A stretch of DNA of 64,000 nt. Source: an uncultured bacterium. Lineage in GTDB: Bacteria; Planctomycetota; Phycisphaerae; Phycisphaerales; SM1A02. Position 1 is the first letter of the stretch; each line of letters begins with the position of its first letter. The notes beneath the pieces were generated by a model. It worked only from the letters and a program-made list of their open reading frames with translations. It had not been told where the DNA came from and did no database searches. Position numbers and translations under genes: made by a program. Below are positions 1 to 64,000 of this stretch, piece after piece. Where the stretch lies: positions 1 through 64,000 of the forward strand of contig CAITDI010000043.1 of assembly GCA_903891095.1 (NCBI GenBank), written 5' to 3'.

Positions 1-3
1 CAC

Positions 4-99
4 GGCACGTGCCAGGCACCATGTCCATCCAGTTCTATAGGGGGGGTGCGCGGCACGTGCCGCTCAGTGCCTGGCACTCCATGGCACGTGCCAGGCACC
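4..99. repeat. GGCACGTGCC / TGCCAGGCACC palindromic repeats
   Basis: Two direct copies of GGCACGTGCCAGGCACC occur at 4-20 and 83-99, with an inverted AGTGCCTGGCACT at 66-77 between them. Each copy fuses a GGCACGTGCC palindrome to half of a GGTGCCTGGCACC palindrome. The cluster lies immediately downstream of the gatA stop codon, where REP-like intergenic elements are usual. A related palindrome recurs at 12930-12942. The left end may be cut by the window edge. Confidence 0.6.
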
Positions 100-107
100 G
101 TTTCTTC

Positions 108-1556
108 TCAGAGCTGCGCGCGCTCGAACATCCCCGCCGCGCGCAGCAGCGTCTCCTCATCGAACGCCTTCGCCTGCAGCTGGATGCCGATCGGCAGCTT
201 CTTGCCGCCCTCGTCCGCAAAGCCCGCGTTGATCGAAATCCCGGGGATCCCCGCGATGTTCGTGTTCACCGTGTACACGTCGCACATGTACATCGAGAGC
301 GGATCCTTCATGCCGCCGATCGGGAACGCGGGGATCGGCGACGTCGGCCCGAGGATCACGTCGCACTTCGCGAAGGCCCTGTCGAACTCCTCCTTGATGA
401 GGCGACGGACCTGCAGCGCGCGCTTGTAGTACGCGTCGTAGTACCCCGAGCTCAGCACATACGTGCCGAGCATGATGCGCCGCTGCACCTCGGGGCCGAA
501 GCCCTCCGCGCGCGACTTCGAGTACAGGTCCTCGAGATCCTCGCCGGGCGCGAGCTTCGCGCGGTGTCCGTAGCGGATGCCGTCGTAGCGCGCGAGGTTG
601 CTCGACGCCTCGGCGGGAGCGATCACGTAGTACGTCGAGATGCCGAGATCCGTGAGCGGGAGCTCGACATCGACGATCTCCGCGCCAAACGCGCGCGCCG
701 CGGCGATCGCGCGCTCGAACGCGGCGGCGACGGCCGGCGAGTTCGCGCTCGACTTGTATTCGCGCGGGATTCCCACGCGCAGCTTCGCGACCGGCTGCGC
801 GACCTTCGCCGCAAGCGGCTCGTGCGCGACATCGGCGGTGGTCGAATCGCTCGCATCGCGGCCGACGAGCGCGTCGTACACGAGCGTCGCATCGGCGACG
901 GTGCGCGCGAACGGACCGATCTGGTCGAGGCTCGAGCCGAACGCCACGAGTCCGTAGCGCGACACGCGGCCATACGTCGGCTTGAAGCCCACGCAGCCGC
1001 ACAGCGCCGCAGGCTGGCGGATCGAGCCGCCCGTGTCGGAACCCAGCGCCGCATCGCAGAAACCAGCGGCAACGGCAGCCGCGCTTCCGCCCGAGCTTCC
1101 GCCCGCGACGCGCGTGGTGTCGTGCGGATTCTTCGTCACGCCGAACGCGCTGTTCTCGGTGGACGAGCCCATCGCGAACTCGTCGAGATTCGTCTTTCCG
1201 ATGAACACCGCGCCCGCCGCGCGCAGCTTGTCGATCACCGTCGCGTCGAACGGCGAGCGGTAGTTCGCGAGCATCTTCGAGGAGCACGTGGTGCGGCCCT
1301 CGCGCATCACGATGTTGTCCTTGATCGCGATCACCGCGCCGGCAAGCGCGCCGGGATCGCGGCCGGCCTTGACCGCCGCGTCGACCGCATCGGCCTGCGC
1401 GCGCGCGGCATCGGCGTGGATCTCGTTGAACGCGTGGATTTCCGCGTCCTTCGCAGCGATCGCCGCGAGGTACGACTCGACGCGGCTGCGCGCGGTGACC
1501 TTGCCTGCGCGCACATCTCCGCAGATCTCGATGAGCGGCTTCTGCGTCGTGTTCAC
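108..1556 (-). CDS. gatA: Asp-tRNA(Asn)/Glu-tRNA(Gln) amidotransferase subunit A
   Basis: Catalytic amidase subunit of the GatCAB complex, which converts misacylated Glu-tRNA(Gln) or Asp-tRNA(Asn) to the amidated forms using glutamine. The 482-residue product has the full amidase signature: catalytic lysine K79 in AIKDNI, cis-serine S154 in AGGSSGGSAA, and nucleophile S178 in GSDTGGSIRQP, at the spacing known for GatA. The start is GTG and overlaps the gatC stop by four bases (GTGA), so the two genes are translationally coupled. gatB is not in the window. Length is normal for the family. Confidence 0.97.
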   Translation of the reverse strand: MNTTQKPLIEICGDVRAGKVTARSRVESYLAAIAAKDAEIHAFNEIHADAARAQADAVDAAVKAGRDPGALAGAVIAIKDNIVMREGRTTCSSKMLANYRSPFDATVIDKLRAAGAVFIGKTNLDEFAMGSSTENSAFGVTKNPHDTTRVAGGSSGGSAAAVAAGFCDAALGSDTGGSIRQPAALCGCVGFKPTYGRVSRYGLVAFGSSLDQIGPFARTVADATLVYDALVGRDASDSTTADVAHEPLAAKVAQPVAKLRVGIPREYKSSANSPAVAAAFERAIAAARAFGAEIVDVELPLTDLGISTYYVIAPAEASSNLARYDGIRYGHRAKLAPGEDLEDLYSKSRAEGFGPEVQRRIMLGTYVLSSGYYDAYYKRALQVRRLIKEEFDRAFAKCDVILGPTSPIPAFPIGGMKDPLSMYMCDVYTVNTNIAGIPGISINAGFADEGGKKLPIGIQLQAKAFDEETLLRAAGMFERAQL

Positions 1557-1864
1557 GCGCCACCTCCGTCGCCGAGCACCTTCGGGACCGCGAGGAAGCG
1601 GTCCACGACCGAGGGCGCGTTCTTGAGCAGTTCTTCCACGGGCATCGTTGCCTTGGGCTCGTCGGCGTCGAGGCGGTTCACGATGCGCAGCGGGTGCGCC
1701 ATCGGCTCCACGCCCTCGACGGGCACGGCCTGCAGCTTGGCGATGTGACCGAGAATCGACGAGAGCTGCGTGCGCATGCGCTCGAGGGTCGCGTCGTCGA
1801 CGGCAAGCCGCGAGAGCTTCGCGACGTGATGGACCTCTTTGGAAGTGAGTTCGCTGTGGCTCAT
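1553..1864 (-). CDS. gatC: Asp/Glu-tRNA amidotransferase subunit C
   Basis: Small stabilising subunit of GatCAB that wraps around GatA. The 103-residue product starts MSHSELTSKEVHHVAKLSRLA, contains the typical VEPMAHPL segment followed by N-R-L-D-A-D, and ends with RFLAVPKVLGDGGGA, all matching the GatC pattern. I chose the ATG at 1862-1864 because the reading frame further upstream (to 2029) encodes Arg-rich sequence without family resemblance. It is the first gene of a gatC-gatA operon and overlaps gatA by four bases. It diverges from the efflux adaptor gene across about 119 bases. Confidence 0.95.
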   Translation of the reverse strand: MSHSELTSKEVHHVAKLSRLAVDDATLERMRTQLSSILGHIAKLQAVPVEGVEPMAHPLRIVNRLDADEPKATMPVEELLKNAPSVVDRFLAVPKVLGDGGGA

Positions 1865-1983
1865 CGCGTGTCCAGTTCTATTTCGTGCGGCAACGCATCG
1901 GTTGCGCCGCGTTTGGCGAAGGTAGCACAACCGACCTTGCCTCGCGGGTCGGTTGTGTGTCGCACCTATACTTCCCGCCCCCC

Positions 1984-3324
1984 ATGACCAAGCAGAAGCC
2001 GATCGTCCGCGTCCTCTCGTTCCTTGCACGCGCGGGCGTGTCGGCGGCGTTCATCGCCGCGGGCATCGGCATCTACGTCTGGCTCTACGAGACGCGCGCG
2101 CAGCCGCCCGCGAGCGATCCGTCGGCGACGGGTCGCCTGCGCCTGCTGGTGACCGAGCCGATCGAGCAGCCGGTGGGGCGGCGCTTCCGCGCGTTCGGCC
2201 AGGCGCGCGCGGTCAACGTCGCGGATGTGCCCGCGCGCGTGTCCGCGACGGTCGCCATGATCCACCCGAACTACCGCGAAGGCGCGGCCGTCGCCGCGGG
2301 CGAGCCGCTCGTCTCGCTCGATGACAGCGACTTCAAGCGCCAGCTCACGATGTCCGACGAGGCGCTGCGCGCGATCGACGCGCAGCTCTCGATGCTCGCG
2401 CTCGACGAGGCGTCGCTCAAGCGCGCGCTCGAACTCGCGGAGGAAGACGCCAAGATCGCCAACGACGACCTCGAGCGCGTGCGCCGCGCCGCGGCGCAGG
2501 ACGCGGCCGTCGCGCGCGAGGTCGATCGCGCGCGCGGCATGGCGATTCTCTCCGAGCGCGCGCTCATGGCGGCGCGCGATGCTTCGAACAAGCTTCCGCT
2601 CCAGCGCGCGGCGCTGCTTGCCGACAAGGCGCGCACCGAGGCGACGCGCGATCTCGCGCAGGCCTCGCTCGAGCGCGCCACCGTGCGCGCGCCGATCGCG
2701 GGCATCGTGCAGGTCGCGCAGCTCGATGTGGGCGAGATGGCCGCGCCCGGCGTGCTCATCGCGCGCATCGTCGATCCGAGCGCGATCGAGATCCCCGTGC
2801 TGTTGCCCGCGCTTTCGCGCGCGTTCGTGCATGTCGGCGATCGCGTCGTCCTGCGCGCGGACCGCTCGGGCGCCGATCCCGTCGACGCGCGTGTGACCCG
2901 CATCGCGCCCGAAGACGATCCCGCCACGCGCACGATGACCGTCTACGCCGAAGCCGTCGGCAGTGCGCAGCTCGCGCCCGGATCGTTCGTCGAGGCCGAG
3001 GTCGCGTCGAGCTCGAGCGACGCGCGCCTGCTGGTTCCGCGTCGCGCGGTGAGCGGTGGCCACATCGTCGTCATCCGCGACGGCGTCGCGCACCAGCTCG
3101 CGGTCGAAGTCGAGTTCGCGTTCACCGGCTCGATCGCGCCTGCGCTGCCCGACACCGAGTGGCTCGTGCTCAAGGACGCGCTGCCGCGCGGCACGCTCGT
3201 CGTGCTCGACGGCTCGCGCCGCATCCGCGAAGGCGCGCCCGTGATCGCGGTGCGCCCTGGCGAAACGCTGCAAGGCGACCTCAATCCGACTGCAGCGCCT
3301 GCTGCCGCTCCGAAGCAACCCTGA
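1984..3324 (+). CDS. RND efflux periplasmic adaptor (membrane fusion protein)
   Basis: Membrane-fusion subunit linking an inner-membrane RND pump to an outer-membrane channel. The 446-residue product has an N-terminal membrane anchor (about residues 15-36, LARAGVSAAFIAAG), a lipoyl-type half-motif near residue 85-115 (VNVADVPARVSATV, then AAGEPLVSLDD), a long alpha-helical hairpin (about 120-235), the second lipoyl half (RAPIAGIVQVAQLDVGEMA), and beta-barrel/proximal domains. The start MTKQKP at 1984 was preferred because upstream residues in frame lack similarity. It is followed after 16 bases by the pump gene, so they form one operon. No outer-membrane TolC partner is present. Substrate is unknown. 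Confidence 0.9.
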   Translation: MTKQKPIVRVLSFLARAGVSAAFIAAGIGIYVWLYETRAQPPASDPSATGRLRLLVTEPIEQPVGRRFRAFGQARAVNVADVPARVSATVAMIHPNYREGAAVAAGEPLVSLDDSDFKRQLTMSDEALRAIDAQLSMLALDEASLKRALELAEEDAKIANDDLERVRRAAAQDAAVAREVDRARGMAILSERALMAARDASNKLPLQRAALLADKARTEATRDLAQASLERATVRAPIAGIVQVAQLDVGEMAAPGVLIARIVDPSAIEIPVLLPALSRAFVHVGDRVVLRADRSGADPVDARVTRIAPEDDPATRTMTVYAEAVGSAQLAPGSFVEAEVASSSSDARLLVPRRAVSGGHIVVIRDGVAHQLAVEVEFAFTGSIAPALPDTEWLVLKDALPRGTLVVLDGSRRIREGAPVIAVRPGETLQGDLNPTAAPAAAPKQP

Positions 3325-3340
3325 ATCTACGGAGCAACGC

Positions 3341-6300
3341 ATGGACTTCATCACCTTCGGCGTCAAGCGTCCCGTGTTCGGCAGTCTGCTGATGTGGTTC
3401 CTCGTGATCGCGGGCACGGCGGCGCTGCTCCTGATGCGGCGCGAGTTCTTCCCGCAGGTCGAGCCCGAGGCGGCGCGCATCGCGATCATCTATCCCGGCG
3501 CGAGCCCGACCGAGGTCGAGGAATCGATGGCGCGAAAGATCGAGGACGCGGTCATCGACGTCGAGGGCGCGAAGAAAGTTTCGTCGAACCTCGTCGAAGG
3601 CGGGGGCGGCATCGTCGTGCAGTTCGACGACGGCGCCGACATCCAGCAGGGGCTCGACGACATCCGCGTGGTGATCGACTCGCTGCAGGGGCTTCCGCCC
3701 GAGGCCGAGCGCATCCGCGTGACCGAGCTCAAGCCGAACTTCCCCGTGATCATCGTGTCGCTCTTCGGCGACGCAGGCGAGGAAGCGCTCAAGCGCGCGG
3801 CGCAGCAGGTCGGCGACGATCTGCGCACGCTGCCCGGGATGGGCACGATCGTGCTCACCGGCGCGCGGCCGTACCAGGTGCGCGTCGATGTCGACCGCAC
3901 CGCGCTCCTGCGTCACGGCCTTCGCCTGCCGCAGGTCGCCGATGTCGTGCAGGCGTGGATGGCGGAGGTTCCGTCGGGCACGATGCGCACCGGCGGCGCG
4001 AACGTCGGCGTGCGCACGCTCGGCGCCGACGAGCGCGCCGATGCGATCCGCGCGATCCCGCTCAAGGCGACGCCGGGCGGCCAGGTCGTCACCGTCGGCG
4101 ATGTCGCCAAGGTCATCGAGGGCTTCGCCGACGAGCAGGTCACGCGTCGCTTCAACGGCAAGCCCGCGGCGAGCCTCGTCGTGTTCAAGAGCGCCGATGA
4201 AGACGCCGTGCGCATCGCCGAGATGGTGCGCGGATATGTCGCCGCGCGGCAGGGAATCCCGCTGCAGCCCGCGACCGCGTGGAACCGCCTCACCGCGCTC
4301 GCGCACGGATCCGACCGCGGCGCGGGCTACGCGCTCGGCGAGGAATCCAACCGCCGCACGCCGCTCAGCTGCTCGATCTCCGCGCACAACGACCTCGCGC
4401 GCATCATCGAGGGCCGCCTCGATCTCCTCACGAGCGACGCGCTGCAGGGCTCCGCGCTCGTGCTCATCGTGATGGTGCTGTTCATGAACGTGCGCGCGGC
4501 GTGGTGGGTGATGTCGGGCATCTTCGTGTCGATCGGCTGCACCGCGCTGACGATGTGGGCGCTGGGCGTGACGCTCAATCTCGTCACCATGTTCGGCCTG
4601 CTGATCGTCGTGGGCATGCTCGCCGACGACGCGATCGTCGTCGCCGACATCATCATCCAGCGCAGCGAGAACGGCGAGACGCCCGAAGAGGCCGCGATCG
4701 CGGGCACCAAGAGCGTGTTCTGGCCGATCTGCGCGAATGCGACGACGATCATCCTCGCGTTCCTTCCGCTCGCGTACATCGCGGGCCGCATGGGCGACCT
4801 GCTCTCGGCGCTGCCGATCGTCGCGGCGGTCGCGCTCGGCTCGAGCGTCGTCGAGACGATGGTGATCCTGCCCGCGCACATGGCGCACGCCGCGCACAGC
4901 ATGCACGAGCGCAAGCCGCGCAACTGGCTCGCGCGCCTGTGGACGCGCTTCGAGACCTGGCGCGAGACCAAGTTCGTCCCGCGCGTGCAGGCTGCGTACC
5001 TGCGCTTCGCGCGCTACTGCGTGCGCCATCGCTATGCGGCCACGAGCCTCACGCTCGGCGTGCTCATCGCGAGCCTCGGCTTGATCGCGGGCGGTCGGCT
5101 GCCGTTCGTGTTCCTTCCCGCCGAGGACACCGAGACGGTGATCATCGACATCCGCCTGCCGATCGGCTCGACGCAGGATGCGACCGCGGCGGTGGTCAGG
5201 CGCTTCGAGAACGCGCTCGCGGGACCCAAGGAAATCAGCGGCTACTCGTCGATCCTCGGCCAGAGCACGAACTTCGAGACCGGCCAGCCCGACGCGAACG
5301 CCGCGCACATCGCGCAGATCTTCGTCGAGCTCTATCCGGTCGAGACGCGCACGCGCGACTCGGGCACGGTGATGAACGAGGTTCGCACCGCGCTCGGCAC
5401 CGTCGACGAGGCGGAGAGCGTGACGTACTCCGAGATTTCCGGCGGACCCGCGGGCGCCGACATCACCTACCAGATCCGCTCCGCCGACGCGGATCTCGCG
5501 CGCGCCGGCGCCGATCGCCTCAAGGCCGCGCTCGCGAAGTACGCCGGCGTCTACTCGATCAACGACGACGACTTCAGCACGCAGCGCGAGCTCCGCGTGA
5601 AGCTGCGCGAAGGCGCCGCCGCGATGGGACTCGCGACCGCGGATGTCGCGCGCCAGGTGCGCGGCATCCTCTTCGGACTCGACGCGCACACGTACTCCGC
5701 CGACCGCGAGGACATCGATGTCCGCGTGCGTCTCGACGAAGCGTCGCGCGCGCGCATCGACTCGATCACCGACCTGTGGATCGCGACGCCCGCAGGCGGA
5801 CGCGTGCCGCTCGCCGAAGTCGCCGATGTGAGCGAGGACAACGCCTACGCCGCGGTCAAGCGCGTCGACCGCGAGCGCGCGATCACGGTGACCGCGGATT
5901 GCGCGGCGGGCACGATCCCCGAGGACATCACGCGCGCGCTGGCGAAGGATCTCGCGGAGATCCACCGCGACATCCCGTCGCTCGACATCCGCGAGGCCGG
6001 CCGGCAGAAGGACCTCGCCGACGCGTTCAACTCGCTGCCCTACGCGTTCCTTGCGGCGCTGATGCTGATCTACGTCGTGCTCGCGTGGCTCTTCGGCACG
6101 TATTCGCAGCCGCTCGCGGTGATGATCGCGATCCCGTTCGGCCTGATCGGCGTGGTGTGGGGCCATGTGTTCATGGGCTACCAGCTCACGTTCCTGTCGC
6201 TCATCGGCACGGTCGCGCTGTCGGGCATCGTGGTGAACAACTCGCTCATTCTCGTTGAATTCGCCAACGAGCGCATGCGCGACGGCGAGAGCCACGAGGA

Positions 6301-6601
6301 CGCGCTGCTCAACTCGGGCGCGTCGCGCCTGCGCGCGATCCTGCTCACGACGGGCACGACGATCTTCGGCATCCTGCCGCTGCTGCTCGAGCGTTCGTTC
6401 CAGGCGCGGTTCCTGATCCCGATGGGCATCTCGATCGGCGCGGGACTCCTGTCGGCGACGATCCTCACGCTCGTCGTGCTGCCGGCGAACCTCTTGATCA
6501 TCGACGACATTCGTCGCCTGCTCGGCGCGATCTGGAGCGGCGGCGAGGATGACGACGCGGCAGGTGCGCACGCCGCCGCCGCCGATTCGCCCGCCGAGTG
6601 A
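3341..6601 (+). CDS. RND efflux transporter (AcrB/MexB-like, HAE family)
   Basis: Proton-driven inner-membrane efflux pump of 1,086 residues, the expected RND size. It starts MDFITFGVKRPVFGSLLMW (TM1), has two large periplasmic loops, and carries two blocks of transmembrane helices; TM4 contains LLIVVGMLADDAIVVADII, with the paired aspartates used in proton relay. The second half repeats the topology, with a TM helix near SLPYAFLAALMLIYVVLAW and GTVALSGIVVNNSLILVEFAN. The motif GASPTEVEESMARKIEDAV near residue 50 is characteristic. It is downstream of, and probably cotranscribed with, the adaptor gene. It could export metals, drugs or lipids; the sequence does not decide. Confidence 0.93.
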   Translation: MDFITFGVKRPVFGSLLMWFLVIAGTAALLLMRREFFPQVEPEAARIAIIYPGASPTEVEESMARKIEDAVIDVEGAKKVSSNLVEGGGGIVVQFDDGADIQQGLDDIRVVIDSLQGLPPEAERIRVTELKPNFPVIIVSLFGDAGEEALKRAAQQVGDDLRTLPGMGTIVLTGARPYQVRVDVDRTALLRHGLRLPQVADVVQAWMAEVPSGTMRTGGANVGVRTLGADERADAIRAIPLKATPGGQVVTVGDVAKVIEGFADEQVTRRFNGKPAASLVVFKSADEDAVRIAEMVRGYVAARQGIPLQPATAWNRLTALAHGSDRGAGYALGEESNRRTPLSCSISAHNDLARIIEGRLDLLTSDALQGSALVLIVMVLFMNVRAAWWVMSGIFVSIGCTALTMWALGVTLNLVTMFGLLIVVGMLADDAIVVADIIIQRSENGETPEEAAIAGTKSVFWPICANATTIILAFLPLAYIAGRMGDLLSALPIVAAVALGSSVVETMVILPAHMAHAAHSMHERKPRNWLARLWTRFETWRETKFVPRVQAAYLRFARYCVRHRYAATSLTLGVLIASLGLIAGGRLPFVFLPAEDTETVIIDIRLPIGSTQDATAAVVRRFENALAGPKEISGYSSILGQSTNFETGQPDANAAHIAQIFVELYPVETRTRDSGTVMNEVRTALGTVDEAESVTYSEISGGPAGADITYQIRSADADLARAGADRLKAALAKYAGVYSINDDDFSTQRELRVKLREGAAAMGLATADVARQVRGILFGLDAHTYSADREDIDVRVRLDEASRARIDSITDLWIATPAGGRVPLAEVADVSEDNAYAAVKRVDRERAITVTADCAAGTIPEDITRALAKDLAEIHRDIPSLDIREAGRQKDLADAFNSLPYAFLAALMLIYVVLAWLFGTYSQPLAVMIAIPFGLIGVVWGHVFMGYQLTFLSLIGTVALSGIVVNNSLILVEFANERMRDGESHEDALLNSGASRLRAILLTTGTTIFGILPLLLERSFQARFLIPMGISIGAGLLSATILTLVVLPANLLIIDDIRRLLGAIWSGGEDDDAAGAHAAAADSPAE

Positions 6602-6619
6602 GCGCGTTACACTCGCGGC

Positions 6620-7597
6620 ATGCGCATCTCGAAGGACTTTCCGAAGGACATGGTCGTCGTTGGCGTCGACCTCGGCGGCACCAACATGCAGATCGGCGTC
6701 GTGAACGCCGAGGGCAAGGTCATCGGCCGCTGCAAGCGAAAGACCAAGTCGCACGAGGGGCGCGACGAGGTCATCAAGCGCATCATCGAAGGCGTCCAGC
6801 GCGCGCTCGATGAGGCCAAGACTCCGCGCGAGAAACTCTTTGGCGTCGGCATCGGCGCGCCCGCGGTGGTCGACTTCGACAAGGGCACCGTCGTCAAGGC
6901 CGGCAACCTCGGCTGGGAGGACGTCGCGCTGCGCGACATCCTCATGCAGCAGCTCCGCGTGCCCGTCGCGCTCGACAATGACGTGAATTGCGCCGCCTGG
7001 GGCGAAGCGCAGCTCGGCGCCGCACGCGGCCGCGCGAACGTGCTCGCGGTGTGGGTCGGCACGGGCGTCGGCGGCGGACTCGTGCTCGGCGGCTCGATCT
7101 GGCGTGGTCCCAAGCTGACCGCCGGCGAGATCGGCTACGTCGTGCTCTTCCCGGGCGGCCAGCCCGGCATGATGACCGTCGAGGACATCTGCTCGCGCAC
7201 GGGCATCGTGAACGCGCTCAAGCGCCTCCTGCCCGCGTATCCCGAGAGCGCGCTGCACCGCCTGATCGCCGAGAAGGCCGACGAGACCGGTGCGATCGGC
7301 TCGTCGACCATCGCCAAGGCGTACGCGATGGAGGACGAGCTCACGCGCAAGGTCGTCGACAAGAGCGCGGAGTTCCTGGGATTTGCCATCGCGAACCTGG
7401 TCACGATGCTCTCGATCGACTGCGTCGCCCTCGGCGGCGGCGTGACCGAGGCGCTCGGCGAGCCGTATGTCGCGAGGGTGCGCAAGAGCTTCGAGCGGAC
7501 CGTGTTCCCCGCGAGCCTGCGGAAGACGGAGTTCGTCGCCAGCGCGCTCAACGACGACGCGGGCATGCTCGGTGCGGCGATGCAGGTGCTTGGCTGA
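6620..7597 (+). CDS. ROK family sugar kinase (glucokinase-like)
   Basis: Predicted cytoplasmic ATP-dependent sugar kinase of 325 residues. The N-terminal phosphate-binding motif VGVDLGGTNMQIGVV (about residues 14-28), the VALDNDVNCAAWGEA segment with the catalytic aspartate, and the second glycine motif WVGTGVGGGLVLGG are clear. The usual ROK zinc motif (CxCGxxGCxE after GEIGH) is not present: the region reads GEIGYVVLFPGGQPGMMTVE, so zinc-binding cysteines and the His are replaced. Substrate therefore cannot be assigned confidently; glucose is the default. It lies 18 bases after the efflux pump gene and 71 bases before the nif3-like gene, on the same strand. Confidence 0.85.
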   Translation: MRISKDFPKDMVVVGVDLGGTNMQIGVVNAEGKVIGRCKRKTKSHEGRDEVIKRIIEGVQRALDEAKTPREKLFGVGIGAPAVVDFDKGTVVKAGNLGWEDVALRDILMQQLRVPVALDNDVNCAAWGEAQLGAARGRANVLAVWVGTGVGGGLVLGGSIWRGPKLTAGEIGYVVLFPGGQPGMMTVEDICSRTGIVNALKRLLPAYPESALHRLIAEKADETGAIGSSTIAKAYAMEDELTRKVVDKSAEFLGFAIANLVTMLSIDCVALGGGVTEALGEPYVARVRKSFERTVFPASLRKTEFVASALNDDAGMLGAAMQVLG

Positions 7598-7668
7598 GGG
7601 GTGCCACTGCCGATTGGCAGTGCGAGCTCGCAACGACCCCATCCCTTCGTTCACTACACTCCGCCCCC

Positions 7669-8808
7669 ATGCCTCGACCACTCGCCGACATCGTTCGAGC
7701 CCTCGGCCGGATCGCGCCGCTTCATCTCGCCGAGCCGTGGGACAAGGTCGGACTGCTCGTCGACGGCGATGGTCGCGCGATCTCGCGTGCGCTGCTCGCG
7801 ATCGACGTTACGCCCGAGGTCCTCGCCGAGGCCAAGGCCGCGCGCGCCGACCTGATCGTGGGCTACCACCCGTTGCTCTTCAAGCCGCTTGAGCGCCTCG
7901 ATGGCGCGACCTGGCAGGGGCGTGTCGCGCTCGACGCGGTGCGCGCGGGGATCGCCGTCTACTCGCCGCACACCGCGCTTGATGCGGTCGCGGGCGGCAT
8001 CAACGACTGGCTCGTCGAGTGCGTTGCGGGCGGCGCAGGCGTGATCGCCGAGTCGCGCGCGCTGGTCGTCGCAGCCGACCGCGCGGCCAACACGCACAAG
8101 ATCGTCGCGTTCGTGCCCGAGTCGGCGCTTGAGCAGGTGCGCAGCGCGCTCGCCGACGCCGAGGCGGGCACGATCGGCGCGTACACGCACTGCTCGTTCA
8201 CGAGCCGCGGCGAAGGCACCTTTTTCGGCGGCGAGGGCGCGAACCCCGCGGTCGGCGCCACCGGCCGGCTCGAGCGCGTGAGCGAGGTGCGGCTCGAGAT
8301 GTCGTTCCACAAGCGGCATCTCGCGGCGGTGATCGCGGCTCTGCGCGCGGCGCATCCGTACGAGGAGCCGGCGTTCGATATCTTCGCGCTCGAGTCGCAC
8401 GCGGGCGATCCGCGGGTGGGAAGCGGACGAGTCGCGCGGCTTGCAACGCCCGCGAATACCGACCAAATCGCGTCCCGGCTCGAACCAGCGCTCGGATGTG
8501 GTCGAATCCAACGGTCGAGGAATACGGCGACTTCACCCCGCGTGCACGGCACCTTCGCCGTCTGCGCGGGCAGCGGCGCGAGCCTCCTCGAGGCGGCCGC
8601 GGCGCAAGGCGCGACCCTCTTCGTGACCGGCGAGCTGTCGCACCATGATGTGCTCCGCGCGCACGCCCTCGGCCTCGAGGTCCTCCTCGCAGGCCACACC
8701 AACACCGAACGCGGCTACCTGCCGCGCCTGGCATCGGCGCTGGCGGCGACCGCGTGCATCGAGTGCACCGTCTCGGTACGCGACCGCGATCCGCTGGGGC
8801 CGGGCTAG
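7669..8808 (+). CDS. Nif3-like dinuclear metal centre protein (YqfO type)
   Basis: Member of the Nif3/NIF3L1 family, also annotated as GTP cyclohydrolase I type 2-like; the physiological role is unsettled. The 379-residue product has the N-terminal half with the metal site (EPWDKVGLLVDGD, GYHPLLFKPL, SPHTALDAVAGGINDWL), a central PII/CutA-like insert (about 135-240) typical of the longer YqfO-type members, and the C-terminal half with FVTGELSHHDVLRA and LAGHTNTERGYLPRLA. Start is the ATG at 7669. The last 130 or so codons are present again, diverged, at 12530-12927, on the far side of a block of accessory genes. The stretch RIQRSRNTATSPRVHGTF is the most variable between the copies. Confidence 0.9.
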   Translation: MPRPLADIVRALGRIAPLHLAEPWDKVGLLVDGDGRAISRALLAIDVTPEVLAEAKAARADLIVGYHPLLFKPLERLDGATWQGRVALDAVRAGIAVYSPHTALDAVAGGINDWLVECVAGGAGVIAESRALVVAADRAANTHKIVAFVPESALEQVRSALADAEAGTIGAYTHCSFTSRGEGTFFGGEGANPAVGATGRLERVSEVRLEMSFHKRHLAAVIAALRAAHPYEEPAFDIFALESHAGDPRVGSGRVARLATPANTDQIASRLEPALGCGRIQRSRNTATSPRVHGTFAVCAGSGASLLEAAAAQGATLFVTGELSHHDVLRAHALGLEVLLAGHTNTERGYLPRLASALAATACIECTVSVRDRDPLGPG

Positions 8809-8843
8809 GCTCTGTCTGACGGCAGTGTCCGGTGTAGAGAAAT

Positions 8844-8868
8844 CGTTGACAGTGAGGCACTGTCAACG
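8844..8868. terminator. Hairpin between convergent genes
   Basis: An 11-bp perfect inverted repeat (CGTTGACAGTG, loop AGG, CACTGTCAACG) lies in the 169-base gap between the convergent nif3-like and DUF1573 genes. It may act as a bidirectional transcription terminator, although no T-run follows on either strand. The rest of the gap shows no gene. Confidence 0.45.
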
Positions 8869-8977
8869 GTCGCAATCGTGCGGGGAAGCGTCTTCGAACA
8901 TTCGGTCGGATCGATCGGAGAGTGCGCTGCCCACCCTCGGATTCGCAGGTTGCCGCGATCGGGCGTCACCCATTCAC

Positions 8978-10720
8978 CTACTCGCTCTTGATCTTGATCA
9001 CGTCAAGCCGTGCATGACGTGCCGGCGCCGTGATGAATCGCAGCTCCTGGAGATCGAGATTCGACAATTCGACGCGGCCGCGCCCGAATAGTCGCCTGGG
9101 GCGCGATGCGCCATTGTCCGCCGCAGGTTCAATCAGGCTCCATCCGTCGAAACGAAGAGATGCGCCGGCGCCTTCAAGCGCAAGCGCCGGGGCCTCAACG
9201 CCTAGGAGATGCGGCTCCGCTTCAACCCAGTACGCACGCACGTCGGCGGACCACACCCCATTTTGTTGCGCGAATCCGTTCGAGATCACGCGCAGGCTCC
9301 CTGCGACGCATCCATGGGCTCTGAGGGTGAACTGCTCCATCTTGTCGCCGTCGAAAAGTACGGTGACGGTCTGTTCGCGCGGGCCTGGAAACGGAACGCT
9401 CATCGCCATCGCCAGCGTTGCATCGCCACCTGGCGCAATCGTATTGGAACTGATCTCGCATGTAAGACAGCCGCAAGACTTCACAAGCTGCTTCACATGC
9501 ATGGCAGCACCCGAGTCATTGTGAATGACGAAGTCATGCGCGATGCGAGCAGGAACGTCAGCGACCATGACATTCCCTGCGTCAAACAGACGCTTGTTCG
9601 CGGGGCCCGAAGGAACGATCCGCGCGTCCGGGGAGGACGGAGGACGACCAGTCCACTCCGGAAGGTCCTTCACCCAGCGGTCGAGTTCCCACCCAACATC
9701 GCCTGAAGGGGCTGAGGGCATCTCGAGCAGACGGCCGTCAAGGTTCAATCGGCGGTCGCCCTCACCCAGGCGATAGGCGATGTCAAACCGGGTGTCTTGG
9801 ACGATGTCAGTTCCGGTTGGTGCTTGAAAAAGCTTGGCAGCCGTGCACGCGGCCGGCTCCATGGAAACAGGCGCGACGATCACGACGGCCCATCCAGGCG
9901 GATACTCTTCGCCGGCGTCGGCAAGTTGCTCGACGATCCGAGCGCCCCGAACGCCATTGGCGCCGAGGTGGTAGTCCATAAACTCAACGGCCCGACGGTG
10001 CATCAACTTCGCACCGGGCAGCCGGGTGTCGGATGTGTATACATCGAACTGAATCGATCGCAGTGCGCCCGAAGGGGTGTCGAATCGCGCCCAGAGTTCG
10101 GTTTGCGGAGCGTCTGGAAGCCAGTTCCAGCGAATCATCGTTGATTCGCCATCCTGTGATTCAATTCGAACATTCGCGGAGTTGATCGCGCCAGCCAGAA
10201 AGTACTGATAGTCAAGTGGGGCTACCTGGCCGAGAACGCGCCATCCATACGCGTCCATCTCGGGTCCTACACGCTGCACAGAATCGCGCAGGTCAAGCAT
10301 AAGATTGGAGCCTCCCCCGCGCTGGTTGGACCAGCGGGTGAAGAACTGGCCACCGTCACTGGAGTAGGTGTTGCAGCCTCCTATCTCAGCAGCGTCCTTC
10401 GCCCAGACGGTCTGCTCATGGACCCGAAACGCGGGCCGCCAGCGAGAGACGATCGCTACTCTGCACAGCCATAATCGGTCTGGGCTCTCGGCATCTGGAG
10501 GAACATTGAACTCTGGTCGCTCCCCATTCCGTTGTCCATACGTAGAGACGGCGTAGGTCACTGCCTTCGACTCTAGGAAGGCGGCGCGCCGGTCGAGGTC
10601 CTCTATCGCAGCTCTGCAGAGTTGAGCAACGCGAGATTGGGTGTCAGGCGCGACGGGCTGATCGCCCTGGCACAGCCAAGGCGATCCAGCGATCGCGAGC
10701 ATCGCCATCGACGAGAGCAT
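8978..10720 (-). CDS. Secreted DUF1573-domain protein
   Basis: A 580-residue exported protein. The N terminus (MLSSMAMLAIAGSPWLCQG) looks like a short signal peptide. Residues about 25-360 match nothing I recognise. Residues about 380-470 carry a DUF1573-type Ig-like domain: VADVPARIAHDFVIHNDSG, then KSCGCLTCEISSNTIAPGG and VPFPGPREQTVTVLFDG, including the hallmark SCGC. DUF1573 proteins are abundant in Planctomycetota and Bacteroidota and are thought to be extracytoplasmic; function is unknown. It starts one base after the stop codon of the Cys-rich gene upstream, so the two form an operon. Base composition is visibly less GC-rich than in the neighbouring gat and rnd genes. Confidence 0.82.
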   Translation of the reverse strand: MLSSMAMLAIAGSPWLCQGDQPVAPDTQSRVAQLCRAAIEDLDRRAAFLESKAVTYAVSTYGQRNGERPEFNVPPDAESPDRLWLCRVAIVSRWRPAFRVHEQTVWAKDAAEIGGCNTYSSDGGQFFTRWSNQRGGGSNLMLDLRDSVQRVGPEMDAYGWRVLGQVAPLDYQYFLAGAINSANVRIESQDGESTMIRWNWLPDAPQTELWARFDTPSGALRSIQFDVYTSDTRLPGAKLMHRRAVEFMDYHLGANGVRGARIVEQLADAGEEYPPGWAVVIVAPVSMEPAACTAAKLFQAPTGTDIVQDTRFDIAYRLGEGDRRLNLDGRLLEMPSAPSGDVGWELDRWVKDLPEWTGRPPSSPDARIVPSGPANKRLFDAGNVMVADVPARIAHDFVIHNDSGAAMHVKQLVKSCGCLTCEISSNTIAPGGDATLAMAMSVPFPGPREQTVTVLFDGDKMEQFTLRAHGCVAGSLRVISNGFAQQNGVWSADVRAYWVEAEPHLLGVEAPALALEGAGASLRFDGWSLIEPAADNGASRPRRLFGRGRVELSNLDLQELRFITAPARHARLDVIKIKSE

Positions 10721-10721
10721 G

Positions 10722-11186
10722 TCAGGGGGTGCACTCCTTGAGGTCGCAATCCCGAGTCGATGGGATAGTCACGGTCCCGCAACTGAGGTTCGATGCCACG
10801 CCACTGCAACTCGATCGCCTCTGCTTCCCGCACTTACCGCCGCCAGCCGGGTTCACCGTGCAGCCGACGCCGTTGGGGTCTTGGACACAGATCCCGTTTG
10901 ATGCGATCCACATTCCGCCAGTGCCATCGCAGTAGGTGCAGACTGTGCCCGCCGCCACATAGCGGCAATGCATGTCTTGGTCTATGCAGCGCAAACTTGA
11001 GGCGGTGTAACACGTGAGCCCTTGCAGCACGATGCCGATGTCCGTGTACTCGTAGTCCACTCCCGCTTTCAGGAGGTCCCACGAGTCTACGGATCGAAGC
11101 ACTCTATCCAGATCGTCATCGGGGGTTGGTGCTGCCATCGCAAGCGCGGTGCATGCCGTGACGAACAAAGTCGCGAGCCGAAGCAT
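10722..11186 (-). CDS. Cys-rich secreted protein, unknown function
   Basis: A 154-residue protein I do not recognise. It begins with a clear signal peptide (MLRLATLFVTACTALAMAAP) and contains about fifteen cysteines after it, including CTYC and paired single cysteines ending CDLKEC. The glycine-rich middle (NPAGGGKCGKQ) and Cys pattern suggest a disulfide-stabilised extracellular fold. It is the promoter-proximal gene of a two-gene operon with the DUF1573 protein. A second, unrelated-looking Cys-rich secreted protein is encoded at 14944-15588. Confidence 0.7.
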   Translation of the reverse strand: MLRLATLFVTACTALAMAAPTPDDDLDRVLRSVDSWDLLKAGVDYEYTDIGIVLQGLTCYTASSLRCIDQDMHCRYVAAGTVCTYCDGTGGMWIASNGICVQDPNGVGCTVNPAGGGKCGKQRRSSCSGVASNLSCGTVTIPSTRDCDLKECTP

Positions 11187-11603
11187 GAGCTACTCCTTCG
11201 ATTGTCTGGCGAAGTGATCCTGACCGTCGGAGCGACCCAACCGCCATCGGCAGCGTATGGGATTGAACCAGAGATGTCAATAAGGCGCTACACGGTGTCT
11301 TGAGAAATCCGTTTGGGCCTCGAGGGCACAATGCACGACACCATGAAGAAGCCGCGGCACAAGACGCCTTCGTGGGCGAATCGAGCTCGGAGCGCGAGCG
11401 GAGCCGGCGAAGGCGCAAGATCGTCGAGGAATTCCCCGGGTGGTTGAAGACGGTTGATGGCCTGCGTAGGTCGCGCGGCATCACGGGCCACACGGGCTGG
11501 TGGAAGATCGCGCAGCAGGTGGCGCTCGCGGCGGCGGCGTGAGCGGCGTGGAGAAGCGCCGGGGGCACGCGACCGCGATTCGCTCGAGCCGGGCGAAACG
11601 CCC
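11187..11603. other. 417-base intergenic region without a convincing gene
   Basis: No supported gene is seen. Plus-strand frame 11300-11542 stays open for 80 codons from a TTG, but it lacks a ribosome binding site and any recognisable motif. A short overlapping ATG frame at 11343 ends after 34 codons. The stretch may carry the promoter of the Cys-rich gene at its left end and the 3' flank of the PEP-CTERM gene at its right end. Confidence 0.5.
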
Positions 11604-12216
11604 TCAATGTCGCTGACGCCGAGCCGTCCCCGCGAGCAGCAGCAGCACCGACGCGCTGGGCGCGGGCACCGTCGACCAGCGGAGCGTGTTGATTCCCACG
11701 GGGTTCCGATCGGTGTAGATCGTCTTGACGGGCTGGCTGAAGACGACGCCCCAATCGGCCGCGGGATTCGTAGTTGGTCCACCGAGGTTGTAGGCGGCTT
11801 CGGCGAACCCCGTGTTGTCGTCGATGTACGGCCCGCTGTACGCGAAGATCGAGATCGCGAGGCAGTACGGCATGGAGATTGCGCGGATCGGCTCATCAAA
11901 GGTGATGGCAAAGCCCATGTTGTAGTCACCGCTCGGGAGCAGATACCACTCCGAGGTCGAGGCCTGAAAGTATGTCCTGACAGGCACACTGCCCGAGGGA
12001 ACCTGACCCCCCGGCAAGGAAGTGCACGCCGCGATCCGCGTAGTACTCCTCGATGCGCATCGCGACGCCGGGCTCGTGGAAGCCGATCTCCTCGGTTGTT
12101 CCCCCGAACGCGGCCTCCCACGCCGCCGTGCTCAGGTACAGCGTGGCGTGCGACGATGCGGTCATGAGGGCTGCCACAGTTCCGACCGACGTGAGATGAA
12201 GGATTCGAAGTGCCAC
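11604..12216 (-). pseudogene. PEP-CTERM-type exported protein, frameshifted at a G6 tract
   Basis: Two overlapping reading frames together make one plausible protein of about 203 residues. The upstream frame (GTG at 12214-12216) gives a signal peptide (VALRILHLTSVGTVAALM) and then ATLYLSTAAWEAAFGGTTEE up to YADRGVHFLAGG. The downstream frame gives PSGSVPVRTYFQAS through FAYSGPYIDDNTGF and ends VPAPSASVLLLLAGTARRQRH. The C terminus has the PEP-CTERM architecture: proline/alanine turn, hydrophobic stretch, basic tail. They are joined if one G is removed from a run of six Gs at about 12011-12016. The cause may be a mutation, a phase-variable tract or a sequencing error. PEP-CTERM proteins are sorted by exosortase to the surface. 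Confidence 0.65.
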
Positions 12217-12229
12217 GGTTACTCGTGAG

Positions 12230-12376
12230 TCAGAATGAAAAACACGTAATCGGACGCGGCTCAGGGGAAGTCTGAACCATCGCCGCGGCCGCACAGGTCC
12301 AAGCGAGCAATGGCAGGCACGCGATGGGACAAGACAGGTTCGGCCGTTTGAAATGGCTGTTGGCGCTGAAATCCAT
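12230..12376 (-). CDS. Small signal-peptide-like ORF (48 aa)
   Basis: A 48-residue frame starting MDFSANSHFKRPNLSCP, followed by a hydrophobic stretch (IACLPLLAWTCAAAAM), and ending PITCFSF. The start is preceded by a strong ribosome binding site (AGAAGGAGGGTTTCG before ATG). It ends 13 bases before the proposed GTG start of the frameshifted PEP-CTERM gene on the same strand. It could be a leader or small exported peptide, or the truncated 5' end of an exported-protein gene. A TTGACA box lies at about 12449-12454 upstream on this strand. Confidence 0.4.
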   Translation of the reverse strand: MDFSANSHFKRPNLSCPIACLPLLAWTCAAAAMVQTSPEPRPITCFSF

Positions 12377-12529
12377 CGAAACCCTCCTTCTGCTCCCAGG
12401 CATGCGCAGCATCCCGCGCTGGCAAGCGCTACAAGGGAAACGCCTATTGTCAAGTTGTATTGGTGATGAGTTTGAGAATTGCCTGTCAAGTCGATGTGTG
12501 CCGCATTGCGAACATGCTCCAACGTGCGG

Positions 12530-12927
12530 CCGACTCACGCGTGGGTGCGGGGCGGGTCGCGCGGCTTGCGCGGCCTGCGACGGCGGCCGAAATCGCGGAC
12601 CGGCTTGAGCCGGCACTCGGATGTGGTCGAATCCAACGGTCGAGGGCCGCTTCGAGTGCGGTCCGCACGCACGAGCGCTTCGCCGTGTGCGCGGGCAGCG
12701 GGGCGAGCCTCCTCGAGTTGGCCGCGTCGCAGGGCGCGACCCTCTTCGTGACCGGCGAGCTGTCGCACCATGATGTGCTCCGCGCGCACGCCCTCGGCCT
12801 CGAGGTCCTCCTCGCAGGCCATACCAACACCGAACGCGGCTACCTGCCGCGCCTGGCGGCTGCAGTCCACGCGACGTGCGGGGTCGAGTGCATGGTGTCG
12901 ACGGCCGATCGCGATCCCCTCGCCTAG
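12530..12927 (+). pseudogene. Duplicated 3' fragment of the nif3-like gene
   Basis: This segment encodes DSRVGAGRVARLARP through RYLPRL-like text to the end of a Nif3 protein (FVTGELSHHDVLRA, LAGHTNTERGYLPRLA, ending TADRDPLA), matching codons from about residue 245 to the stop of the complete gene at 7669-8808. The N-terminal half and the central insert are absent. The frame is open from 12460, but residues before 12530 do not resemble Nif3. The core at about 12737-12857 is almost identical in DNA to 8610-8730, while the flanks have diverged. It is probably a non-functional remnant or a displaced original 3' end. Confidence 0.8.
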
Positions 12928-12929
12928 CC

Positions 12930-12942
12930 GGTGCCTGGCACC
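12930..12942. repeat. GGTGCCTGGCACC palindrome
   Basis: A perfect 13-base palindrome directly after the stop codon of the nif3 fragment. It shares the TGCCTGGCA core with the repeats at 4-99, suggesting a dispersed REP-like family at gene 3' ends. Confidence 0.5.
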
Positions 12943-13071
12943 AAAATCGTGGGATCTTCACGTTGCGTGGTTGAAAGGTTCTCGCCGCCTAGCAACTATC
13001 CCCATGTTCAGTCAGGAGGCGACTCTCGCCTCATCGCAGTTCCAGCCAGATCTAGCCATGGGAGGGCTTGC

Positions 13072-14541
13072 ATGCTGAACGAACCCGGAACGGACGCCAC
13101 CTTCGGCGTGTCACCCGACCGAGAGACCGTCGCCCGCAACGCATCGATGCGTGACAGCGCGGCCGGCCGCAAGCACTTCGTCCTCGACACGAACGTGCTC
13201 CTCCACAACTCGCAGTCGATCTTCAAGTTCGCCGAGCACGAGGTGGTCATTCCCCTCGCGGTGATCGAGGAGCTCGACACCTTCAAGAAGAACAACGACG
13301 AAACGGGCCGCAACGCCCGCACCGTCACCCGCGCGCTCGACCGGCTGCGCGCGCAGGGCGCGCTCTTCGAAGGCGTCGTCTGGAACGAACTCGGCGGCTC
13401 GATCCGCGTCGCGCGCTGCAGCCAGCCGCGCAGCGACTTCGCGCTCGACCTCGACAAGGCCGACAACCGCATCCTCGCCGTCGCGGCGGATCTCCACCGC
13501 GCAGGCCAGCGCACGACCTTCATCTCGAAGGACATCAACGCGCGCGTCAAGAGCGACGCCCTCGGCATCCCCGCCGAGGACTTCGAGCACGACCACATCT
13601 CGACCGACTTCCTGCACGCGGGCTACGTCGTGGCCAAGGTGCCGGGCGAGATCATCGACGAGCTCTACGACGAGCGGCAGCTCCGCATGGAGCGGCTCGC
13701 CGAGTTCAAGGCGCACACGCCCGACGGGGCGCACGAGGTCGCCATCGAGGCGGTCGCCAACCAGTTCGTGCTCCTGATCGACGAGGCCGACGACCACCAC
13801 ACGGGCCTCGCGCGCATCCTGGCCGACACGGGCGCGGCGATCCCCGTCACGGGGCCGCGCAAGCCCGTCTACGGCATCATGGGCCGCAACGTGCAGCAGA
13901 CGATGGCGCTCGAGCTTCTGCTCGACGACGACGTCAAGATCGTCACGCTGACCGGCCCGGCCGGTACCGGCAAGACGCTCCTCGCGCTCGCCGCAGGCCT
14001 GCACAAGACGCTCAAGGAAGAGCGCTTCGACAAGCTCCTCACCGCGCGTCCGATCATGCCGCTTGGCCGCGACATCGGCTACCTCCCGGGCGACAAGGAC
14101 GAGAAGCTCGCGATGTGGATGCAGCCGATCTTCGACAACATCTCGTACCTGCTCTCGACCCGCGGCAGCCATGTCGACGAGCGTCCCGAAAGTCGCACCG
14201 CCGAGCAGCGCCTCGACCAGCTCATGGCGACGGGTCGGGTGGTCATGGAGCCGCTCACCTACATCCGCGGCCGGTCGATCCCGCATCAGTTCATGATCGT
14301 TGACGAGGCGCAAAACCTGTCCCCGCATGAGATTAAGACGATCGTGTCGCGCGTCGGCGACGGCACCAAGATCGTCCTCTGCGGCGACATCCTGCAGATC
14401 GACAACCCCTACCTCGACGCCCAGTCCAACGGCCTCGCCCATTGCATCGAGCGCATGAAGGGCCAGCGCATCGCGGGTCATGTGTCGCTTTCCAAGACCG
14501 AGCGTTCGAATCTCGCAAGTCTTGCTGCGGAAATTCTGTGA
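13072..14541 (+). CDS. PIN-PhoH family ATPase/ribonuclease (PhoH2-like)
   Basis: A 489-residue fusion of an N-terminal PIN ribonuclease domain and a C-terminal PhoH helicase-like ATPase. The PIN part (about residues 30-165) shows FVLDTNVLLHN, VIPLAVIEELD and DKADNRILAVA with its acidic metal ligands. The PhoH part (about 270-485) has Walker A GPAGTGKTLLAL and Walker B FMIVDEAQN. PhoH2 proteins of this layout unwind and cleave RNA in other bacteria. The ATG at 13072 is favoured over upstream starts because GGAGG sits seven bases before it and no similarity exists upstream. A strong terminator follows at 14685-14724. Confidence 0.92.
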   Translation: MLNEPGTDATFGVSPDRETVARNASMRDSAAGRKHFVLDTNVLLHNSQSIFKFAEHEVVIPLAVIEELDTFKKNNDETGRNARTVTRALDRLRAQGALFEGVVWNELGGSIRVARCSQPRSDFALDLDKADNRILAVAADLHRAGQRTTFISKDINARVKSDALGIPAEDFEHDHISTDFLHAGYVVAKVPGEIIDELYDERQLRMERLAEFKAHTPDGAHEVAIEAVANQFVLLIDEADDHHTGLARILADTGAAIPVTGPRKPVYGIMGRNVQQTMALELLLDDDVKIVTLTGPAGTGKTLLALAAGLHKTLKEERFDKLLTARPIMPLGRDIGYLPGDKDEKLAMWMQPIFDNISYLLSTRGSHVDERPESRTAEQRLDQLMATGRVVMEPLTYIRGRSIPHQFMIVDEAQNLSPHEIKTIVSRVGDGTKIVLCGDILQIDNPYLDAQSNGLAHCIERMKGQRIAGHVSLSKTERSNLASLAAEIL

Positions 14542-14684
14542 TTCGTGCAATCTGGGGTTATAGTTGCAGCGCAGGCTGGTCTGCCTCAGGCCTGCATGAA
14601 CCACTCAGGCGCTCCACGCGCCAGTCAGCACACGTGGACCCGCCACGATCGCCGCTCAAACGGCCGGTCTAGGCGGAAAGGAAG

Positions 14685-14724
14685 CGCCAGCGCTCTCGGG
14701 ATCCGAGAGCGCTGGCGTCTTTTT
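14685..14724 (+). terminator. Rho-independent terminator
   Basis: A 15-bp perfect stem (14685-14699 with 14703-14717), 3-base loop GAT, followed by TCTTTTT. It lies 143 bases after the phoH stop codon and is one of the clearest intrinsic terminators in the window. Confidence 0.9.
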
Positions 14725-14780
14725 ACCCCTGCTGGTCCAAGTACGGAGGGTGGCCCGGACTCGGCGACGTCAGGGGTGAC

Positions 14781-14849
14781 CTCGACTCATCCCCCTCGAT
14801 TCATCACCCTCGATTCATCACCCTCGACTCATCCCCCCGACTCATCCCC
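14781..14849. repeat. 14-bp tandem repeat, about 4.9 copies
   Basis: Units CTCGACTCATCCCC and CTCGATTCATCACC alternate at 14781, 14795, 14809 and 14823, followed by a 13-base variant at 14837-14849. The repeat sits between the phoH terminator and the 3' end of the Cys-rich secreted gene. The rest of the 402-base gap 14542-14943 holds only the terminator and no supported gene. Confidence 0.85.
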
Positions 14850-14943
14850 ATGGGGCAGATCTTTTCCCCGTGAGAAGTGCGAGGCAGTAAGAACTCGTGA
14901 GTGGCGATCGTGCGTCGACGCGGCGGCCAAGCCGCGACGCTGG

Positions 14944-15588
14944 CTACTGGCAATTCGGGCACGGGTCTCCCTCCTGGCTCGGTGCGGCCGGGTCGCGACA
15001 CTCGACGACGAGGGCCGTGGGGTTCTCGGCGAACGTAGGGAAGCACTCGCACCCGAGCAGTTGGGTGCAAGGACCCGACGAGCGAGTCGGCGATGTCGGA
15101 TACATCCAGACGCACTGCACGCTCATGGGTAGCCCGGCGCAACTTGGGTTGACGAAGGTGTCCCACATCGGCACCTGCGGCGCAGGGCAGGTGGGCAACG
15201 GCGAGAGCATCGGTGGAGCCCAGCCCGCCGGAAGGGTCAGCGGCGTCACGCCAGGCGTTGCCGCCATCGCGTCGAGGCAGCTTGCGTTGATGAGCTTGTA
15301 CGCGCGATGGATTCCATCGCTCGCGCACCACCTCACCTCAAAGATGAAGCAGAGGCAGAAGTCCTCGTCGACGAGGCGCAGCTCGATCCGCGCCTGTTCC
15401 ACCGCGACCTCGCGCGGAGTGCCGTCCAGGACGAGCTCCTCGACGCGCAGCGCGAACGGATCCGAATGCACGCGATCGAGAATCGGCGGATCGCCGCGGC
15501 CAGCCGCGGTGCACAGCCCGAACGCGAGCAGCAGCGAAGCGGCGGCCTTCCACGGCGTGTTCGGTTGTCGTTGCGTGCGATCCGTCAT
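14944..15588 (-). CDS. Cys-rich secreted protein, unknown function
   Basis: A 214-residue protein with an N-terminal signal peptide (AAASLLLAFGLCTAAGRG, about residues 15-32). The mature part has many cysteines (FCLCFIF, CASDG, GCECFP, ending GDPCPNCQ) and a proline-rich C-terminal half. I recognise no family. It is on the minus strand, upstream of the tandem repeat and terminator that close the phoH unit. Like the protein at 10722-11186, it looks like a disulfide-rich exported protein, but I see no clear alignment between them. Confidence 0.68.
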   Translation of the reverse strand: MTDRTQRQPNTPWKAAASLLLAFGLCTAAGRGDPPILDRVHSDPFALRVEELVLDGTPREVAVEQARIELRLVDEDFCLCFIFEVRWCASDGIHRAYKLINASCLDAMAATPGVTPLTLPAGWAPPMLSPLPTCPAPQVPMWDTFVNPSCAGLPMSVQCVWMYPTSPTRSSGPCTQLLGCECFPTFAENPTALVVECRDPAAPSQEGDPCPNCQ

Positions 15589-15769
15589 AGCGCGGCCAGT
15601 GCCTCTCGCCTATCCGTGAAAAAGGAGCAGTACCCGCCACCCATGCGCAGAGGGGCCGATCGACCCTCGCGCAGGTGGTCGCAGGAAACTGCTCCCACCT
15701 CTAGTGCCGCGAGTCGCGCGTGTGTGACAGACTTCGTTGAGATTTCCTCGAAATTCACCCGTGGCCGCA

Positions 15770-16324
15770 CTACGCGTGCTCGTCGAGCGCCTTGCCGAGC
15801 TGCTCCGTAAGTCGATGCCAGCGCTGGCGACACGATTCCGCGCGAAGTCCCGTCTCGGCGGCGATGTGCTCCCACTCGACACCCTTGAGTCGCAGCATCA
15901 TCAGCGTGCGGTCAACGGGTTCCATCTCGTCGAGCAGCCTGGTGATCGCGTGCCGGAGCGCAGCCTTTGTCGCCGCAGTCTCCGGCTCCTCGGCCTGCGT
16001 AGGCAGCCCGCCGTTGGCTGGGAGGTCCTTCGTCACGCGTGCTTCAAGGCGATCCCGCCGGCTGGCCCGTCCGACGGCGCGGTCCATCAGCGTGTGCAGG
16101 AACGCCCAGAGTCGCGGAGATTCCTTCACGGGCTCGCCATCGCGGTCGTCGAGCGCACTGAGACCGTCGCGGGCATCGATCTCAAGCGCTTGTCGGACGA
16201 CGGTCGCGTAGACGTCACTTGTCGAGATGCGGCGGTTGCGGCGATCGTGCCGCGTGCGGATGCGCGCACGCAGCGCGGGCGCGAGCTCGATGAGTAGATC
16301 TGCCAACTCCGTCGAGCGATCCAT
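15770..16324 (-). CDS. ECF-type RNA polymerase sigma factor
   Basis: A 184-residue sigma-70 family protein of the ECF class found in Planctomycetota. The N-terminal half (about 1-95) is region 2-like, with SDVYATVVRQALEID and PRLWAFLHTLMDRAVGRASR; the C-terminal half (about 120-175) is region 4, PVDRTLMMLRLKGVEWEHIA followed by the recognition helix ETGLRAESCRQRWHRL. It is transcribed divergently from a membrane-anchored Ser/Thr kinase gene with only 24 bases between start codons, a pairing known in this phylum. The kinase is therefore a candidate regulator of this sigma factor. No anti-sigma gene is adjacent. Confidence 0.88.
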   Translation of the reverse strand: MDRSTELADLLIELAPALRARIRTRHDRRNRRISTSDVYATVVRQALEIDARDGLSALDDRDGEPVKESPRLWAFLHTLMDRAVGRASRRDRLEARVTKDLPANGGLPTQAEEPETAATKAALRHAITRLLDEMEPVDRTLMMLRLKGVEWEHIAAETGLRAESCRQRWHRLTEQLGKALDEHA

Positions 16325-16348
16325 GCCGCGGAATATATACTCGCCAAA
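16325..16348. promoter_or_regulatory. 24-base divergent start region (sigma factor / kinase)
   Basis: Only 24 bases, including the AT-rich core AATATATACT, separate the two start codons. Core promoters of each gene must lie inside the other gene or overlap here, so transcription of the pair is probably interdependent or leaderless. Confidence 0.4.
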
Positions 16349-18097
16349 ATGTCAACAGGTCGAGGCACTTCCGCAGGTGGCGCGTGGCATGCGCGCACGC
16401 TGCCTCCCTTCCGTCCCGCGGAGGGCGAGGATCTGCAGGCGGCCGTGTCGCGCGACATCGATCAGGTGCTTTCGCATCACGGGGAGTTTCCGTCGCCTGC
16501 GCGCTACGCCGCGCTCGTCGATCCGATGCGTTCTCCGCGCGCGGCCGAGGCCGTCGCCGTCGCTGCGTTCGAGTCGGCGCCGCGCTTCATGCACGAGCTT
16601 GCCGATGCGTGGCGCAAGCGGTTCGCGTCGTGGCAGCCCGCGATCGATCGCGCGGTCGGCGTCGCGATGTTCTTGGACGACGACGACGGCGACGCGTGCG
16701 ACGAATGGCGTGGCGCGCGGCTGGGTGCGTCCGTGCAGGATGGGCGCGGTCGATACGAGTTGGTCGCTGCCATCGGACGCGGCTCGAGCGGGACCGTCTA
16801 TCGCGCGGTCGACCGCGCGCTCTCCGATTGCGGCGCCGTCGCCGAGGTCGCGGTCAAGGTGATTCCCTGCGCGCACGCGGAGATTGAGTCGCGACTTCGC
16901 GAGGCCGGCGCCGCGCGAAGCATCGCCGACGCGGGCGTCGCGCGCGTCCTCGACGCAGGCGCGGTCGAGCTGCAGCAGCTCGAAGCGGCGCAGCGTGCGG
17001 CGCTTGGCTTGAATGACGCGGGTATTGCGATCGTCACCGAGCTCATCGACGGCATGCCGCTCTACCTGTGGAAGGCGACGCATCCCGATCGCAGCCCCGA
17101 TGATTGCGTGAGCCTCGCGCTGCGCGTGCAAGCCGCGCTGCGTGCATGCCACGCGGGCGGTGTCGCGCACGGCGACCTGTCGCCCGCGAACATCCTCGTC
17201 GATGCGTCGGGCGCGCCGCGCGTCGTCGACTTCGGTCACGCGTCGTGGAGCGCTGCGACGAGCGTCGACGACGACGGCGATGCTGCGACCGGCTTGCCGA
17301 GCCAGATCGTGCGCGACCAGCGTCGTCTTGGCGCGGTGCTCGCGTGGCTCGTGCGCGACCTCGAGCCGACGCGCGCGCGCCGTCGGGCACTCGATGCCGC
17401 GGAGACCATCGCAAAGGGCCTTACGCCAGCGCATCGCGCGCGCGGAAGCCGCCGTGGACTCGTGGTCGCCGCGGCCGCGCTCACGGTCGTTTGCGCGTGG
17501 GGCGCGTGGACCTTCGTCGGCCGCGGCTCTGGCGCGAGCGCGGCCATCGATCCGATCGATCTGGTGTTCGGCGTCGCGCTCGACGACGCGCCCGAGCTCG
17601 AAGCGGCCGTGCGCGAGGTGCTCGCGGATGGCTCCAACGGACCGATCTTCAAGACACGAGGGCTGGTGCTCGCGGCTTCCGCGCAAGACGAAGTCGCGGT
17701 GCTCGCGCGAAAGCCCGCGCTCGACGACCACGACCGCGCGCACATCCTGGCTGCCGCGATCCTCGCGCTCGCGACGCCAGACCCGTGGAGAGCTGCGCCG
17801 CTCGCGGTGATGTCGGTCGAACGCATCTCGAACGACGCCTCGGGCGCATCCGATCCCGCATCCGATCCCGCATCTGGGGACCGCGTCGCTCGACAGGTCG
17901 CGCTCGCGCAGGTGATCGCAGACATCTCGCGCACGCAGTTCGGCAAGGCCCCCGCGATCGAAGCGTCGCGGCTCGCGGTCCAGCGCAGCGTCACCGACTG
18001 CAGCGCGCCCGGGCTCATCGCGCTCCTCGAGCAGACGGCCAACAGCCGTGCGAGGGGGTTCATTCCCCGCGCCAGCGCGCGTCCTCGGTCAGGTTGA
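16349..18097 (+). CDS. Membrane-anchored Ser/Thr protein kinase
   Basis: A 582-residue Hanks-type kinase. The kinase domain spans about residues 130-350: glycine loop IGRGSSGTVYRAV, lysine in VAVKVIPC, catalytic loop VAHGDLSPANILVD and metal motif VVDFGHASWS. The catalytic HRD motif is HGD, so the arginine for activation-loop control is missing (non-RD). A single TM helix follows (GLVVAAAALTVVCAWGAW), leaving an alanine-rich extracytoplasmic domain of about 190 residues that matches no family I know. Residues 1-125 hold a conserved-looking N-terminal helical region. It faces the ECF sigma gene and overlaps the convergent downstream gene by nine bases. Confidence 0.87.
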   Translation: MSTGRGTSAGGAWHARTLPPFRPAEGEDLQAAVSRDIDQVLSHHGEFPSPARYAALVDPMRSPRAAEAVAVAAFESAPRFMHELADAWRKRFASWQPAIDRAVGVAMFLDDDDGDACDEWRGARLGASVQDGRGRYELVAAIGRGSSGTVYRAVDRALSDCGAVAEVAVKVIPCAHAEIESRLREAGAARSIADAGVARVLDAGAVELQQLEAAQRAALGLNDAGIAIVTELIDGMPLYLWKATHPDRSPDDCVSLALRVQAALRACHAGGVAHGDLSPANILVDASGAPRVVDFGHASWSAATSVDDDGDAATGLPSQIVRDQRRLGAVLAWLVRDLEPTRARRRALDAAETIAKGLTPAHRARGSRRGLVVAAAALTVVCAWGAWTFVGRGSGASAAIDPIDLVFGVALDDAPELEAAVREVLADGSNGPIFKTRGLVLAASAQDEVAVLARKPALDDHDRAHILAAAILALATPDPWRAAPLAVMSVERISNDASGASDPASDPASGDRVARQVALAQVIADISRTQFGKAPAIEASRLAVQRSVTDCSAPGLIALLEQTANSRARGFIPRASARPRSG

Positions 18098-18865
18098 GGG
18101 CTTCGCTGAAGGAACCGCCGAGGCTCGCCCCATGTTCGCGAGCGCCCATCGGTAGAAGGCGTGCTGTGCGGTCGGCGGTCGCTCGGGCTCGAGATTCGCG
18201 TACTCGATCGCCGCGCGTGCGGCTTCGGTGTTGGCGTCGCGGATATCGCTGCCCTTCACGAAAGCGCGCGCGGCGAGGTACTCGATCGCGGTCGCGTGCA
18301 CGCGCTCGTCCTCGTCCAGCGTGCCGAGCACCAGTGCGCGGATCGGAGTCGAACCAGGCTTGGCGACGCGGTACCTCATGCAGAAGAATGCCGCCGCCAT
18401 CGTCGGCTTGCCCGGATTCGCCGCCCGGGCGGCCGCGATCTCCGCATCGATCGAGGGGATCACCGTGTCGGCGAGGAACACCTCGCGCACCACGCCACCG
18501 TCGAGGATGCAGATCGCCGCGTCGCCTTCCTGAAGCGGCACGATCGCCGCGCGTTCGCCGTGCGCATCCGCGATCGACTTGTCGAGCGCGCGCATCGGGT
18601 GCTTGCCTGCGTCATCGAACGACAGTGCGGACGTGGCGATCGCGCGTGGCGCGGCGTTCTCGAGCCGCCAGCCTTGCGAATCCGCGCGTCGCACGAAGCG
18701 CACGCGATCTCCCGCAAGCGACACGGCGCCGCCCGAAGAACTGGGCGGCGCCGTGCGGAGTTCGAGTTCAAGCGTCTTGTCGTCGGCGGAGACCACGCGG
18801 ACCGGTCCGTCGGCAGGGTTCGCGCAGCAAAGCGCGGCAGCGACGAGCAGCCCGCCGATGCTCAC
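18089..18865 (-). CDS. Exported hypothetical protein
   Basis: A 258-residue protein starting with a short signal-like segment (MSIGGLLVAAALCCANPADG). The mature part alternates strands and helices and has no motif I can name; a segment reading AAAFFCMRYRVAKPGS and a C-terminal Ala-rich helical part are visible. Its start overlaps the stop of the Bax-inhibitor-like gene by four bases (ATGA), so the two are cotranscribed with translational coupling. Its 3' end overlaps the kinase gene by nine bases in convergent orientation. Confidence 0.65.
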   Translation of the reverse strand: MSIGGLLVAAALCCANPADGPVRVVSADDKTLELELRTAPPSSSGGAVSLAGDRVRFVRRADSQGWRLENAAPRAIATSALSFDDAGKHPMRALDKSIADAHGERAAIVPLQEGDAAICILDGGVVREVFLADTVIPSIDAEIAAARAANPGKPTMAAAFFCMRYRVAKPGSTPIRALVLGTLDEDERVHATAIEYLAARAFVKGSDIRDANTEAARAAIEYANLEPERPPTAQHAFYRWALANMGRASAVPSAKPST

Positions 18866-19674
18866 TTGCGATCACCAAACATCGCGGCGATGCGGAACGC
18901 GAGCTTGAGCGCCTCGAGGTAGACCCACGCGAGCGTGACCATCAGGCCGAACGCGAGGAGCCATTCCATCGACTTGGGGGCGCCGGCGGCGACCGCCTCA
19001 TCGATCTGCGCGAGGTCGACCAGGAGCCAGAGCGACGCGAGCACGAGGATCGCGGCGTTGAGGCCGAGGCCGATCCACGCCGCGCTGCCGCCCTTGAACG
19101 CCTCGCCGAGCTCGAGGAACGGCATGCGCACGCCGAACAGGCTGATGACCCAGCAGATCAGCATCGCAATGCAGAGTCCGCCGGTCACGACGGCGATCAC
19201 CGACTGGAACCGCGGTCCCGCACGGATGATGTTGAAGGTGTGCAGCGCGAGCATGGTCGCCATCACGCTGCCCGTGATCACGAACGCCTGCAGCGCGAGG
19301 CCGCCCGCGACCTTGATGCCGCGCGACGCGAGGATCTGCTCGAGGAGCAGGCTGACGCAGCCGAGGAACAGGCCCTGCGCGATCGAGTAGACCGGCGCCG
19401 CGATGATGCCCGCGGTCGGCTTGGCCATGAGCACGAAGAAGAGGACCAGCGACACGACCAGCGACGCGATCATGCTGATCATGAACATCGGCGGGTAGGT
19501 CTGCGCGACGGTGTAGCCCACCGCGCCCGCGATGACCGCGAGCACCGTGCAGAAGCCGGTCTTCGCCATCACGCCCTGGACGCTGGCGGTGTCGGAACGG
19601 GCGCCCGGCATGGCCAGGATGCGGCCGAGCGACTGGTCGGAGAGAACGGGGTTGGAAGATTGGAGCATGGACAT
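18862..19674 (-). CDS. Bax inhibitor-1/YccA-like integral membrane protein
   Basis: A 270-residue polytopic membrane protein with about seven hydrophobic helices (for example FCTVLAVIAGAVGYTVA, MISMIASLVVSLVLFFVLM, SVIAVVTGGLCIAMLICWVI and ILVLASLWLLVDLAQID). The TM arrangement and the final MEWLLAFGLMVTLAWVYLEA fit the Bax1-I (PF12811) type of the BI-1 superfamily, some of which are pH-sensitive calcium leak channels. The start MSMLQSSNPVL at 19674 was chosen because sequence upstream in frame is Arg-rich and non-homologous. It leads a two-gene operon. Confidence 0.85.
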   Translation of the reverse strand: MSMLQSSNPVLSDQSLGRILAMPGARSDTASVQGVMAKTGFCTVLAVIAGAVGYTVAQTYPPMFMISMIASLVVSLVLFFVLMAKPTAGIIAAPVYSIAQGLFLGCVSLLLEQILASRGIKVAGGLALQAFVITGSVMATMLALHTFNIIRAGPRFQSVIAVVTGGLCIAMLICWVISLFGVRMPFLELGEAFKGGSAAWIGLGLNAAILVLASLWLLVDLAQIDEAVAAGAPKSMEWLLAFGLMVTLAWVYLEALKLAFRIAAMFGDRK

Positions 19675-19726
19675 AGTGGTGCGAGTATAGGTCGGCGATT
19701 CGGGGTGAATTCGTTCGATCGTGCGG

Positions 19727-20512
19727 TCAGCCCACGCCGAGCGCGGACTGGCAGTTGCGGAGCGCCCGCGCGCGGCGGACGCTGGCCTCGACCAGCTTGG
19801 ACAGGTCGCGGCGGCGGACGCTCTCAAGGACGGTCGACGCGGTCTGCAGGCTGGCGGCGAGCGTTTCGGCCGCGAATCGCAGGGTTTGCTCGTGTTCCGC
19901 GCCCGCGGCGATGCCGTCCCACGACTGGAGCAGGGCGAGCGCTTCGCCGGCGCCTTCGACGGCCTTGGCGAGTTTCTCGTCGGTCGGGCGACCGCTGTAG
20001 CCGAGGTTTGCGAGTGCGAGGCGGACGGCGGCGTCCTCGACGCGCAGCTCGTTGATCGCCGCGAGCTTGACACGCGAGTGCTCCGCGCCGGGCGGCAGCG
20101 GGATCGACTTGTCGGCCAGGCGCGCGGCCCAATCGGGGATCGGCTCGACCGCGCTGTCGAGGCCGAACTCGCGCAGGGTGGTCGTCGCTCGCGCGCTCAG
20201 CCGCGCGAAGGTCGCGCCGACGCCCGCGAGCCCGCCGTCACGCACGAGCGCCGCGTCGAGGTTGGCGCGGAGCTTGCGGCCGTTGGTCTCGGCGACGGAC
20301 AGGCAGTGGGGGCAGAGGTCGCCGTCGATGGGCTTCGCGCACCGCGTGCAGAACGGACGCCAGCGCGCCGCGGCGCACCGGCACGGCGCGGTCGAGCCAC
20401 GCGCGCGTTCGACACCGCAGGTCTCGCAGCGCTCGGAAACGCGGGCCGCGAGCATGGCGCGGCCAGAGAGGGTTGAGTTGTTCATCTTCGCGTCGGCGTT
20501 GTTCGCGCTCAT
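19727..20512 (-). CDS. Zinc-ribbon protein, unknown function
   Basis: A 261-residue protein. Residues about 20-75 carry cysteine pairs (CETCG, CRC, CTRCAKPIDGDLCPHC) that form one or two zinc ribbons. The rest (about 80-260) is helical with few motifs and ends RNCQSALGVG. Two starts are possible: ATG at 20512 (MSANNADAKMNN) or the internal ATG nine codons later. It lies 50 bases downstream of the B12-binding gene on the same strand and may share its transcript. Function is not evident. Confidence 0.65.
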   Translation of the reverse strand: MSANNADAKMNNSTLSGRAMLAARVSERCETCGVERARGSTAPCRCAAARWRPFCTRCAKPIDGDLCPHCLSVAETNGRKLRANLDAALVRDGGLAGVGATFARLSARATTTLREFGLDSAVEPIPDWAARLADKSIPLPPGAEHSRVKLAAINELRVEDAAVRLALANLGYSGRPTDEKLAKAVEGAGEALALLQSWDGIAAGAEHEQTLRFAAETLAASLQTASTVLESVRRRDLSKLVEASVRRARALRNCQSALGVG

Positions 20513-20562
20513 GCGGGCAGTATCGACAAATCCGGGCGGGTTGTTTGGTTCTGCGAACGGCC

Positions 20563-21648
20563 TTACGCCTTCGCCAACTCCGCCGCCACCCGCACCGCGT
20601 CCGTCGCGCAGCACGCGCAACCGTCGGCGCCGACGACCTTCCACAGGTCCGGCACGACGCGGAACGCGCCGCCGCCGACCATGATCGGGATGTGCCGGTC
20701 CGGCGCAGCCTCGCGTAGGCTTTCGATCGCCTTCGCAATCGAGCGCACGGTCAGGCCAGTGCTCGCCGACAGCGCGACAAGGTCGAACTGCGGCGTGCCG
20801 AACTCATCGACCGCGTGCTCGACGAGATCGACCGTCGGCATGTTGGCGCCGAGGCAATCGACCTGCCAGCCTTCGCTCTCGAGGAGGTCCGCGACCATGC
20901 GGATACCGACGTCGTGCAGGTCGCCACCGACGCTCGCGGCGAGCGCGCGCTTGCCGTTGCGCGGAGCCTGCGGGAGTCGGCTGCGCAGCACGGCGAGCGC
21001 GCCTTGCGTCGCGGTGGTCACGTAGTGCTCGTCGGCGACGGTCGCTTCCTGGATCTGCCAGAGGCGGCCGACTTCGCTCAGCGCGGGACCGATGACGGTC
21101 TCGTAGACCTCGGCAACGGAGCGTCCGCTGTTGACGGCGTCGAGCAGCACATCGACCGCACGCGACTGATGACGCTCGAGGAGGTGGACCAGGTACGCAC
21201 GCGAGCGCACCGTGTCGACACCTTCATGCTCGAGCGCGCTCTCAAAGCTCGCGTCGACGGTCGCCTCATCGGCGTTCTGCAGGGCGTCGAGCGCCTCGTC
21301 GATCATCACCGACGCCCGGTTCGCGAGTTCGGCGGGGAGTTCGGCGCGGAGGGTCTCCTCAAGCGCGATCAGGCTGGCGGAGAGATGCTCGGGGTCCATC
21401 TCGCGGGCGATGAACGCCGCGCGCGCCCACTCGACCGACTGCACGAACAGCACGGCGCGGTCGGCTGCGATCGCCTCGGCCAGGTGGTGCAGGCGATTCA
21501 TGATCTCGCCCTTCCACAGCGCGCGAGCGCCGTCGATGCGGCGCTCGAGCTCGGGGTGGCGCTCGAAGAGCAGCGTCACCGTCCACTCCGCGAGGGCGCG
21601 GGAGACGCTGTCGATCGATTCTGCGTGTTGCCTATCGGTGGCGAGCAT
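20563..21648 (-). CDS. B12-binding protein with CarH-like light-sensor motif
   Basis: A 361-residue protein. The C-terminal Rossmann domain (about 235-355) has the cobalamin lower-ligand motif GGDLHDVGIRMVADLLES (D243-x-H245-x-x-G248), then VALSASTG and IMVGGGAF. The preceding four-helix cap domain (about 150-225) contains W197 and E207-H208 at exactly nine residues' spacing (LWQIQEATVADEH), the Wx9EH motif that contacts adenosylcobalamin in CarH photoreceptors. No MerR-type DNA-binding domain is present; the N-terminal 140 residues are helical and unrecognised. It may therefore be a light- or B12-sensing regulator acting through protein contacts, or a corrinoid carrier. Confidence 0.85.
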   Translation of the reverse strand: MLATDRQHAESIDSVSRALAEWTVTLLFERHPELERRIDGARALWKGEIMNRLHHLAEAIAADRAVLFVQSVEWARAAFIAREMDPEHLSASLIALEETLRAELPAELANRASVMIDEALDALQNADEATVDASFESALEHEGVDTVRSRAYLVHLLERHQSRAVDVLLDAVNSGRSVAEVYETVIGPALSEVGRLWQIQEATVADEHYVTTATQGALAVLRSRLPQAPRNGKRALAASVGGDLHDVGIRMVADLLESEGWQVDCLGANMPTVDLVEHAVDEFGTPQFDLVALSASTGLTVRSIAKAIESLREAAPDRHIPIMVGGGAFRVVPDLWKVVGADGCACCATDAVRVAAELAKA

Positions 21649-21742
21649 GGTTCAGCGTCCGGAACGGGTGTCCCCGATTCGGACCACAAGGCGACTAGAT
21701 TCGCCGTTCCCCTGGGTGAACGCAAGTTCGCGGGAACACCGC

Positions 21743-23755
21743 TCACCGAGACCGCGTGAACGCCCGCTCGGCCAGGCTGCCCGAGGGTTTACCCGTCAAT
21801 TGGGCGTGTTTCAGAAGATACTTCATGGTCACGATCATGACCGTGGCGTGCGACCAGGTGAGCGGGCTCACCGAGATCGGGGCGCCGGTATACGGGTCGA
21901 ACTGCTCGGCGAGCACGCCCGACGGGAACGCGCGGTCCGCCGTCCAGTGCAGGTAGGGCAGCGCCTGCTCGAGCTGCTCGACGGTCTCGGCGCGCTCGAT
22001 CAGCCACTGGCCGACCCAAAGCGTGCAGATAACCCACGGATTGCCCGGCACGTCGGCCAGGTTCGAGTGCTCGACGCGGTGGTAGTAGTCGTTCTCGTAG
22101 CGGGCGACGCCGCCGATGTGGGTCTTGACCCAGAGGCGGTCGCGGACCTGCTCCATGTGGGCGACGACCTTGGGATCGTTGGCGCTCATCGCACCGAACG
22201 CAAACAGCGCGAACGCGCTCGCGTCGATCGTCATGTCGAGGCGGTAGCTGCCGTCGGGGAGCGGCGTCGCCATCCGCGCGAAGCGGTTGCGGTCGGGCTC
22301 CCACATGTGGCGGATCATCGCGCCGCGCATGCGCTCGGCGCCTTCGTTGTATTCGGCGGCGCGGTCGTACGCGCCCATGTCCTGGGCAAAGCTCGCGGCG
22401 GCCTTGAGCGCGCCGATCGTCGACGCGACCGTGAAGAGATGCACGCCGCGGCGCTCCTCCCACAGGTCCCACGACGGCTGCGGCAGGCCGTTGTGGTCGC
22501 GGTAGCGCAGGATCCAGTTCGCAGGCTCGACGACGAGCGTGTTGTAGGTCGTCTTGATGAACTCGACGTCGCGGAAGATCTGGAAGTGCCGGCGCAGCGC
22601 CCAGATCACCAGCGATGTCTCGTCCTGCTGGATCGGGAGCACGCGCTGGCCGTCGAGCACCGACGGATGCCAGCTCGACGCGAGCGTGCCGCTCGGGTTG
22701 TACTTGTGGAGGAAGTAGCCTTCCTTCGAGATCACCTGCTCGCAGAAGCGGAAGAACTTCCGCGACAGTTCGCCGTGGCCCGAGAGGACGAGCGCATGCG
22801 AGACCAGCGCGCCGTCGCGCGGCCACATGTACGAGTACGTGTCGCCCGCGAAGTGCGTGATGTCGTAGTCGTTGGCGGCGATGATCGCGCCGTTGTTGTC
22901 GATCTGGGTGCGCGAGATCACCTGGCTGCGCACGAACATGTCGCGCAGGCGCTCGGGCAGCGGCGAGAGGTCGAGCGGTTCCTTCAGCGCCCAGAGCCGC
23001 CAGTACGCCTCCGTGCGGTCCATCATGCGCTGCGGGGTCTTGGTGCGGACCTTCTCGTTGAGGGCCATCACGGCTTCATGCGTGCGGCCGGCGGCGAGCC
23101 AGCAGTGCAGCGAGCCCGAGCCCCACGGCGAGAGCGCGACGGCAAAGCCGACGGTCGAGTCGACCGAGCCCTGTGCGATCGCGTGCCGCGAAAGGAGGCC
23201 GTCCTCGGCATCGCGCCATGTGCCTTCGGCGTCGCCGATGCGCTTGGCTCCGGTCGCCCAGTAGTCGACGCCAAAGCGTCCCGAAGAGCAGCCGTTGATC
23301 AGGAAGTACGCGCTGTCCTTGTAGTGCACGAGGCCGCTGGTCTGCGGGTCGTACATCACGGTGTCGCCGACGGGCGACTCGTTCACGCTGATGTCGTGGT
23401 GGAAGAAGATGCGCACGTCGCGCGGCTTGCCGAGCAGGTCGGTCACCACCACGCGGCGGAAGTAGACGGGGCTCCAGTAGTCGACCGCGTCGTTGCACAC
23501 GAGCTCGATGCCGAGGCGCTCGTGGCGGAGCCGCACATCGGTGACCATCGTGTCGGGCTTGTAGCGGAGGTCGCGCGTCCAGCCCGGCGAATCGATCCAC
23601 GCAAAGTGTCCGTCGGCCCACACGCCAAAGCGCTGCATGTGACCGCAGGTGTGGTTCGGCTGGCCGACATGGGGCCAGTAGAGGTCGCGCAGGCGGTATT
23701 GATCGTCGAAGGCGACGAGCATCTCGCCGTTTCCGACTGGGATATTGCGTGGCAT
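21743..23755 (-). CDS. GH15 family glucoamylase-like glycoside hydrolase
   Basis: A 670-residue glycoside hydrolase. Residues about 1-235 form a beta-sandwich domain (FDDQYRLRDLYWPHVGQPNH near the start), and about 265-650 the (alpha/alpha)6 barrel of GH15. Family motifs are visible: TYSYMWPRDGALVSHAL, PIQQDETSLVIWAL, the catalytic acid in WDLWEERRG (about E433) and the base in SGVLAEQFDP (about E617). No signal peptide is visible, so it probably acts in the cytoplasm on alpha-glucans, oligosaccharides or trehalose-type substrates. It is preceded on the same strand by the FliN-like gene's 3' flank, and no glycogen genes are nearby. Confidence 0.92.
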   Translation of the reverse strand: MPRNIPVGNGEMLVAFDDQYRLRDLYWPHVGQPNHTCGHMQRFGVWADGHFAWIDSPGWTRDLRYKPDTMVTDVRLRHERLGIELVCNDAVDYWSPVYFRRVVVTDLLGKPRDVRIFFHHDISVNESPVGDTVMYDPQTSGLVHYKDSAYFLINGCSSGRFGVDYWATGAKRIGDAEGTWRDAEDGLLSRHAIAQGSVDSTVGFAVALSPWGSGSLHCWLAAGRTHEAVMALNEKVRTKTPQRMMDRTEAYWRLWALKEPLDLSPLPERLRDMFVRSQVISRTQIDNNGAIIAANDYDITHFAGDTYSYMWPRDGALVSHALVLSGHGELSRKFFRFCEQVISKEGYFLHKYNPSGTLASSWHPSVLDGQRVLPIQQDETSLVIWALRRHFQIFRDVEFIKTTYNTLVVEPANWILRYRDHNGLPQPSWDLWEERRGVHLFTVASTIGALKAAASFAQDMGAYDRAAEYNEGAERMRGAMIRHMWEPDRNRFARMATPLPDGSYRLDMTIDASAFALFAFGAMSANDPKVVAHMEQVRDRLWVKTHIGGVARYENDYYHRVEHSNLADVPGNPWVICTLWVGQWLIERAETVEQLEQALPYLHWTADRAFPSGVLAEQFDPYTGAPISVSPLTWSHATVMIVTMKYLLKHAQLTGKPSGSLAERAFTRSR

Positions 23756-23838
23756 GCGCGGTGTACTCTCTCTGCGACTGTGGGGCTTGGTTCAGGACTG
23801 TGGACGATCGGCTCTTGCTTGCGTGGGCTGACGCTTGG

Positions 23839-24108
23839 TCAGCCTCCGCCAAGTGCGGCGACGCGTTCCTTGAGTTCGCCGATGCGCGTGAGGCGCACGC
23901 CGAAGTTCTCGCCGACCTTGACCGCGCGACCGGCGCCGATCGGCGTGTTGTTGATCAGCACGTCGAGGTCCTCGTCGATCTGCTTGGGCAGCTCGATGAT
24001 CGAACCGTGGGTGAGCGCGGTCACCTCGGAAAGGGGCATCCGGCGCTCCGCGATCTGCACGATCAGCGGAACCTCCAGGCGAAGGATGCGGGCGAGGTCA
24101 TTCGACAT
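23839..24108 (-). CDS. fliN: FliN-like flagellar motor switch (SpoA domain) protein
   Basis: An 89-residue protein consisting of one SpoA/FliN C-terminal domain: LEVPLIVQIAERRMPLSEV, then THGSIIELPKQIDEDLDVLI and NNTPIGAGRAVKVGENFGVR, ending in the helical RIGELKERVAALGGG. FliN forms the C-ring rim with FliM and FliG in the flagellar motor; SpoA proteins also occur in type III secretion. The start at 24108 (MSNDLARIL) is supported by the domain boundary. No other flagellar gene lies in the window, so this copy is isolated. It is shorter than many FliN proteins, lacking an N-terminal extension. Confidence 0.87.
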   Translation of the reverse strand: MSNDLARILRLEVPLIVQIAERRMPLSEVTALTHGSIIELPKQIDEDLDVLINNTPIGAGRAVKVGENFGVRLTRIGELKERVAALGGG

Positions 24109-24226
24109 GGGGTCCTTATCGGCCGACAGCAGGCCGAGCCTTCGGGGAACTGCGACTTCCTGAGAATCCCCGAGACCAAGCCAACCGTTCGGCGGAAACC
24201 GCCGTCGAAGTGACCGCCCCGCGTCC

Positions 24227-24324
24227 AAGCACCGAAGGCCGCCGCCGCAAGCCGCGAACCGCCCCAATCACGCCCACCTCAATGAGCACCAAAGGCCGCC
24301 GCCGCAGCGGCGTCGCCGCTCAAA
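24227..24324. repeat. GC-rich repeat copies, reverse orientation of the AGCGGTCGCAGCTGCGG family
   Basis: Two related segments lie here: CACCGAAGGCCGCCGCCGCA near 24230 and CACCAAAGGCCGCCGCCGCA from 24287, the latter ending CGTCGCCGCTCAAA. Read on the minus strand, the second begins TTTGAGCGGCGACGCCGCTG and ends CCTTTGGTG, the same layout as the repeats at 33231 and 62130. A small AGCGGC-GTC-GCCGCT hairpin (24306-24320) is embedded and may also end fabF transcription. Confidence 0.6.
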
Positions 24325-24334
24325 CACGCTCCGC

Positions 24335-25588
<1,254 letters not shown>

Positions 25589-25630
25589 GGTGAATCCTGC
25601 AGGGAAGCTTGCCCCGCCGCGCAGCCGCGG

Positions 25631-25885
25631 TCAGGAGCTCTTGAGGGTGCGCTGGATGTAGTCGATCGCATCCGCGACCGTCTTCAGCTTGGTCGCGGCC
25701 TCGTCGGTGATGGAGATTTCGAAGAGATCCTCGAACTCCATCATCAACTCGGCCTTGTCGAGGCTGTCGCAGATGGCGTCGAACTCGCTGGTCCGAGTGA
25801 CATCCGACTTGGCAACGCCAAGTTGGTCGGCGATGGCCTCGACGACCTTCGCCTCAATCTCGGATTCCGGCAGAGATGCAGACAT
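25631..25885 (-). CDS. Second acyl carrier protein
   Basis: An 84-residue acyl carrier protein paralogue (start MSASLPESEIEAK). The phosphopantetheine serine lies in ICDSLDKAELMMEFEDLF, where canonical ACP reads DSLDIVEL. Four-helix layout and size match ACP, but the sequence differs substantially from the neighbouring acpP. It lies between acpP and fabF with short spacers, so it belongs to the operon. It might carry a special acyl group, serve another synthase, or be a lineage-specific duplicate; the sequence does not decide. Confidence 0.88.
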   Translation of the reverse strand: MSASLPESEIEAKVVEAIADQLGVAKSDVTRTSEFDAICDSLDKAELMMEFEDLFEISITDEAATKLKTVADAIDYIQRTLKSS

Positions 25886-25908
25886 GCGCTGGGGTGATCC
25901 GACGCAGG

Positions 25909-26163
25909 TCAACCCTGCGTGCGGTTCGCCTTGATGAAGTCGATCGCCTGGCCGACGGTGTGGATCTTCTCCGCCTGGTCGTCAGGGATCTTGGTTCCGA
26001 ACTGGGCCTCGAACTCCATGAGCAGCTCGACGATGTCGAGGCTGTCGGCGTTCAGGTCGTTCGTGAAGCTGGTCTCACGGGTGATCGACTCCGGCTCGGC
26101 ATCGGTGTGCTGAGCGACGATGTCGATGACCTTCTTTTCGATCTCGGCGTCGGTCACGGGCAT
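25909..26163 (-). CDS. acpP: Acyl carrier protein
   Basis: Central carrier of fatty-acid synthesis, modified with 4'-phosphopantetheine. The 84-residue product has the canonical helix II NADSLDIVELLMEFEAQFG with the attachment serine, and ends TVGQAIDFIKANRTQG. Two starts compete. The ATG at 26163 (MPVTDAEIEKK) fits the family N terminus, but its AGGAG is only two bases away. A TTG at 26190 has GAGGAG six bases upstream and would give a 93-residue form starting MSPEKIEGV. I chose the ATG on family length. It follows fabG across about 145 bases and precedes the second ACP. Confidence 0.95.
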   Translation of the reverse strand: MPVTDAEIEKKVIDIVAQHTDAEPESITRETSFTNDLNADSLDIVELLMEFEAQFGTKIPDDQAEKIHTVGQAIDFIKANRTQG

Positions 26164-26308
26164 GACTCCTTCAATCTTCTCTGGGCTCAAGGCGAACTCC
26201 TCACACGGTCGTCGCGGGTTGCGACGGGCGGGGGAATATAGCGAAATTCGAACAGCGATGGGCGGGTCGGATCGGATGTGCGTGTCGGCACATCCTGCGC
26301 GGCGAACA

Positions 26309-27043
26309 TCAGGCCGCCATGCCGCCGTCCACGACGATGACTTGTGCGGTCAGGAAGCCCGCTTCGTCGCTGCTCACGTAGGCGACGGCGGCGGCGATCT
26401 CCTCGGGCTTGCCAAAGCGGCGGACCGGGATGTTGGGCAGCACGGCGGTCTTGATCGTGTCGCCGAGCGCGTCGGTCATGTCGGTCTCGATGAAGCCAGG
26501 GGCGATCACGTTGGCGGTGATGCCCTTCGCGCCCATCTCCTTGGCGATGGTCTTGCTGAAGCCCACGATCGCGGCCTTGGCGGCGGCGTAGTTCGCCTGC
26601 CCCGCGTTGCCCGACAGGCCCGACACGCTGCCGAGGTTGACGATGCGACCGAACTTGCCGCGCATCATCGGGCGGATCGCCGCGCGGCACGCGACGAAGA
26701 TCGAGCGCAGGTTGACGTTGAGGACCTCGTCCCACTGCTCGTCGGTCATGCGGAGAAGCAGCGTATCGCGCGTGATTCCCGCATTGTTGACGAGGATGTC
26801 GAGGCGGCCGTGGGCCTCGGCGACGCCTTCGACGAGCGCCTGCACGGCGGCTCCGTCGGCGATGTCGCAGGGGCGGACTTCGCAGGACCCGCCCGCAGCC
26901 TTGATCGCCGCGTCGACGGCCGCGAGGCCCTCGGCGGTGCGCGCCACGAGGACGACATGACGGCCGTCCTTGGCGAGGCGTTCTGCGATGGCCCGGCCGA
27001 TGCCGCGGCTAGCTCCGGTGACGATGGCGACGCGCTTGTCGAT
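26309..27043 (-). CDS. fabG: 3-oxoacyl-ACP reductase, apparent ATC start
   Basis: NADPH-dependent reductase of the fatty-acid cycle, short-chain dehydrogenase family. The Rossmann motif VAIVTGASRGIGRAIAERL comes at the very start, followed by DILVNNAGITRD, the catalytic serine in LGSVSGLSG, and YAAAK. It ends QVIVVDGGMAA. No ATG, GTG or TTG exists in frame between the upstream TGA and the Rossmann motif. An ATC at 27041-27043 sits eight bases after GGGAGG and gives 244 residues, the usual FabG length. The first GTG in frame (26945-26947) would delete the NADPH-binding motif. Initiation at ATC is therefore inferred. Confidence 0.88.
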   Translation of the reverse strand: MDKRVAIVTGASRGIGRAIAERLAKDGRHVVLVARTAEGLAAVDAAIKAAGGSCEVRPCDIADGAAVQALVEGVAEAHGRLDILVNNAGITRDTLLLRMTDEQWDEVLNVNLRSIFVACRAAIRPMMRGKFGRIVNLGSVSGLSGNAGQANYAAAKAAIVGFSKTIAKEMGAKGITANVIAPGFIETDMTDALGDTIKTAVLPNIPVRRFGKPEEIAAAVAYVSSDEAGFLTAQVIVVDGGMAA

Positions 27044-27168
27044 GACTGAAACCTCCCTCGCCGCGGAGGCGGCGTAGGGCGGGGAGGATAGTGGAAATCA
27101 CGAAACGCGCTGCACGCGCGCCACGCAGCGGAAAGAGGCGTCGCAACGCGCGTCAGGCACCAATGACA

Positions 27169-27190
27169 ACCGCCCGCAGGCGCGGGCGGT
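27169..27190. terminator. GC-rich hairpin after the lipoprotein gene
   Basis: A 9-bp perfect stem (ACCGCCCGC, loop AGGC, GCGGGCGGT) lies 43 bases downstream of the lipoprotein stop on the minus strand, before fabG. No T-run follows on that strand, so it may be an attenuator or mRNA stabiliser rather than a full terminator. Confidence 0.4.
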
Positions 27191-27233
27191 CGTCGATTCT
27201 TTCGAGCACCAAAGCGAGCAGATGCGAGCGCTC

Positions 27234-28022
27234 TTACTTCGTTCCGAAGCCAGGGCCCTTCGGCGCCTTGATCGGCGCGCCGGGCATGCGCTTGCCAGGC
27301 AGACCACCGGGCACGCCCGCGGGCACGTCGCCCTCGGACGCGGTCGGCTGGCCGCCTTCGTCTTCCTTGGTGAAGTCCTGCTTGGGCATCTCAGGCGACT
27401 CGTCCGGCTCGTCGGCCTTGGCGAGTTCGAGCTTGAGGACTTCGAACCACGCGGCGATCTGGTTGTCGCCGCTGAGCTTGTTGAGGATGCCCGGCGGGGT
27501 CGCGATCGCGTCGAACTCGGCCTTGCCGCCGGTGGTGTAGCTCCACAGCTGGGGCTCGAAGCCCTCGCCGACGTGGAACACCGCGAGCGTGCAGTTGCTG
27601 CTGTCCTGCTTGCCGCAGCGGACGTCGATGCGCGTGATCGCGGCGGTCGACTTGGCAAAGCTGCCTGCTTCGATCATGCCGTCGAGCTGGAACTGGTCCG
27701 GGGCCGAGAGCATGGGCTTGAGCGCATCGGCGTTGCCGCGCGCGAACGCGTCGAAGAACTTGAGCACGGCGATGCGCGCCTCATCGGTGTCCGGCGCGCG
27801 CTCCTCGGGGAGCGTGACACGCTGGTCGATGTCGTACTTCGCCATCAGGTCCTTGATCGAGGTCAGCTTGGGCGCCTCGGGAGCGACGGCCTTCGGCGGC
27901 GGCGGCGGGGGAGCCTGCACGACGGCCGGCGGTTCTTCACCGCAGCCGACCAGCAGGGTGCTCATGAGCGAGCCCGCGGCGACCGCGAGCGAGAGAGCGA
28001 GAGTGTTCTTACGTTGCGTCAT
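27234..28022 (-). CDS. Putative lipoprotein inside the fab cluster
   Basis: A 262-residue protein with a lipoprotein signal (SLMSTLLVGCGEEPP, lipobox LVGC) followed by a proline-rich linker and a globular part of about 150 residues (IAVLKFFDAFARGNADALKP near its start), then a glycine/proline-rich tail. I recognise no named family; the SnoaL/NTF2-like look of the FFDAFARGNAD segment is weak. Its start overlaps the end of fabD by 14 bases, which implies coupling to the fatty-acid genes. Its place in the fab operon is unusual and may reflect an envelope role. Confidence 0.7.
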   Translation of the reverse strand: MTQRKNTLALSLAVAAGSLMSTLLVGCGEEPPAVVQAPPPPPPKAVAPEAPKLTSIKDLMAKYDIDQRVTLPEERAPDTDEARIAVLKFFDAFARGNADALKPMLSAPDQFQLDGMIEAGSFAKSTAAITRIDVRCGKQDSSNCTLAVFHVGEGFEPQLWSYTTGGKAEFDAIATPPGILNKLSGDNQIAAWFEVLKLELAKADEPDESPEMPKQDFTKEDEGGQPTASEGDVPAGVPGGLPGKRMPGAPIKAPKGPGFGTK

Positions 28023-28980
28023 GGGGGATGACCTCGCAAGTCTTGTCGATCCGGCGCATGAGGCCCTTCAGCACGTTGCCGGGGGCGAGCTCATGGAAAG
28101 CCGTCGTCGTGCGCGTGCCCGAGGTGCCGAGCACTTCGAGCAGGTTCGCGCAAGATTGGGCCCATCGTACAGGGGATACGAGCTGATCCACCAGCAGGCT
28201 GCGGAGAAGTTCAGGATTTGCGGGGTCGTGCGGACGGGCGGTCACGTTGGACCAGACCTCGCACTTGAGCGCCGCAATCTGGACCTTGGCCAGCGCCTCG
28301 CCCAGCTTCTCGGCGGCGGGGGCCATGAGCGGGCTGTGGAACGCGCCCGCGACCTGGAGCTTGGTGGCGCGGACGCCGACATCGCCCGACACCGCGACCG
28401 CGCGGTCGCAGGCCTCGATCGAGCCCGAAAGCACGATCTGGCCGGGGGCGTTGAAGTTCGCCGGCACCAGGCACTCGCCCGCCGCGGCTCCCGCGAGGGC
28501 GCGCGCGCAGACGTCGTTGGCCTGCGCCTCGTCGCCGCCGATCAGGGCGACCATGCCGCCCTTCGACGCTTCGGCGGCCTGCTGCATGAGCTGGCCGCGG
28601 CGCATGACGAGCCGCAGTCCGTCCTCGAAGCTGAACGCGCCCGCGAGGTGGAGCGCGGTGTACTCGCCGAGCGAAAGGCCCGCGACGGCGCGCACGCTGA
28701 GCGCTCGCAGTTCCTCGGGCAGCGCGTGGTGGCACGCGATGGCCGCGGCAAACAGCGCGGGCTGCGAGATGTCGGTGCGGCTGAGGACATCGATCGGGCC
28801 GTTGAACGCGATGTCGGTCAGCGAACGGCCGCCGACGGACGCCGACGCTGCGCTGCCCGCGAAGATGCGGTCGGCTTCATCGAGAAGCGCCTTTGCCTTG
28901 GGGCTTGCGTCGCACCAGGCCTTGGCCATGCCGACAGCCTGTGCACCTTGTCCGGGGCAGAGAAAGACGATGTGAGTCAT
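28009..28980 (-). CDS. fabD: Malonyl-CoA:ACP transacylase
   Basis: Transfers malonyl from CoA to ACP. The 323-residue product has MTHIVFLCPGQGAQAVGMA at the N terminus, nucleophile S103 in GLSLGEYTAL, the conserved QPALFAAA segment, and the catalytic histidine in GAFHSPLMAPA. The start at 28980 was chosen because MTHIVFLCPGQG is the usual N terminus. It follows fabH after two bases and overlaps the lipoprotein gene. Confidence 0.96.
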   Translation of the reverse strand: MTHIVFLCPGQGAQAVGMAKAWCDASPKAKALLDEADRIFAGSAASASVGGRSLTDIAFNGPIDVLSRTDISQPALFAAAIACHHALPEELRALSVRAVAGLSLGEYTALHLAGAFSFEDGLRLVMRRGQLMQQAAEASKGGMVALIGGDEAQANDVCARALAGAAAGECLVPANFNAPGQIVLSGSIEACDRAVAVSGDVGVRATKLQVAGAFHSPLMAPAAEKLGEALAKVQIAALKCEVWSNVTARPHDPANPELLRSLLVDQLVSPVRWAQSCANLLEVLGTSGTRTTTAFHELAPGNVLKGLMRRIDKTCEVIPHDAT

Positions 28981-28982
28981 GT

Positions 28983-29993
28983 TCAGGTGTTCCAGACGGA
29001 CGAAGCCCACGTGAGGCCGCCACCGAAGGCGACCATCATGAAGGGCTTGCCCTTGGTGATCTTGCCGGCGCGCCACAGCTCGTCGAGGCAGAGCGGGACG
29101 CTGCCCGCGCTCGAATTGCCGTAGCGGTCGATGTTCACGTAGATCTTGGACGAATCGATGCCGAGCTTCTCGCGCGCCGCATCGATGATGCGGATGTTCG
29201 ACTGGTGGCAGATCACCTGGCTCACGTCGTCGGGAGTGAGGCTCGTCTTCTTGAAGGCGTCTTCCATCACTTCCTTGAACTTCGTCACGGCGAAGCGGAA
29301 GACTTCCTTGCCGTTCATGCGCAGCGAGCCGAGGCGGATCGGGTTGTCCGCATCCTCCGCAGGCACGTCGCTTTCACGGCGCGGGATGTAGAGCGCGTGC
29401 CAGCCCGAGCCGTCGGCGCCCATGTGCTGGTAGATGCAGCCCTTGGTCGGATCGGGATCGGCCTGGATGATCGCGCAGCCAGCGGCGTCGCCGAACAGGA
29501 TCGACACCGAGCGGTCGGTGTAGTCGAGGATCGAGCTCATCGCCTCGGCGCCGAGCACGGCGATCGTGCGCGCGCGGCCGGCGCGGATCATCGCTTCGGC
29601 GGTGTTGAGCGCGTAGACGAAGCCGCTGCACGCTGCGCCGAGATCGAACGCGGCGGCGTTCTTGGCGCCGACTGCGCCCGCGATGCGGCACGCGACCGAC
29701 GGGCAGGTCATCTCCATCGTGACCGTGGCGACGATCACGAAGTCGAGTTCCTCGGCCTTGATGCCGGCGCCTTCGATCGCACGCTCGAGCGCGCGCTGGG
29801 CGAGCGTCGAGCAGCCTTCGGTGCGGAGGTCGAGCACGCGGCGCTCGCGGATGCCGGTCCGCTGCGTGATCCACTCGTCGCTCGTGTCCATCATCCGCGC
29901 GAAATCGTCGTTGGTGAGGCGTCGATCGGGCACCGCGGAGCCGGTCCCGAGGATCCGAACGCCGCACGCGCCGCTGGGAAGCTGGCCCATCAT
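28983..29993 (-). CDS. fabH: Beta-ketoacyl-ACP synthase III
   Basis: Initiating condensing enzyme that joins an acyl-CoA with malonyl-ACP. The 336-residue product has nucleophile C122 in GAACSGFVYALN, the histidine motif CHQSNIRIIDA, and the asparagine motif YGNSSAGSVPLCLDE, ending in AFGGGLTWASSVW. It overlaps plsX by four bases and precedes fabD by two, so it is tightly coupled in the operon. Confidence 0.97.
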   Translation of the reverse strand: MMGQLPSGACGVRILGTGSAVPDRRLTNDDFARMMDTSDEWITQRTGIRERRVLDLRTEGCSTLAQRALERAIEGAGIKAEELDFVIVATVTMEMTCPSVACRIAGAVGAKNAAAFDLGAACSGFVYALNTAEAMIRAGRARTIAVLGAEAMSSILDYTDRSVSILFGDAAGCAIIQADPDPTKGCIYQHMGADGSGWHALYIPRRESDVPAEDADNPIRLGSLRMNGKEVFRFAVTKFKEVMEDAFKKTSLTPDDVSQVICHQSNIRIIDAAREKLGIDSSKIYVNIDRYGNSSAGSVPLCLDELWRAGKITKGKPFMMVAFGGGLTWASSVWNT

Positions 29994-31018
29994 GCTGCGG
30001 GCTCTTGGATCGTCTCGAGACGCGTGTTGATGATGTTGTTGATGCCGCTGCTCACGAAGAGCCGCGAGCGGAGGATCGCGTTCATCATCGTGCGCGACAC
30101 GCTGGATCCGTGGGAAATCAAGCAGGTTCCGTTCACGCCGAGCAGCGGGGCGCCGCCGTACTCGTGGTAGTCGTGCTTGGCGTAGATCGCCTTGACGACC
30201 GGCTCGAGCCGCACGGCGAGCTCGGGATCGGTCTCGAGCACCTGCTGCGCGATCGCCTGGAAGAGGCCCTTCGAAAGGCCTTCGGCGAGCTTGATCATGA
30301 CGTTGCCGACGACGCCGTCGGTGATGACGACGTCTGCGTCGCCGTCAAACACGCCGCGTCCTTCGACGTAGCCGATGAAGTTGAGGTCTTCGGCGCCGCG
30401 GAGAAGATCGCGCGCGACCTTCATCTCGCTGGTGCCCTTCTGCTCTTCGCCGCCGACGTTCATCAGCGCGACGCGCGGGTTCTTGATGCCGAGGATGGCG
30501 CGCGCGTACGCGTCGCCCATCACGCCGTACTGCGCGAGGTGGACGGGCTTCGGCTCGATGTTCGCGCCGACGTCGATGAGGACGATCGGACCCGCGAAGG
30601 TCGGGATCGTGACCGCGATGCCGGGACGGATCACGTTCGGCAGGCGGCGCATGTACATCTGGCTCGCGGTGACGCAGGCGCCCGTGTTTCCAGCGGAAAT
30701 CCAGGCGTCGCAGCGATTGGGATGCTTGGAGCTCGAGTATTCCGCGGCACGGGAGATCGAGCTGTCGCGCTTGGAGCGGACGGCCTCGACGGGCGCGTCG
30801 TCCATCTCGATGACTTCGCTGCAGTGCACGACCTCGATCTTGGCGCCGGGGCCAGTCTTCGAGATTCCGCGCTCCTTGATGGCTTCCTCGATGATCTCGC
30901 CCTTGCCGAAGAGCACGAGCGTGTCCTCGGCGGGGAGCTTCGAGAGTGCCGCGAACGAGCCCTTCAGGATCTCGTCGGGCGCGTTGTCGCCACCCATGAT
31001 GTCGACACCAATGCGCAT
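29990..31018 (-). CDS. plsX: Phosphate acyltransferase
   Basis: Converts acyl-ACP to acyl-phosphate for phosphatidic acid synthesis by PlsY. The 342-residue product starts MRIGVDIMGGDNAPDEILKG and contains DAWISAGNTGACV, the glycine-rich ADVVITDGVVGNVMIKLAEG and the C-terminal HGSSVSRTMMNAI, all typical of PlsX. It heads the plsX-fabH-fabD segment and overlaps fabH by four bases. rpmF lies upstream as in many bacteria, but a hairpin separates them. Confidence 0.96.
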   Translation of the reverse strand: MRIGVDIMGGDNAPDEILKGSFAALSKLPAEDTLVLFGKGEIIEEAIKERGISKTGPGAKIEVVHCSEVIEMDDAPVEAVRSKRDSSISRAAEYSSSKHPNRCDAWISAGNTGACVTASQMYMRRLPNVIRPGIAVTIPTFAGPIVLIDVGANIEPKPVHLAQYGVMGDAYARAILGIKNPRVALMNVGGEEQKGTSEMKVARDLLRGAEDLNFIGYVEGRGVFDGDADVVITDGVVGNVMIKLAEGLSKGLFQAIAQQVLETDPELAVRLEPVVKAIYAKHDYHEYGGAPLLGVNGTCLISHGSSVSRTMMNAILRSRLFVSSGINNIINTRLETIQEPAA

Positions 31019-31144
31019 GGCGTGCTGTCCTCTATGCAGAAAGAAGCCGGGGAAGAACCGGGAACGCGGGCGCGTACTTTACGAGATCCCAAAGAACAGG
31101 GAGCCTCGCGACGGGCCATGCCTTGATGAACGCACGAAAACGAA

Positions 31145-31164
31145 CATGCGCCCGAAGGCGCATG
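31145..31164 (-). terminator. Hairpin with CGAA tetraloop after rpmF
   Basis: A perfect 8-bp stem CATGCGCC / GGCGCATG closes a CGAA loop 20 bases downstream of the rpmF stop codon. On the minus strand it is followed by TTCGTTTTCG, a T-rich tail. It probably terminates or attenuates rpmF transcription before plsX. Confidence 0.65.
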
Positions 31165-31183
31165 ATCACTCGCGGACGGTCAA

Positions 31184-31372
31184 TCAGGCCGCAGGGCCCT
31201 TGCCGTTCTTGATCTGGAGACCGGGGCGCACATAGCCGCACGACGAGCACGCGGTGTGCGAGCGCTTCGCGGCGCCGCAGTTGGGGCACAGGGTGGTGTG
31301 CGCAGCCTTGATCGCCTGGTGGGCGCGACGACGACGGGTACGACCGGGGGAGCAGCGGAACGGAGGAACCAT
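31184..31372 (-). CDS. rpmF: 50S ribosomal protein L32
   Basis: A 62-residue ribosomal protein of the large subunit. The basic N-terminal arm (GRTRRRRAHQAIKA) and the zinc ribbon CPNCGAAKRSHTACSSCGY (two CxxC pairs) are intact. It lies upstream of plsX, a widespread arrangement. It diverges from rnhA across about 250 bases that hold no gene I can support and probably contain both promoters. Confidence 0.92.
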   Translation of the reverse strand: MVPPFRCSPGRTRRRRAHQAIKAAHTTLCPNCGAAKRSHTACSSCGYVRPGLQIKNGKGPAA

Positions 31373-31623
31373 GTTCGAACTCTTTCAGTGAGGGCGTTGG
31401 TGATTGCACCGATGCCCGAAGATGCGAGGACGCATGTCGTCCGCGCGGCGAATACAGAAGGGGAAGTCTAGAAAAACCGCGCGATCTGTCAAGGCATTCG
31501 GCGACGCGCTGCGCGTCTGCGCGGCGTGAGGTCAGATAACGCCGAGCGGTTTCGCGCGGCGGTTCGCGCGGGCAAACATGCACGCGCACTCGTGCGCGGG
31601 TCGGCTTTCGCTACGCTCCCGCG

Positions 31624-32067
31624 ATGCCCTCTCCATTTGATGTCGAGCTCTTTACCGACGGCGCGTGCTCTGGAAATCCCGGCCCAGGCGGCTGGGGATA
31701 CGTGATGCGCGTGGCCGGCGTCGAGACCGAAGGTGCCGGCGGAGAGCAGCGCACCACCAACAACCGCATGGAGCTCCTCGGCGCGATCGAGGGCCTCAAG
31801 AAGTTGGACAAGCCGTCCCGCGTCCGGCTGGTGAGCGACTCGCAGTACCTCGTGAAGGGCCTGAACGAGTGGATCGACGGCTGGAAGCGCCGCGGTTGGC
31901 GCCGCAAGGAAGGCCCCGTCCTCAATGTCGAGCTCTGGCAGGAGCTCGATCGCCTGCGCCTGATCCACCAGATCAAGGCCGAGTGGGTGCGCGGCCATGT
32001 CGGCCATCCTGAGAACGAGCGGTGCGATCGGCTCGCTGTCGGGGTTATTGACCAATTCCGCAGGTGA
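31624..32067 (+). CDS. rnhA: Ribonuclease HI
   Basis: Degrades the RNA strand of RNA-DNA hybrids. The 147-residue product has the carboxylate catalytic set D12 (FTDGACSGNPG), E50 (TTNNRMELLGAI), D72 (LVSDSQYLVKGLN) and D135 (NERCDRLA), plus the basic loop GWKRRGWRRKEG. Length is standard. It stands alone upstream of rpsL on the same strand, 105 bases apart. Confidence 0.96.
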   Translation: MPSPFDVELFTDGACSGNPGPGGWGYVMRVAGVETEGAGGEQRTTNNRMELLGAIEGLKKLDKPSRVRLVSDSQYLVKGLNEWIDGWKRRGWRRKEGPVLNVELWQELDRLRLIHQIKAEWVRGHVGHPENERCDRLAVGVIDQFRR

Positions 32068-32172
32068 GCGATTTCACTGCAAATTCCCGCCTCGGCGACA
32101 CACGACGCGGGAAGCGCTTGCGTCGCGCCGCGCGCTCCGTTACGCTTGACGACCCTACTTTAAGAGTCACCG

Positions 32173-32565
32173 ATGCCCACGATCAATCAGCTCGTCCGTA
32201 AGCCCCGCGTTGTCCAGGCCTCCAAGTCGAAGGTCAAGGACCTCATGGCATGCCCGCAAAAGCGCGGCGTTTGCCTGCAGGTTCGCACTGTCACCCCGAA
32301 GAAGCCGAACTCCGCGCTTCGCAAGGTGTGCCGTGTTCGTCTGACCAATGGCAAGGAAGTCACCGCGTACATCGGTGGCGAAGGCCACAACCTGCAGGAG
32401 CACTCGATCGTGCTCGTGCGTGGTGGTCGTGTGCGTGACCTCCCCGGCGTGCGCTACCACGTTGTGCGTGGCGCTCTCGACTGCCTCGGCGTCGACGGCC
32501 GCAAGAAGGGCCGCTCGCAGTACGGCGTCAAGAAGAAGGCCGCGACTGCCGCCAAGAAGAAGTAA
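32173..32565 (+). CDS. rpsL: 30S ribosomal protein S12
   Basis: Decoding-site ribosomal protein of 130 residues. The conserved loop [19 protein letters not shown] and the [13 protein letters not shown] segment are unaltered, including the lysines whose change gives streptomycin resistance. It has a lysine-rich C-terminal tail. A possible promoter lies just upstream (TTGACG at about 32148, TTTAAG near 32160). It is followed by rpsG after a 156-base spacer. Confidence 0.97.
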
Positions 32566-32721
32566 TCCGAATCAATTCACCACATAGCCCGGTCGTGGCC
32601 CTCGCTGGAGGACCCGGGCACTGAGTAATCGCGGATTCGAATCTTCGGGAATGCCCATCTCCCGTCCGCGGTGAAGAGGGTCGAGGCTTTCGCCAAGACC
32701 AACAGCCACAGGAGTATTCAT

Positions 32722-33219
32722 ATGGCCCGTCATTTCAAGCGTCCCGACGATGTGTGGCTCAAGCCCGACCCGCGCTTCCAGGACAAGGTCCTGTCGAAGT
32801 TCATCAACTGCGTCATGATCGGCGGCGAGAAGGCCACCGCGCAGCGCTGCGTGTACGGCGCGCTCGACGCGATCCAGGTTCGCCTCGACAAGGAGAAGTC
32901 GGAAACCATGCCGCGCTCCGCGATCGAGCTGTTCCACCTCGCGCTTGAGAACGTGCGTCCGGCGGTCGAAGTCCGCTCGAAGCGCGTCGGTGGTGCGAAC
33001 TACCAGGTCCCGATGCAGCTGAACAAGCGTCGCCAGCAGTCGCTCTCGTTCCGCTGGCTTATCGATGCCGCGCGCGACGAGAAGGGCCGCCCCATGCACC
33101 TCCGCCTCGCGAAGGAATTCTGGGATGCCGCCAAGAACGAAGGCAAGGCAGTGACCACCAAGGAAAACACCCACCGCATGGCTGACGCGAACAAGGCGTT
33201 CGCGCACTTTGCTTGGTGA
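32722..33219 (+). CDS. rpsG: 30S ribosomal protein S7
   Basis: Primary 16S rRNA-binding protein, 165 residues. The start ATG at 32722 has an AGGAG seven bases upstream. Motifs KFINCVMIGGEKATAQ, VRSKRVGGANYQVP and RRQQSLSFRWLIDAAR are typical S7. In many bacteria fusA and tuf follow rpsG; here the unit ends in tandem repeats and a terminator instead, so the str cluster is split. Confidence 0.96.
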   Translation: MARHFKRPDDVWLKPDPRFQDKVLSKFINCVMIGGEKATAQRCVYGALDAIQVRLDKEKSETMPRSAIELFHLALENVRPAVEVRSKRVGGANYQVPMQLNKRRQQSLSFRWLIDAARDEKGRPMHLRLAKEFWDAAKNEGKAVTTKENTHRMADANKAFAHFAW

Positions 33220-33230
33220 CCGTCATTATT

Positions 33231-33423
33231 TGAGCGGTCGCAGCTGCGGCTGCTTCCTTTGGTGGGGATTGCGCCAAAGCGAGCGCGCGCACGGCGCGAG
33301 TGCGAAATGACGAGCGGTCGCAGCTGCGGCTGCTTCCTTTGGCGGGGACTGCGCCAGAGCGAGCGCGCGCACGGCGCGAGCGCGAAATGACGAGCGGTCG
33401 CAGCTGCGGCTGCTTCCTTTGGT
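33231..33423. repeat. 80-bp tandem repeat, about 2.4 copies
   Basis: Units begin with GAGCGGTCGCAGCTGCGGCT at 33232, 33312 and 33392, exactly 80 bases apart; the third is truncated after CTTCCTTTGGTG. Each full unit also contains GCGAGCGCGCGCACGGCGCG. The core recurs at 62101-62163, and related reverse copies occur near 24287 and 50931. It lies 11 bases after rpsG, in a 328-base gap with no gene. Confidence 0.9.
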
Positions 33424-33465
33424 GCTCGCACGACAACTCAACGCTCGCTTCGGCGGGTGGATGGC

Positions 33466-33505
33466 AAAAACTAAGGGCGCCCCTTCGCGGGCGCCCTTAG
33501 TTTTT
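33466..33505. terminator. Bidirectional intrinsic terminator
   Basis: A perfect 12-bp stem CTAAGGGCGCCC / GGGCGCCCTTAG with a six-base loop is flanked by AAAAA on the left and TTTTT on the right, so it can terminate on both strands. It separates rpsG from the convergent lipoprotein gene. Confidence 0.92.
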
Positions 33506-33547
33506 CTCTTGGTGTTTTTCTCTTGGTGTGTTTCTCCGCCGCTGCGC

Positions 33548-33943
33548 TCACTCCGCGGCGCGCGCCTGCACGGTCATCGACTTCGAGTGGCCATCGAGTT
33601 CGATCACCTTTGTGTCGACCACGATGCTGCTGCCCTCGCGGCGCGACGTGACTTCGATGCGCATCCCGGTGAAGCCCTCGTGGAGGTTCGCGCCGATCTC
33701 CGCCATCGCGGGCTGGCCGATGTAGGTCAGCAGCCTCGGTGCGGCGATCATGTTGCCGCTCGCGTCCTGCACGGTGATCTCGATCAGCACTTCCTCGCGC
33801 CCATCGTTGGGATCCGAGTCGGGCGGCAGCGTGGCGCGCACGCCGATGATGCGCTCGGAGCGCTGCTCGGCCGCGCACGACGCGAGCATGAGGCAAGCGA
33901 GCAGGGCGGCGGCCGATGGCGGAATGATGTTGCTGCGGTGCAT
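33548..33943 (-). CDS. Putative lipoprotein with secretin-like segment
   Basis: A 131-residue protein with a lipoprotein signal (LLACLMLASCAAEQ, lipobox LASC). The mature part has IEITVQDASGNMIAAPRLLT followed by YIGQPAMAEIGANL and RREGSSIVVDTKVIEL, which loosely resembles the strand pattern in secretin domains (the P-x-x-x-T-x-x-G-x-x-A segment). I infer only an envelope location. It is convergent with rpsG and divergent from the H-NOX gene. Confidence 0.65.
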   Translation of the reverse strand: MHRSNIIPPSAAALLACLMLASCAAEQRSERIIGVRATLPPDSDPNDGREEVLIEITVQDASGNMIAAPRLLTYIGQPAMAEIGANLHEGFTGMRIEVTSRREGSSIVVDTKVIELDGHSKSMTVQARAAE

Positions 33944-34044
33944 GGCGGGGTTGTAGCAGTTTCGGCGGGCTCGTTGCGAAACAGGCGATTTCCCGCAGCG
34001 AGAGTGCGGTTCGTCCTGTGCGCTCGACCCGCTACGCTACGAGG

Positions 34045-34614
34045 ATGTACGGACTCATCAACAAAGCCGTCGAGGGGCTCGTTCGCAGCAAGTTCGGCGA
34101 CGCGACCTGGGACAAGATCCGCACGCGCGCGGGGCTGCCCGATGAGCCGTTCATCTCGATGGAGCAGTACGACGACAAGACGACGTACGACCTCGTCGGT
34201 GCCGCAAGCGCGGTGCTCGGCGCGCCTGGCGAGGCGATCCTCGAGGAGTTCGGCTACTACTGGACCAAGTACACCGCCGAGGCGGGCTACGGCGAACTCA
34301 TGAAGAGCGCGGGCAAGACGCTGCCCGAGTTCCTGCGGAACCTCGACCAGATGCACACGCGCGTCAAGCTGAGCTTTCCGCATCTCGCGCCGCCGAGCTT
34401 CTCGGTGACCGACGAGACGAGCTCGAGCCTCACGCTCCACTACTACAGCGATCGCGCGGGCCTCGCGCCGCTTGTCGTCGGGCTGCTGCGCGGCCTCGGC
34501 GACCGATTCAACGTCGACATCGTCACGCGCTCCGAGCGTGTGAACGAGGGTCCGAGGCCGCACGACCTCTTCCGTCTCACCTGGACGCCGCGCGCGGGGA
34601 ACGCACACGCGTGA
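34045..34614 (+). CDS. H-NOX heme nitric oxide/oxygen sensor
   Basis: A 189-residue stand-alone H-NOX (HNOB) domain that binds heme to sense NO or O2. The N terminus MYGLINKAVEGLV, the proximal heme ligand H104 in LDQMHTRVKLSFP and the propionate-binding Y-x-S-x-R motif (Y133, S135, R137 in HYYSDRAG) are all present. The ATG at 34045 is the family start. Its stop overlaps the GTG start of the downstream kinase (GTGA), a typical sensor/kinase operon. A distal tyrosine for O2 stability is not evident, which would favour NO selectivity; this is inference. Confidence 0.95.
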   Translation: MYGLINKAVEGLVRSKFGDATWDKIRTRAGLPDEPFISMEQYDDKTTYDLVGAASAVLGAPGEAILEEFGYYWTKYTAEAGYGELMKSAGKTLPEFLRNLDQMHTRVKLSFPHLAPPSFSVTDETSSSLTLHYYSDRAGLAPLVVGLLRGLGDRFNVDIVTRSERVNEGPRPHDLFRLTWTPRAGNAHA

Positions 34615-36251
34615 GCGCAGGCAGCGAAAGAGGCTCCGAAAGCGACGCGCAGCTCGTGAGCGAGCTGTTTCCGTTCTCCATCAGCTTTGACGGCGGGATG
34701 CGCGTCACGGCGGTCGGCGCTCGTTGGGCGACGTTCGCGCCGGCGGTGCGCGTGGGCGAGTCGTTTCTCGATCACTTCGAGATCGAGCGCCCGACCCAGG
34801 TCCATACCTGCGACGACATCCGCCAGCACACGACCGATGTGTTCGTGATGGTGCTCAAGGCGCGGCCCGACTTCAAGCTGCGCGGGCAGTTCGTCGCGCG
34901 CGCGGACGACCTCAAGTTCGTCGGCGGGCCGTGGATCACGCGCATTTCCGATCTTCCGCGGTTCGGGCTCGAGCTGTCGGATTTCCCGCCGCACGATCCG
35001 CGCGGCGACTTCCTGGTGCTGCTCCAGACGCAGGAGTCGACGCTCGCCGACCTCAAGGGCCTCGCCGCGCGGCTGCGCGCGACGGGCGCCAAGATGGAAG
35101 CGGAGATGAAGCTGCGCGAGCAGTTCGAGGCGCAGGCGCGGCAGAGCCAGAAGCTCGAGGCCGTCGCGCGTCTCGCGGGCGGCATCGCGCACGACTTCAA
35201 CAACATCCTCATGGCGGTGCAGGGCTACGTGGCGCTCTCGCTCTCGCGCATTCCGCCGGGCGATCCGGTGCGCGCGTGGGTCGAGGAGATCCGCAAGGCC
35301 GGCGACCGCGCGGCGGACCTCACGCGGCAGCTGCTCGCGTACAGCCGCCAGCAGGTGCTGCGTCCGAGCGCGCTCGACCTTGCGCGCGAGATGCGCGAGT
35401 TCGAGAAGCTGCTGCGCTCGCTGATCGGCGAACGCATCCGCCTCACGGTCGTGTGCGACGAAGGCCTCGGCTTTGTCTGGGCCGACGGCACCGCGATCAA
35501 CCAGATCGTGATGAACCTCTCGCTCAACGCGCGCGATGCGATGCCCAACGGCGGCGAGCTCGAGATCCGCCTGCGCGCGCGCAGCGACATGCCGAACACG
35601 ACGGTCGACGCGGACGGCTTTATCGAGCTCTCCGTGCGCGACACGGGCATCGGCATGGATGCTGCGACGAGGGCGCGCGCGTTCGAGCCGTTCTTCACGA
35701 CCAAGGAAGTCGGCAAGGGCAGCGGCCTCGGGCTCGCGCAGGTCTACGGACTTGTCGAGCAGTGCCACGGTGCGATCGAGGTCGAGTCGGAGCCGGGCAG
35801 GGGATCGCTCTTCCGCGTGCTGCTGCCGCGGATCAAGTCGGTCGAGCCTGCGGCGCCGGCGCTGGTGCAGCACGCCGCCGGCGGTCGTGGCGAGCGTCTG
35901 CTGCTGGTCGAGGACGAGCCGCTCGTTCGCAAGCTGCTCGAGCAACTGCTGTCGCGCGCGGGATACCAGGTGAGTTCGTCGGGCGATCCGCTCGATGCGC
36001 TCGCGATCGCCGAGCGCGAGGCGCCGTTCGATGCGGTGGTGACCGATGTCGTGATGGCGGGCATGACGGGACCTGAGTTCGCGGTCAAGCTCGAGGAACT
36101 GCGCGGGCCGGTGCCGACGATCTTCATGTCGGGCCACACCGAGGACGAGTTCATCCGCTCGGGTTCGCTCGGCACGCACCAGCGCTACATGCCCAAGCCG
36201 TTCTCGCCTGCGGATCTTCTTGCGAAGGTTCGCGAGCTGCTGGATGTTTGA
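34611..36251 (+). CDS. Hybrid histidine kinase with HNOBA-like N terminus
   Basis: A 546-residue signalling protein. Residues about 15-140 resemble the HNOBA (H-NOX-associated) domain, with LFPFSISFDGGMRVTAVG and later DFKLRGQFVARADDLKFVGG. A coiled linker leads to HisKA with H194 in LAGGIAHDFNNIL, an HATPase domain (NLSLNARDAM, VRDTGIGMD, GKGSGLGLAQVYG), and a C-terminal receiver (LLLVEDEPLVRK, phosphoacceptor in VVTDVVMAGMTG, lysine in YMPKPFS). No transmembrane segment is seen, so it is cytoplasmic. It is translationally coupled to the H-NOX gene and is the probable output partner. Confidence 0.92.
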   Translation: MSAGSERGSESDAQLVSELFPFSISFDGGMRVTAVGARWATFAPAVRVGESFLDHFEIERPTQVHTCDDIRQHTTDVFVMVLKARPDFKLRGQFVARADDLKFVGGPWITRISDLPRFGLELSDFPPHDPRGDFLVLLQTQESTLADLKGLAARLRATGAKMEAEMKLREQFEAQARQSQKLEAVARLAGGIAHDFNNILMAVQGYVALSLSRIPPGDPVRAWVEEIRKAGDRAADLTRQLLAYSRQQVLRPSALDLAREMREFEKLLRSLIGERIRLTVVCDEGLGFVWADGTAINQIVMNLSLNARDAMPNGGELEIRLRARSDMPNTTVDADGFIELSVRDTGIGMDAATRARAFEPFFTTKEVGKGSGLGLAQVYGLVEQCHGAIEVESEPGRGSLFRVLLPRIKSVEPAAPALVQHAAGGRGERLLLVEDEPLVRKLLEQLLSRAGYQVSSSGDPLDALAIAEREAPFDAVVTDVVMAGMTGPEFAVKLEELRGPVPTIFMSGHTEDEFIRSGSLGTHQRYMPKPFSPADLLAKVRELLDV

Positions 36252-36359
36252 TGCGCGACGCGCGATTCGCGCGCAAAAGTGTCGGATTTCTAGGAACGCC
36301 GCGAAACGGCGGTAGTGTCGCGCGCGCTTGATGGCGGGGGCCATCGCGAAGGAGGCGAC

Positions 36360-38009
36360 ATGCGGGGAAAGACGATGCAGGCGGAGGCCGCGGCGTGGCG
36401 CGCGGCGTGGCGCGCAACTCGGCGCGCGGCGTGGATCACATGCATGGTGGTTGCGCTGGTCGGCGCGCTCTTCGTGGGGCGCGCGGCGCGCGGTGGTGTT
36501 GTCGGCGGCGCTGCAGACGGCGTCGCGCGGCGCAGGATCGATGAACTTGTCTGCGACGCCGCGCTCGCGATTCGCGCGTCGGCGTGGCATGAAGGCGATC
36601 TCGTGTCGCCGACGGTCTCGCTCATGGGCGAGCTGGATGGCGACGAGATCGTCGCGTTGCTCTGTGCGCCGATCGAGCCGCGCGGACGGTTGGTGTGGGC
36701 GTCGCTTGGCGATGGGCGCGCGGGTCCCGTGTTCGACGCGGCGGAGGTCGACCTCGAGCGCGCGTGCGCGTTGCTCGCGCGCGAGGCGGTGATCGCGCGG
36801 CTCGGATGCGCGCAGGCCGACGGCGCGATGGCGCCGCTGCCGGCGGATGTGGTCGCGGACATCGCGCGGGCGATCCCCGCGCCGCCGACGAATCCTGCGG
36901 CGGATCCCGCGTTGTTGCGCGAAGTCGCGCGGCTCGAGCGTTCGGGCAAGCTCGGTGCGCCGGCGTCTGCGGCGGCGGGGCGGCTTGCGACCGAGGTCGT
37001 GCGCATGCGCGTGCGCGCCGACGAATGGCGGGCGCGCTACATCGCCGCGATGTCGACGCTCGCGCGCGCGGCCGATGGACCCGAGGGCCGCGCGATCGTC
37101 GCGGTGGTGATCGAGGAGCGGCTTGCGTTCGCGGGTTGGACGCGCGATGAGCCGTGCGCGGGTGCGGGCGCGGGCGTCGGCGCCAGCGAAACGCTCGTCC
37201 CCGAGTTCGGCCCCAACGATGCGCGTCTCACGCGCACGGGGCTGCTGCGCCGCAATCCTGACCGCGTGCTGACGGCGATTCGCCTGGCGATGCTCGAGCG
37301 GCCGCCGTGCCGCGCGCTCGCGGAGCTGCTTGTGGATTTGCGCGCGCACCGCGCGGAGCGCGTCGACTCGATGATCGTGGCCGCCGACGGACGCGTGCGT
37401 ACGGGCCGCAGCAGCGCGGAACTCTCCGACGCGCGGCTTGATCGTTGGCGCGAGGCGTGCGGACTTCGTCGCGGCGCGCGCGGGTGGGAAGGTCTGCCCG
37501 CGCGCCCCGGTCCGCCGCCGCTGCGCTTGCGCGATGCGCCTGGAATCAGCGCGCCGCCAGTGCCGATGCCCGCGGTTCGTGGGCGTGCGCGCGCGCGTGC
37601 CACCGCGTTGGGCTACGCTCCGCGCGATGATTCCCGACTGGACCCGCTACCAGCGCCAGCTGCAGCTGCCGCGCTTCGGCGCCCGTGCGCAGCAGCGGCT
37701 CGCGTCCGCGCGCGTGCTCGTGGCCGGGTGCGGTGCGTTGGGCACGGTTGTGTGCGAGCAGCTCGCGCGCGCAGGCATTGGGACGATCACGATTGTCGAC
37801 CGCGACTTGGTCGAGCTCTCGAACCTCCAGCGGCAGACGCTCTTTACCGAGCAGGATGCGCGCCGCGCCGTTCCCAAGGCCGAGGCGGCGAAGGCCCGAC
37901 TTACGGTGGTCAACGCGACCGTCGCGGTGCGTGCATTCGTGGACGACCTCCACGCGGGCAACGCGCGCCGCTACGCCGAGGCGTGCGATCTCATCGTCGA
38001 TTGCCTTGA
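36360..38009 (+). CDS. Membrane-anchored hypothetical protein overrunning the ThiF gene
   Basis: An open frame of 549 codons. The start ATG has AAGGAGG just upstream. An N-terminal TM helix (ITCMVVALVGALFVG, about residues 22-36) anchors an Ala/Arg-rich domain with a His-free, helical look (for example TVSLMGELDGDEIVALLCAP). I recognise no family. The frame continues 383 bases into the ThiF-family gene in another frame, where its translation becomes compositionally skewed (Arg/Ala/Pro). The true protein probably ends near 37620, implying a lost stop codon or a frameshift. Treat the last 130 residues as doubtful. Confidence 0.55.
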   Translation: MRGKTMQAEAAAWRAAWRATRRAAWITCMVVALVGALFVGRAARGGVVGGAADGVARRRIDELVCDAALAIRASAWHEGDLVSPTVSLMGELDGDEIVALLCAPIEPRGRLVWASLGDGRAGPVFDAAEVDLERACALLAREAVIARLGCAQADGAMAPLPADVVADIARAIPAPPTNPAADPALLREVARLERSGKLGAPASAAAGRLATEVVRMRVRADEWRARYIAAMSTLARAADGPEGRAIVAVVIEERLAFAGWTRDEPCAGAGAGVGASETLVPEFGPNDARLTRTGLLRRNPDRVLTAIRLAMLERPPCRALAELLVDLRAHRAERVDSMIVAADGRVRTGRSSAELSDARLDRWREACGLRRGARGWEGLPARPGPPPLRLRDAPGISAPPVPMPAVRGRARARATALGYAPRDDSRLDPLPAPAAAAALRRPCAAAARVRARARGRVRCVGHGCVRAARARRHWDDHDCRPRLGRALEPPAADALYRAGCAPRRSQGRGGEGPTYGGQRDRRGACIRGRPPRGQRAPLRRGVRSHRRLP

Positions 38010-38739
38010 CAACTTCGAGACGCGCTACCTGCTCAACGACTGCGCGGTCGACCTGCGCATCCCGCTGGTCTACGGCGGCGCGGTCGGCATGCAGGGGATG
38101 GCGGCGGCGCTGCTGCCGCACGGCGAGCGGTTCGGTCACGGCGCGATCCGCTGGAGCGACGCGCGCTCGACGCCTTGCCTCCGTTGCCTCGCGCCCGAGC
38201 CGCCGGCTCCGGGCGAGGTCGCGACCTGCGATACCGCGGGCATACTTGGGCCGGTCGCGGGCATCGTCGCGTCGATCGAGGCGGGTCTTGCGCTGCGGCT
38301 GATCGCGGAGGACGCCGACGATGTGCCCGCCGAACTCGTGCGACTCGACTTTGCGCGGCTTGCGTTCAGCAACGCCTCGATCGCGGACGCGCGCGACGCG
38401 GCATGCGTCTGCTGCGCGTTGCGGCGGTTCGACTTTCTCGCGCAGCAGGGCGGCGACAAGCCGTGGCGCGTGCTGTGCGGGCGAAACGCGGTGGAGATCC
38501 GGCTTGGTGCCGCCGCGGCCGACGCCAGCGCCTTCGCGCGGATCGAGTCGCAGCTGCGCGCGGCGGGCTCGGTCGCGAGCAGCGTGCACGGCGACACGCG
38601 CGTCCTGCGCGCGGAACTCGCGGGCGGCACCGCGATCAGCGTGCTCGCCGGCAACGGCGCGTCGATCCTCGCGATCGTCGACGGCACCAGCGATCCCGAG
38701 CAGGCTCGGTCGATCGTGGCGCGGTGCATCGGAGTCTGA
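37627..38739 (+). CDS. ThiF/MoeB/HesA-family adenylyltransferase
   Basis: An E1-like enzyme of 370 residues that adenylates the C terminus of a ubiquitin-like sulfur carrier. It starts MIPDWTRYQRQLQLPRFG; the nucleotide loop is VLVAGCGALGTVVCEQLARAG, followed by TIVDRDLVELSNLQRQTLF and DLIVDCLDNFETRYLLND. Two CxxC pairs (CLRC and CVCC) form the zinc site. The C-terminal segment WRVLCGRNAVEIRL through ILAIVDGTSDPEQARSI matches the small domain often found in ThiF-like proteins. No ThiS or MoaD gene is adjacent, so the carrier cannot be named. Confidence 0.9.
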   Translation: MIPDWTRYQRQLQLPRFGARAQQRLASARVLVAGCGALGTVVCEQLARAGIGTITIVDRDLVELSNLQRQTLFTEQDARRAVPKAEAAKARLTVVNATVAVRAFVDDLHAGNARRYAEACDLIVDCLDNFETRYLLNDCAVDLRIPLVYGGAVGMQGMAAALLPHGERFGHGAIRWSDARSTPCLRCLAPEPPAPGEVATCDTAGILGPVAGIVASIEAGLALRLIAEDADDVPAELVRLDFARLAFSNASIADARDAACVCCALRRFDFLAQQGGDKPWRVLCGRNAVEIRLGAAAADASAFARIESQLRAAGSVASSVHGDTRVLRAELAGGTAISVLAGNGASILAIVDGTSDPEQARSIVARCIGV

Positions 38740-38929
38740 CGGCGGCGCGCGCCGAGAACCGCGGGTGCCGCGGGGAGACTTCCGCGCGTGCCAGCTTCGA
38801 TGTGGCGTTCAAGCCTTTCCACGGTCGAACGACTTGGCTCGCTTCAGTCGCAAGCTACACTCGAAACAGTGGCGGATCGGATGCCTGTTGGACGGTCGCG
38901 GGGCAACCCGCCGAAGGGAGTGAAGCACG

Positions 38930-39538
38930 ATGGCCCTGACTTTCGCTGACCTTGTCGGACGCATCGCCGAGATCGGCTGCGACTTCCGCGCCTCGCGCGA
39001 GCACAACGAAGTCGTCGTCGCCGTCCCGACCAGCCACTATGTCGACCCGCATGACGGCGAGAAGAGCCTGCTCCTCCACGTGATGATCCAGGAAGACGGC
39101 CGCATGCTCCGCATCTGCGTGCCCGAGGTCTACACGATCTCCGCGTTCGAGCACCGCGGTCCGATGGCCGAGGCGATGCTCGCCGCCAACTGGCGCGTGC
39201 GCGTCGCGAGCTATGTGCTCGACGAGTCCGACGGCGAGATCCGCGTGGTGTGCGACGTGCCCGTCGAGGACGGCACGATCACCGGCGCGCAGCTGTCGCG
39301 CATGCTCACGCTGGTCGCGTGGACGGTCGACCAGTTCGACCCCGTCCTTCGCCGCGCGGGGACCGAAGGCAAGATCGACTTTCTCGAGGTCGATGCGCAG
39401 GTGCTCAAGGAGCAGACGCCCGATCCGAGGCGTCGCAAGAGCCGCTCCAAGCGCGAGCGCCGCGAGCTCGCCGACCTGATCAAGGCCGCGGGCGGCGTCG
39501 AAGGCCTACGGAAGCTGCTGGAAGAGCACGGGCTCTAG
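38930..39538 (+). CDS. YbjN-like / type III chaperone-fold protein
   Basis: A 202-residue cytoplasmic protein. The first 140 residues have the alpha-beta pattern of the YbjN/T3SS-chaperone fold: FADLVGRIAEIGCDFRASRE, repeated strands (LLLHVMIQEDGRMLRICVPE), AAMLAANWRV-like central part, and LSRMLTLVAWTVDQFDPVL. The C-terminal part is basic and helical (RRRKSRSKRERRELADLI), ending RKLLEEHGL. GAAGGGAG precedes the start. It follows the ThiF gene by 190 bases that hold no gene. The assignment rests on pattern only. Confidence 0.6.
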   Translation: MALTFADLVGRIAEIGCDFRASREHNEVVVAVPTSHYVDPHDGEKSLLLHVMIQEDGRMLRICVPEVYTISAFEHRGPMAEAMLAANWRVRVASYVLDESDGEIRVVCDVPVEDGTITGAQLSRMLTLVAWTVDQFDPVLRRAGTEGKIDFLEVDAQVLKEQTPDPRRRKSRSKRERRELADLIKAAGGVEGLRKLLEEHGL

Positions 39539-39575
39539 CCGAGCGGGGAGGCCCTCTCGCGGAGCGGGGAGACCA

Positions 39576-39734
39576 ATGCGATGTCGGCATTCGAGGTCGA
39601 CAATCTTGGCGCAAGCGCTTGCGTGGCTAGTCCAGGTGATCGTCGAGGTCTGGCAGACCGACGACAAGATGCGCGCTGGCCGCGCGGGCGGCGAGTCTGC
39701 CGCGGACCGCGCGTCGCGCAAGGCCGTGCTCTAG
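39576..39734 (+). CDS. Possible 52-residue small protein
   Basis: An ATG frame with a GGGGAGACCA ribosome-site-like sequence encodes a hydrophobic helix (TILAQALAWLVQVIVEVWQ) followed by a charged tail ending RASRKAVL. It lies 37 bases after the YbjN-like gene on the same strand. After its stop another frame encodes a very hydrophobic segment (see the repeat at 39769-39813), so the locus could also be a decayed membrane-protein gene. Confidence 0.35.
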   Translation: MRCRHSRSTILAQALAWLVQVIVEVWQTDDKMRAGRAGGESAADRASRKAVL

Positions 39735-39768
39735 AACACGCGCGCGAATTTGCGGCGGCGCGCTGATT

Positions 39769-39813
39769 CTCATTGCGGGCCTTCTCATCGCGGGCCTTCT
39801 CATTGCGGGCCTC
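39769..39813 (+). repeat. 15-bp tandem repeat encoding LLIAG-type hydrophobic repeats
   Basis: Three copies of CTCATTGCGGGCCTT (39769, 39784, 39799; the second has ATC for ATT). In plus frame the segment 39763-39849 reads LILIAGLLIAGLLIAG, then LVGAWIVYRLTA and stop, a transmembrane-like helix. No canonical start codon precedes it in frame after the stops at 39628 and 39634. Confidence 0.7.
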
Positions 39814-39877
39814 GTGGGCGCGTGGATCGTCTACCGACTCACTGCGTGACGTCGCTGCTTGAACTCATTGCTTGACT

Positions 39878-41053
39878 TCACTGCTTGAGGTTGAGCACCG
39901 CAAGCCGCGCGCGCGTCTCGTCGTGGAGCTTGGTGCGCTCCTCGGCAAACGACTTGGCCAGCAGTTGGCGCGCGTTGTAGGCCTGCGTGTCCCACAGCGG
40001 GGCGGCGGCCATGGTCGCGAGCGCGATCTGCTCGTAGCGCTTGAGGATCTCGGCGTCTGCGATCGCGAGCTTGGCGCGCTCGGCAAACCACGCGTCGCGG
40101 AGCGCGACGTCGGACGGGTACTCCTCCGAGCCCACGCGGCGCTCGGGCCGCGGCGTGTCGAAGTACAGCGACTCGATGCGCGCGATGTGGACGCGCGCGA
40201 GGTCCTCGGGCGGCACGCTCGAACCGAGCGCGTCGACCGCGGCGATGGTCGCGGTGGCGGTGTCCTTCGAGGCGGCGACGAGTTCCTTGGCCTTCGCGGG
40301 AAGGATCTTGGCAAACTGCTCGCGGCTCTTGGCGCTGAGCACCATGTCGAACTCGAAGCGGCGGCGCGCCGGCGCGAGGCTGGTGGCGATGCCGGTGACG
40401 GTCAGGTCGTACGCGTGGTGCGCGGCCGCGGGCACGGGGCCCTCGGCGGCGTTGAGCCACGCCATCGGGTCGTTGAGCTTCATCGGCACCGACATCGCGA
40501 GGTGCGGCGCGAGGCCGCATGCCGCGATGCTGCGCGCGCGCTGGCGCTGCAGCGCCTCGATGGCCGGACCCGCGTCGGCGGGCACGAGCTCCTTGAGCAT
40601 GCGGAGGAAGGTCTGGTCGAGCCGGTCGCCCGCCGCGAGCGCGGTGGCGTACTTGCCGCGGAGCTTCTCGATGGTCGGCGGCGGCTTCTCATCGAGCTGG
40701 CCGAACACGGCCTGCGCCTCGGCGAACTCCTTGAGCTGCACCGCCTGGTAGTCGCTGAGGTACGACTCCCAGAAGGTGCGGACGCGGCGCTCCGTCTCGA
40801 GGCGCGCGGCCTCGTCGGGGATCGTCGACGTCACATACTCGTACACCCGCGCGAGCGCGATCGGCGGGGGCAGGATCTGGAGCGGCGTGTTGGCGTCGGT
40901 CTTCTCGGCGGACTTCTGGTCCGTCGCGCTTGGTGGCGTCTGCCGGCCCGCGGGCGAGTTCGAGCTGCTTGAGCCGTCCTGCGAGAAGTCGTGTGGAACG
41001 ACCTGTCCGCAGGCGATGGCGAGTGCAAGCGCGGCTGGTGCGAGGATCGGCAT
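39878..41053 (-). CDS. Exported hypothetical protein
   Basis: A 391-residue protein with an N-terminal signal peptide (MPILAPAALALAIACGQVV). A low-complexity linker (DGSSSSNSPAGRQTPPS) leads to a long, mostly helical domain with scattered conserved-looking segments such as RRVRTFWESYLSDYQAVQL and LHDETRARLAVLNLKQ at the end. I do not recognise the family. The ATG at 41053 was chosen because it opens directly into the signal peptide; upstream frame residues are Arg/His-rich. The DinB-like gene lies 35 bases upstream on the same strand. Confidence 0.68.
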   Translation of the reverse strand: MPILAPAALALAIACGQVVPHDFSQDGSSSSNSPAGRQTPPSATDQKSAEKTDANTPLQILPPPIALARVYEYVTSTIPDEAARLETERRVRTFWESYLSDYQAVQLKEFAEAQAVFGQLDEKPPPTIEKLRGKYATALAAGDRLDQTFLRMLKELVPADAGPAIEALQRQRARSIAACGLAPHLAMSVPMKLNDPMAWLNAAEGPVPAAAHHAYDLTVTGIATSLAPARRRFEFDMVLSAKSREQFAKILPAKAKELVAASKDTATATIAAVDALGSSVPPEDLARVHIARIESLYFDTPRPERRVGSEEYPSDVALRDAWFAERAKLAIADAEILKRYEQIALATMAAAPLWDTQAYNARQLLAKSFAEERTKLHDETRARLAVLNLKQ

Positions 41054-41088
41054 GGCGTGTTCGTTGGTGCTGGAGGCGCGTGCGGCGA

Positions 41089-41646
41089 TCAGGTCGCCGA
41101 GCCGAGGCCCATGACGCGGCGCCAGGTCGAGACCTGTCCGAGGTGCATCTGGACATGGCCGACGAGGAGGAAGTTCACCGCGCTCCCGATGGTGGGGAAC
41201 ATCTCCTTGAAGCGGCCTTCGGCGGGGTTCTCGCCGGAGAAGATGCTCTCGTCGGCCGAGGCGCACGCCTCAAGGGCGCGGCGCTGGCGCTCGAAGAAGG
41301 TCGCGACGATCACGTCCTTCTCGGGGTAGAGGCCGGGCTGGTCGACGCACTCGACGCCAGCCTTGAAGAGGTCGACCGAGTACGGCATCGGCGTGACGAG
41401 GTCGGCGCGGCCGAGCATGGTGCAGATCCGGTCGCCGTACACCGAGAGGTGCCCGATGTAGAAGCCGGGGCTGTTGACATCCTTGCCCGGCATCTTGGAG
41501 AAGATGTCGGCGGGGATCGTGGTCACGAGCTGCTCGGCGTAGCGCAGTCCGAGTTCGCCACCCGGGAGGATGAGCTTGGCGGAGGCGGACTTGGGGGAGA
41601 GCTTGGCGGGGGCGGCGGTGGTGGTCGTCGTCATGGTCGTCGTCAC
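41089..41646 (-). CDS. DinB/YfiT-like putative metalloenzyme
   Basis: A 185-residue member of the DinB four-helix superfamily. Conserved histidines in SPGFYIGHLSVYGDRI and in the C-terminal LLVGHVQMHLGQVSTWRR would bind a metal, as in DinB/YfiT proteins that act as thiol transferases or hydrolases. The N terminus is a run of Met/Thr codons (MTTTMTTTTTAAPAKL) encoded by a GTC/GTT repeat on the plus strand, so the exact start is uncertain. It probably shares a transcript with the downstream exported-protein gene. Confidence 0.75.
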   Translation of the reverse strand: MTTTMTTTTTAAPAKLSPKSASAKLILPGGELGLRYAEQLVTTIPADIFSKMPGKDVNSPGFYIGHLSVYGDRICTMLGRADLVTPMPYSVDLFKAGVECVDQPGLYPEKDVIVATFFERQRRALEACASADESIFSGENPAEGRFKEMFPTIGSAVNFLLVGHVQMHLGQVSTWRRVMGLGSAT

Positions 41647-41828
41647 GGTCGTCGTAATGGTGGTCTCGGTTTGAAGCGCCGCGTGCTCGCGGCGGGGCGC
41701 CGAGTGTACGGGCGGAGCGCGGCGGCGTTCCTTGGTTCGTGCGCAGATCGTGGGTTTTCGGCGGGAGATCGCGTGCTACGCTGCGGCACACTTTGTGAAT
41801 TCGCCGCACGAATCTGCCGGAGGAACCC

Positions 41829-44477
41829 GTGCCCTGCCATCGACTTGCCCGCCGCTTCGTTCGATCGCTGTCGGTTCTCGCGCTTGCCGCAGCCGCGGTC
41901 GCGCCCTTCGCGCCCGTGGACGAGGTCACGCCCGTCTTCACGCGGATCTCCCTCGTCGGCGCCGCGCACGCGCAGTCCGCACGCCAGATCGTCGCGGGTC
42001 CGATCACGACCAAGCGCTTCGAGCGGCTCGCGCAGCTGATGCTGTCGCCGACGCCCGAGGAGATGGCGGCGCTCGACCGGCTGCACGACCGCTACCTCGA
42101 GAAGTTCCGCGCGGAGATCGACGGCGAGATCACCGCGCTCGCATCCTCGATGACCGGCGGCATGCCGACGAAGGAGCAGTACGAGCGCTTCATGCGCGAC
42201 TCCGAGCGCGTGAGCGCGCGCATCGCCGACGCCGACAACGCGTTCTTCAACGCGGCGGCCGAGGCGGTCGCGGAGTCGCGTCGCGGCGGCATCGCGCGGT
42301 TCAAGAACGCGCGTGAGCGGCAGCGCGCGCTGTCGGGCATGGTGCGCTTTGCGCCGATGATGTTCGGCTCGGGCTCGGGGTTCGTCGACATCGCCGACAT
42401 GCTCGCGAACGAGCGCTACCTCAAGCGCGTGCCCGCGGAGGCGCGGCCGCAGCTCGATTCGTTCCTCGCCACGCAGGAGACGCGCGTGCTCGTGCAGGCG
42501 CGCAGCTTCGGCGGCGAGACGCGCGACGCGCTCGGCAAGTACTTCGACATCATGGTGGCGATGATGTCGCCAGTCGCGCCTGAGAACTCGGAAACGCCGC
42601 CCGCGGTCGGACCCGATGGCCAGCCCGCTGAGACGGCTGGCGAGACGCGCATGCGCGCGCTCTCGAAGGCGATGGCCGATCTCGGCAAGCCGATCCGCAA
42701 GGTGCTGCGCGCGAACCACGCGGACAACCGCGCCGCCGCCGCGCAGCTCGCGGCGATCATGGGGCGCGCGGCTGCGAACGAGTTCCGCTGCGACCTGGCG
42801 ATGCGTGAGATCGGATCCGCGGCGTATCGAATCGGAGTGCAGCTCGACGGCGCCGAGATCCGCAAGGTCGCCGCGCGCATTCGCCGCGATCGCGAGCTTG
42901 GCGACGAGGCGCGCGCGGAGATCGACGCGATCCTCGAGCGCTGGCACGGCGAGCGCGCCGATGCGCTCGAGGCGATCGTGGCCCAACTGGATGCAAGCGA
43001 ACGAGGCGTGGATCGCTCTGGTCGGGACATCGCACTCGGCGGCGACGATGCACCGGGCTTCGACGCCGAGAAGGCCGCGAAGCCGATCGCCGCCGCGAAC
43101 GACCGCGCGATCGCCGCGCTCGTCGCGTTGCTCGGCGCGCGCGTGGAGGAGTACTTCGACAAGTTCGATGGCGGCATGGAGCCGGGGCTCGCTGCGGGCG
43201 CGCCGCGGTATTCGCCCAAGGATCCCGACCAGACCGAGGACGACAAGGCCGAAACCGAGCGCATGATGCGCGCGTCGTTTTCCGCGTCGACCATTCAGCC
43301 GATCGAGGCGGCGCGCATCGCCGAGTTGATGGTGCTGTCCGGCGGCGACACCGCCACGGCGCTGCCCGTGATCGAGGGCGTGCGCGATGCGTGGGAGTCG
43401 TCGCAGTGGGAGCCGCGCATCAAGCCGCTGGTCGAACGATGCGACGCGCTGGATGCGAAATGGCAGGAATCCGACGACGAAGGCAATCGCCGCGCCGATC
43501 GCGCCGTCCTCGAGCAGAAGCAGGCGACGGAGCTCGAGATCGCAACCGCCGCGATCACGCTCGAAGGCGCGCTGATGGGCGACATCGCCGGCGCCCTCGG
43601 GCTCGACGCGGCCGATCCCGCCTTGCTGCTCGCCAAGCTCGAGCGCGTCGAGTGGCTCGGCGAGGCATATAGCGACGGAACCACTGCACGCGTGTCGTCG
43701 CCCGCGCGGATGTTCGCGCTCGTCAAGGCGAAGCCCGAGGAAGTGCGCGCCGCGATGGAAGGCGCGCGCACCGAGTGGACGGCGCTCGCGGCCGAGATCG
43801 GCGTCGCGTTCAAGGAGCAGCTTGCGATCGAGACGCAGCTTGCGGCGTTGCAGTCCGGAGCGGCGCAGAGCGCGCGCTTCGAGGATGGCGGCACGCGCTG
43901 GGCGAAGGAGTTCGGCCGCCTCAACGGCTCGCTTCGCGAGCAGCGCAAGAAGTGGGTCGACCGCGTGACGCAGGTGTTCGACGCGGCGTGCGACAAGGCC
44001 TTCACCGAGGCCGACCGGCGCGAGGCGTTCAAGCGTGCGCGCATCCACGCGACCTATCCCGAGATGTACGGCCCGTCGGAGTGCGCCGAGCGCGAACTGA
44101 CCGACGCGCTCGCGCTGCACGAACTGACCGACGACCAGCGCGCGAAGATCGAGGCGCTGCGCGCGGAGTACGTCGCGGTGTTCGACGCGCTGACCACGAG
44201 CATCGTCGGAAAGTCCGGCAACGACGAGCTGTTCGGCCTTTCAGGCGACAACGCCGAGGCGTTCAAGGAGTACGCGCGCAAGCAGTCGGAACTCGAGCAG
44301 CTCACGTTCGACCGCAAGCAGCGCACCCAGAAGCTGCTCGCCGAACTCCGCCGCGTGCTCGGCCCCGAGCGCGCGAAGCTCGTGCGCGGGCTTTCCGGCT
44401 CGGACGACGCCAAGACGGAACGCGGAGCGGCCGACGGCATCGAGGTGTTCGGGTTCGAGGAAGAAGACGACGATTGA
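41829..44477 (+). CDS. Large exported helical protein with LTxxQ-like segments
   Basis: An 882-residue protein with a signal peptide ending near AAHAQS (about residue 50). The mature protein is almost wholly helical and charged, and segments resembling Spy/CpxP LTxxQ motifs recur: LSPTPEEMAALDRLHDRYLE near residue 73, a similar pattern in LGDEARAEIDAILERW near 357, and LTDDQRAKIEALRAEYVAVF near 764. The C terminus is very acidic (GFEEEDDD). I recognise no enzyme domain. A periplasmic chaperone or structural role is inferred from the repeats only. It is followed by glpK after 19 bases. Confidence 0.68.
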   Translation: MPCHRLARRFVRSLSVLALAAAAVAPFAPVDEVTPVFTRISLVGAAHAQSARQIVAGPITTKRFERLAQLMLSPTPEEMAALDRLHDRYLEKFRAEIDGEITALASSMTGGMPTKEQYERFMRDSERVSARIADADNAFFNAAAEAVAESRRGGIARFKNARERQRALSGMVRFAPMMFGSGSGFVDIADMLANERYLKRVPAEARPQLDSFLATQETRVLVQARSFGGETRDALGKYFDIMVAMMSPVAPENSETPPAVGPDGQPAETAGETRMRALSKAMADLGKPIRKVLRANHADNRAAAAQLAAIMGRAAANEFRCDLAMREIGSAAYRIGVQLDGAEIRKVAARIRRDRELGDEARAEIDAILERWHGERADALEAIVAQLDASERGVDRSGRDIALGGDDAPGFDAEKAAKPIAAANDRAIAALVALLGARVEEYFDKFDGGMEPGLAAGAPRYSPKDPDQTEDDKAETERMMRASFSASTIQPIEAARIAELMVLSGGDTATALPVIEGVRDAWESSQWEPRIKPLVERCDALDAKWQESDDEGNRRADRAVLEQKQATELEIATAAITLEGALMGDIAGALGLDAADPALLLAKLERVEWLGEAYSDGTTARVSSPARMFALVKAKPEEVRAAMEGARTEWTALAAEIGVAFKEQLAIETQLAALQSGAAQSARFEDGGTRWAKEFGRLNGSLREQRKKWVDRVTQVFDAACDKAFTEADRREAFKRARIHATYPEMYGPSECAERELTDALALHELTDDQRAKIEALRAEYVAVFDALTTSIVGKSGNDELFGLSGDNAEAFKEYARKQSELEQLTFDRKQRTQKLLAELRRVLGPERAKLVRGLSGSDDAKTERGAADGIEVFGFEEEDDD

Positions 44478-44496
44478 TCGCGAACTGGTTCGACGC

Positions 44497-46050
<1,554 letters not shown>

Positions 46051-46086
46051 ACCGTCACGCTCGTACGCACGCGGAAATTCCCTCAC

Positions 46087-47673
46087 ATGAAGCGCCCCTT
46101 CGAACGCTCCGCGCAGATCGCATCGCTTGAATCGCTCGAGTTCGACCTGCTGGTCGTCGGTGGCGGCGCGACGGGCCTCGGCGTCGCGGTCGACGCCGCG
46201 CGCCGCGGATACCGCACCGCGCTCATCGAGGCGTCCGACTTTGCCAAGGCGACGAGCTCGCGCAGCACCAAGCTCGTGCACGGCGGCGTGCGCTATCTCG
46301 AGCAGATGCACTTCGGTCTCGTGAGCGAGGCGCTCGAGGAGCGCGCGATCCTGTGCGCGAACGCGCCGCATCTCGTGCACGACCTGTGCTTTGTCGTGCC
46401 GCGCTACCACTGGTGGGAAGGCCCGTTCTACGGCGCGGGGCTCAAGCTCTACGACGCGCTCGCGGGCAAGCGCAACCTCGGCAAGTGCCGCATGCTGTCG
46501 CGCGAGGAGACGATCCGCGCGATTCCCGGCGTGCGCGAGGAGCAGCTCTCGGGCGGCATCGAGTACCACGATGCGCAGTTCGACGACGCGCGCATGGCGC
46601 TGGCGCTTGCGCGCACGGCGGCGGCGAACGGCGCGAGCATCGCGAATTTCGTGCGCTGCACAGGGCTCATCAAGGACGACGGCCAGGTCGTCGGCGTCGA
46701 GGCGCGCGACATGGAGACGGGCCGCGAGTTCCGCATCCGCGCGTCGATCGTGGTCAACGCGACGGGCGTGTTTGCCGACGAGATCCGCCGCGCCGACGAT
46801 CCCGCGGCCAAGCAGTCGGTGGCGCCGTCGCGCGGCGTGCACATCGTGCTGCCGCGCGCGTTTCTCCCGTCGGACCACGCGATCATGGTGCCGCACACCG
46901 ACGATGGCCGCGTGCTCTACGTGATCCCGTGGCACGGGCGCACGCTGCTCGGCACGACCGACACCGAGGTCAAGGACGCCGAGCTCGAGCCGCGCGCGAG
47001 CGACGAGGACATCGAGTTCATCATGCGCAACGCGGGGCGCTACCTCGCGCAAGCGCCGACGCGCAGCGACATCCTGTCGGTGTTCGCGGGGCTGCGGCCG
47101 CTCGTGCGCCACGACGGCGCTGGCGCGACCAAGCAGATCTCGCGCGAGCACGCGATCGAGGTCTCGAAGAGCGGGCTCGTGACCGTGACCGGCGGCAAGT
47201 GGACGACCTACCGCCGCATGGCCGCCGAGGTCGTCGCCGTCGCCGCCGAGACGGCGGGCCTCGAGGTGCGGGTCTCGACCACGGAAACCCTGCACATCCA
47301 CGGCTACGACGCCAACGCCGGCGTCGAGGCGGGCCTGCCCGACGCGCGCCGCATGTACGGCAGCGACCGCCACGAGCTCGACAAGATCGAGCGCGCCGAC
47401 CGCCTGCTCTCGGCGCCGATGCACGGAAACCTCGCGGTCACGCAGTCGGAGATCATCTTCGCCGCGCGCAACGAGATGGCGCGCACGGTCGACGACGTGC
47501 TTTCGCGGCGCACGCGCTCGATCCTGCTCGACGCGCGTGCGTCGATCGAGATCGCCGACGAGACCGCGCGGCTCATGGGCCGCGAGCTCGGCTGGGACGC
47601 GCAGCGCATCGCGGCGAGCGCGGCGGAGTTCAAGGCGATCGCGCGCGGCTATCTGCCCGAAGTTCATGCCTGA
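46087..47673 (+). CDS. glpD: Glycerol-3-phosphate dehydrogenase (FAD)
   Basis: FAD-dependent oxidation of glycerol 3-phosphate to dihydroxyacetone phosphate, passing electrons to quinone. The 528-residue product has the dinucleotide motif DLLVVGGGATGLGVAVDAARRG, then SSRSTKLVHGGVRYLEQ, TGVFADEIRR, GRTLLGTTDTEV and VTGGKWTTYRRMA, all diagnostic. It follows glpK, so the two genes form a glycerol catabolism operon. The large secreted protein gene begins 39 bases later. Confidence 0.96.
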   Translation: MKRPFERSAQIASLESLEFDLLVVGGGATGLGVAVDAARRGYRTALIEASDFAKATSSRSTKLVHGGVRYLEQMHFGLVSEALEERAILCANAPHLVHDLCFVVPRYHWWEGPFYGAGLKLYDALAGKRNLGKCRMLSREETIRAIPGVREEQLSGGIEYHDAQFDDARMALALARTAAANGASIANFVRCTGLIKDDGQVVGVEARDMETGREFRIRASIVVNATGVFADEIRRADDPAAKQSVAPSRGVHIVLPRAFLPSDHAIMVPHTDDGRVLYVIPWHGRTLLGTTDTEVKDAELEPRASDEDIEFIMRNAGRYLAQAPTRSDILSVFAGLRPLVRHDGAGATKQISREHAIEVSKSGLVTVTGGKWTTYRRMAAEVVAVAAETAGLEVRVSTTETLHIHGYDANAGVEAGLPDARRMYGSDRHELDKIERADRLLSAPMHGNLAVTQSEIIFAARNEMARTVDDVLSRRTRSILLDARASIEIADETARLMGRELGWDAQRIAASAAEFKAIARGYLPEVHA

Positions 47674-47711
47674 CTTCCGCGCCTGACGCGCGTGCTACGC
47701 TTCGCGTCTCC

Positions 47712-49775
47712 ATGCTGCTTTCCATCATGACCATCACGACGCGCCGCACCGTGGTCCAGCGTGCATCCGCACTCGCAGTCGCGGTTGCTGCCGCGGGGAT
47801 CGCGTGTTCCGCCAGCGCGCAGGCGCCCGCGCCGCAGGCGGCGCAGCAACAGCAGCAGCCGCAGCAGACGCCGTGGCCGATCCTGCTCGGCTTCCGCACC
47901 GCCGCGCTCGAGCGCAGCTGGCCGATCACCGACCAGGTCGTGCTCGTGCCCGATGCGCGCACCTATCTCGACGAGATCTCCAAGTGGAGCGAGCACGCGC
48001 ACTGGCCCGTGCTGATCGAGGACGACTTCTACGCGCCGCTCTTCGTGCGCGGCTTTGCGCCCAAGCGCGTGGTGCGCCGCGCGTCGGTCGGCGCGATGCC
48101 CGCCGACCGCGCCGAGCGCGAGAAGCTCATCTCCGCGAGCGTGGCCGACGCCATCGCCGACGGCGCGGCCGATGTCCTCGGCGCGTGCGTCAAGCGCGCG
48201 GTGCCGCCGTCGATGGTCGTGCTCACCGACGCGATGGATCCCGCGTGGACCGCCGCCGCCGCGCTCGCCGCGGGCCGCTGCGGCGCGCTTTCTTTCTCGC
48301 ATGAAACCTACGGCGTGCCGAGCGCCACGCTCGACGCGGCCGCGTTCAAGCGCCTCGACGACGAGCTCAAGTCCGCCGCCGACCGCACCGCGCTCCAGTG
48401 GAAGGGCCTCGGCGACGCGATCGACGCGTTCGTGATCTGCCGCGATGTGCCGTGGAAGGCGACGCCCGACCTGCCGCCCGGCGCGCGCATCGAGTTCAAC
48501 ACGGGGCCGTTCCCGACCAAGCCCGGGCAGCCGATCGCGACGTTCGACGCGCTCGCGCGTCATTCCGACGGCGCGTGGTGGGCGATGGGCAGCGGCATCT
48601 TCGGCAGCGAGGTGCGCAGCGCGTACGTCGCGATGAGCTCGCTCTTCGCGCCGCGCACGACCGCGTGGCTCGTGCACACCTACGACGGCGGCGATCCGTG
48701 GCAGAAGTACGACATCGCGCCCGCAGCCGAGGCGCTCGAGAAGCAGGGCTTCCTCACGCAGAGCTGGACGCGCGACCGCGCCAACCTCGACGCGTGGCGC
48801 ATGATCCTGATGGGCGGCTTTGGCGGCGATGTGCTGTTCGTGAACTCGCACGGCGTGTCGAGCCAGTTCGGCCTGCACGCGGGCGGGACCGCGAACGTCG
48901 GCGACGTGCCGCTGTTCGACCGGCCGCCGATGGTGCACTTCCTGCATTCGTTCTCGCTCGAGAACCCCAACGTCGACGACTCGGTCGGCGGGCGATTCAT
49001 CGAGAACGGCGCGTACGCGTACTTCGGCTCGGTGTACGAGCCGCTGCTGCCGGCGTTCACGCCGCCCGGGCTCCTCGCGGCACGCGGCGGCGCGCTCATC
49101 CCGTTCCTGATCTCGGCGCGCTCGATGGAAGGGCCGTTCATCCGACCGTGGCGCACATGCGGGTACGGCGATCCGCTCGCGCTGCTCGCGACGCCCGCAA
49201 AGCTCGGGCTCGTGCGCGTCGACGCGGGTTCTGGCGACGGGCTCACCGCGCTGCACGCGAGCGCGAACGAGGCGCTCGCGCGGTTCCGCGAAGCGAAGTC
49301 GCCGAGCGCGGCTGACGCAGCGACGCTCGCGACGGGGCTCGTCGATGCGATCCGCGACCTCGAGCTCTGCGGCGACGACGACGCGGTGTCGAAGGCGTGG
49401 GATCTCGCGCTCACCACCGATCGTGCGGGCGACGCGGCGCGCTACGCGTTGGGCGCGCTCTTCCGCGCGCGCGATGTCGAGCGGTTCGCGGTCGCGTTCG
49501 CGAAGTCCACGCACAAGACCGGCGACGAATCCCGCGCCGCGCGCAACATGCTCTGGCATCTCTTCCTGCCGCGGATCGCGACGCTCGAGGACAAGCGCTT
49601 TTGCGCGCTGCTCGGGCGCTATCCGCGCGGGCGCGACGCGTCGATCGACCTCGCGATGATCAAGCCGGCCGTGCTGCGCCTGCTCGGCAAGCCCGCGTGG
49701 GACACGATCTGCGACGCGGCGATCCGCGAGACGGATCTGCCCATGATCAAGGCGAAGATTGATTCACTTCGTTGA
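47712..49775 (+). CDS. Large Tat-type exported protein, possible caspase-like fold
   Basis: A 687-residue protein. The N terminus TTRRTVVQRASALAVAVAA carries a twin arginine and hydrophobic core, so Tat export is likely, followed by a Gln-rich linker. The middle contains DVLFVNSHGVSSQFGLHAGG, then VHFLHSFSLENPNVDDSVGG and NGAYAYFGSVYEPLLPAF. The HG motif followed by a strand, a small-residue motif and GAYAYFGSV resembles clan CD (gingipain-like) peptidases, but the catalytic cysteine position reads Ser. This is a fold-level guess. It overlaps the convergent SGNH gene by 12 bases. Confidence 0.6.
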   Translation: MLLSIMTITTRRTVVQRASALAVAVAAAGIACSASAQAPAPQAAQQQQQPQQTPWPILLGFRTAALERSWPITDQVVLVPDARTYLDEISKWSEHAHWPVLIEDDFYAPLFVRGFAPKRVVRRASVGAMPADRAEREKLISASVADAIADGAADVLGACVKRAVPPSMVVLTDAMDPAWTAAAALAAGRCGALSFSHETYGVPSATLDAAAFKRLDDELKSAADRTALQWKGLGDAIDAFVICRDVPWKATPDLPPGARIEFNTGPFPTKPGQPIATFDALARHSDGAWWAMGSGIFGSEVRSAYVAMSSLFAPRTTAWLVHTYDGGDPWQKYDIAPAAEALEKQGFLTQSWTRDRANLDAWRMILMGGFGGDVLFVNSHGVSSQFGLHAGGTANVGDVPLFDRPPMVHFLHSFSLENPNVDDSVGGRFIENGAYAYFGSVYEPLLPAFTPPGLLAARGGALIPFLISARSMEGPFIRPWRTCGYGDPLALLATPAKLGLVRVDAGSGDGLTALHASANEALARFREAKSPSAADAATLATGLVDAIRDLELCGDDDAVSKAWDLALTTDRAGDAARYALGALFRARDVERFAVAFAKSTHKTGDESRAARNMLWHLFLPRIATLEDKRFCALLGRYPRGRDASIDLAMIKPAVLRLLGKPAWDTICDAAIRETDLPMIKAKIDSLR

Positions 49776-50738
49776 GCTGCCGGCGGGCGCGGGCACGGGC
49801 ACGGGAGCAGTCGCGGGCGTCGTTGCAGGCTTGTCGCGGAGGCCGCTCTTCTTGAGCTCGCCGCGGGCGCGCTCGATGGTGCCGATCGGCTCGGGCGTGC
49901 AGCCGTCGGGCGGGCAGTGCACGGCGGACTTGAGTTCCGCGGCGATCGCGCAACCGAGGCCCGCGAGGCCTTGCGCCGTGGGATGCAGCTCGTCGCGCTG
50001 CAGCAGCGGCGCGTCCTTGGTCGACTCGAGCTTGGTGCCGCAGATGTCGATCGCGTGCTTGTCCATGAGGTCGTGCTGGATCTGCGCGAGCGGGAACGGC
50101 CGCACATTGGGACGCGCCTTGGCCCACTCCGCGAGTCGCGCGTTGAGCCTGGCGGTCGTCTCAGGCGACGGCACCTGCTGCGGCGAGAGCATCTTGCCGA
50201 TCGCCCTGTGCATGTCGGGGATGTCGCCGACGATCATCGGAATCGACGCGTCGAACTGCTCGAGCTCCTTGAGCCCGAGCTCGAACTTTCGGATGCGGTC
50301 GTCCTCGCTCTTGACCGGCCCGCCGTCGGGCGCGTCGTCGCCGTAGCCGTACCAGAACAGGAAATCGAGCGCGACGACGCAGTCGGGCTTGAAGTCCTTC
50401 GCGCGCTTGGCCGCCTTGGCGCCGTTGGCGACCGGCGACATGAAGAAGAATCCGCTCGACATGTCGCTCGTGACCAGCTGCAGCTGAGGGCACGCGAGCT
50501 TGACCATGTCGGCAAGCCGAAAGCTGCCCGTGTAGTCGCCATCCGCGCGCTTGTCGTGCATCACGCAGCCGAAGCCCGCCGACGCGCTCGCGCCGATCAC
50601 GGCCACGCGGATGGGCTTGGGAGCGGCGGCAACAGCGGGGGCGGCGACCTGCGCAAACACCTCAGCTGGCATCGCGAACGCGGACGCAACCACAGACACG
50701 GCCAGAACAAGACGGACGACAGAGCGTGACATGCGCAT
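49764..50738 (-). CDS. Exported SGNH/GDSL-like hydrolase
   Basis: A 324-residue protein with a signal peptide (VVRLVLAVSVVASAFAMPAE). The block I motif is IGASASAGFG (nucleophile serine in GxSxSxG), and the C-terminal D-x-x-H is in RDELHPTAQGLAG, giving the SGNH catalytic Ser, Asp and His. The tail is Pro/Ala-rich (PATTPATAPVPVPAPAG). Such hydrolases act as esterases or acetyl/acyl removers on cell-surface glycans; the substrate is unknown. It is convergent with the Tat-type protein gene. Confidence 0.8.
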   Translation of the reverse strand: MRMSRSVVRLVLAVSVVASAFAMPAEVFAQVAAPAVAAAPKPIRVAVIGASASAGFGCVMHDKRADGDYTGSFRLADMVKLACPQLQLVTSDMSSGFFFMSPVANGAKAAKRAKDFKPDCVVALDFLFWYGYGDDAPDGGPVKSEDDRIRKFELGLKELEQFDASIPMIVGDIPDMHRAIGKMLSPQQVPSPETTARLNARLAEWAKARPNVRPFPLAQIQHDLMDKHAIDICGTKLESTKDAPLLQRDELHPTAQGLAGLGCAIAAELKSAVHCPPDGCTPEPIGTIERARGELKKSGLRDKPATTPATAPVPVPAPAGSSTK

Positions 50739-50806
50739 GAAGCCACTCTACGCGCGGAAATCGCTCCGCCACAGGAGACAACGCTCGCGCAGAGAATTTC
50801 CGCGCG

Positions 50807-50971
50807 CCGCGGTGAGGTCTCGCCAGATGTGATTCCGCCAGAGGAAGCGGCCGCAGCCGCGGTGAGGTCTCGCCAGAGGTGATTCCGCCAGAGGAAGCGG
50901 CCGCAGCCGCGGTGAGGTCTCGCCAGAGGTGATTCCGCCAGAGGAAGCGTCCGCAGCCGCGACCGCTCAGA
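50807..50971. repeat. 50-bp tandem repeat, about 3.3 copies
   Basis: Units GATTCCGCCAGAGGAAGCGG and its continuation recur at 50831, 50881 and 50931, 50 bases apart, with a partial copy upstream from about 50807. The last ends GCAGCCGCGACCGCTCA, whose reverse complement TGAGCGGTCGCGGCTGC matches the core of the repeats at 33231 and 62101. They fill the gap before the sucD stop codon. Confidence 0.88.
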
Positions 50972-50977
50972 TACGCC

Positions 50978-51919
50978 TCAGAGGCCGAGTGCCTTCGCCA
51001 TCGTCGAGCCGAGGTCGGCCGGGCTCTCCGCCACGGCGATGCCGCAGGCCTTGAGCGCGTCGATCTTCGCCTGCGCCGTGTCGTCGGCGCCGCCGATGAT
51101 CGCGCCCGCGTGACCCATGCGCTTGCCCTTCGGCGCGGTGCGGCCAGCGATAAAGCCGGCGACCGGCTTCTTCATGTTGGCCTTGATCCACTTGGCGGCC
51201 TCGACCTCGTCGGTGCCGCCGATCTCGCCGATCATGACCACGCCGTCGGTCTCGGGATCGTTGTTGAAGAGCTCGAGCGCCTCGATGAATCCGAGGCCGC
51301 GCACGGGGTCGCCGCCGATGCCGACGCAGGTCGACTGGCCGATGCCGCGCTGCGAGGTCTGCCAGACGGCTTCATAGGTCAGCGTGCCGGAGCGGCTGAC
51401 GATGCCGACGGCCTTGCCCGTCTTCGCGTCCTTGCGGTGCGTGTTGATGTAGCCCGGCATGATGCCGATCTTGCAGCCGCCCTCGAACTTCGCGGTCGGG
51501 CCTTCGCCCGAGACGCGCTTGCCCGGCGTGATCACGCCGGGGCAGTTGGGTCCGATGAGCGTCGACTTGGGGTACGCCTTGAGCGCTTCCTTGACGCGCA
51601 CCATGTCGTTGACGGGCACGCCTTCGGTGATCGCGCAGATCACGCGGATGCCCGCGGCCGCAGCCTCGAGGATCGCGTCGGCCGCGCCCGCGGGCGGGAC
51701 GAAGATCATGGTCGCGTCGGCGCCGGTGGCCTGCACGGCCTGCGCGACGGTGTCGAAGATCGGGAGGCCGTTCGCGTCCTTCTGGCCACCCTTGCCCGGC
51801 GTGACTCCGCCGACCATCTTGGTGCCGTAGTCGAAGCAGCCCTTGGTGTGCGAGGCGCCCGCGCTGCCGGTGATGCCCTGGCAGATGACTTTGGTGTTTC
51901 CGTCGACGAGAATGGCCAT
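50978..51919 (-). CDS. sucD: Succinyl-CoA synthetase alpha subunit
   Basis: TCA-cycle enzyme subunit that carries the phosphohistidine. The 313-residue product has [16 protein letters not shown] (CoA-binding N terminus), [28 protein letters not shown] and the active-site histidine in [12 protein letters not shown]. Short insertions occur around [13 protein letters not shown] and HRKDAKTGK. The beta subunit gene sucC is not adjacent, which is unusual because sucCD are commonly paired. It diverges from purM with 58 bases between them. Confidence 0.96.
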
Positions 51920-51977
51920 AGGGGGGGAGAGGATACACGACCTGCCCCTTCGCCGCAGCCGCTAAACTCGCGCGCCT

Positions 51978-53141
51978 ATGGCACGAACCGCCGCCCCCAA
52001 GAAGTTGTCCACGAAGTCGTCCACGAAGTCGTCCACGAAGCCGTCCGCCAAGCCGTCCACGCAGCGCAAGCCCGCCAAGAAGCCCCTCACCTACGCCGCC
52101 GCCGGCGTCGACATCGACGCGGGCGACGAGGTCGTCGACCGCATCAAGCCGATCGTGCGCCGGACGTACTCTCCGCGGGTCCTCGGCCTGCACGGCGCGT
52201 TCGCGGGCATGTTCAAGCTCAACGGCGCGGGTCGCAAGTACAAGGACCCCGTCCTGGTTGCGTGCACCGACGGCGTCGGCACCAAGGTCAAGCTGGCGGC
52301 GGAGTTCAAGATCTACGACCGCGTCGGCATCGACTGCGTCGCGATGAATGTGAACGACCTCATCGTGCAGGGCGCGGAGCCGCTGTTCTTCCTCGACTAC
52401 CTCGGCCTGTCCAAGCTCGATCCCGTCGACACCACCGCGATGATCGCGGGCGTGGCCAAGGGCTGCGAGATCGCCGGCTGCGCGCTCATCGGCGGCGAGT
52501 GCGCCGAGATGCCCGACATCTACGCGCCGGGCGACTTCGATGTCGCGGGCTTCTGCGTCGGCGTCGTCGAGAACGCGCGCACCAAGTCGCAGCCCAAGGT
52601 CAAGGACGGCGATGTGATCATCGGCCTGCCTTCGAGCGGCGTGCATTCCAACGGCTACACGCTCGTGCGCCGCATCGTCAAGGACGCGAAGCTCAGCTAC
52701 ACCAAGAAGTACGCCGAGCTCGGCGGCCAGCGGCTCATCGACGTGCTCCTCGAGCCGACGCGCATCTACGCGAAGGAGATCATCGGTCTCCTCAACAGCC
52801 TCGAGAAGTCGCACGGCACGAAGAAGCCCGCGATCAGCGGCATGGCGCACATCACCGGCGGCGGCCTGCCCGGCAACGTCTGCCGCGCGCTCGGCAACGA
52901 CGTCGACGCGGTGATCTACACCAAGTCGTGGGACGCGAACCCGATCTTCCCGTTCCTGCAGAAGCACGGCGGCGTGGAGACTTCGGAGATGTACCGCGTG
53001 TTCAACATGGGCATCGGCTACACGATCATCGTGCGGCCCGATGCGGCCGCGGCCGTTCTCAAGGCGCTCAAGAAGCTCGGCGAGAAGCCGATGCTGATCG
53101 GCGTGATCGAGAAGGGCAAGGGCGACGTGCGGATGGTGTGA
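51978..53141 (+). CDS. purM: Phosphoribosylformylglycinamidine cyclo-ligase (AIR synthetase)
   Basis: Purine biosynthesis step converting FGAM to AIR with ATP. The 387-residue product has TYAAAGVDIDAGDEVVDRIK, the DGVGTKVKLAAEF loop, CVAMNVNDLIVQGAEPLFFL, GGECAEMPDIYAPGDFDVAG and the C-terminal ISGMAHITGGGLPGNV. The first 37 residues are an unusual Lys/Ser/Thr-rich tail (KLSTKSSTKSSTKPSAKPST) encoded by short DNA repeats; the conserved protein starts at about LTYAAAGV. It diverges from sucD and is followed by a large tandem repeat region. Confidence 0.96.
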   Translation: MARTAAPKKLSTKSSTKSSTKPSAKPSTQRKPAKKPLTYAAAGVDIDAGDEVVDRIKPIVRRTYSPRVLGLHGAFAGMFKLNGAGRKYKDPVLVACTDGVGTKVKLAAEFKIYDRVGIDCVAMNVNDLIVQGAEPLFFLDYLGLSKLDPVDTTAMIAGVAKGCEIAGCALIGGECAEMPDIYAPGDFDVAGFCVGVVENARTKSQPKVKDGDVIIGLPSSGVHSNGYTLVRRIVKDAKLSYTKKYAELGGQRLIDVLLEPTRIYAKEIIGLLNSLEKSHGTKKPAISGMAHITGGGLPGNVCRALGNDVDAVIYTKSWDANPIFPFLQKHGGVETSEMYRVFNMGIGYTIIVRPDAAAAVLKALKKLGEKPMLIGVIEKGKGDVRMV

Positions 53142-53146
53142 GTGGA

Positions 53147-53757
53147 TCCCGTCGGTTCGACGGAGATCGTCCTCATCGGGGTGCCCTCTGTCCGGCCAGT
53201 CGTGAGACGCGTTGTTCACGTTGAACGTCACGGCCGAGACGGAGGGTGGGGGTGAGGTGACTGGAGAGCCGAGTCGACTCGGTTCGTGAGTCTCCTGACG
53301 CCCACCCTCAGGCTTCGCCGGTGGTGTCCAGCGAACATCGACGTCGTTCGACTCGGCGGCCTGAGGGCACCCGTTCGTTCCACGTTCGATGTCGTTCAAG
53401 CTGGTGGCCTGACGGGTCCCGTCGTGTCGACGGAGATCGTCCTCATCGGGGTGCCCTCTGTCCGGCCAGTCGTGGGGTGTGGTGTTCACGCCAACCGTCA
53501 CGGCCGAGACGGAGGGTGGGGGTGAGGTGACTCGAATGCCGAGTCGACTCGGCTCGTGAGTCTCCTGACGCCCACCCTCAGGCTTCGCCGCTGTTGTCCA
53601 GCGAACATCGACGCCGTCCGACTCGGCGGCCTGAGGGCACCCGTTCGTTCCACGTTCGATGTCGTTCAAACTGGTGGCCTGACGGGTCCCGTCGGTTCGA
53701 CGGAGATCGTCCTCATCAGGGTGGGGTGAGGTGACTCGAATGCCGAGTCGACTCGGC
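53147..53757. repeat. 270-bp tandem repeat, about 2.3 copies, with palindromes
   Basis: CGGAGATCGTCCTCATC recurs at 53161, 53431 and 53701, exactly 270 bases apart. Each unit includes a palindrome GCCGAGTCGACTCGGC (53538-53553, 53742-53757; 53268-53283 has a final T). The last unit has lost about 66 internal bases. No supported gene lies in the 636-base gap 53142-53777. Minor sequence differences between units are clustered. Confidence 0.9.
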
Positions 53758-53777
53758 GGTTTCCGAGCACCCGTCCC

Positions 53778-54263
53778 TCACGCATCCCAACGCCGGTCGC
53801 GCTTCTTCTCGCCTTCGCGCTTCTTCGCCTCGATGCGGCGTTCGACGCTGCCGCGCGTCGGCTTGGTCTTGCGGCGGACCTTCGGCTTCTTGGCGGCCAT
53901 CGACACGAGCGTCTTGAGCCGCGTCATGCACGCCTCGCGGTTGTCGGCCTGCGAGCGCGTCGAGTGATCGCTGATGAGCAGCGCTTCGTCGGCGCCGTCG
54001 CCGACCACATGCGAGCCCGCCACCGCGCGCAACCGCGCGAATCCCGCGTCATCGAGCCCGAAGATGTCGCTGAACAGCACGCGCAGCTGCGCCTTGGTGC
54101 TGGTCTTGTTCACATGCTGGCCGCCGGGGCCGCTGCCGCGCACGAAGGTGAAGTCGAGCGCCGACTCCGCCACGCCGCATCCGCCACCGAGACGCACGAC
54201 GCTGCCCGAAGGCTGCGGCTTGCGCGGAGGTTCGTGGTTGGCTCGTGGGTCCGGCTGCTGCAT
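53778..54263 (-). CDS. arfB: Peptidyl-tRNA hydrolase ArfB-like (release factor GGQ protein)
   Basis: A 161-residue protein with only the GGQ domain of release factors, as in ArfB/ICT1, which rescues stalled ribosomes. The GGQ motif is in RGSGPGGQHVNKTSTKAQLR, and the C terminus is the strongly basic tail (KPKVRRKTKPTRGSVERRI, RREGEKKRDRRW-type) that enters the empty mRNA channel. No codon-recognition domain is present. The first 35 residues are not conserved in the family, so the start could lie a little further in. Confidence 0.92.
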   Translation of the reverse strand: MQQPDPRANHEPPRKPQPSGSVVRLGGGCGVAESALDFTFVRGSGPGGQHVNKTSTKAQLRVLFSDIFGLDDAGFARLRAVAGSHVVGDGADEALLISDHSTRSQADNREACMTRLKTLVSMAAKKPKVRRKTKPTRGSVERRIEAKKREGEKKRDRRWDA

Positions 54264-54294
54264 GCGTCAGAACTCCGTGCTTAGAACTCCGTGC

Positions 54295-55161
54295 TTAGAA
54301 CTCCAGCTTGATGCCCGCCCGCAAACCCTGCAGGCTGCCCGTCAGCGAGAGTTCCTCGGCATCCGCAGAGAGTCCGATGAGGCGATAGCCAAAGTACGCC
54401 GCGCATTGCGGCGAAAACCACGCGGTCGCGTCGGCCTCGATGTGCGACGCGGTGCCCATGCTGCTGTCGCCCGAGCCCATCGGCATCGCGAGTCCCGCCT
54501 GCGCCTTGCCGCAGATCTCCATGCGGCGCACGAGCGGAAAGCTCTCGCGCGTGTCGAATCCGACGCGCACGCCGATGCCGAGTTCAAGCGTGAGGAACGC
54601 CTCGTTCGCGGTCGTCGAGTCGCTCGTCGTCGTGTCGACGATGTCGCGCGCCATCGACTGGATGTCTGCCGAAACCGTCGTGAACACCGAGAAATCCGTG
54701 TTGTTCGCCGGCGCCTTCCAGCCTTCGCGCGCGTCGCTCCACATCATGGGGCGCTCGGCGTTGGGGCGGTAGAAGTCGTACAGCAGCTCGCCGCCAAAGC
54801 CCCACCACGAGAACGACGAGTGGAACGCGTCGCCTTGATTCACCGTGATTCCGCCGAGCGTGAACGCCTCGCTCGCGTCGGTCGCGCCCGTCGTCGAGAA
54901 CGCGAATCCGCGCACGGAGAACGCGATGCGGTCGCTGCGGAAACCGAGCGTGCCGCCAAACGACGGCGTCGAGTCATGCACGTCGACCGTGCGCACATCG
55001 ACATCCGCGCCATTGTCGGTGAAGTGTCCCTCGAGCCGAGGCAGCCAGAAGTCCGCCGAGACGTCGAGCTTGAACGGCGCAGGCTCGGGCACCGCGTTGG
55101 CGGCGGCCTGCGCGTCGGAAGCGGAGATTGCAGCGGCGAGAGCGAGCGTACCTGCGTCCAT
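54295..55161 (-). CDS. Outer-membrane beta-barrel-like protein
   Basis: A 288-residue protein with a signal-like N terminus (LALAAAISASDAQAAA). The rest is strand-rich with alternating aromatic and polar residues (ADFWLPRLEGHFTDNG, FSWWGFGGELLYDFYRP, YFGYRLIGLSADAEEL) and ends in AGIKLEF, a C-terminal phenylalanine typical of outer-membrane barrels. No specific family is evident. It lies 12 bases downstream of the metallophosphoesterase gene's stop region on the same strand, so cotranscription is likely. Confidence 0.65.
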   Translation of the reverse strand: MDAGTLALAAAISASDAQAAANAVPEPAPFKLDVSADFWLPRLEGHFTDNGADVDVRTVDVHDSTPSFGGTLGFRSDRIAFSVRGFAFSTTGATDASEAFTLGGITVNQGDAFHSSFSWWGFGGELLYDFYRPNAERPMMWSDAREGWKAPANNTDFSVFTTVSADIQSMARDIVDTTTSDSTTANEAFLTLELGIGVRVGFDTRESFPLVRRMEICGKAQAGLAMPMGSGDSSMGTASHIEADATAWFSPQCAAYFGYRLIGLSADAEELSLTGSLQGLRAGIKLEF

Positions 55162-55173
55162 CCGCGCAGCGTA

Positions 55174-56040
55174 TCAGCGCTTGCGCATCTCGATCACCGC
55201 GATCTCGGGCGGGCAGTTCACCCGAAGCGGGAACCACGCGCCCACGCCGTTGGTCACGTAGAGATGCGCGTCGTCGCGCTGGTAGTGGCCCGCCGAAAGC
55301 CGCTGCGTGAACACGAGGTTGTGCCTGCGGTTTCCGCGGCGCGCGACCTGCCCGCCGTGCGTGTGGCCCGAGAGCGTGAGCGGGATGCCGCGTTCTTCGG
55401 CAGCGACGAACGCCTTGGGATTGTGCGCCAGGAAGAGATCCGCGCGGCCCGCCCCGCACTTTCGCAGGCGATCCGCGCAGCCGGGGATCGACTTCGACCA
55501 GTCGATGCCGGCGACGAGCAGCCCGTCGCGGCCGCCCGCGCGGATCGACTCGTCGACCAGCGCGGTCAGCCCCGCCTCGCGCGCGCACTTGACGATCTGC
55601 CGCGGATGATCGAGGTGGTCGTGGTTGCCGAGCACGACGAACACGCCGAGCTGCGCCTTGAGGAGCGCGAGCCGCTCGAACAGCAGCGGGGCTTCCGCCG
55701 CCGAGAGATCGACGAGGTCGCCCGTGATCGCGATCAGGTCGGCCTTGACCGCGCGCACCGCGTCGACGGCCTGCATGAGCCGCTCCTCGCCGAGCAAGTG
55801 GCCGAAGTGGATGTCGGAGAGATGCGCGATCCGCAGCCCGTCGAACGCCGCGGGCCAGTTCGCGCTGGCGAAGCAGAGTTCCTTGAGCTCGATCGGCTGC
55901 GCGACGTGCCGCGCCTTGAGCCGGCCGCCCATGAGCGCGTCGGGCAGCTTGGTGAGCACCGCATTGCGCACCGTGGCGGTGTGGTACGCGAGCTTGCGGC
56001 GGCGCTTCTTCGCGGGCTCGCTCTTCTCAGGCTCGCTCAT
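55174..56040 (-). CDS. Metallophosphoesterase (calcineurin-like)
   Basis: A 288-residue phosphoesterase. The metal-binding set is complete: LSDIHFGHL, ITGDLVDLSA, VLGNHDHLD, the later LFLAHNPKAF and SGHTHGGQV. A basic N-terminal tail (SEPAKKRRRKLAYHT) precedes the domain; no clear TM helix is present. It resembles YaeI-type enzymes, which can act on lipid-linked phosphates, but the substrate is unknown. The start at 56040 overlaps the stop of the PLP decarboxylase gene by four bases, so they are coupled. Confidence 0.87.
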   Translation of the reverse strand: MSEPEKSEPAKKRRRKLAYHTATVRNAVLTKLPDALMGGRLKARHVAQPIELKELCFASANWPAAFDGLRIAHLSDIHFGHLLGEERLMQAVDAVRAVKADLIAITGDLVDLSAAEAPLLFERLALLKAQLGVFVVLGNHDHLDHPRQIVKCAREAGLTALVDESIRAGGRDGLLVAGIDWSKSIPGCADRLRKCGAGRADLFLAHNPKAFVAAEERGIPLTLSGHTHGGQVARRGNRRHNLVFTQRLSAGHYQRDDAHLYVTNGVGAWFPLRVNCPPEIAVIEMRKR

Positions 56041-57533
56041 GCGCGATCGGCCTCCGCGCACAGCAGCGTCGTGAACGCCGCCACATGCGCGCGCGTGGTC
56101 GCAAGCGCGCCGATCGACACGCGCAGCACGAGCTTGCCGTGGAACCTGCAGTGCGACACGAGGAAACGCCCGTCGCGGTTGACCGCGTCGATCAGCCGCT
56201 GCGTCGCGTCGTCGCCGTCCTTGTGCGCGATGCACACGAGGTTGAGCGGCGGATCGACCACGAGCGCGAGCTTCGCGTGCGCCTTCGCGCGCGCCGCGAG
56301 ATCCTGCGCCATCTCGACATGCTCGCGCACGAGCGCGCGCATGCCGCCGATGCCGAACGACCGCAGCACGAACCACAGCTTGAGCGCGCGGAACCGCCTC
56401 CCGAGCGGGACCTGCCAGTCGCGGTAGTCGATCACCTTGCCCGATTCCGTCGCGGAATTGCGCAGGTATTCGGGCAGCACGCTCAGCGCGCGCACGAGCT
56501 CCGCGCGGTTCGCAACCCACAGCACGTCGCAGTCGAAGTTGACCGGCATCCACTTGTGCGGGTTGAAGCACCAGCTGTCGGCGAACTCCGCGCCCGTGTT
56601 GACGAAGCGGAACTCCTCGCAGAACGCCGCGGTGCCGCTCATCGCCGCGTCGACGTGCAGCCAGATCCTGTGCGCGTTGCACACTTTCGCGATCGTCGCG
56701 ACGGGATCGATCGCGTTCACGCCCGTCGTGCCGACCGTCGCCGACACGAACGCGGGCAGATGCCCGAGGTTTCGGTCGCGCACGATCTCCTGCTCGAGGA
56801 TGTCGACGCGCATCGCGCCCCTCTCGTCGACGGGAATCAGCCTCACGAATTCCTTGCCGATGCCCGCGATGCGCGCGGCCTTCTCGATCGATGAATGCGC
56901 CTGGTCGCTCGTGTAGCACACGATCGCGCGTCCGCCCGCGCCGAGGCCGTGCGCGTCGCTCGCGAACTCCGTCGCACGCTCGCGCGCAGCGACCATCGCC
57001 ACGAGCGCCGCGGAACTCGCGGTGTCCTGCAGCACGCCGCCGCCGGCCGTCGTCGAGAGAAACCCGCGCGGCAGTCCCAGCGCGTGCACGAGCCAGTCGA
57101 GCACCTGCGTCTCGATCTCCGTGCACGCGGGGCTCGTCGACCACAGCATGCCCTGCACGCCGAGACCCGCGCTCGCGAGCTCGCCGAGGATCGACTCGTA
57201 GCTCGAGTTCGCGGGGAAGTATGCGAACCAGCCCGGATGCTGCCAATGGACGATGCCCGGCATCACCACGCGGTTGAGGTCCTCGAGGATCGCAGTCATC
57301 GGCTCGCCGCGCTCCGGCGCGCGCTCGGGCAGCATCGCGCGGATCGCGCCAGGCGCAGGCAGATGCGCGACCGGCCGCGACGCGATGTTCTCGCGGTAGT
57401 CCGCGATCCAGTCGATCAGCGCATGCCCCGCGCGGCGGAACGCCTCGGCATCGATCGGACCGTGCGGCGCATGCGGATGCGCATGGACATTCGGAGTCGA
57501 CGACGATGAAGATGGATGCGGCGCCGTGGTCAT
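56037..57533 (-). CDS. PLP-dependent amino acid decarboxylase (group II, aromatic type)
   Basis: A 498-residue pyridoxal phosphate enzyme. It starts MTTAPHPSSSSSTPNVHAHP, a low-complexity tail, then GHALIDWIADYRENI and HWQHPGWFAYFPANSSYESI, typical of aromatic-L-amino-acid decarboxylases. The catalytic lysine is in SWCFNPHKWMPVNFDCD, and PLP contacts are in HVDAAMSGTAAFCEE. The product is probably a biogenic amine from Trp, Tyr or Phe; the residue that would decide is not clear. It is followed by the metallophosphoesterase with a four-base overlap and diverges from a GNAT gene. Confidence 0.92.
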   Translation of the reverse strand: MTTAPHPSSSSSTPNVHAHPHAPHGPIDAEAFRRAGHALIDWIADYRENIASRPVAHLPAPGAIRAMLPERAPERGEPMTAILEDLNRVVMPGIVHWQHPGWFAYFPANSSYESILGELASAGLGVQGMLWSTSPACTEIETQVLDWLVHALGLPRGFLSTTAGGGVLQDTASSAALVAMVAARERATEFASDAHGLGAGGRAIVCYTSDQAHSSIEKAARIAGIGKEFVRLIPVDERGAMRVDILEQEIVRDRNLGHLPAFVSATVGTTGVNAIDPVATIAKVCNAHRIWLHVDAAMSGTAAFCEEFRFVNTGAEFADSWCFNPHKWMPVNFDCDVLWVANRAELVRALSVLPEYLRNSATESGKVIDYRDWQVPLGRRFRALKLWFVLRSFGIGGMRALVREHVEMAQDLAARAKAHAKLALVVDPPLNLVCIAHKDGDDATQRLIDAVNRDGRFLVSHCRFHGKLVLRVSIGALATTRAHVAAFTTLLCAEADRA

Positions 57534-57569
57534 GATGGGGAGCGTAGCCCCATCCGATACGCTCCGCGC

Positions 57570-58121
57570 ATGCGGAAAGCGCCTGAGTCCCTTCTGTCCG
57601 ACCGGCTTGCGCTTCGGCGTCATGTCGATGCGGACATCCCCGCGATGGTCCCCGCCATCGGGGATTTCGAAGTCGCGCGCAACCTCAAGCGCGTGCCGTA
57701 TCCGTACACCGACGACGATGCCCGCGCATTCCTCCGCATGGCCGACGAGGGTTGGTCGGCGGGAACGTTCTTCGCGTTTGCGATCGAGCACCGTGCGAGC
57801 GCTCGTCTGATCGGAGGCATCGGCTGCGTGATCGGTGGCGATGAGGCGGCCGCTTCGCAGGTCGCGGCCTGCGGCTACTGGCTCGCGCGCAGCGAGTGGG
57901 GGCGCGGCTACGGACGCGAGGCGCTGGCGCGGCTCGTGCGCTTTGCGTTCCACGAGCTCGACCCGCCGCTCGCGCGGCTCGAGGCGAACGCGCACGCGGG
58001 CAACATCGCGTCGCAGCGCGTGCTCATCGCGTGCGGCTTCGAGCAAGCCGGCGAGTGCGTCGAGACCTGCGCAGCGACGGGACAAGCCGTGCGCGCGCTC
58101 CGGTTCGAGCTGCGCGCCTGA
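57570..58121 (+). CDS. GNAT-family N-acetyltransferase
   Basis: A 183-residue acetyltransferase of the RimJ/RimL type. The pattern LLSDRLALRRHVDADIPAM, AIGDFEVARNLKRVPYPYT, GYWLARSEWGRGYGREALARL (acetyl-CoA pyrophosphate loop) and NIASQRVLIACGFEQAGECV is diagnostic. The ATG at 57570 fits the family; frame upstream is Arg-rich. It diverges from the decarboxylase by 36 bases and is convergent with the M3 peptidase gene. Target (ribosomal protein, aminoglycoside or small molecule) is unknown. Confidence 0.88.
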   Translation: MRKAPESLLSDRLALRRHVDADIPAMVPAIGDFEVARNLKRVPYPYTDDDARAFLRMADEGWSAGTFFAFAIEHRASARLIGGIGCVIGGDEAAASQVAACGYWLARSEWGRGYGREALARLVRFAFHELDPPLARLEANAHAGNIASQRVLIACGFEQAGECVETCAATGQAVRALRFELRA

Positions 58122-58127
58122 CCGTCG

Positions 58128-59819
58128 TCAGCTTGCGACCAGCTCGCGGTCGACCTCGGTCGCGAGCTCGTGCATCAGGCCCGACGACAGCTCGAAGCGC
58201 AGCCCCGCCGTGCGGAAGAGCTCGGGCAGCGGCCGCGATCCGCCGAGCGCGAGGCCCTTGCGGTAGTTCGCGAGCGCCAGCTTCTGGTCGCGGCGCGCGT
58301 TCATCCACATCTGGATCGCGCCCGTCTCGGCGATGCCGTACTCGATGTAGTAGAACGGCATGCCGAAGAGATGCAGCTGCCGCTGCCACGACGCGTCGCG
58401 CGCGTCCTCGAAGCCGGCCCACGCGATGTCGTTGCCGAACCGCGCCGTGAGTCCGCGCCACGCCTCGGTGCGCTGCGCGCGCGTGTGGCCGGGATTCGTG
58501 TAGATCCAGTGCTGGAACGCGTCGATCGTCGCGATCCAGGTCATGATCGTCGGGAACTTCTCAAGCCGCTCGCGCAGCGCGCGCTTGCACTCGTCCTGCG
58601 AGTAGAACTCGTGGTGATACGGCAGCGTGAGCAGCTCCATCGACATCGACGCGACCTCCGCGAACTCGGTCGGCGAGTTGCGGTACTCGACCAGCGGATC
58701 TTCCTTCGACAGGATCGAGTGGAACGCGTGGCCCGCCTCGTGCACCATCGTCACGAGGTCGCGGTGCATGCCCGCGGCGTTCATGAAGATGAACGGCGTG
58801 CGCGAATACTGGCGCTGGTACTGGTAGCCGCCCGGCGCCTTGCCAGGCCGCGACTCGAGGTCGAGGCAGTCGCCCGTGCGCATCGTGTCGAACATCTCGC
58901 CGAGCCCGCCGCCCATCGCATGGAACATGCGCGAGCAGCCGTCGACGAGCTGCTGCGCGTTCTCGAACGGACGCAGCGGCTTGCGGCCCTTCACATCGAC
59001 CGCGAGATCCCACGGACGCAGCGGCGTGATGCCGAGGTCGTTCGCGCGCTCGCGGTCGAGGCGGCGCTGCATCGGCACGAGGTGCTGCTCGATCGACGCA
59101 TGCATCGCCATGCAGTCGGCCGGCGTGTAGTCGAAGCGCTTGAAGCGGCGGTGCTGGAAATCGCGGAAGTTCGGGAATCCCGCGTTGAGCGCCATCTGGT
59201 GGCGCAGCGCGATCATGCGGTCGAAGATCTCGTCGATCGCGTCGCGGTCCTGCAGGCGACGCTCGTTGATCGCGCGCCAGGCGCTCTCGCGCACCGCGCG
59301 GTCGCTCTCCTCGAGATAGCGGCCCATCTGCGGCATCGTGCGCGTCTTGCCGTCGAACTCGACGGACATGCGGCCGATGGTCTGGTTGTACTTCTGGTCG
59401 AGCTCGGCGAGCTCGGTCTCGAGCGGGATGTTCGCCTCGCGGAACAGCTCGATGTCCACGCGCAGTCCGCGCAGCAGCACCTCGTAGCGCGCCTTCGGCA
59501 GCGCGTCGGCGTGCGGGTTGGTCGCGATCTTCTTGTCGAGCGCGCTCGAGACGGGCTTGAGCTTCGGGTCGACGTCGCGCACGAAGCCGAGATACGCGTT
59601 CTCCGCGTTCTTGTCCTCGGTGTTGCGCGTGGTCGCGATGTAGAGGTTCGCGGTGCACTCGGCGACGAGCGCGTCGAGGTCGCTGCGGTCGAGGATGAGC
59701 TGCTCGAGCTCGTCCGCATTCGCGATCGTTCGCGAAAGCAACTCGTTGTAGTGGGGCTCCAGCGCCGCGAAGTTGGTGGCGTCGAGATTCGAAGGCGCGT
59801 AGGGTCGAGGAGCGGCCAT
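58128..59819 (-). CDS. pepF: M3-family oligoendopeptidase F
   Basis: Zinc metallo-oligopeptidase of 563 residues acting on short peptides in the cytoplasm. The active site MVHEAGHAFHSILSKED contains HExxH with the third ligand glutamate downstream (SPTEFAEVASMSMELLTLP). The N-terminal helical half (LEPHYNELLSRTIANADEL) and GYQYQRQYSRTPFIFMNAAG region fit the family. No signal peptide is seen. It is convergent with the GNAT gene and divergent from ispE across 82 bases. Confidence 0.94.
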   Translation of the reverse strand: MAAPRPYAPSNLDATNFAALEPHYNELLSRTIANADELEQLILDRSDLDALVAECTANLYIATTRNTEDKNAENAYLGFVRDVDPKLKPVSSALDKKIATNPHADALPKARYEVLLRGLRVDIELFREANIPLETELAELDQKYNQTIGRMSVEFDGKTRTMPQMGRYLEESDRAVRESAWRAINERRLQDRDAIDEIFDRMIALRHQMALNAGFPNFRDFQHRRFKRFDYTPADCMAMHASIEQHLVPMQRRLDRERANDLGITPLRPWDLAVDVKGRKPLRPFENAQQLVDGCSRMFHAMGGGLGEMFDTMRTGDCLDLESRPGKAPGGYQYQRQYSRTPFIFMNAAGMHRDLVTMVHEAGHAFHSILSKEDPLVEYRNSPTEFAEVASMSMELLTLPYHHEFYSQDECKRALRERLEKFPTIMTWIATIDAFQHWIYTNPGHTRAQRTEAWRGLTARFGNDIAWAGFEDARDASWQRQLHLFGMPFYYIEYGIAETGAIQMWMNARRDQKLALANYRKGLALGGSRPLPELFRTAGLRFELSSGLMHELATEVDRELVAS

Positions 59820-59901
59820 AGTTGGTTGAGTCTACAGAATTTCACGGTAATTCGGCACCCGCACAGCCAGAAGCCGCGCGAGGTCGCGATATCTTCGCGC
59901 C

Positions 59902-60843
59902 ATGCCGTCCGTGGTCCAGGCGTTCGCGCCCTCGAAGGTCAACCTCGCACTCTCGGTCGGCGCGCCCGACGCGAGCGGCATGCACCCGCTTGCATCCTGG
60001 ATGGTCACGACGCGGTTTGGCGACGATTTGACGCTGAAAAGGCTGCTTCCGGGCACGCCGTCGCGGTACGCGATCGAGTGGCACGGGGACGCGCCGCGCA
60101 AATCTGACATCGATTGGAAAATTTCCAAAGACCTCGCCGTTCGCGCGCACCTCGCGCTCGAGCAGAAGCTCGGTCGCGAACTCCCCGTGCAAATGCGGCT
60201 GCAGAAGCGCATTCCCGTCGGCGGCGGGCTCGGCGGCGGCTCGTCCGACGCAGGCGCGATGCTCCGCGCGCTCGACGCGCTGTTCGACCTGCGGCTGCGG
60301 CCGGACTTCCTCGAGCACATCGCGCAGCCGCTTGGCAGCGACGTGCCGTTTCTCGTGCGCGGTGGCAGCGCGATCGTCGAGGGACTCGGCGAGCGGATCT
60401 CCCGCGCGGCCGATCACCGCGCGCATCTCGTGCTCGCGTTTCCCGACATCCAGTGCCCGACCGGTCCCGTCTACAAGACCTTCGATGCGCTGCGCGGCCC
60501 CGACGCGCGGGTCGACGCCGACCGCGTGCGCGGACTCGCCGAGTCGGGCGCGAACGCCGACAATCCGTTCAACGACCTCGCCGCCGCCGCATGCGCGATC
60601 GCGCCGCAACTGGCCGAACTGCGCGCACAAGTCGAAGCGCTCGCGCGCCAGCCCGTCCATGTGAGCGGCTCGGGATCGACGCTCTTTCTCGTGTGCGACG
60701 ACAGTTTCCACGCCGAGGCGCTCGCGGGATCGATCGAGATGAAGTTCGGGATTCCCGCGGTTTCCACGGTGACCGCGCCTCCGCCGCCCGAAGACGTCGA
60801 CGGCGAGCCGCGCATGATGGAGTCGCCCGCGGAAGAGGATTGA
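59902..60843 (+). CDS. ispE: 4-(cytidine 5'-diphospho)-2-C-methyl-D-erythritol kinase
   Basis: GHMP kinase of the non-mevalonate isoprenoid pathway. The 313-residue product starts with FAPSKVNLALSVGAPDASGM, contains the ATP loop RIPVGGGLGGGSSDAGAMLR and the DVPFLVRGGSAIVEG motif, and has the third GHMP motif HVSGSGSTLFLVCDD. The C terminus is acidic (PPPPEDVDGEPR). It is followed by nadA after 52 bases. Other MEP-pathway genes are not in the window. Confidence 0.93.
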   Translation: MPSVVQAFAPSKVNLALSVGAPDASGMHPLASWMVTTRFGDDLTLKRLLPGTPSRYAIEWHGDAPRKSDIDWKISKDLAVRAHLALEQKLGRELPVQMRLQKRIPVGGGLGGGSSDAGAMLRALDALFDLRLRPDFLEHIAQPLGSDVPFLVRGGSAIVEGLGERISRAADHRAHLVLAFPDIQCPTGPVYKTFDALRGPDARVDADRVRGLAESGANADNPFNDLAAAACAIAPQLAELRAQVEALARQPVHVSGSGSTLFLVCDDSFHAEALAGSIEMKFGIPAVSTVTAPPPPEDVDGEPRMMESPAEED

Positions 60844-60895
60844 GCGGTCGCACGGTTGCTGCGCCTCCCATGAATCGCCCCTAGACTGCGCTCCC

Positions 60896-62092
60896 ATGCT
60901 CTGGCAGCCCTCACTTCCGCAGCGCTACCTCGACGCGACCGAGGACCAACTCGCGAACGCCATCGCCGCGCGCCGCAAGGAACTCGGCTCCAAGCTGCTG
61001 ATCCTCGGCCACCACTACCAGCAGGACGCCGTCATCCAGCACGCCGACCTGATCGGCGACAGCCTCAAGCTCTCGCAGATGGCCGCCGCCGAAGCACCCA
61101 AGCGCGGCGCGAAGTTCATCGTCTTCTGCGGCGTGCACTTCATGGCCGAGACCGCGGACATCCTCACCGCCGACGACGTCGAGGTGATCCTGCCCGATCT
61201 CTCCGCTGGCTGCTCGATGGCCGACATGGCCGGCTACGAGGACACCGTCGACGCGTGGGAGGCGATACACGCCGCGATCGGCAGCAAGAAGCAGCGCGTC
61301 ATCCCGATCACCTACGTGAACTCCACGGCGGCGATCAAGGCGTTCGTCGGCCAGCATGGCGGCGCGTGCTGCACGAGCTCGAACGCCAAGCGCGTGTTCG
61401 AGTGGGCCATCAAGGGCGGCGACCAGCCGATCGCCAAGGGCGAGGAGATCAAGATCCTCTTCCTGCCCGACCAGCACCTCGGCCGAAACACCGCGAAATC
61501 GCACGGTTTCGTGACCGAGATCGACGCGCTCGCCAAGGGCGCGCCCGACGCGCAGTGCGCGCTCTGGAATCCCAAGCTCGAGAACGGCGGCCTCACGCCC
61601 GCGCAGATCCGCGACGCCAAGGTCCTGCTCTGGGCCGGCCACTGCAGCGTGCACAAGCTCTTCCGTCCCGAGCACGTCGCCGCGGCGCACAAGGACAAGC
61701 GCACCGTGCTCGTGCATCCCGAGTGCGCGCAGGAGGTCGTCGACATCTCCGACCTCGCGGGCTCGACGGAGTTCATCATCGACACCATCGAAAGCGCCGC
61801 GCCAGGCACCAGCTGGGCCGTCGGCACCGAGGTGCACCTCGTCAACCGCATCGCGCGCCGCGCGGCCGATCGCGAGGTCAATGTGCGCATCCTCAGCGAT
61901 TGCCAGTGCCTGTGCACCACGATGTACCGCATCGACCAGGCGCACATGTCGTGGTGCCTCGATCAGCTCGCGGCCGGCAAGGTCGTCAATCGCATCGCCG
62001 TGCACCCCGAGGCCAAGCGCCTCGCCAAGCTGGCGCTTGAGCGCATGCTGCGGCTGTCGCCGACGCGCGGCGTGCCGGTCGCGGTGGACTGA
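60896..62092 (+). CDS. nadA: Quinolinate synthase A
   Basis: Fe-S enzyme that condenses iminoaspartate with dihydroxyacetone phosphate to quinolinate for NAD synthesis. The 398-residue product has ILGHHYQQDAVIQHADLIGD, the first cluster cysteine in IVFCGVHFMAETADILTADD, MPDLSAGCSMADMA-like text, AYVNST-type loop (TYVNSTAAIKAF), the HPECAQEVVDISDLAGST cysteine, and a C-terminal cysteine pair in SDCQCLCTTMYRI. It is in the same direction as ispE. nadB is not nearby. Confidence 0.95.
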   Translation: MLWQPSLPQRYLDATEDQLANAIAARRKELGSKLLILGHHYQQDAVIQHADLIGDSLKLSQMAAAEAPKRGAKFIVFCGVHFMAETADILTADDVEVILPDLSAGCSMADMAGYEDTVDAWEAIHAAIGSKKQRVIPITYVNSTAAIKAFVGQHGGACCTSSNAKRVFEWAIKGGDQPIAKGEEIKILFLPDQHLGRNTAKSHGFVTEIDALAKGAPDAQCALWNPKLENGGLTPAQIRDAKVLLWAGHCSVHKLFRPEHVAAAHKDKRTVLVHPECAQEVVDISDLAGSTEFIIDTIESAAPGTSWAVGTEVHLVNRIARRAADREVNVRILSDCQCLCTTMYRIDQAHMSWCLDQLAAGKVVNRIAVHPEAKRLAKLALERMLRLSPTRGVPVAVD

Positions 62093-62100
62093 GGCGTGGC

Positions 62101-62163
62101 TGAGCGGTCGCAGCTGCGGCTTCGTAGTTTGAGCGGTCGCAGCTGCGGCTGCTTCCTTTGGTG
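62101..62163. repeat. TGAGCGGTCGCAGCTGCGG repeat, two copies
   Basis: TGAGCGGTCGCAGCTGCGGC occurs at 62101-62120 and again from 62130, the second followed by TGCTTCCTTTGGTGGG as in the 33231 repeat. They lie 8 bases after the nadA stop codon. The remaining 135 bases before the next gene show no gene. Confidence 0.88.
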
Positions 62164-62297
62164 GGTGTGACCGTTTTCGAGGCTGCGCGCTGGCCGCGCG
62201 TGGCATCGCGTCTCGATCCCTGTTCCGCGGTGGAATCGCCGCGCGCCGCGCAACGACGGTCCGACTCGCTGCTACCGTCCCGCGCTCGAGTCCAAAC

Positions 62298-64000
62298 ATG
62301 CGTCGCAAGAAGAAGATCCTCATCGCCGTCGGTTCGTCGCTCGCGTTCGTCAGCCTCCTCGTGCTGCTCGCGCCCACGCTGCTTTCGGGCTACGCACGCG
62401 GCGTGGTCGAGGAGCAGGTCGGCGCGCGCGTCAACGGCACCGTCAAGCTCAAGGCGCTCGAGCTCTCGTGGTTCTCCGGCCAGCGCGTGGACGGGCTTGC
62501 GATCGATGGCGGCGCGGATGTCGGCCAGATCAGCGTTTCCGCGGGCGTTTCCGAAGGTCTGCTCGCGCTCGCGCGTGGCTCGGACATCACGCTCAAGCTC
62601 GAGGGTTCCGCAGCGACCGTGTTCGACAAGGAGGGCAAGGTCGGGCTTGCGAAGCTTGCCAAGGCTTCTTCTGGGGTCTCTTCTGGGGTCTCGTCGGCCG
62701 CCTCGTCTCCCGCGCCCGCTGCCGCGCAAACCGCAGGAAATCCGCTGGGAACGCGCAAGCTCAAGATCGAGCTCGCGGGACTCGACTTCGCCGCGACCGG
62801 TCCCGACGGCGCGGCGTACGCGCTGCAGAAGCTCGACGGCGACATCGAGCTCGCGGGCGCGGACCTCTCGGTCGCGCTCGACGCCGTCACCAAGGCCTCG
62901 GGCCGCGAAGGCGAACTTTCGATCGACGCCAAGGCCGCGCTCGCGTTCGCCAACGGCGGCGTTGACATCGCCGCGACCAGCGGAACCGCCACGATTTCCG
63001 CCAGCAAGATCGCTTGGCCGACCGCCGCGGGCGAACTCAACGTGAGTTCTCTCCGCGTCGATGCCGCGAAGTCGAAGCAGGGCGACGTCACGCTCAAGGC
63101 CGACGTCGCCGCGCGCGTGGCCGCAAGCAGCGAGGCGACCGTGCACGCCGACATCGCGCTCGGCTCGCCGTTCGACGCGAGCGGCAAGTTCACGCTCGAT
63201 CCTGCGACCGTCACCGCGACGGTCGAGGCGCGCGCGGTTCCGCTCGGCGCATTCCAGGCGTTTGCGCCTGAAATCGCGCCCGGCACCAAGCTCGATTTCG
63301 CCAAGGACATCGGCGACACCGCCGATCTCCCGATCGTCAAGCGCCAGGGCGACGGCGCGCGCATCGCCCTCGATGCGCGGCAGATCAAGTGCACGTTCGA
63401 CGGCGCCGTCGCCACCGACGGCTCGAGCGTCAACGGTGGAACGCTCGCGTTGCACGCGTCGCTCCGCCCCGAGTTGCTCAAGGCCTTCGGCCTCGTCGAC
63501 GCGAACGCGCTCGCCATCAACGTGAACGGCGACAAGGTCGCGTGGAAGAAGGGCGACGACGCCGTGCGTTCCGTCGGCGGAACCTACGCCGTCGAGCTCG
63601 CCGCGCCGTTTGACTTCCGCATGGACGCCGATCCCGTGCGTCTGCACGCCGACAAGCTGAAGGTGAGCTTTGCCAAGGAACTCGGCGCGCCCGCCGGCGC
63701 GCTCTCGCTGGAAACCGCGCTGCGCTGCGGCGAAACCGGCACGACCACCGCATCGCTGCGCGGCAACGTCGACCTCGCGTCGAAGGCGTTGCTCGACGCG
63801 ACGCTCGAAGCGAACGCAAAGATCGATCCCGCGTTCCTCGAGCGCGTGACCAGCGGCAATGTCGTCGTGAGCCGCACGGGCGCCTCGCTCGCCGTCTCGG
63901 TGACCGAGTTCGCGTACATCCCGAGCGACGAATTCAGCGGCATTCGCGCGGTCGTCGGCCGCGCGCGCGCGGAGCTTTCCGGCGCGGTCGCCGTCAACGG
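62298..64000 (+). CDS. AsmA/DUF748-like envelope protein, 3' end missing
   Basis: The first 567 codons of a protein cut by the window end. It starts MRRKKKILIAVGSSLAFVSL, a signal/anchor with a TM helix (about residues 7-28), then VVEEQVGARVNGTVKLKALE and WFSGQRVDGLAIDGGADVG. The rest is a long run of beta-strand-like Ala/Val/Ser-rich repeats (ELAGLDFAATGPDG, LSIDAKAALAFANGG), as in AsmA-like bridge proteins that span the periplasm and carry lipids. A Ser/Ala/Pro linker (GVSSGVSSAASSPAPAAA) lies near residue 135. The assignment is by pattern. Confidence 0.68.
   Translation, partial: MRRKKKILIAVGSSLAFVSLLVLLAPTLLSGYARGVVEEQVGARVNGTVKLKALELSWFSGQRVDGLAIDGGADVGQISVSAGVSEGLLALARGSDITLKLEGSAATVFDKEGKVGLAKLAKASSGVSSGVSSAASSPAPAAAQTAGNPLGTRKLKIELAGLDFAATGPDGAAYALQKLDGDIELAGADLSVALDAVTKASGREGELSIDAKAALAFANGGVDIAATSGTATISASKIAWPTAAGELNVSSLRVDAAKSKQGDVTLKADVAARVAASSEATVHADIALGSPFDASGKFTLDPATVTATVEARAVPLGAFQAFAPEIAPGTKLDFAKDIGDTADLPIVKRQGDGARIALDARQIKCTFDGAVATDGSSVNGGTLALHASLRPELLKAFGLVDANALAINVNGDKVAWKKGDDAVRSVGGTYAVELAAPFDFRMDADPVRLHADKLKVSFAKELGAPAGALSLETALRCGETGTTTASLRGNVDLASKALLDATLEANAKIDPAFLERVTSGNVVVSRTGASLAVSVTEFAYIPSDEFSGIRAVVGRARAELSGAVAVN

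Follow-up and report, generated by a model that had tools for sequence, protein, structure and literature searches.

The fabG locus and its start site

The window (the whole 64,000-nucleotide stretch of planctomycete DNA that was analysed) carries on its minus strand a run of genes in the order plsX, fabH, a fabD-like gene, a conserved protein, fabG, two acyl carrier proteins and fabF; their coordinates, and those of the features surrounding the fabG start, are collected in Table 1. Shortly downstream of fabF lies a protein with a FliN C-terminal domain (PF01052; 23842-24108, minus strand), and a glycosyl hydrolase family 15-like protein (21743-23755, minus strand) is 91-92% identical in four relatives from the same genus.

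Table 1. Genes and sequence features at and around fabG in the window
Feature	Position	Strand	Remarks
plsX	29990..31018	minus	TIGR00182, 289 bits, above cut-off
fabH	28983..29993	minus	TIGR00747, 349 bits, above cut-off
fabD-like gene	28009..28980	minus	best match TIGR00128, 227.6 bits, below curated cut-off of 260.9
Conserved protein between fabD-like gene and fabG	27237-28022	minus	no NCBIfam/Pfam match; N-terminus lipoprotein-signal-like by eye
In-frame TGA upstream of fabG start	27098..27100	minus	from the reading frame
Possible -10 box, TATCCT	27085..27090	minus	by eye in genus alignment; TAGAAT/TAGACT in relatives
Hairpin CGCCGC / GCGGCG, loop CTCC	27059..27074	minus	just upstream of Shine-Dalgarno sequence; genus covariation
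Shine-Dalgarno sequence GGGAGG	27052..27057	minus	8 nt before ATC; pairing energy with anti-Shine-Dalgarno sequence -11.6 kcal/mol
ATC initiation codon (AUC in mRNA)	27041..27043	minus	AUH conserved at this site in relatives
fabG, 3-oxoacyl-ACP reductase	26309..27043	minus	244 codons plus stop, ATC start; TIGR01830, PF13561/PF00106
First canonical in-frame codon, GTG	26945..26947	minus	inside Rossmann domain; implausible as a start
Acyl carrier protein gene downstream of fabG	25912..26163 (stop excluded)	minus	NF002151 and TIGR00517 above cut-off
Second acyl carrier protein-like gene	25634..25885 (stop excluded)	minus	NF002148 above, TIGR00517 below cut-off
fabF	24335..25588	minus	TIGR03150, 595 bits, above cut-off

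FabG proteins are marked by the motifs TGxxxGIG and YxxxK. The translation of this gene contains TGASRGIG and YAAAK, scores 315.6 bits against TIGR01830 (above the curated cut-off of 297.75), and has other fab genes nearby. Its frame runs from the upstream TGA (27100-27098) through GTC ATC GAC AAG CGC GTC GCC ATC GTC into TGASRGIG, and closes with a stop codon at 26309-26311. An earlier note on this DNA had stated that the frame contains no ATG, GTG or TTG between that TGA and the Rossmann motif, that an ATC eight bases after GGGAGG opens a 244-residue protein, and that the next canonical start, GTG at 26947, would remove TGASRGIG. All three statements hold in the minus-strand frame (ATC at 27043-27041, GGGAGG at 27057-27052); a start at the GTG would delete the first 32 residues of FabG, and the codon aligned to it is GTC in three of four relatives from the genus.

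We also looked for the two circumstances that the earlier note had named as fatal to its reading, namely a base error hiding an ATG or GTG, and an intact second fabG elsewhere. Neither was found. The comparison of close relatives that it had proposed gives ATC in 14 of 16 genus genomes and ATA in one, at the same place, and for this reason the window's ATC is not a base error. In the window's genome (a draft of 131 contigs) there is no close second fabG; seven other matches are 28-35% identical.

Conservation of the start codon across the genus and the family

We refer to AUC, AUU and AUA collectively as AUH. Within the genus, AUH occupies the fabG start in 15 of the 16 genomes, the window's included; in one genome (G004) an ATG lies six codons farther upstream. 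The DNA upstream of fabG has accumulated many insertions and deletions in the genus alignment, yet the Shine-Dalgarno sequence and the start codon remain in place, and the reading frame is intact throughout, at 84-93% identity.

A search of 181 genomes from the window's family yielded 163 with a fabG match at 1e-60, and 151 loci were read; 12 genomes remained unread (G084, G086, G091, G100, G153, G157, G158, G159, G160, G163, G185 and G197). The start is ATC in 93 loci, ATT in seven, ATA in one, ATG in 44, TTG in three, GTG in one, and ACG or ACA in two. Thus AUH initiates 101 of 151 loci, counted as one genome assembly per species, and is present in 34 of 43 genera (one of these, g22, through a single ambiguous locus); against this, 50 of the 151 loci are non-AUH and nine of the 43 genera have none. 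Wherever several codons were possible, the start was assigned by eye from the position of the Shine-Dalgarno sequence; the ambiguous loci were counted as AUH (G036, G113), ATG (G204, G016) or odd (G069, G080). Five loci joined the count after the first 146 (G093 and G095, ATT; G096, TTG; G162 and G192, ATG); the tree, stop, Shine-Dalgarno and exclusion counts given below are based on those 146 together with 17 loci from other families. In four other families of the order, 22 of 24 genomes were read (G038 and G060, which lack a good fabG match, were left out), and the start is ATG in 20 and GTG in two. Among 80 named loci from varied bacteria, partly from the same contigs as the family search, seven have no canonical codon at -5 to -20, and all seven have AUH at -8, resembling the family's loci in this respect.

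Two side observations emerged from these surveys. The fabG of genus g41 apparently starts at ACG (L177, G069) or ACA (L161, G080), codons that do not fit the AUH class, and a sister genome with a near-identical leader (G066) has ATG. Separately, a contig of the window's planctomycete genus (L056, JASGCF010000179.1) is titled Limnohabitans sp., perhaps through mislabelling or a mixed bin.

How far can a canonical start be excluded at the AUH loci? In 53 of the 99 AUH loci tested, the stretch from the in-frame stop to AUH is free of canonical codons; the argument from exclusion is only partial, because the other 46 have some canonical codon upstream or a stop that is out of reach. In five genomes (G112, G121, G119, G120 and G030) the gap from stop to AUH is just 1-4 codons, and therefore almost no alternative start is possible there. 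As a counterweight, a canonical codon follows 7-8 codons after the AUH in 25 of the 99 loci. The AUH codon is not confined to one position: as well as -8, it is found at -11 (G028), -12 (G125), -15 (G022, G181, G085, G101, G102) and -16 (G019), and at these moved starts it is AUH in several genomes and ATG in others.

A tree built from the fabG coding sequence with the start region left out (163 rows) requires 16 or more switches between AUH and canonical starts, at least nine of which are forced by starred branches, in a count that is blind to whether AUH was gained or lost; when the AUH and canonical labels were shuffled on the same tree, a mean of 49 changes was needed. The codon has therefore been able to change, and AUH is nonetheless the prevailing state. 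A published survey (PMC5622118) records that, of 61,358 ancestral AUG starts, 1 went to AUU and 476 to GUG or UUG. The corresponding fabG figures in the family are 101 AUH against four GTG or TTG, a comparison that sets standing counts beside switch counts and is indicative only. Drift explains the prevalence of AUH at fabG poorly, and selection for the AUH class would be the better account.

The leader, infC and the specificity of the AUH start

The Shine-Dalgarno pairing is stronger at AUH loci than elsewhere, with a median of -7.3 kcal/mol as compared with -5.9 at canonical loci of the family, -4.9 in other families and -3.3 at internal Ile codons. It is at or below -4 kcal/mol in 91 of 99 AUH loci and weaker in eight; among the 97 AUH loci with a motif match, the spacing to AUH is 5-8 nt in 89. 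The motif matches are also longer at AUH than at canonical loci of the family (p = 0.003, uncorrected for relatedness).

Just upstream, the leader of the window's genus has a predicted 6-bp hairpin that covaries. Covariation was assessed in this one genus (16 sequences), against shuffles that make no correction for relatedness. Four of the six pairs have changed on both sides, a figure matched in 1 of 500 shuffles; neither the share of paired cells (92.7%) nor the covariation score (0.303) was equalled in any of the 500. The number of pair types, by contrast, is ordinary, being reached in 131 of the 500. When the partner is slid along, pairing falls to about 75% or below. The leader of the window's fabG has a predicted fold of -22.8 kcal/mol (z -2.17) that goes beyond the hairpin and takes some of the Shine-Dalgarno sequence into the pairing; single leader folds are otherwise weak, with z from -0.35 to -1.93 in five genus relatives and +1.65 in G112, from another genus. 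An Rfam search of the window returned no known RNA element, and a consensus scan of 26250-27300 detected no sigma-70 promoter or terminator. The putative -10 box listed in Table 1 would possibly mean a short 5' leader for fabG. In other genera of the family, four loci (L035, L169, L180, L181) have, by eye, a GC-rich inverted repeat and then a T-run, some 20-45 nt ahead of the start codon of fabG; these may act as an attenuator, or else terminate the gene upstream.

The gene for IF3, infC, starts at AUU, AUC or AUA, is autoregulated by IF3, and retains this arrangement across a wide clade. We read infC starts by eye from the frame of the match in 27 of 30 fetched loci (L268, L271 and L279 were left out), one of which (L252) is too short. 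All 26 others have AUH, 15 of them in the window's family and 11 in five other families; two are ambiguous (G024 and G018), with ATG or TTG two codons before the AUH. The infC of the window's own genome (L273, G000:C57, near 29969-30226) reads TGA CCC ATC. Since infC has AUH across the lineage, AUH initiation appears to be functional there, and the codon class is common to infC and fabG. At one locus (L261, G017:C1:93377-93634) there is an in-frame TAG inside the match to the IF3 C-domain.

Other genes were examined likewise for coding sequence that is conserved upstream of their first canonical codon. In the window, 52 frames were compared and seven flagged; across five genus genomes, i.e., the window and parts of four relatives (a small fraction of the genome), 247 conserved gene instances were compared and 15 flagged. 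Three of these 15 are fabG (G000, G001 and G013), with 70-100% identity over the full 30 residues before the canonical codon; fabG went unflagged in G004, which has ATG, and in G015, which has GTG just before the motif. In the other 12 instances, identity ahead of the first canonical codon stays at or below 58% across stretches of at least 10 residues, and a gene flagged three times (window 116-1634 and relatives) has an aligned ATG or GTG at its first canonical codon in all genomes compared. A lineage-wide relaxation of start choice was considered and rejected, since fabG alone stood out among these 247 instances. Bearing in mind that this control covers a small part of the genome, there may be further AUH-start genes in these genomes.

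A proposed IF3-sensitive start, and known systems

From this comparison of sequences, fabG in the window's planctomycete family very probably begins at AUC (or AUU or AUA), a rare start, instead of AUG, and in the window itself translation, too, very probably starts at the AUC. The earlier note's simplest reading, a non-standard initiator with possibly low-rate translation, is thereby supported beyond its first statement, since the start appears to be family-wide and of a codon class common to infC. The AUH conservation across dozens of genera suggests that the translation machinery deliberately throttles FabG.

We hypothesize, with a probability of about 0.72, that fabG has a selected, inefficient AUH initiator, one that is helped by a strong Shine-Dalgarno sequence and held down by IF3. 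The initiator fMet-tRNA (anticodon CAU) would pair with the first two bases of AUC and mispair at the third, while the strong, well-spaced Shine-Dalgarno sequence would hold the 30S subunit at the codon. IF3 is described as tolerating only Watson-Crick pairs at codon positions 1 and 2 and preferring strong pairs at position 3 (PMC10158994); a second report describes IF3 repression of infC and of the GTC start of sigR (PMC5472188). If IF3 likewise disfavours AUH at fabG, FabG synthesis would stay low, falling as free IF3 rises and rising as it falls, like that of infC. The 5' hairpin beside the Shine-Dalgarno sequence in the window's genus may be a second brake. Within the family, selection would retain AUH at fabG. 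As to magnitude, in poor medium the AUU and AUA starts of Staphylococcus aureus yield about 10% of what AUG does, and ccpN up to 30% in rich medium (PMC13009471). By analogy, fabG should be weakly translated and IF3-sensitive, the sensitivity to IF3 being, in our estimation, probable. That selection acts on the regulation of lipid synthesis, rather than merely on a low output of FabG, is a more tentative idea, for which we put the chances a little below even; more doubtful again is the notion that fabG and infC make up a small IF3-sensing set in the family.

The most serious alternative is that AUC merely fixes a constant low output of FabG, that IF3 varies too little to matter, and that any weak initiator would suffice. 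It draws on S. aureus, where the output of the cvfC1 AUU start is described as independent of medium and that of citZ AUA as only modestly dependent (PMC13009471). We nevertheless judge it unlikely: if any weak start were adequate, GTG and TTG should be frequent, and they are the rare exceptions in the family census, even though AUG generally switches to GUG or UUG far more readily than to AUU (the PMC5622118 figures above). GUG and UUG may, for their part, be too efficient to serve.

Could the true start instead lie upstream, at another non-canonical codon or in the frame of an upstream ORF, so that the ATC is an internal Ile codon? Most internal Ile codons of fabG in the genus are indeed ATC as well (219 of 256), but the very short stop-to-AUH gaps in five genomes, the indels in the upstream DNA and the regular spacing from the Shine-Dalgarno sequence all oppose this idea, and we consider it very improbable. 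Equally improbable is a dedicated initiator tRNA, with anticodon GAU for instance, by which the lineage would read AUC as a normal start. A search of the draft genome, allowing any base at position 34 and no arm mismatch, found one initiator-type gene, tRNA-Met(CAT), and no support for such a tRNA; lineage-wide reading of AUC should, besides, affect other genes than the one that stood out. An error of sequencing or assembly, or decay of fabG, might be imagined for a genome so fragmented, but is scarcely credible given a start that recurs in 101 assemblies and a frame that is intact across the genus.

Were fabG and infC such an IF3-sensing set, the synthesis of FabG, and through it that of fatty acids and membranes, would be coupled by AUH starts to the amount of free IF3 relative to 30S subunits, and lipid synthesis would track the state of translation. 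The AUH codon sits on the gene of a core enzyme of fatty-acid synthesis in most genera read in the family, and sister genera with ATG offer natural controls. The system could help to gauge the number of genes under IF3 control, and it may connect translation initiation with the making of membranes. Gene callers restricted to ATG, GTG and TTG would, we infer, misplace this start. Among the literature matches listed (open-licence papers), we found no report of fabG with a non-canonical start, none on non-AUG starts or proteogenomics in Planctomycetes, and none that joins Phycisphaerales to start codons.

Several known systems bear comparison. The closest is infC, which has the same codon class and has AUH in the window's lineage too; infC is autoregulatory, whereas fabG is an unrelated metabolic gene with AUH seen in one family only. 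The pcnB gene of Escherichia coli also has an AUU start, which reportedly limits its expression, although the gene is a different one. Starts other than AUG, GUG and UUG are rarely characterised experimentally, by the account in PMC5472188. The case treated there, Streptomyces sigR, resembles fabG in being a gene other than infC with a conserved, non-canonical, IF3-repressed start and an extensive ribosome-binding site; it differs in its GTC codon, in encoding a sigma factor, in its restriction to one genus, and in having been shown experimentally where fabG is read from sequence (PMC5472188). AUH starts like that of fabG are described for S. aureus ccpN (AUA), cvfC1 (AUU) and citZ (AUA), and extended Shine-Dalgarno sequences for infC, cvfC1 and ccpN (PMC13009471). 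The ccpN start is conserved as far as Bacillus subtilis and that of cvfC1 among staphylococci; citZ, like fabG, encodes a metabolic enzyme, but its AUA is kept only in the strains of one lineage, and all three are other genes in another phylum (PMC13009471). Conserved non-canonical starts are known for a handful of genes, to which fabG is, as judged by its sequence conservation, a new addition, apparently spread through much of one family.
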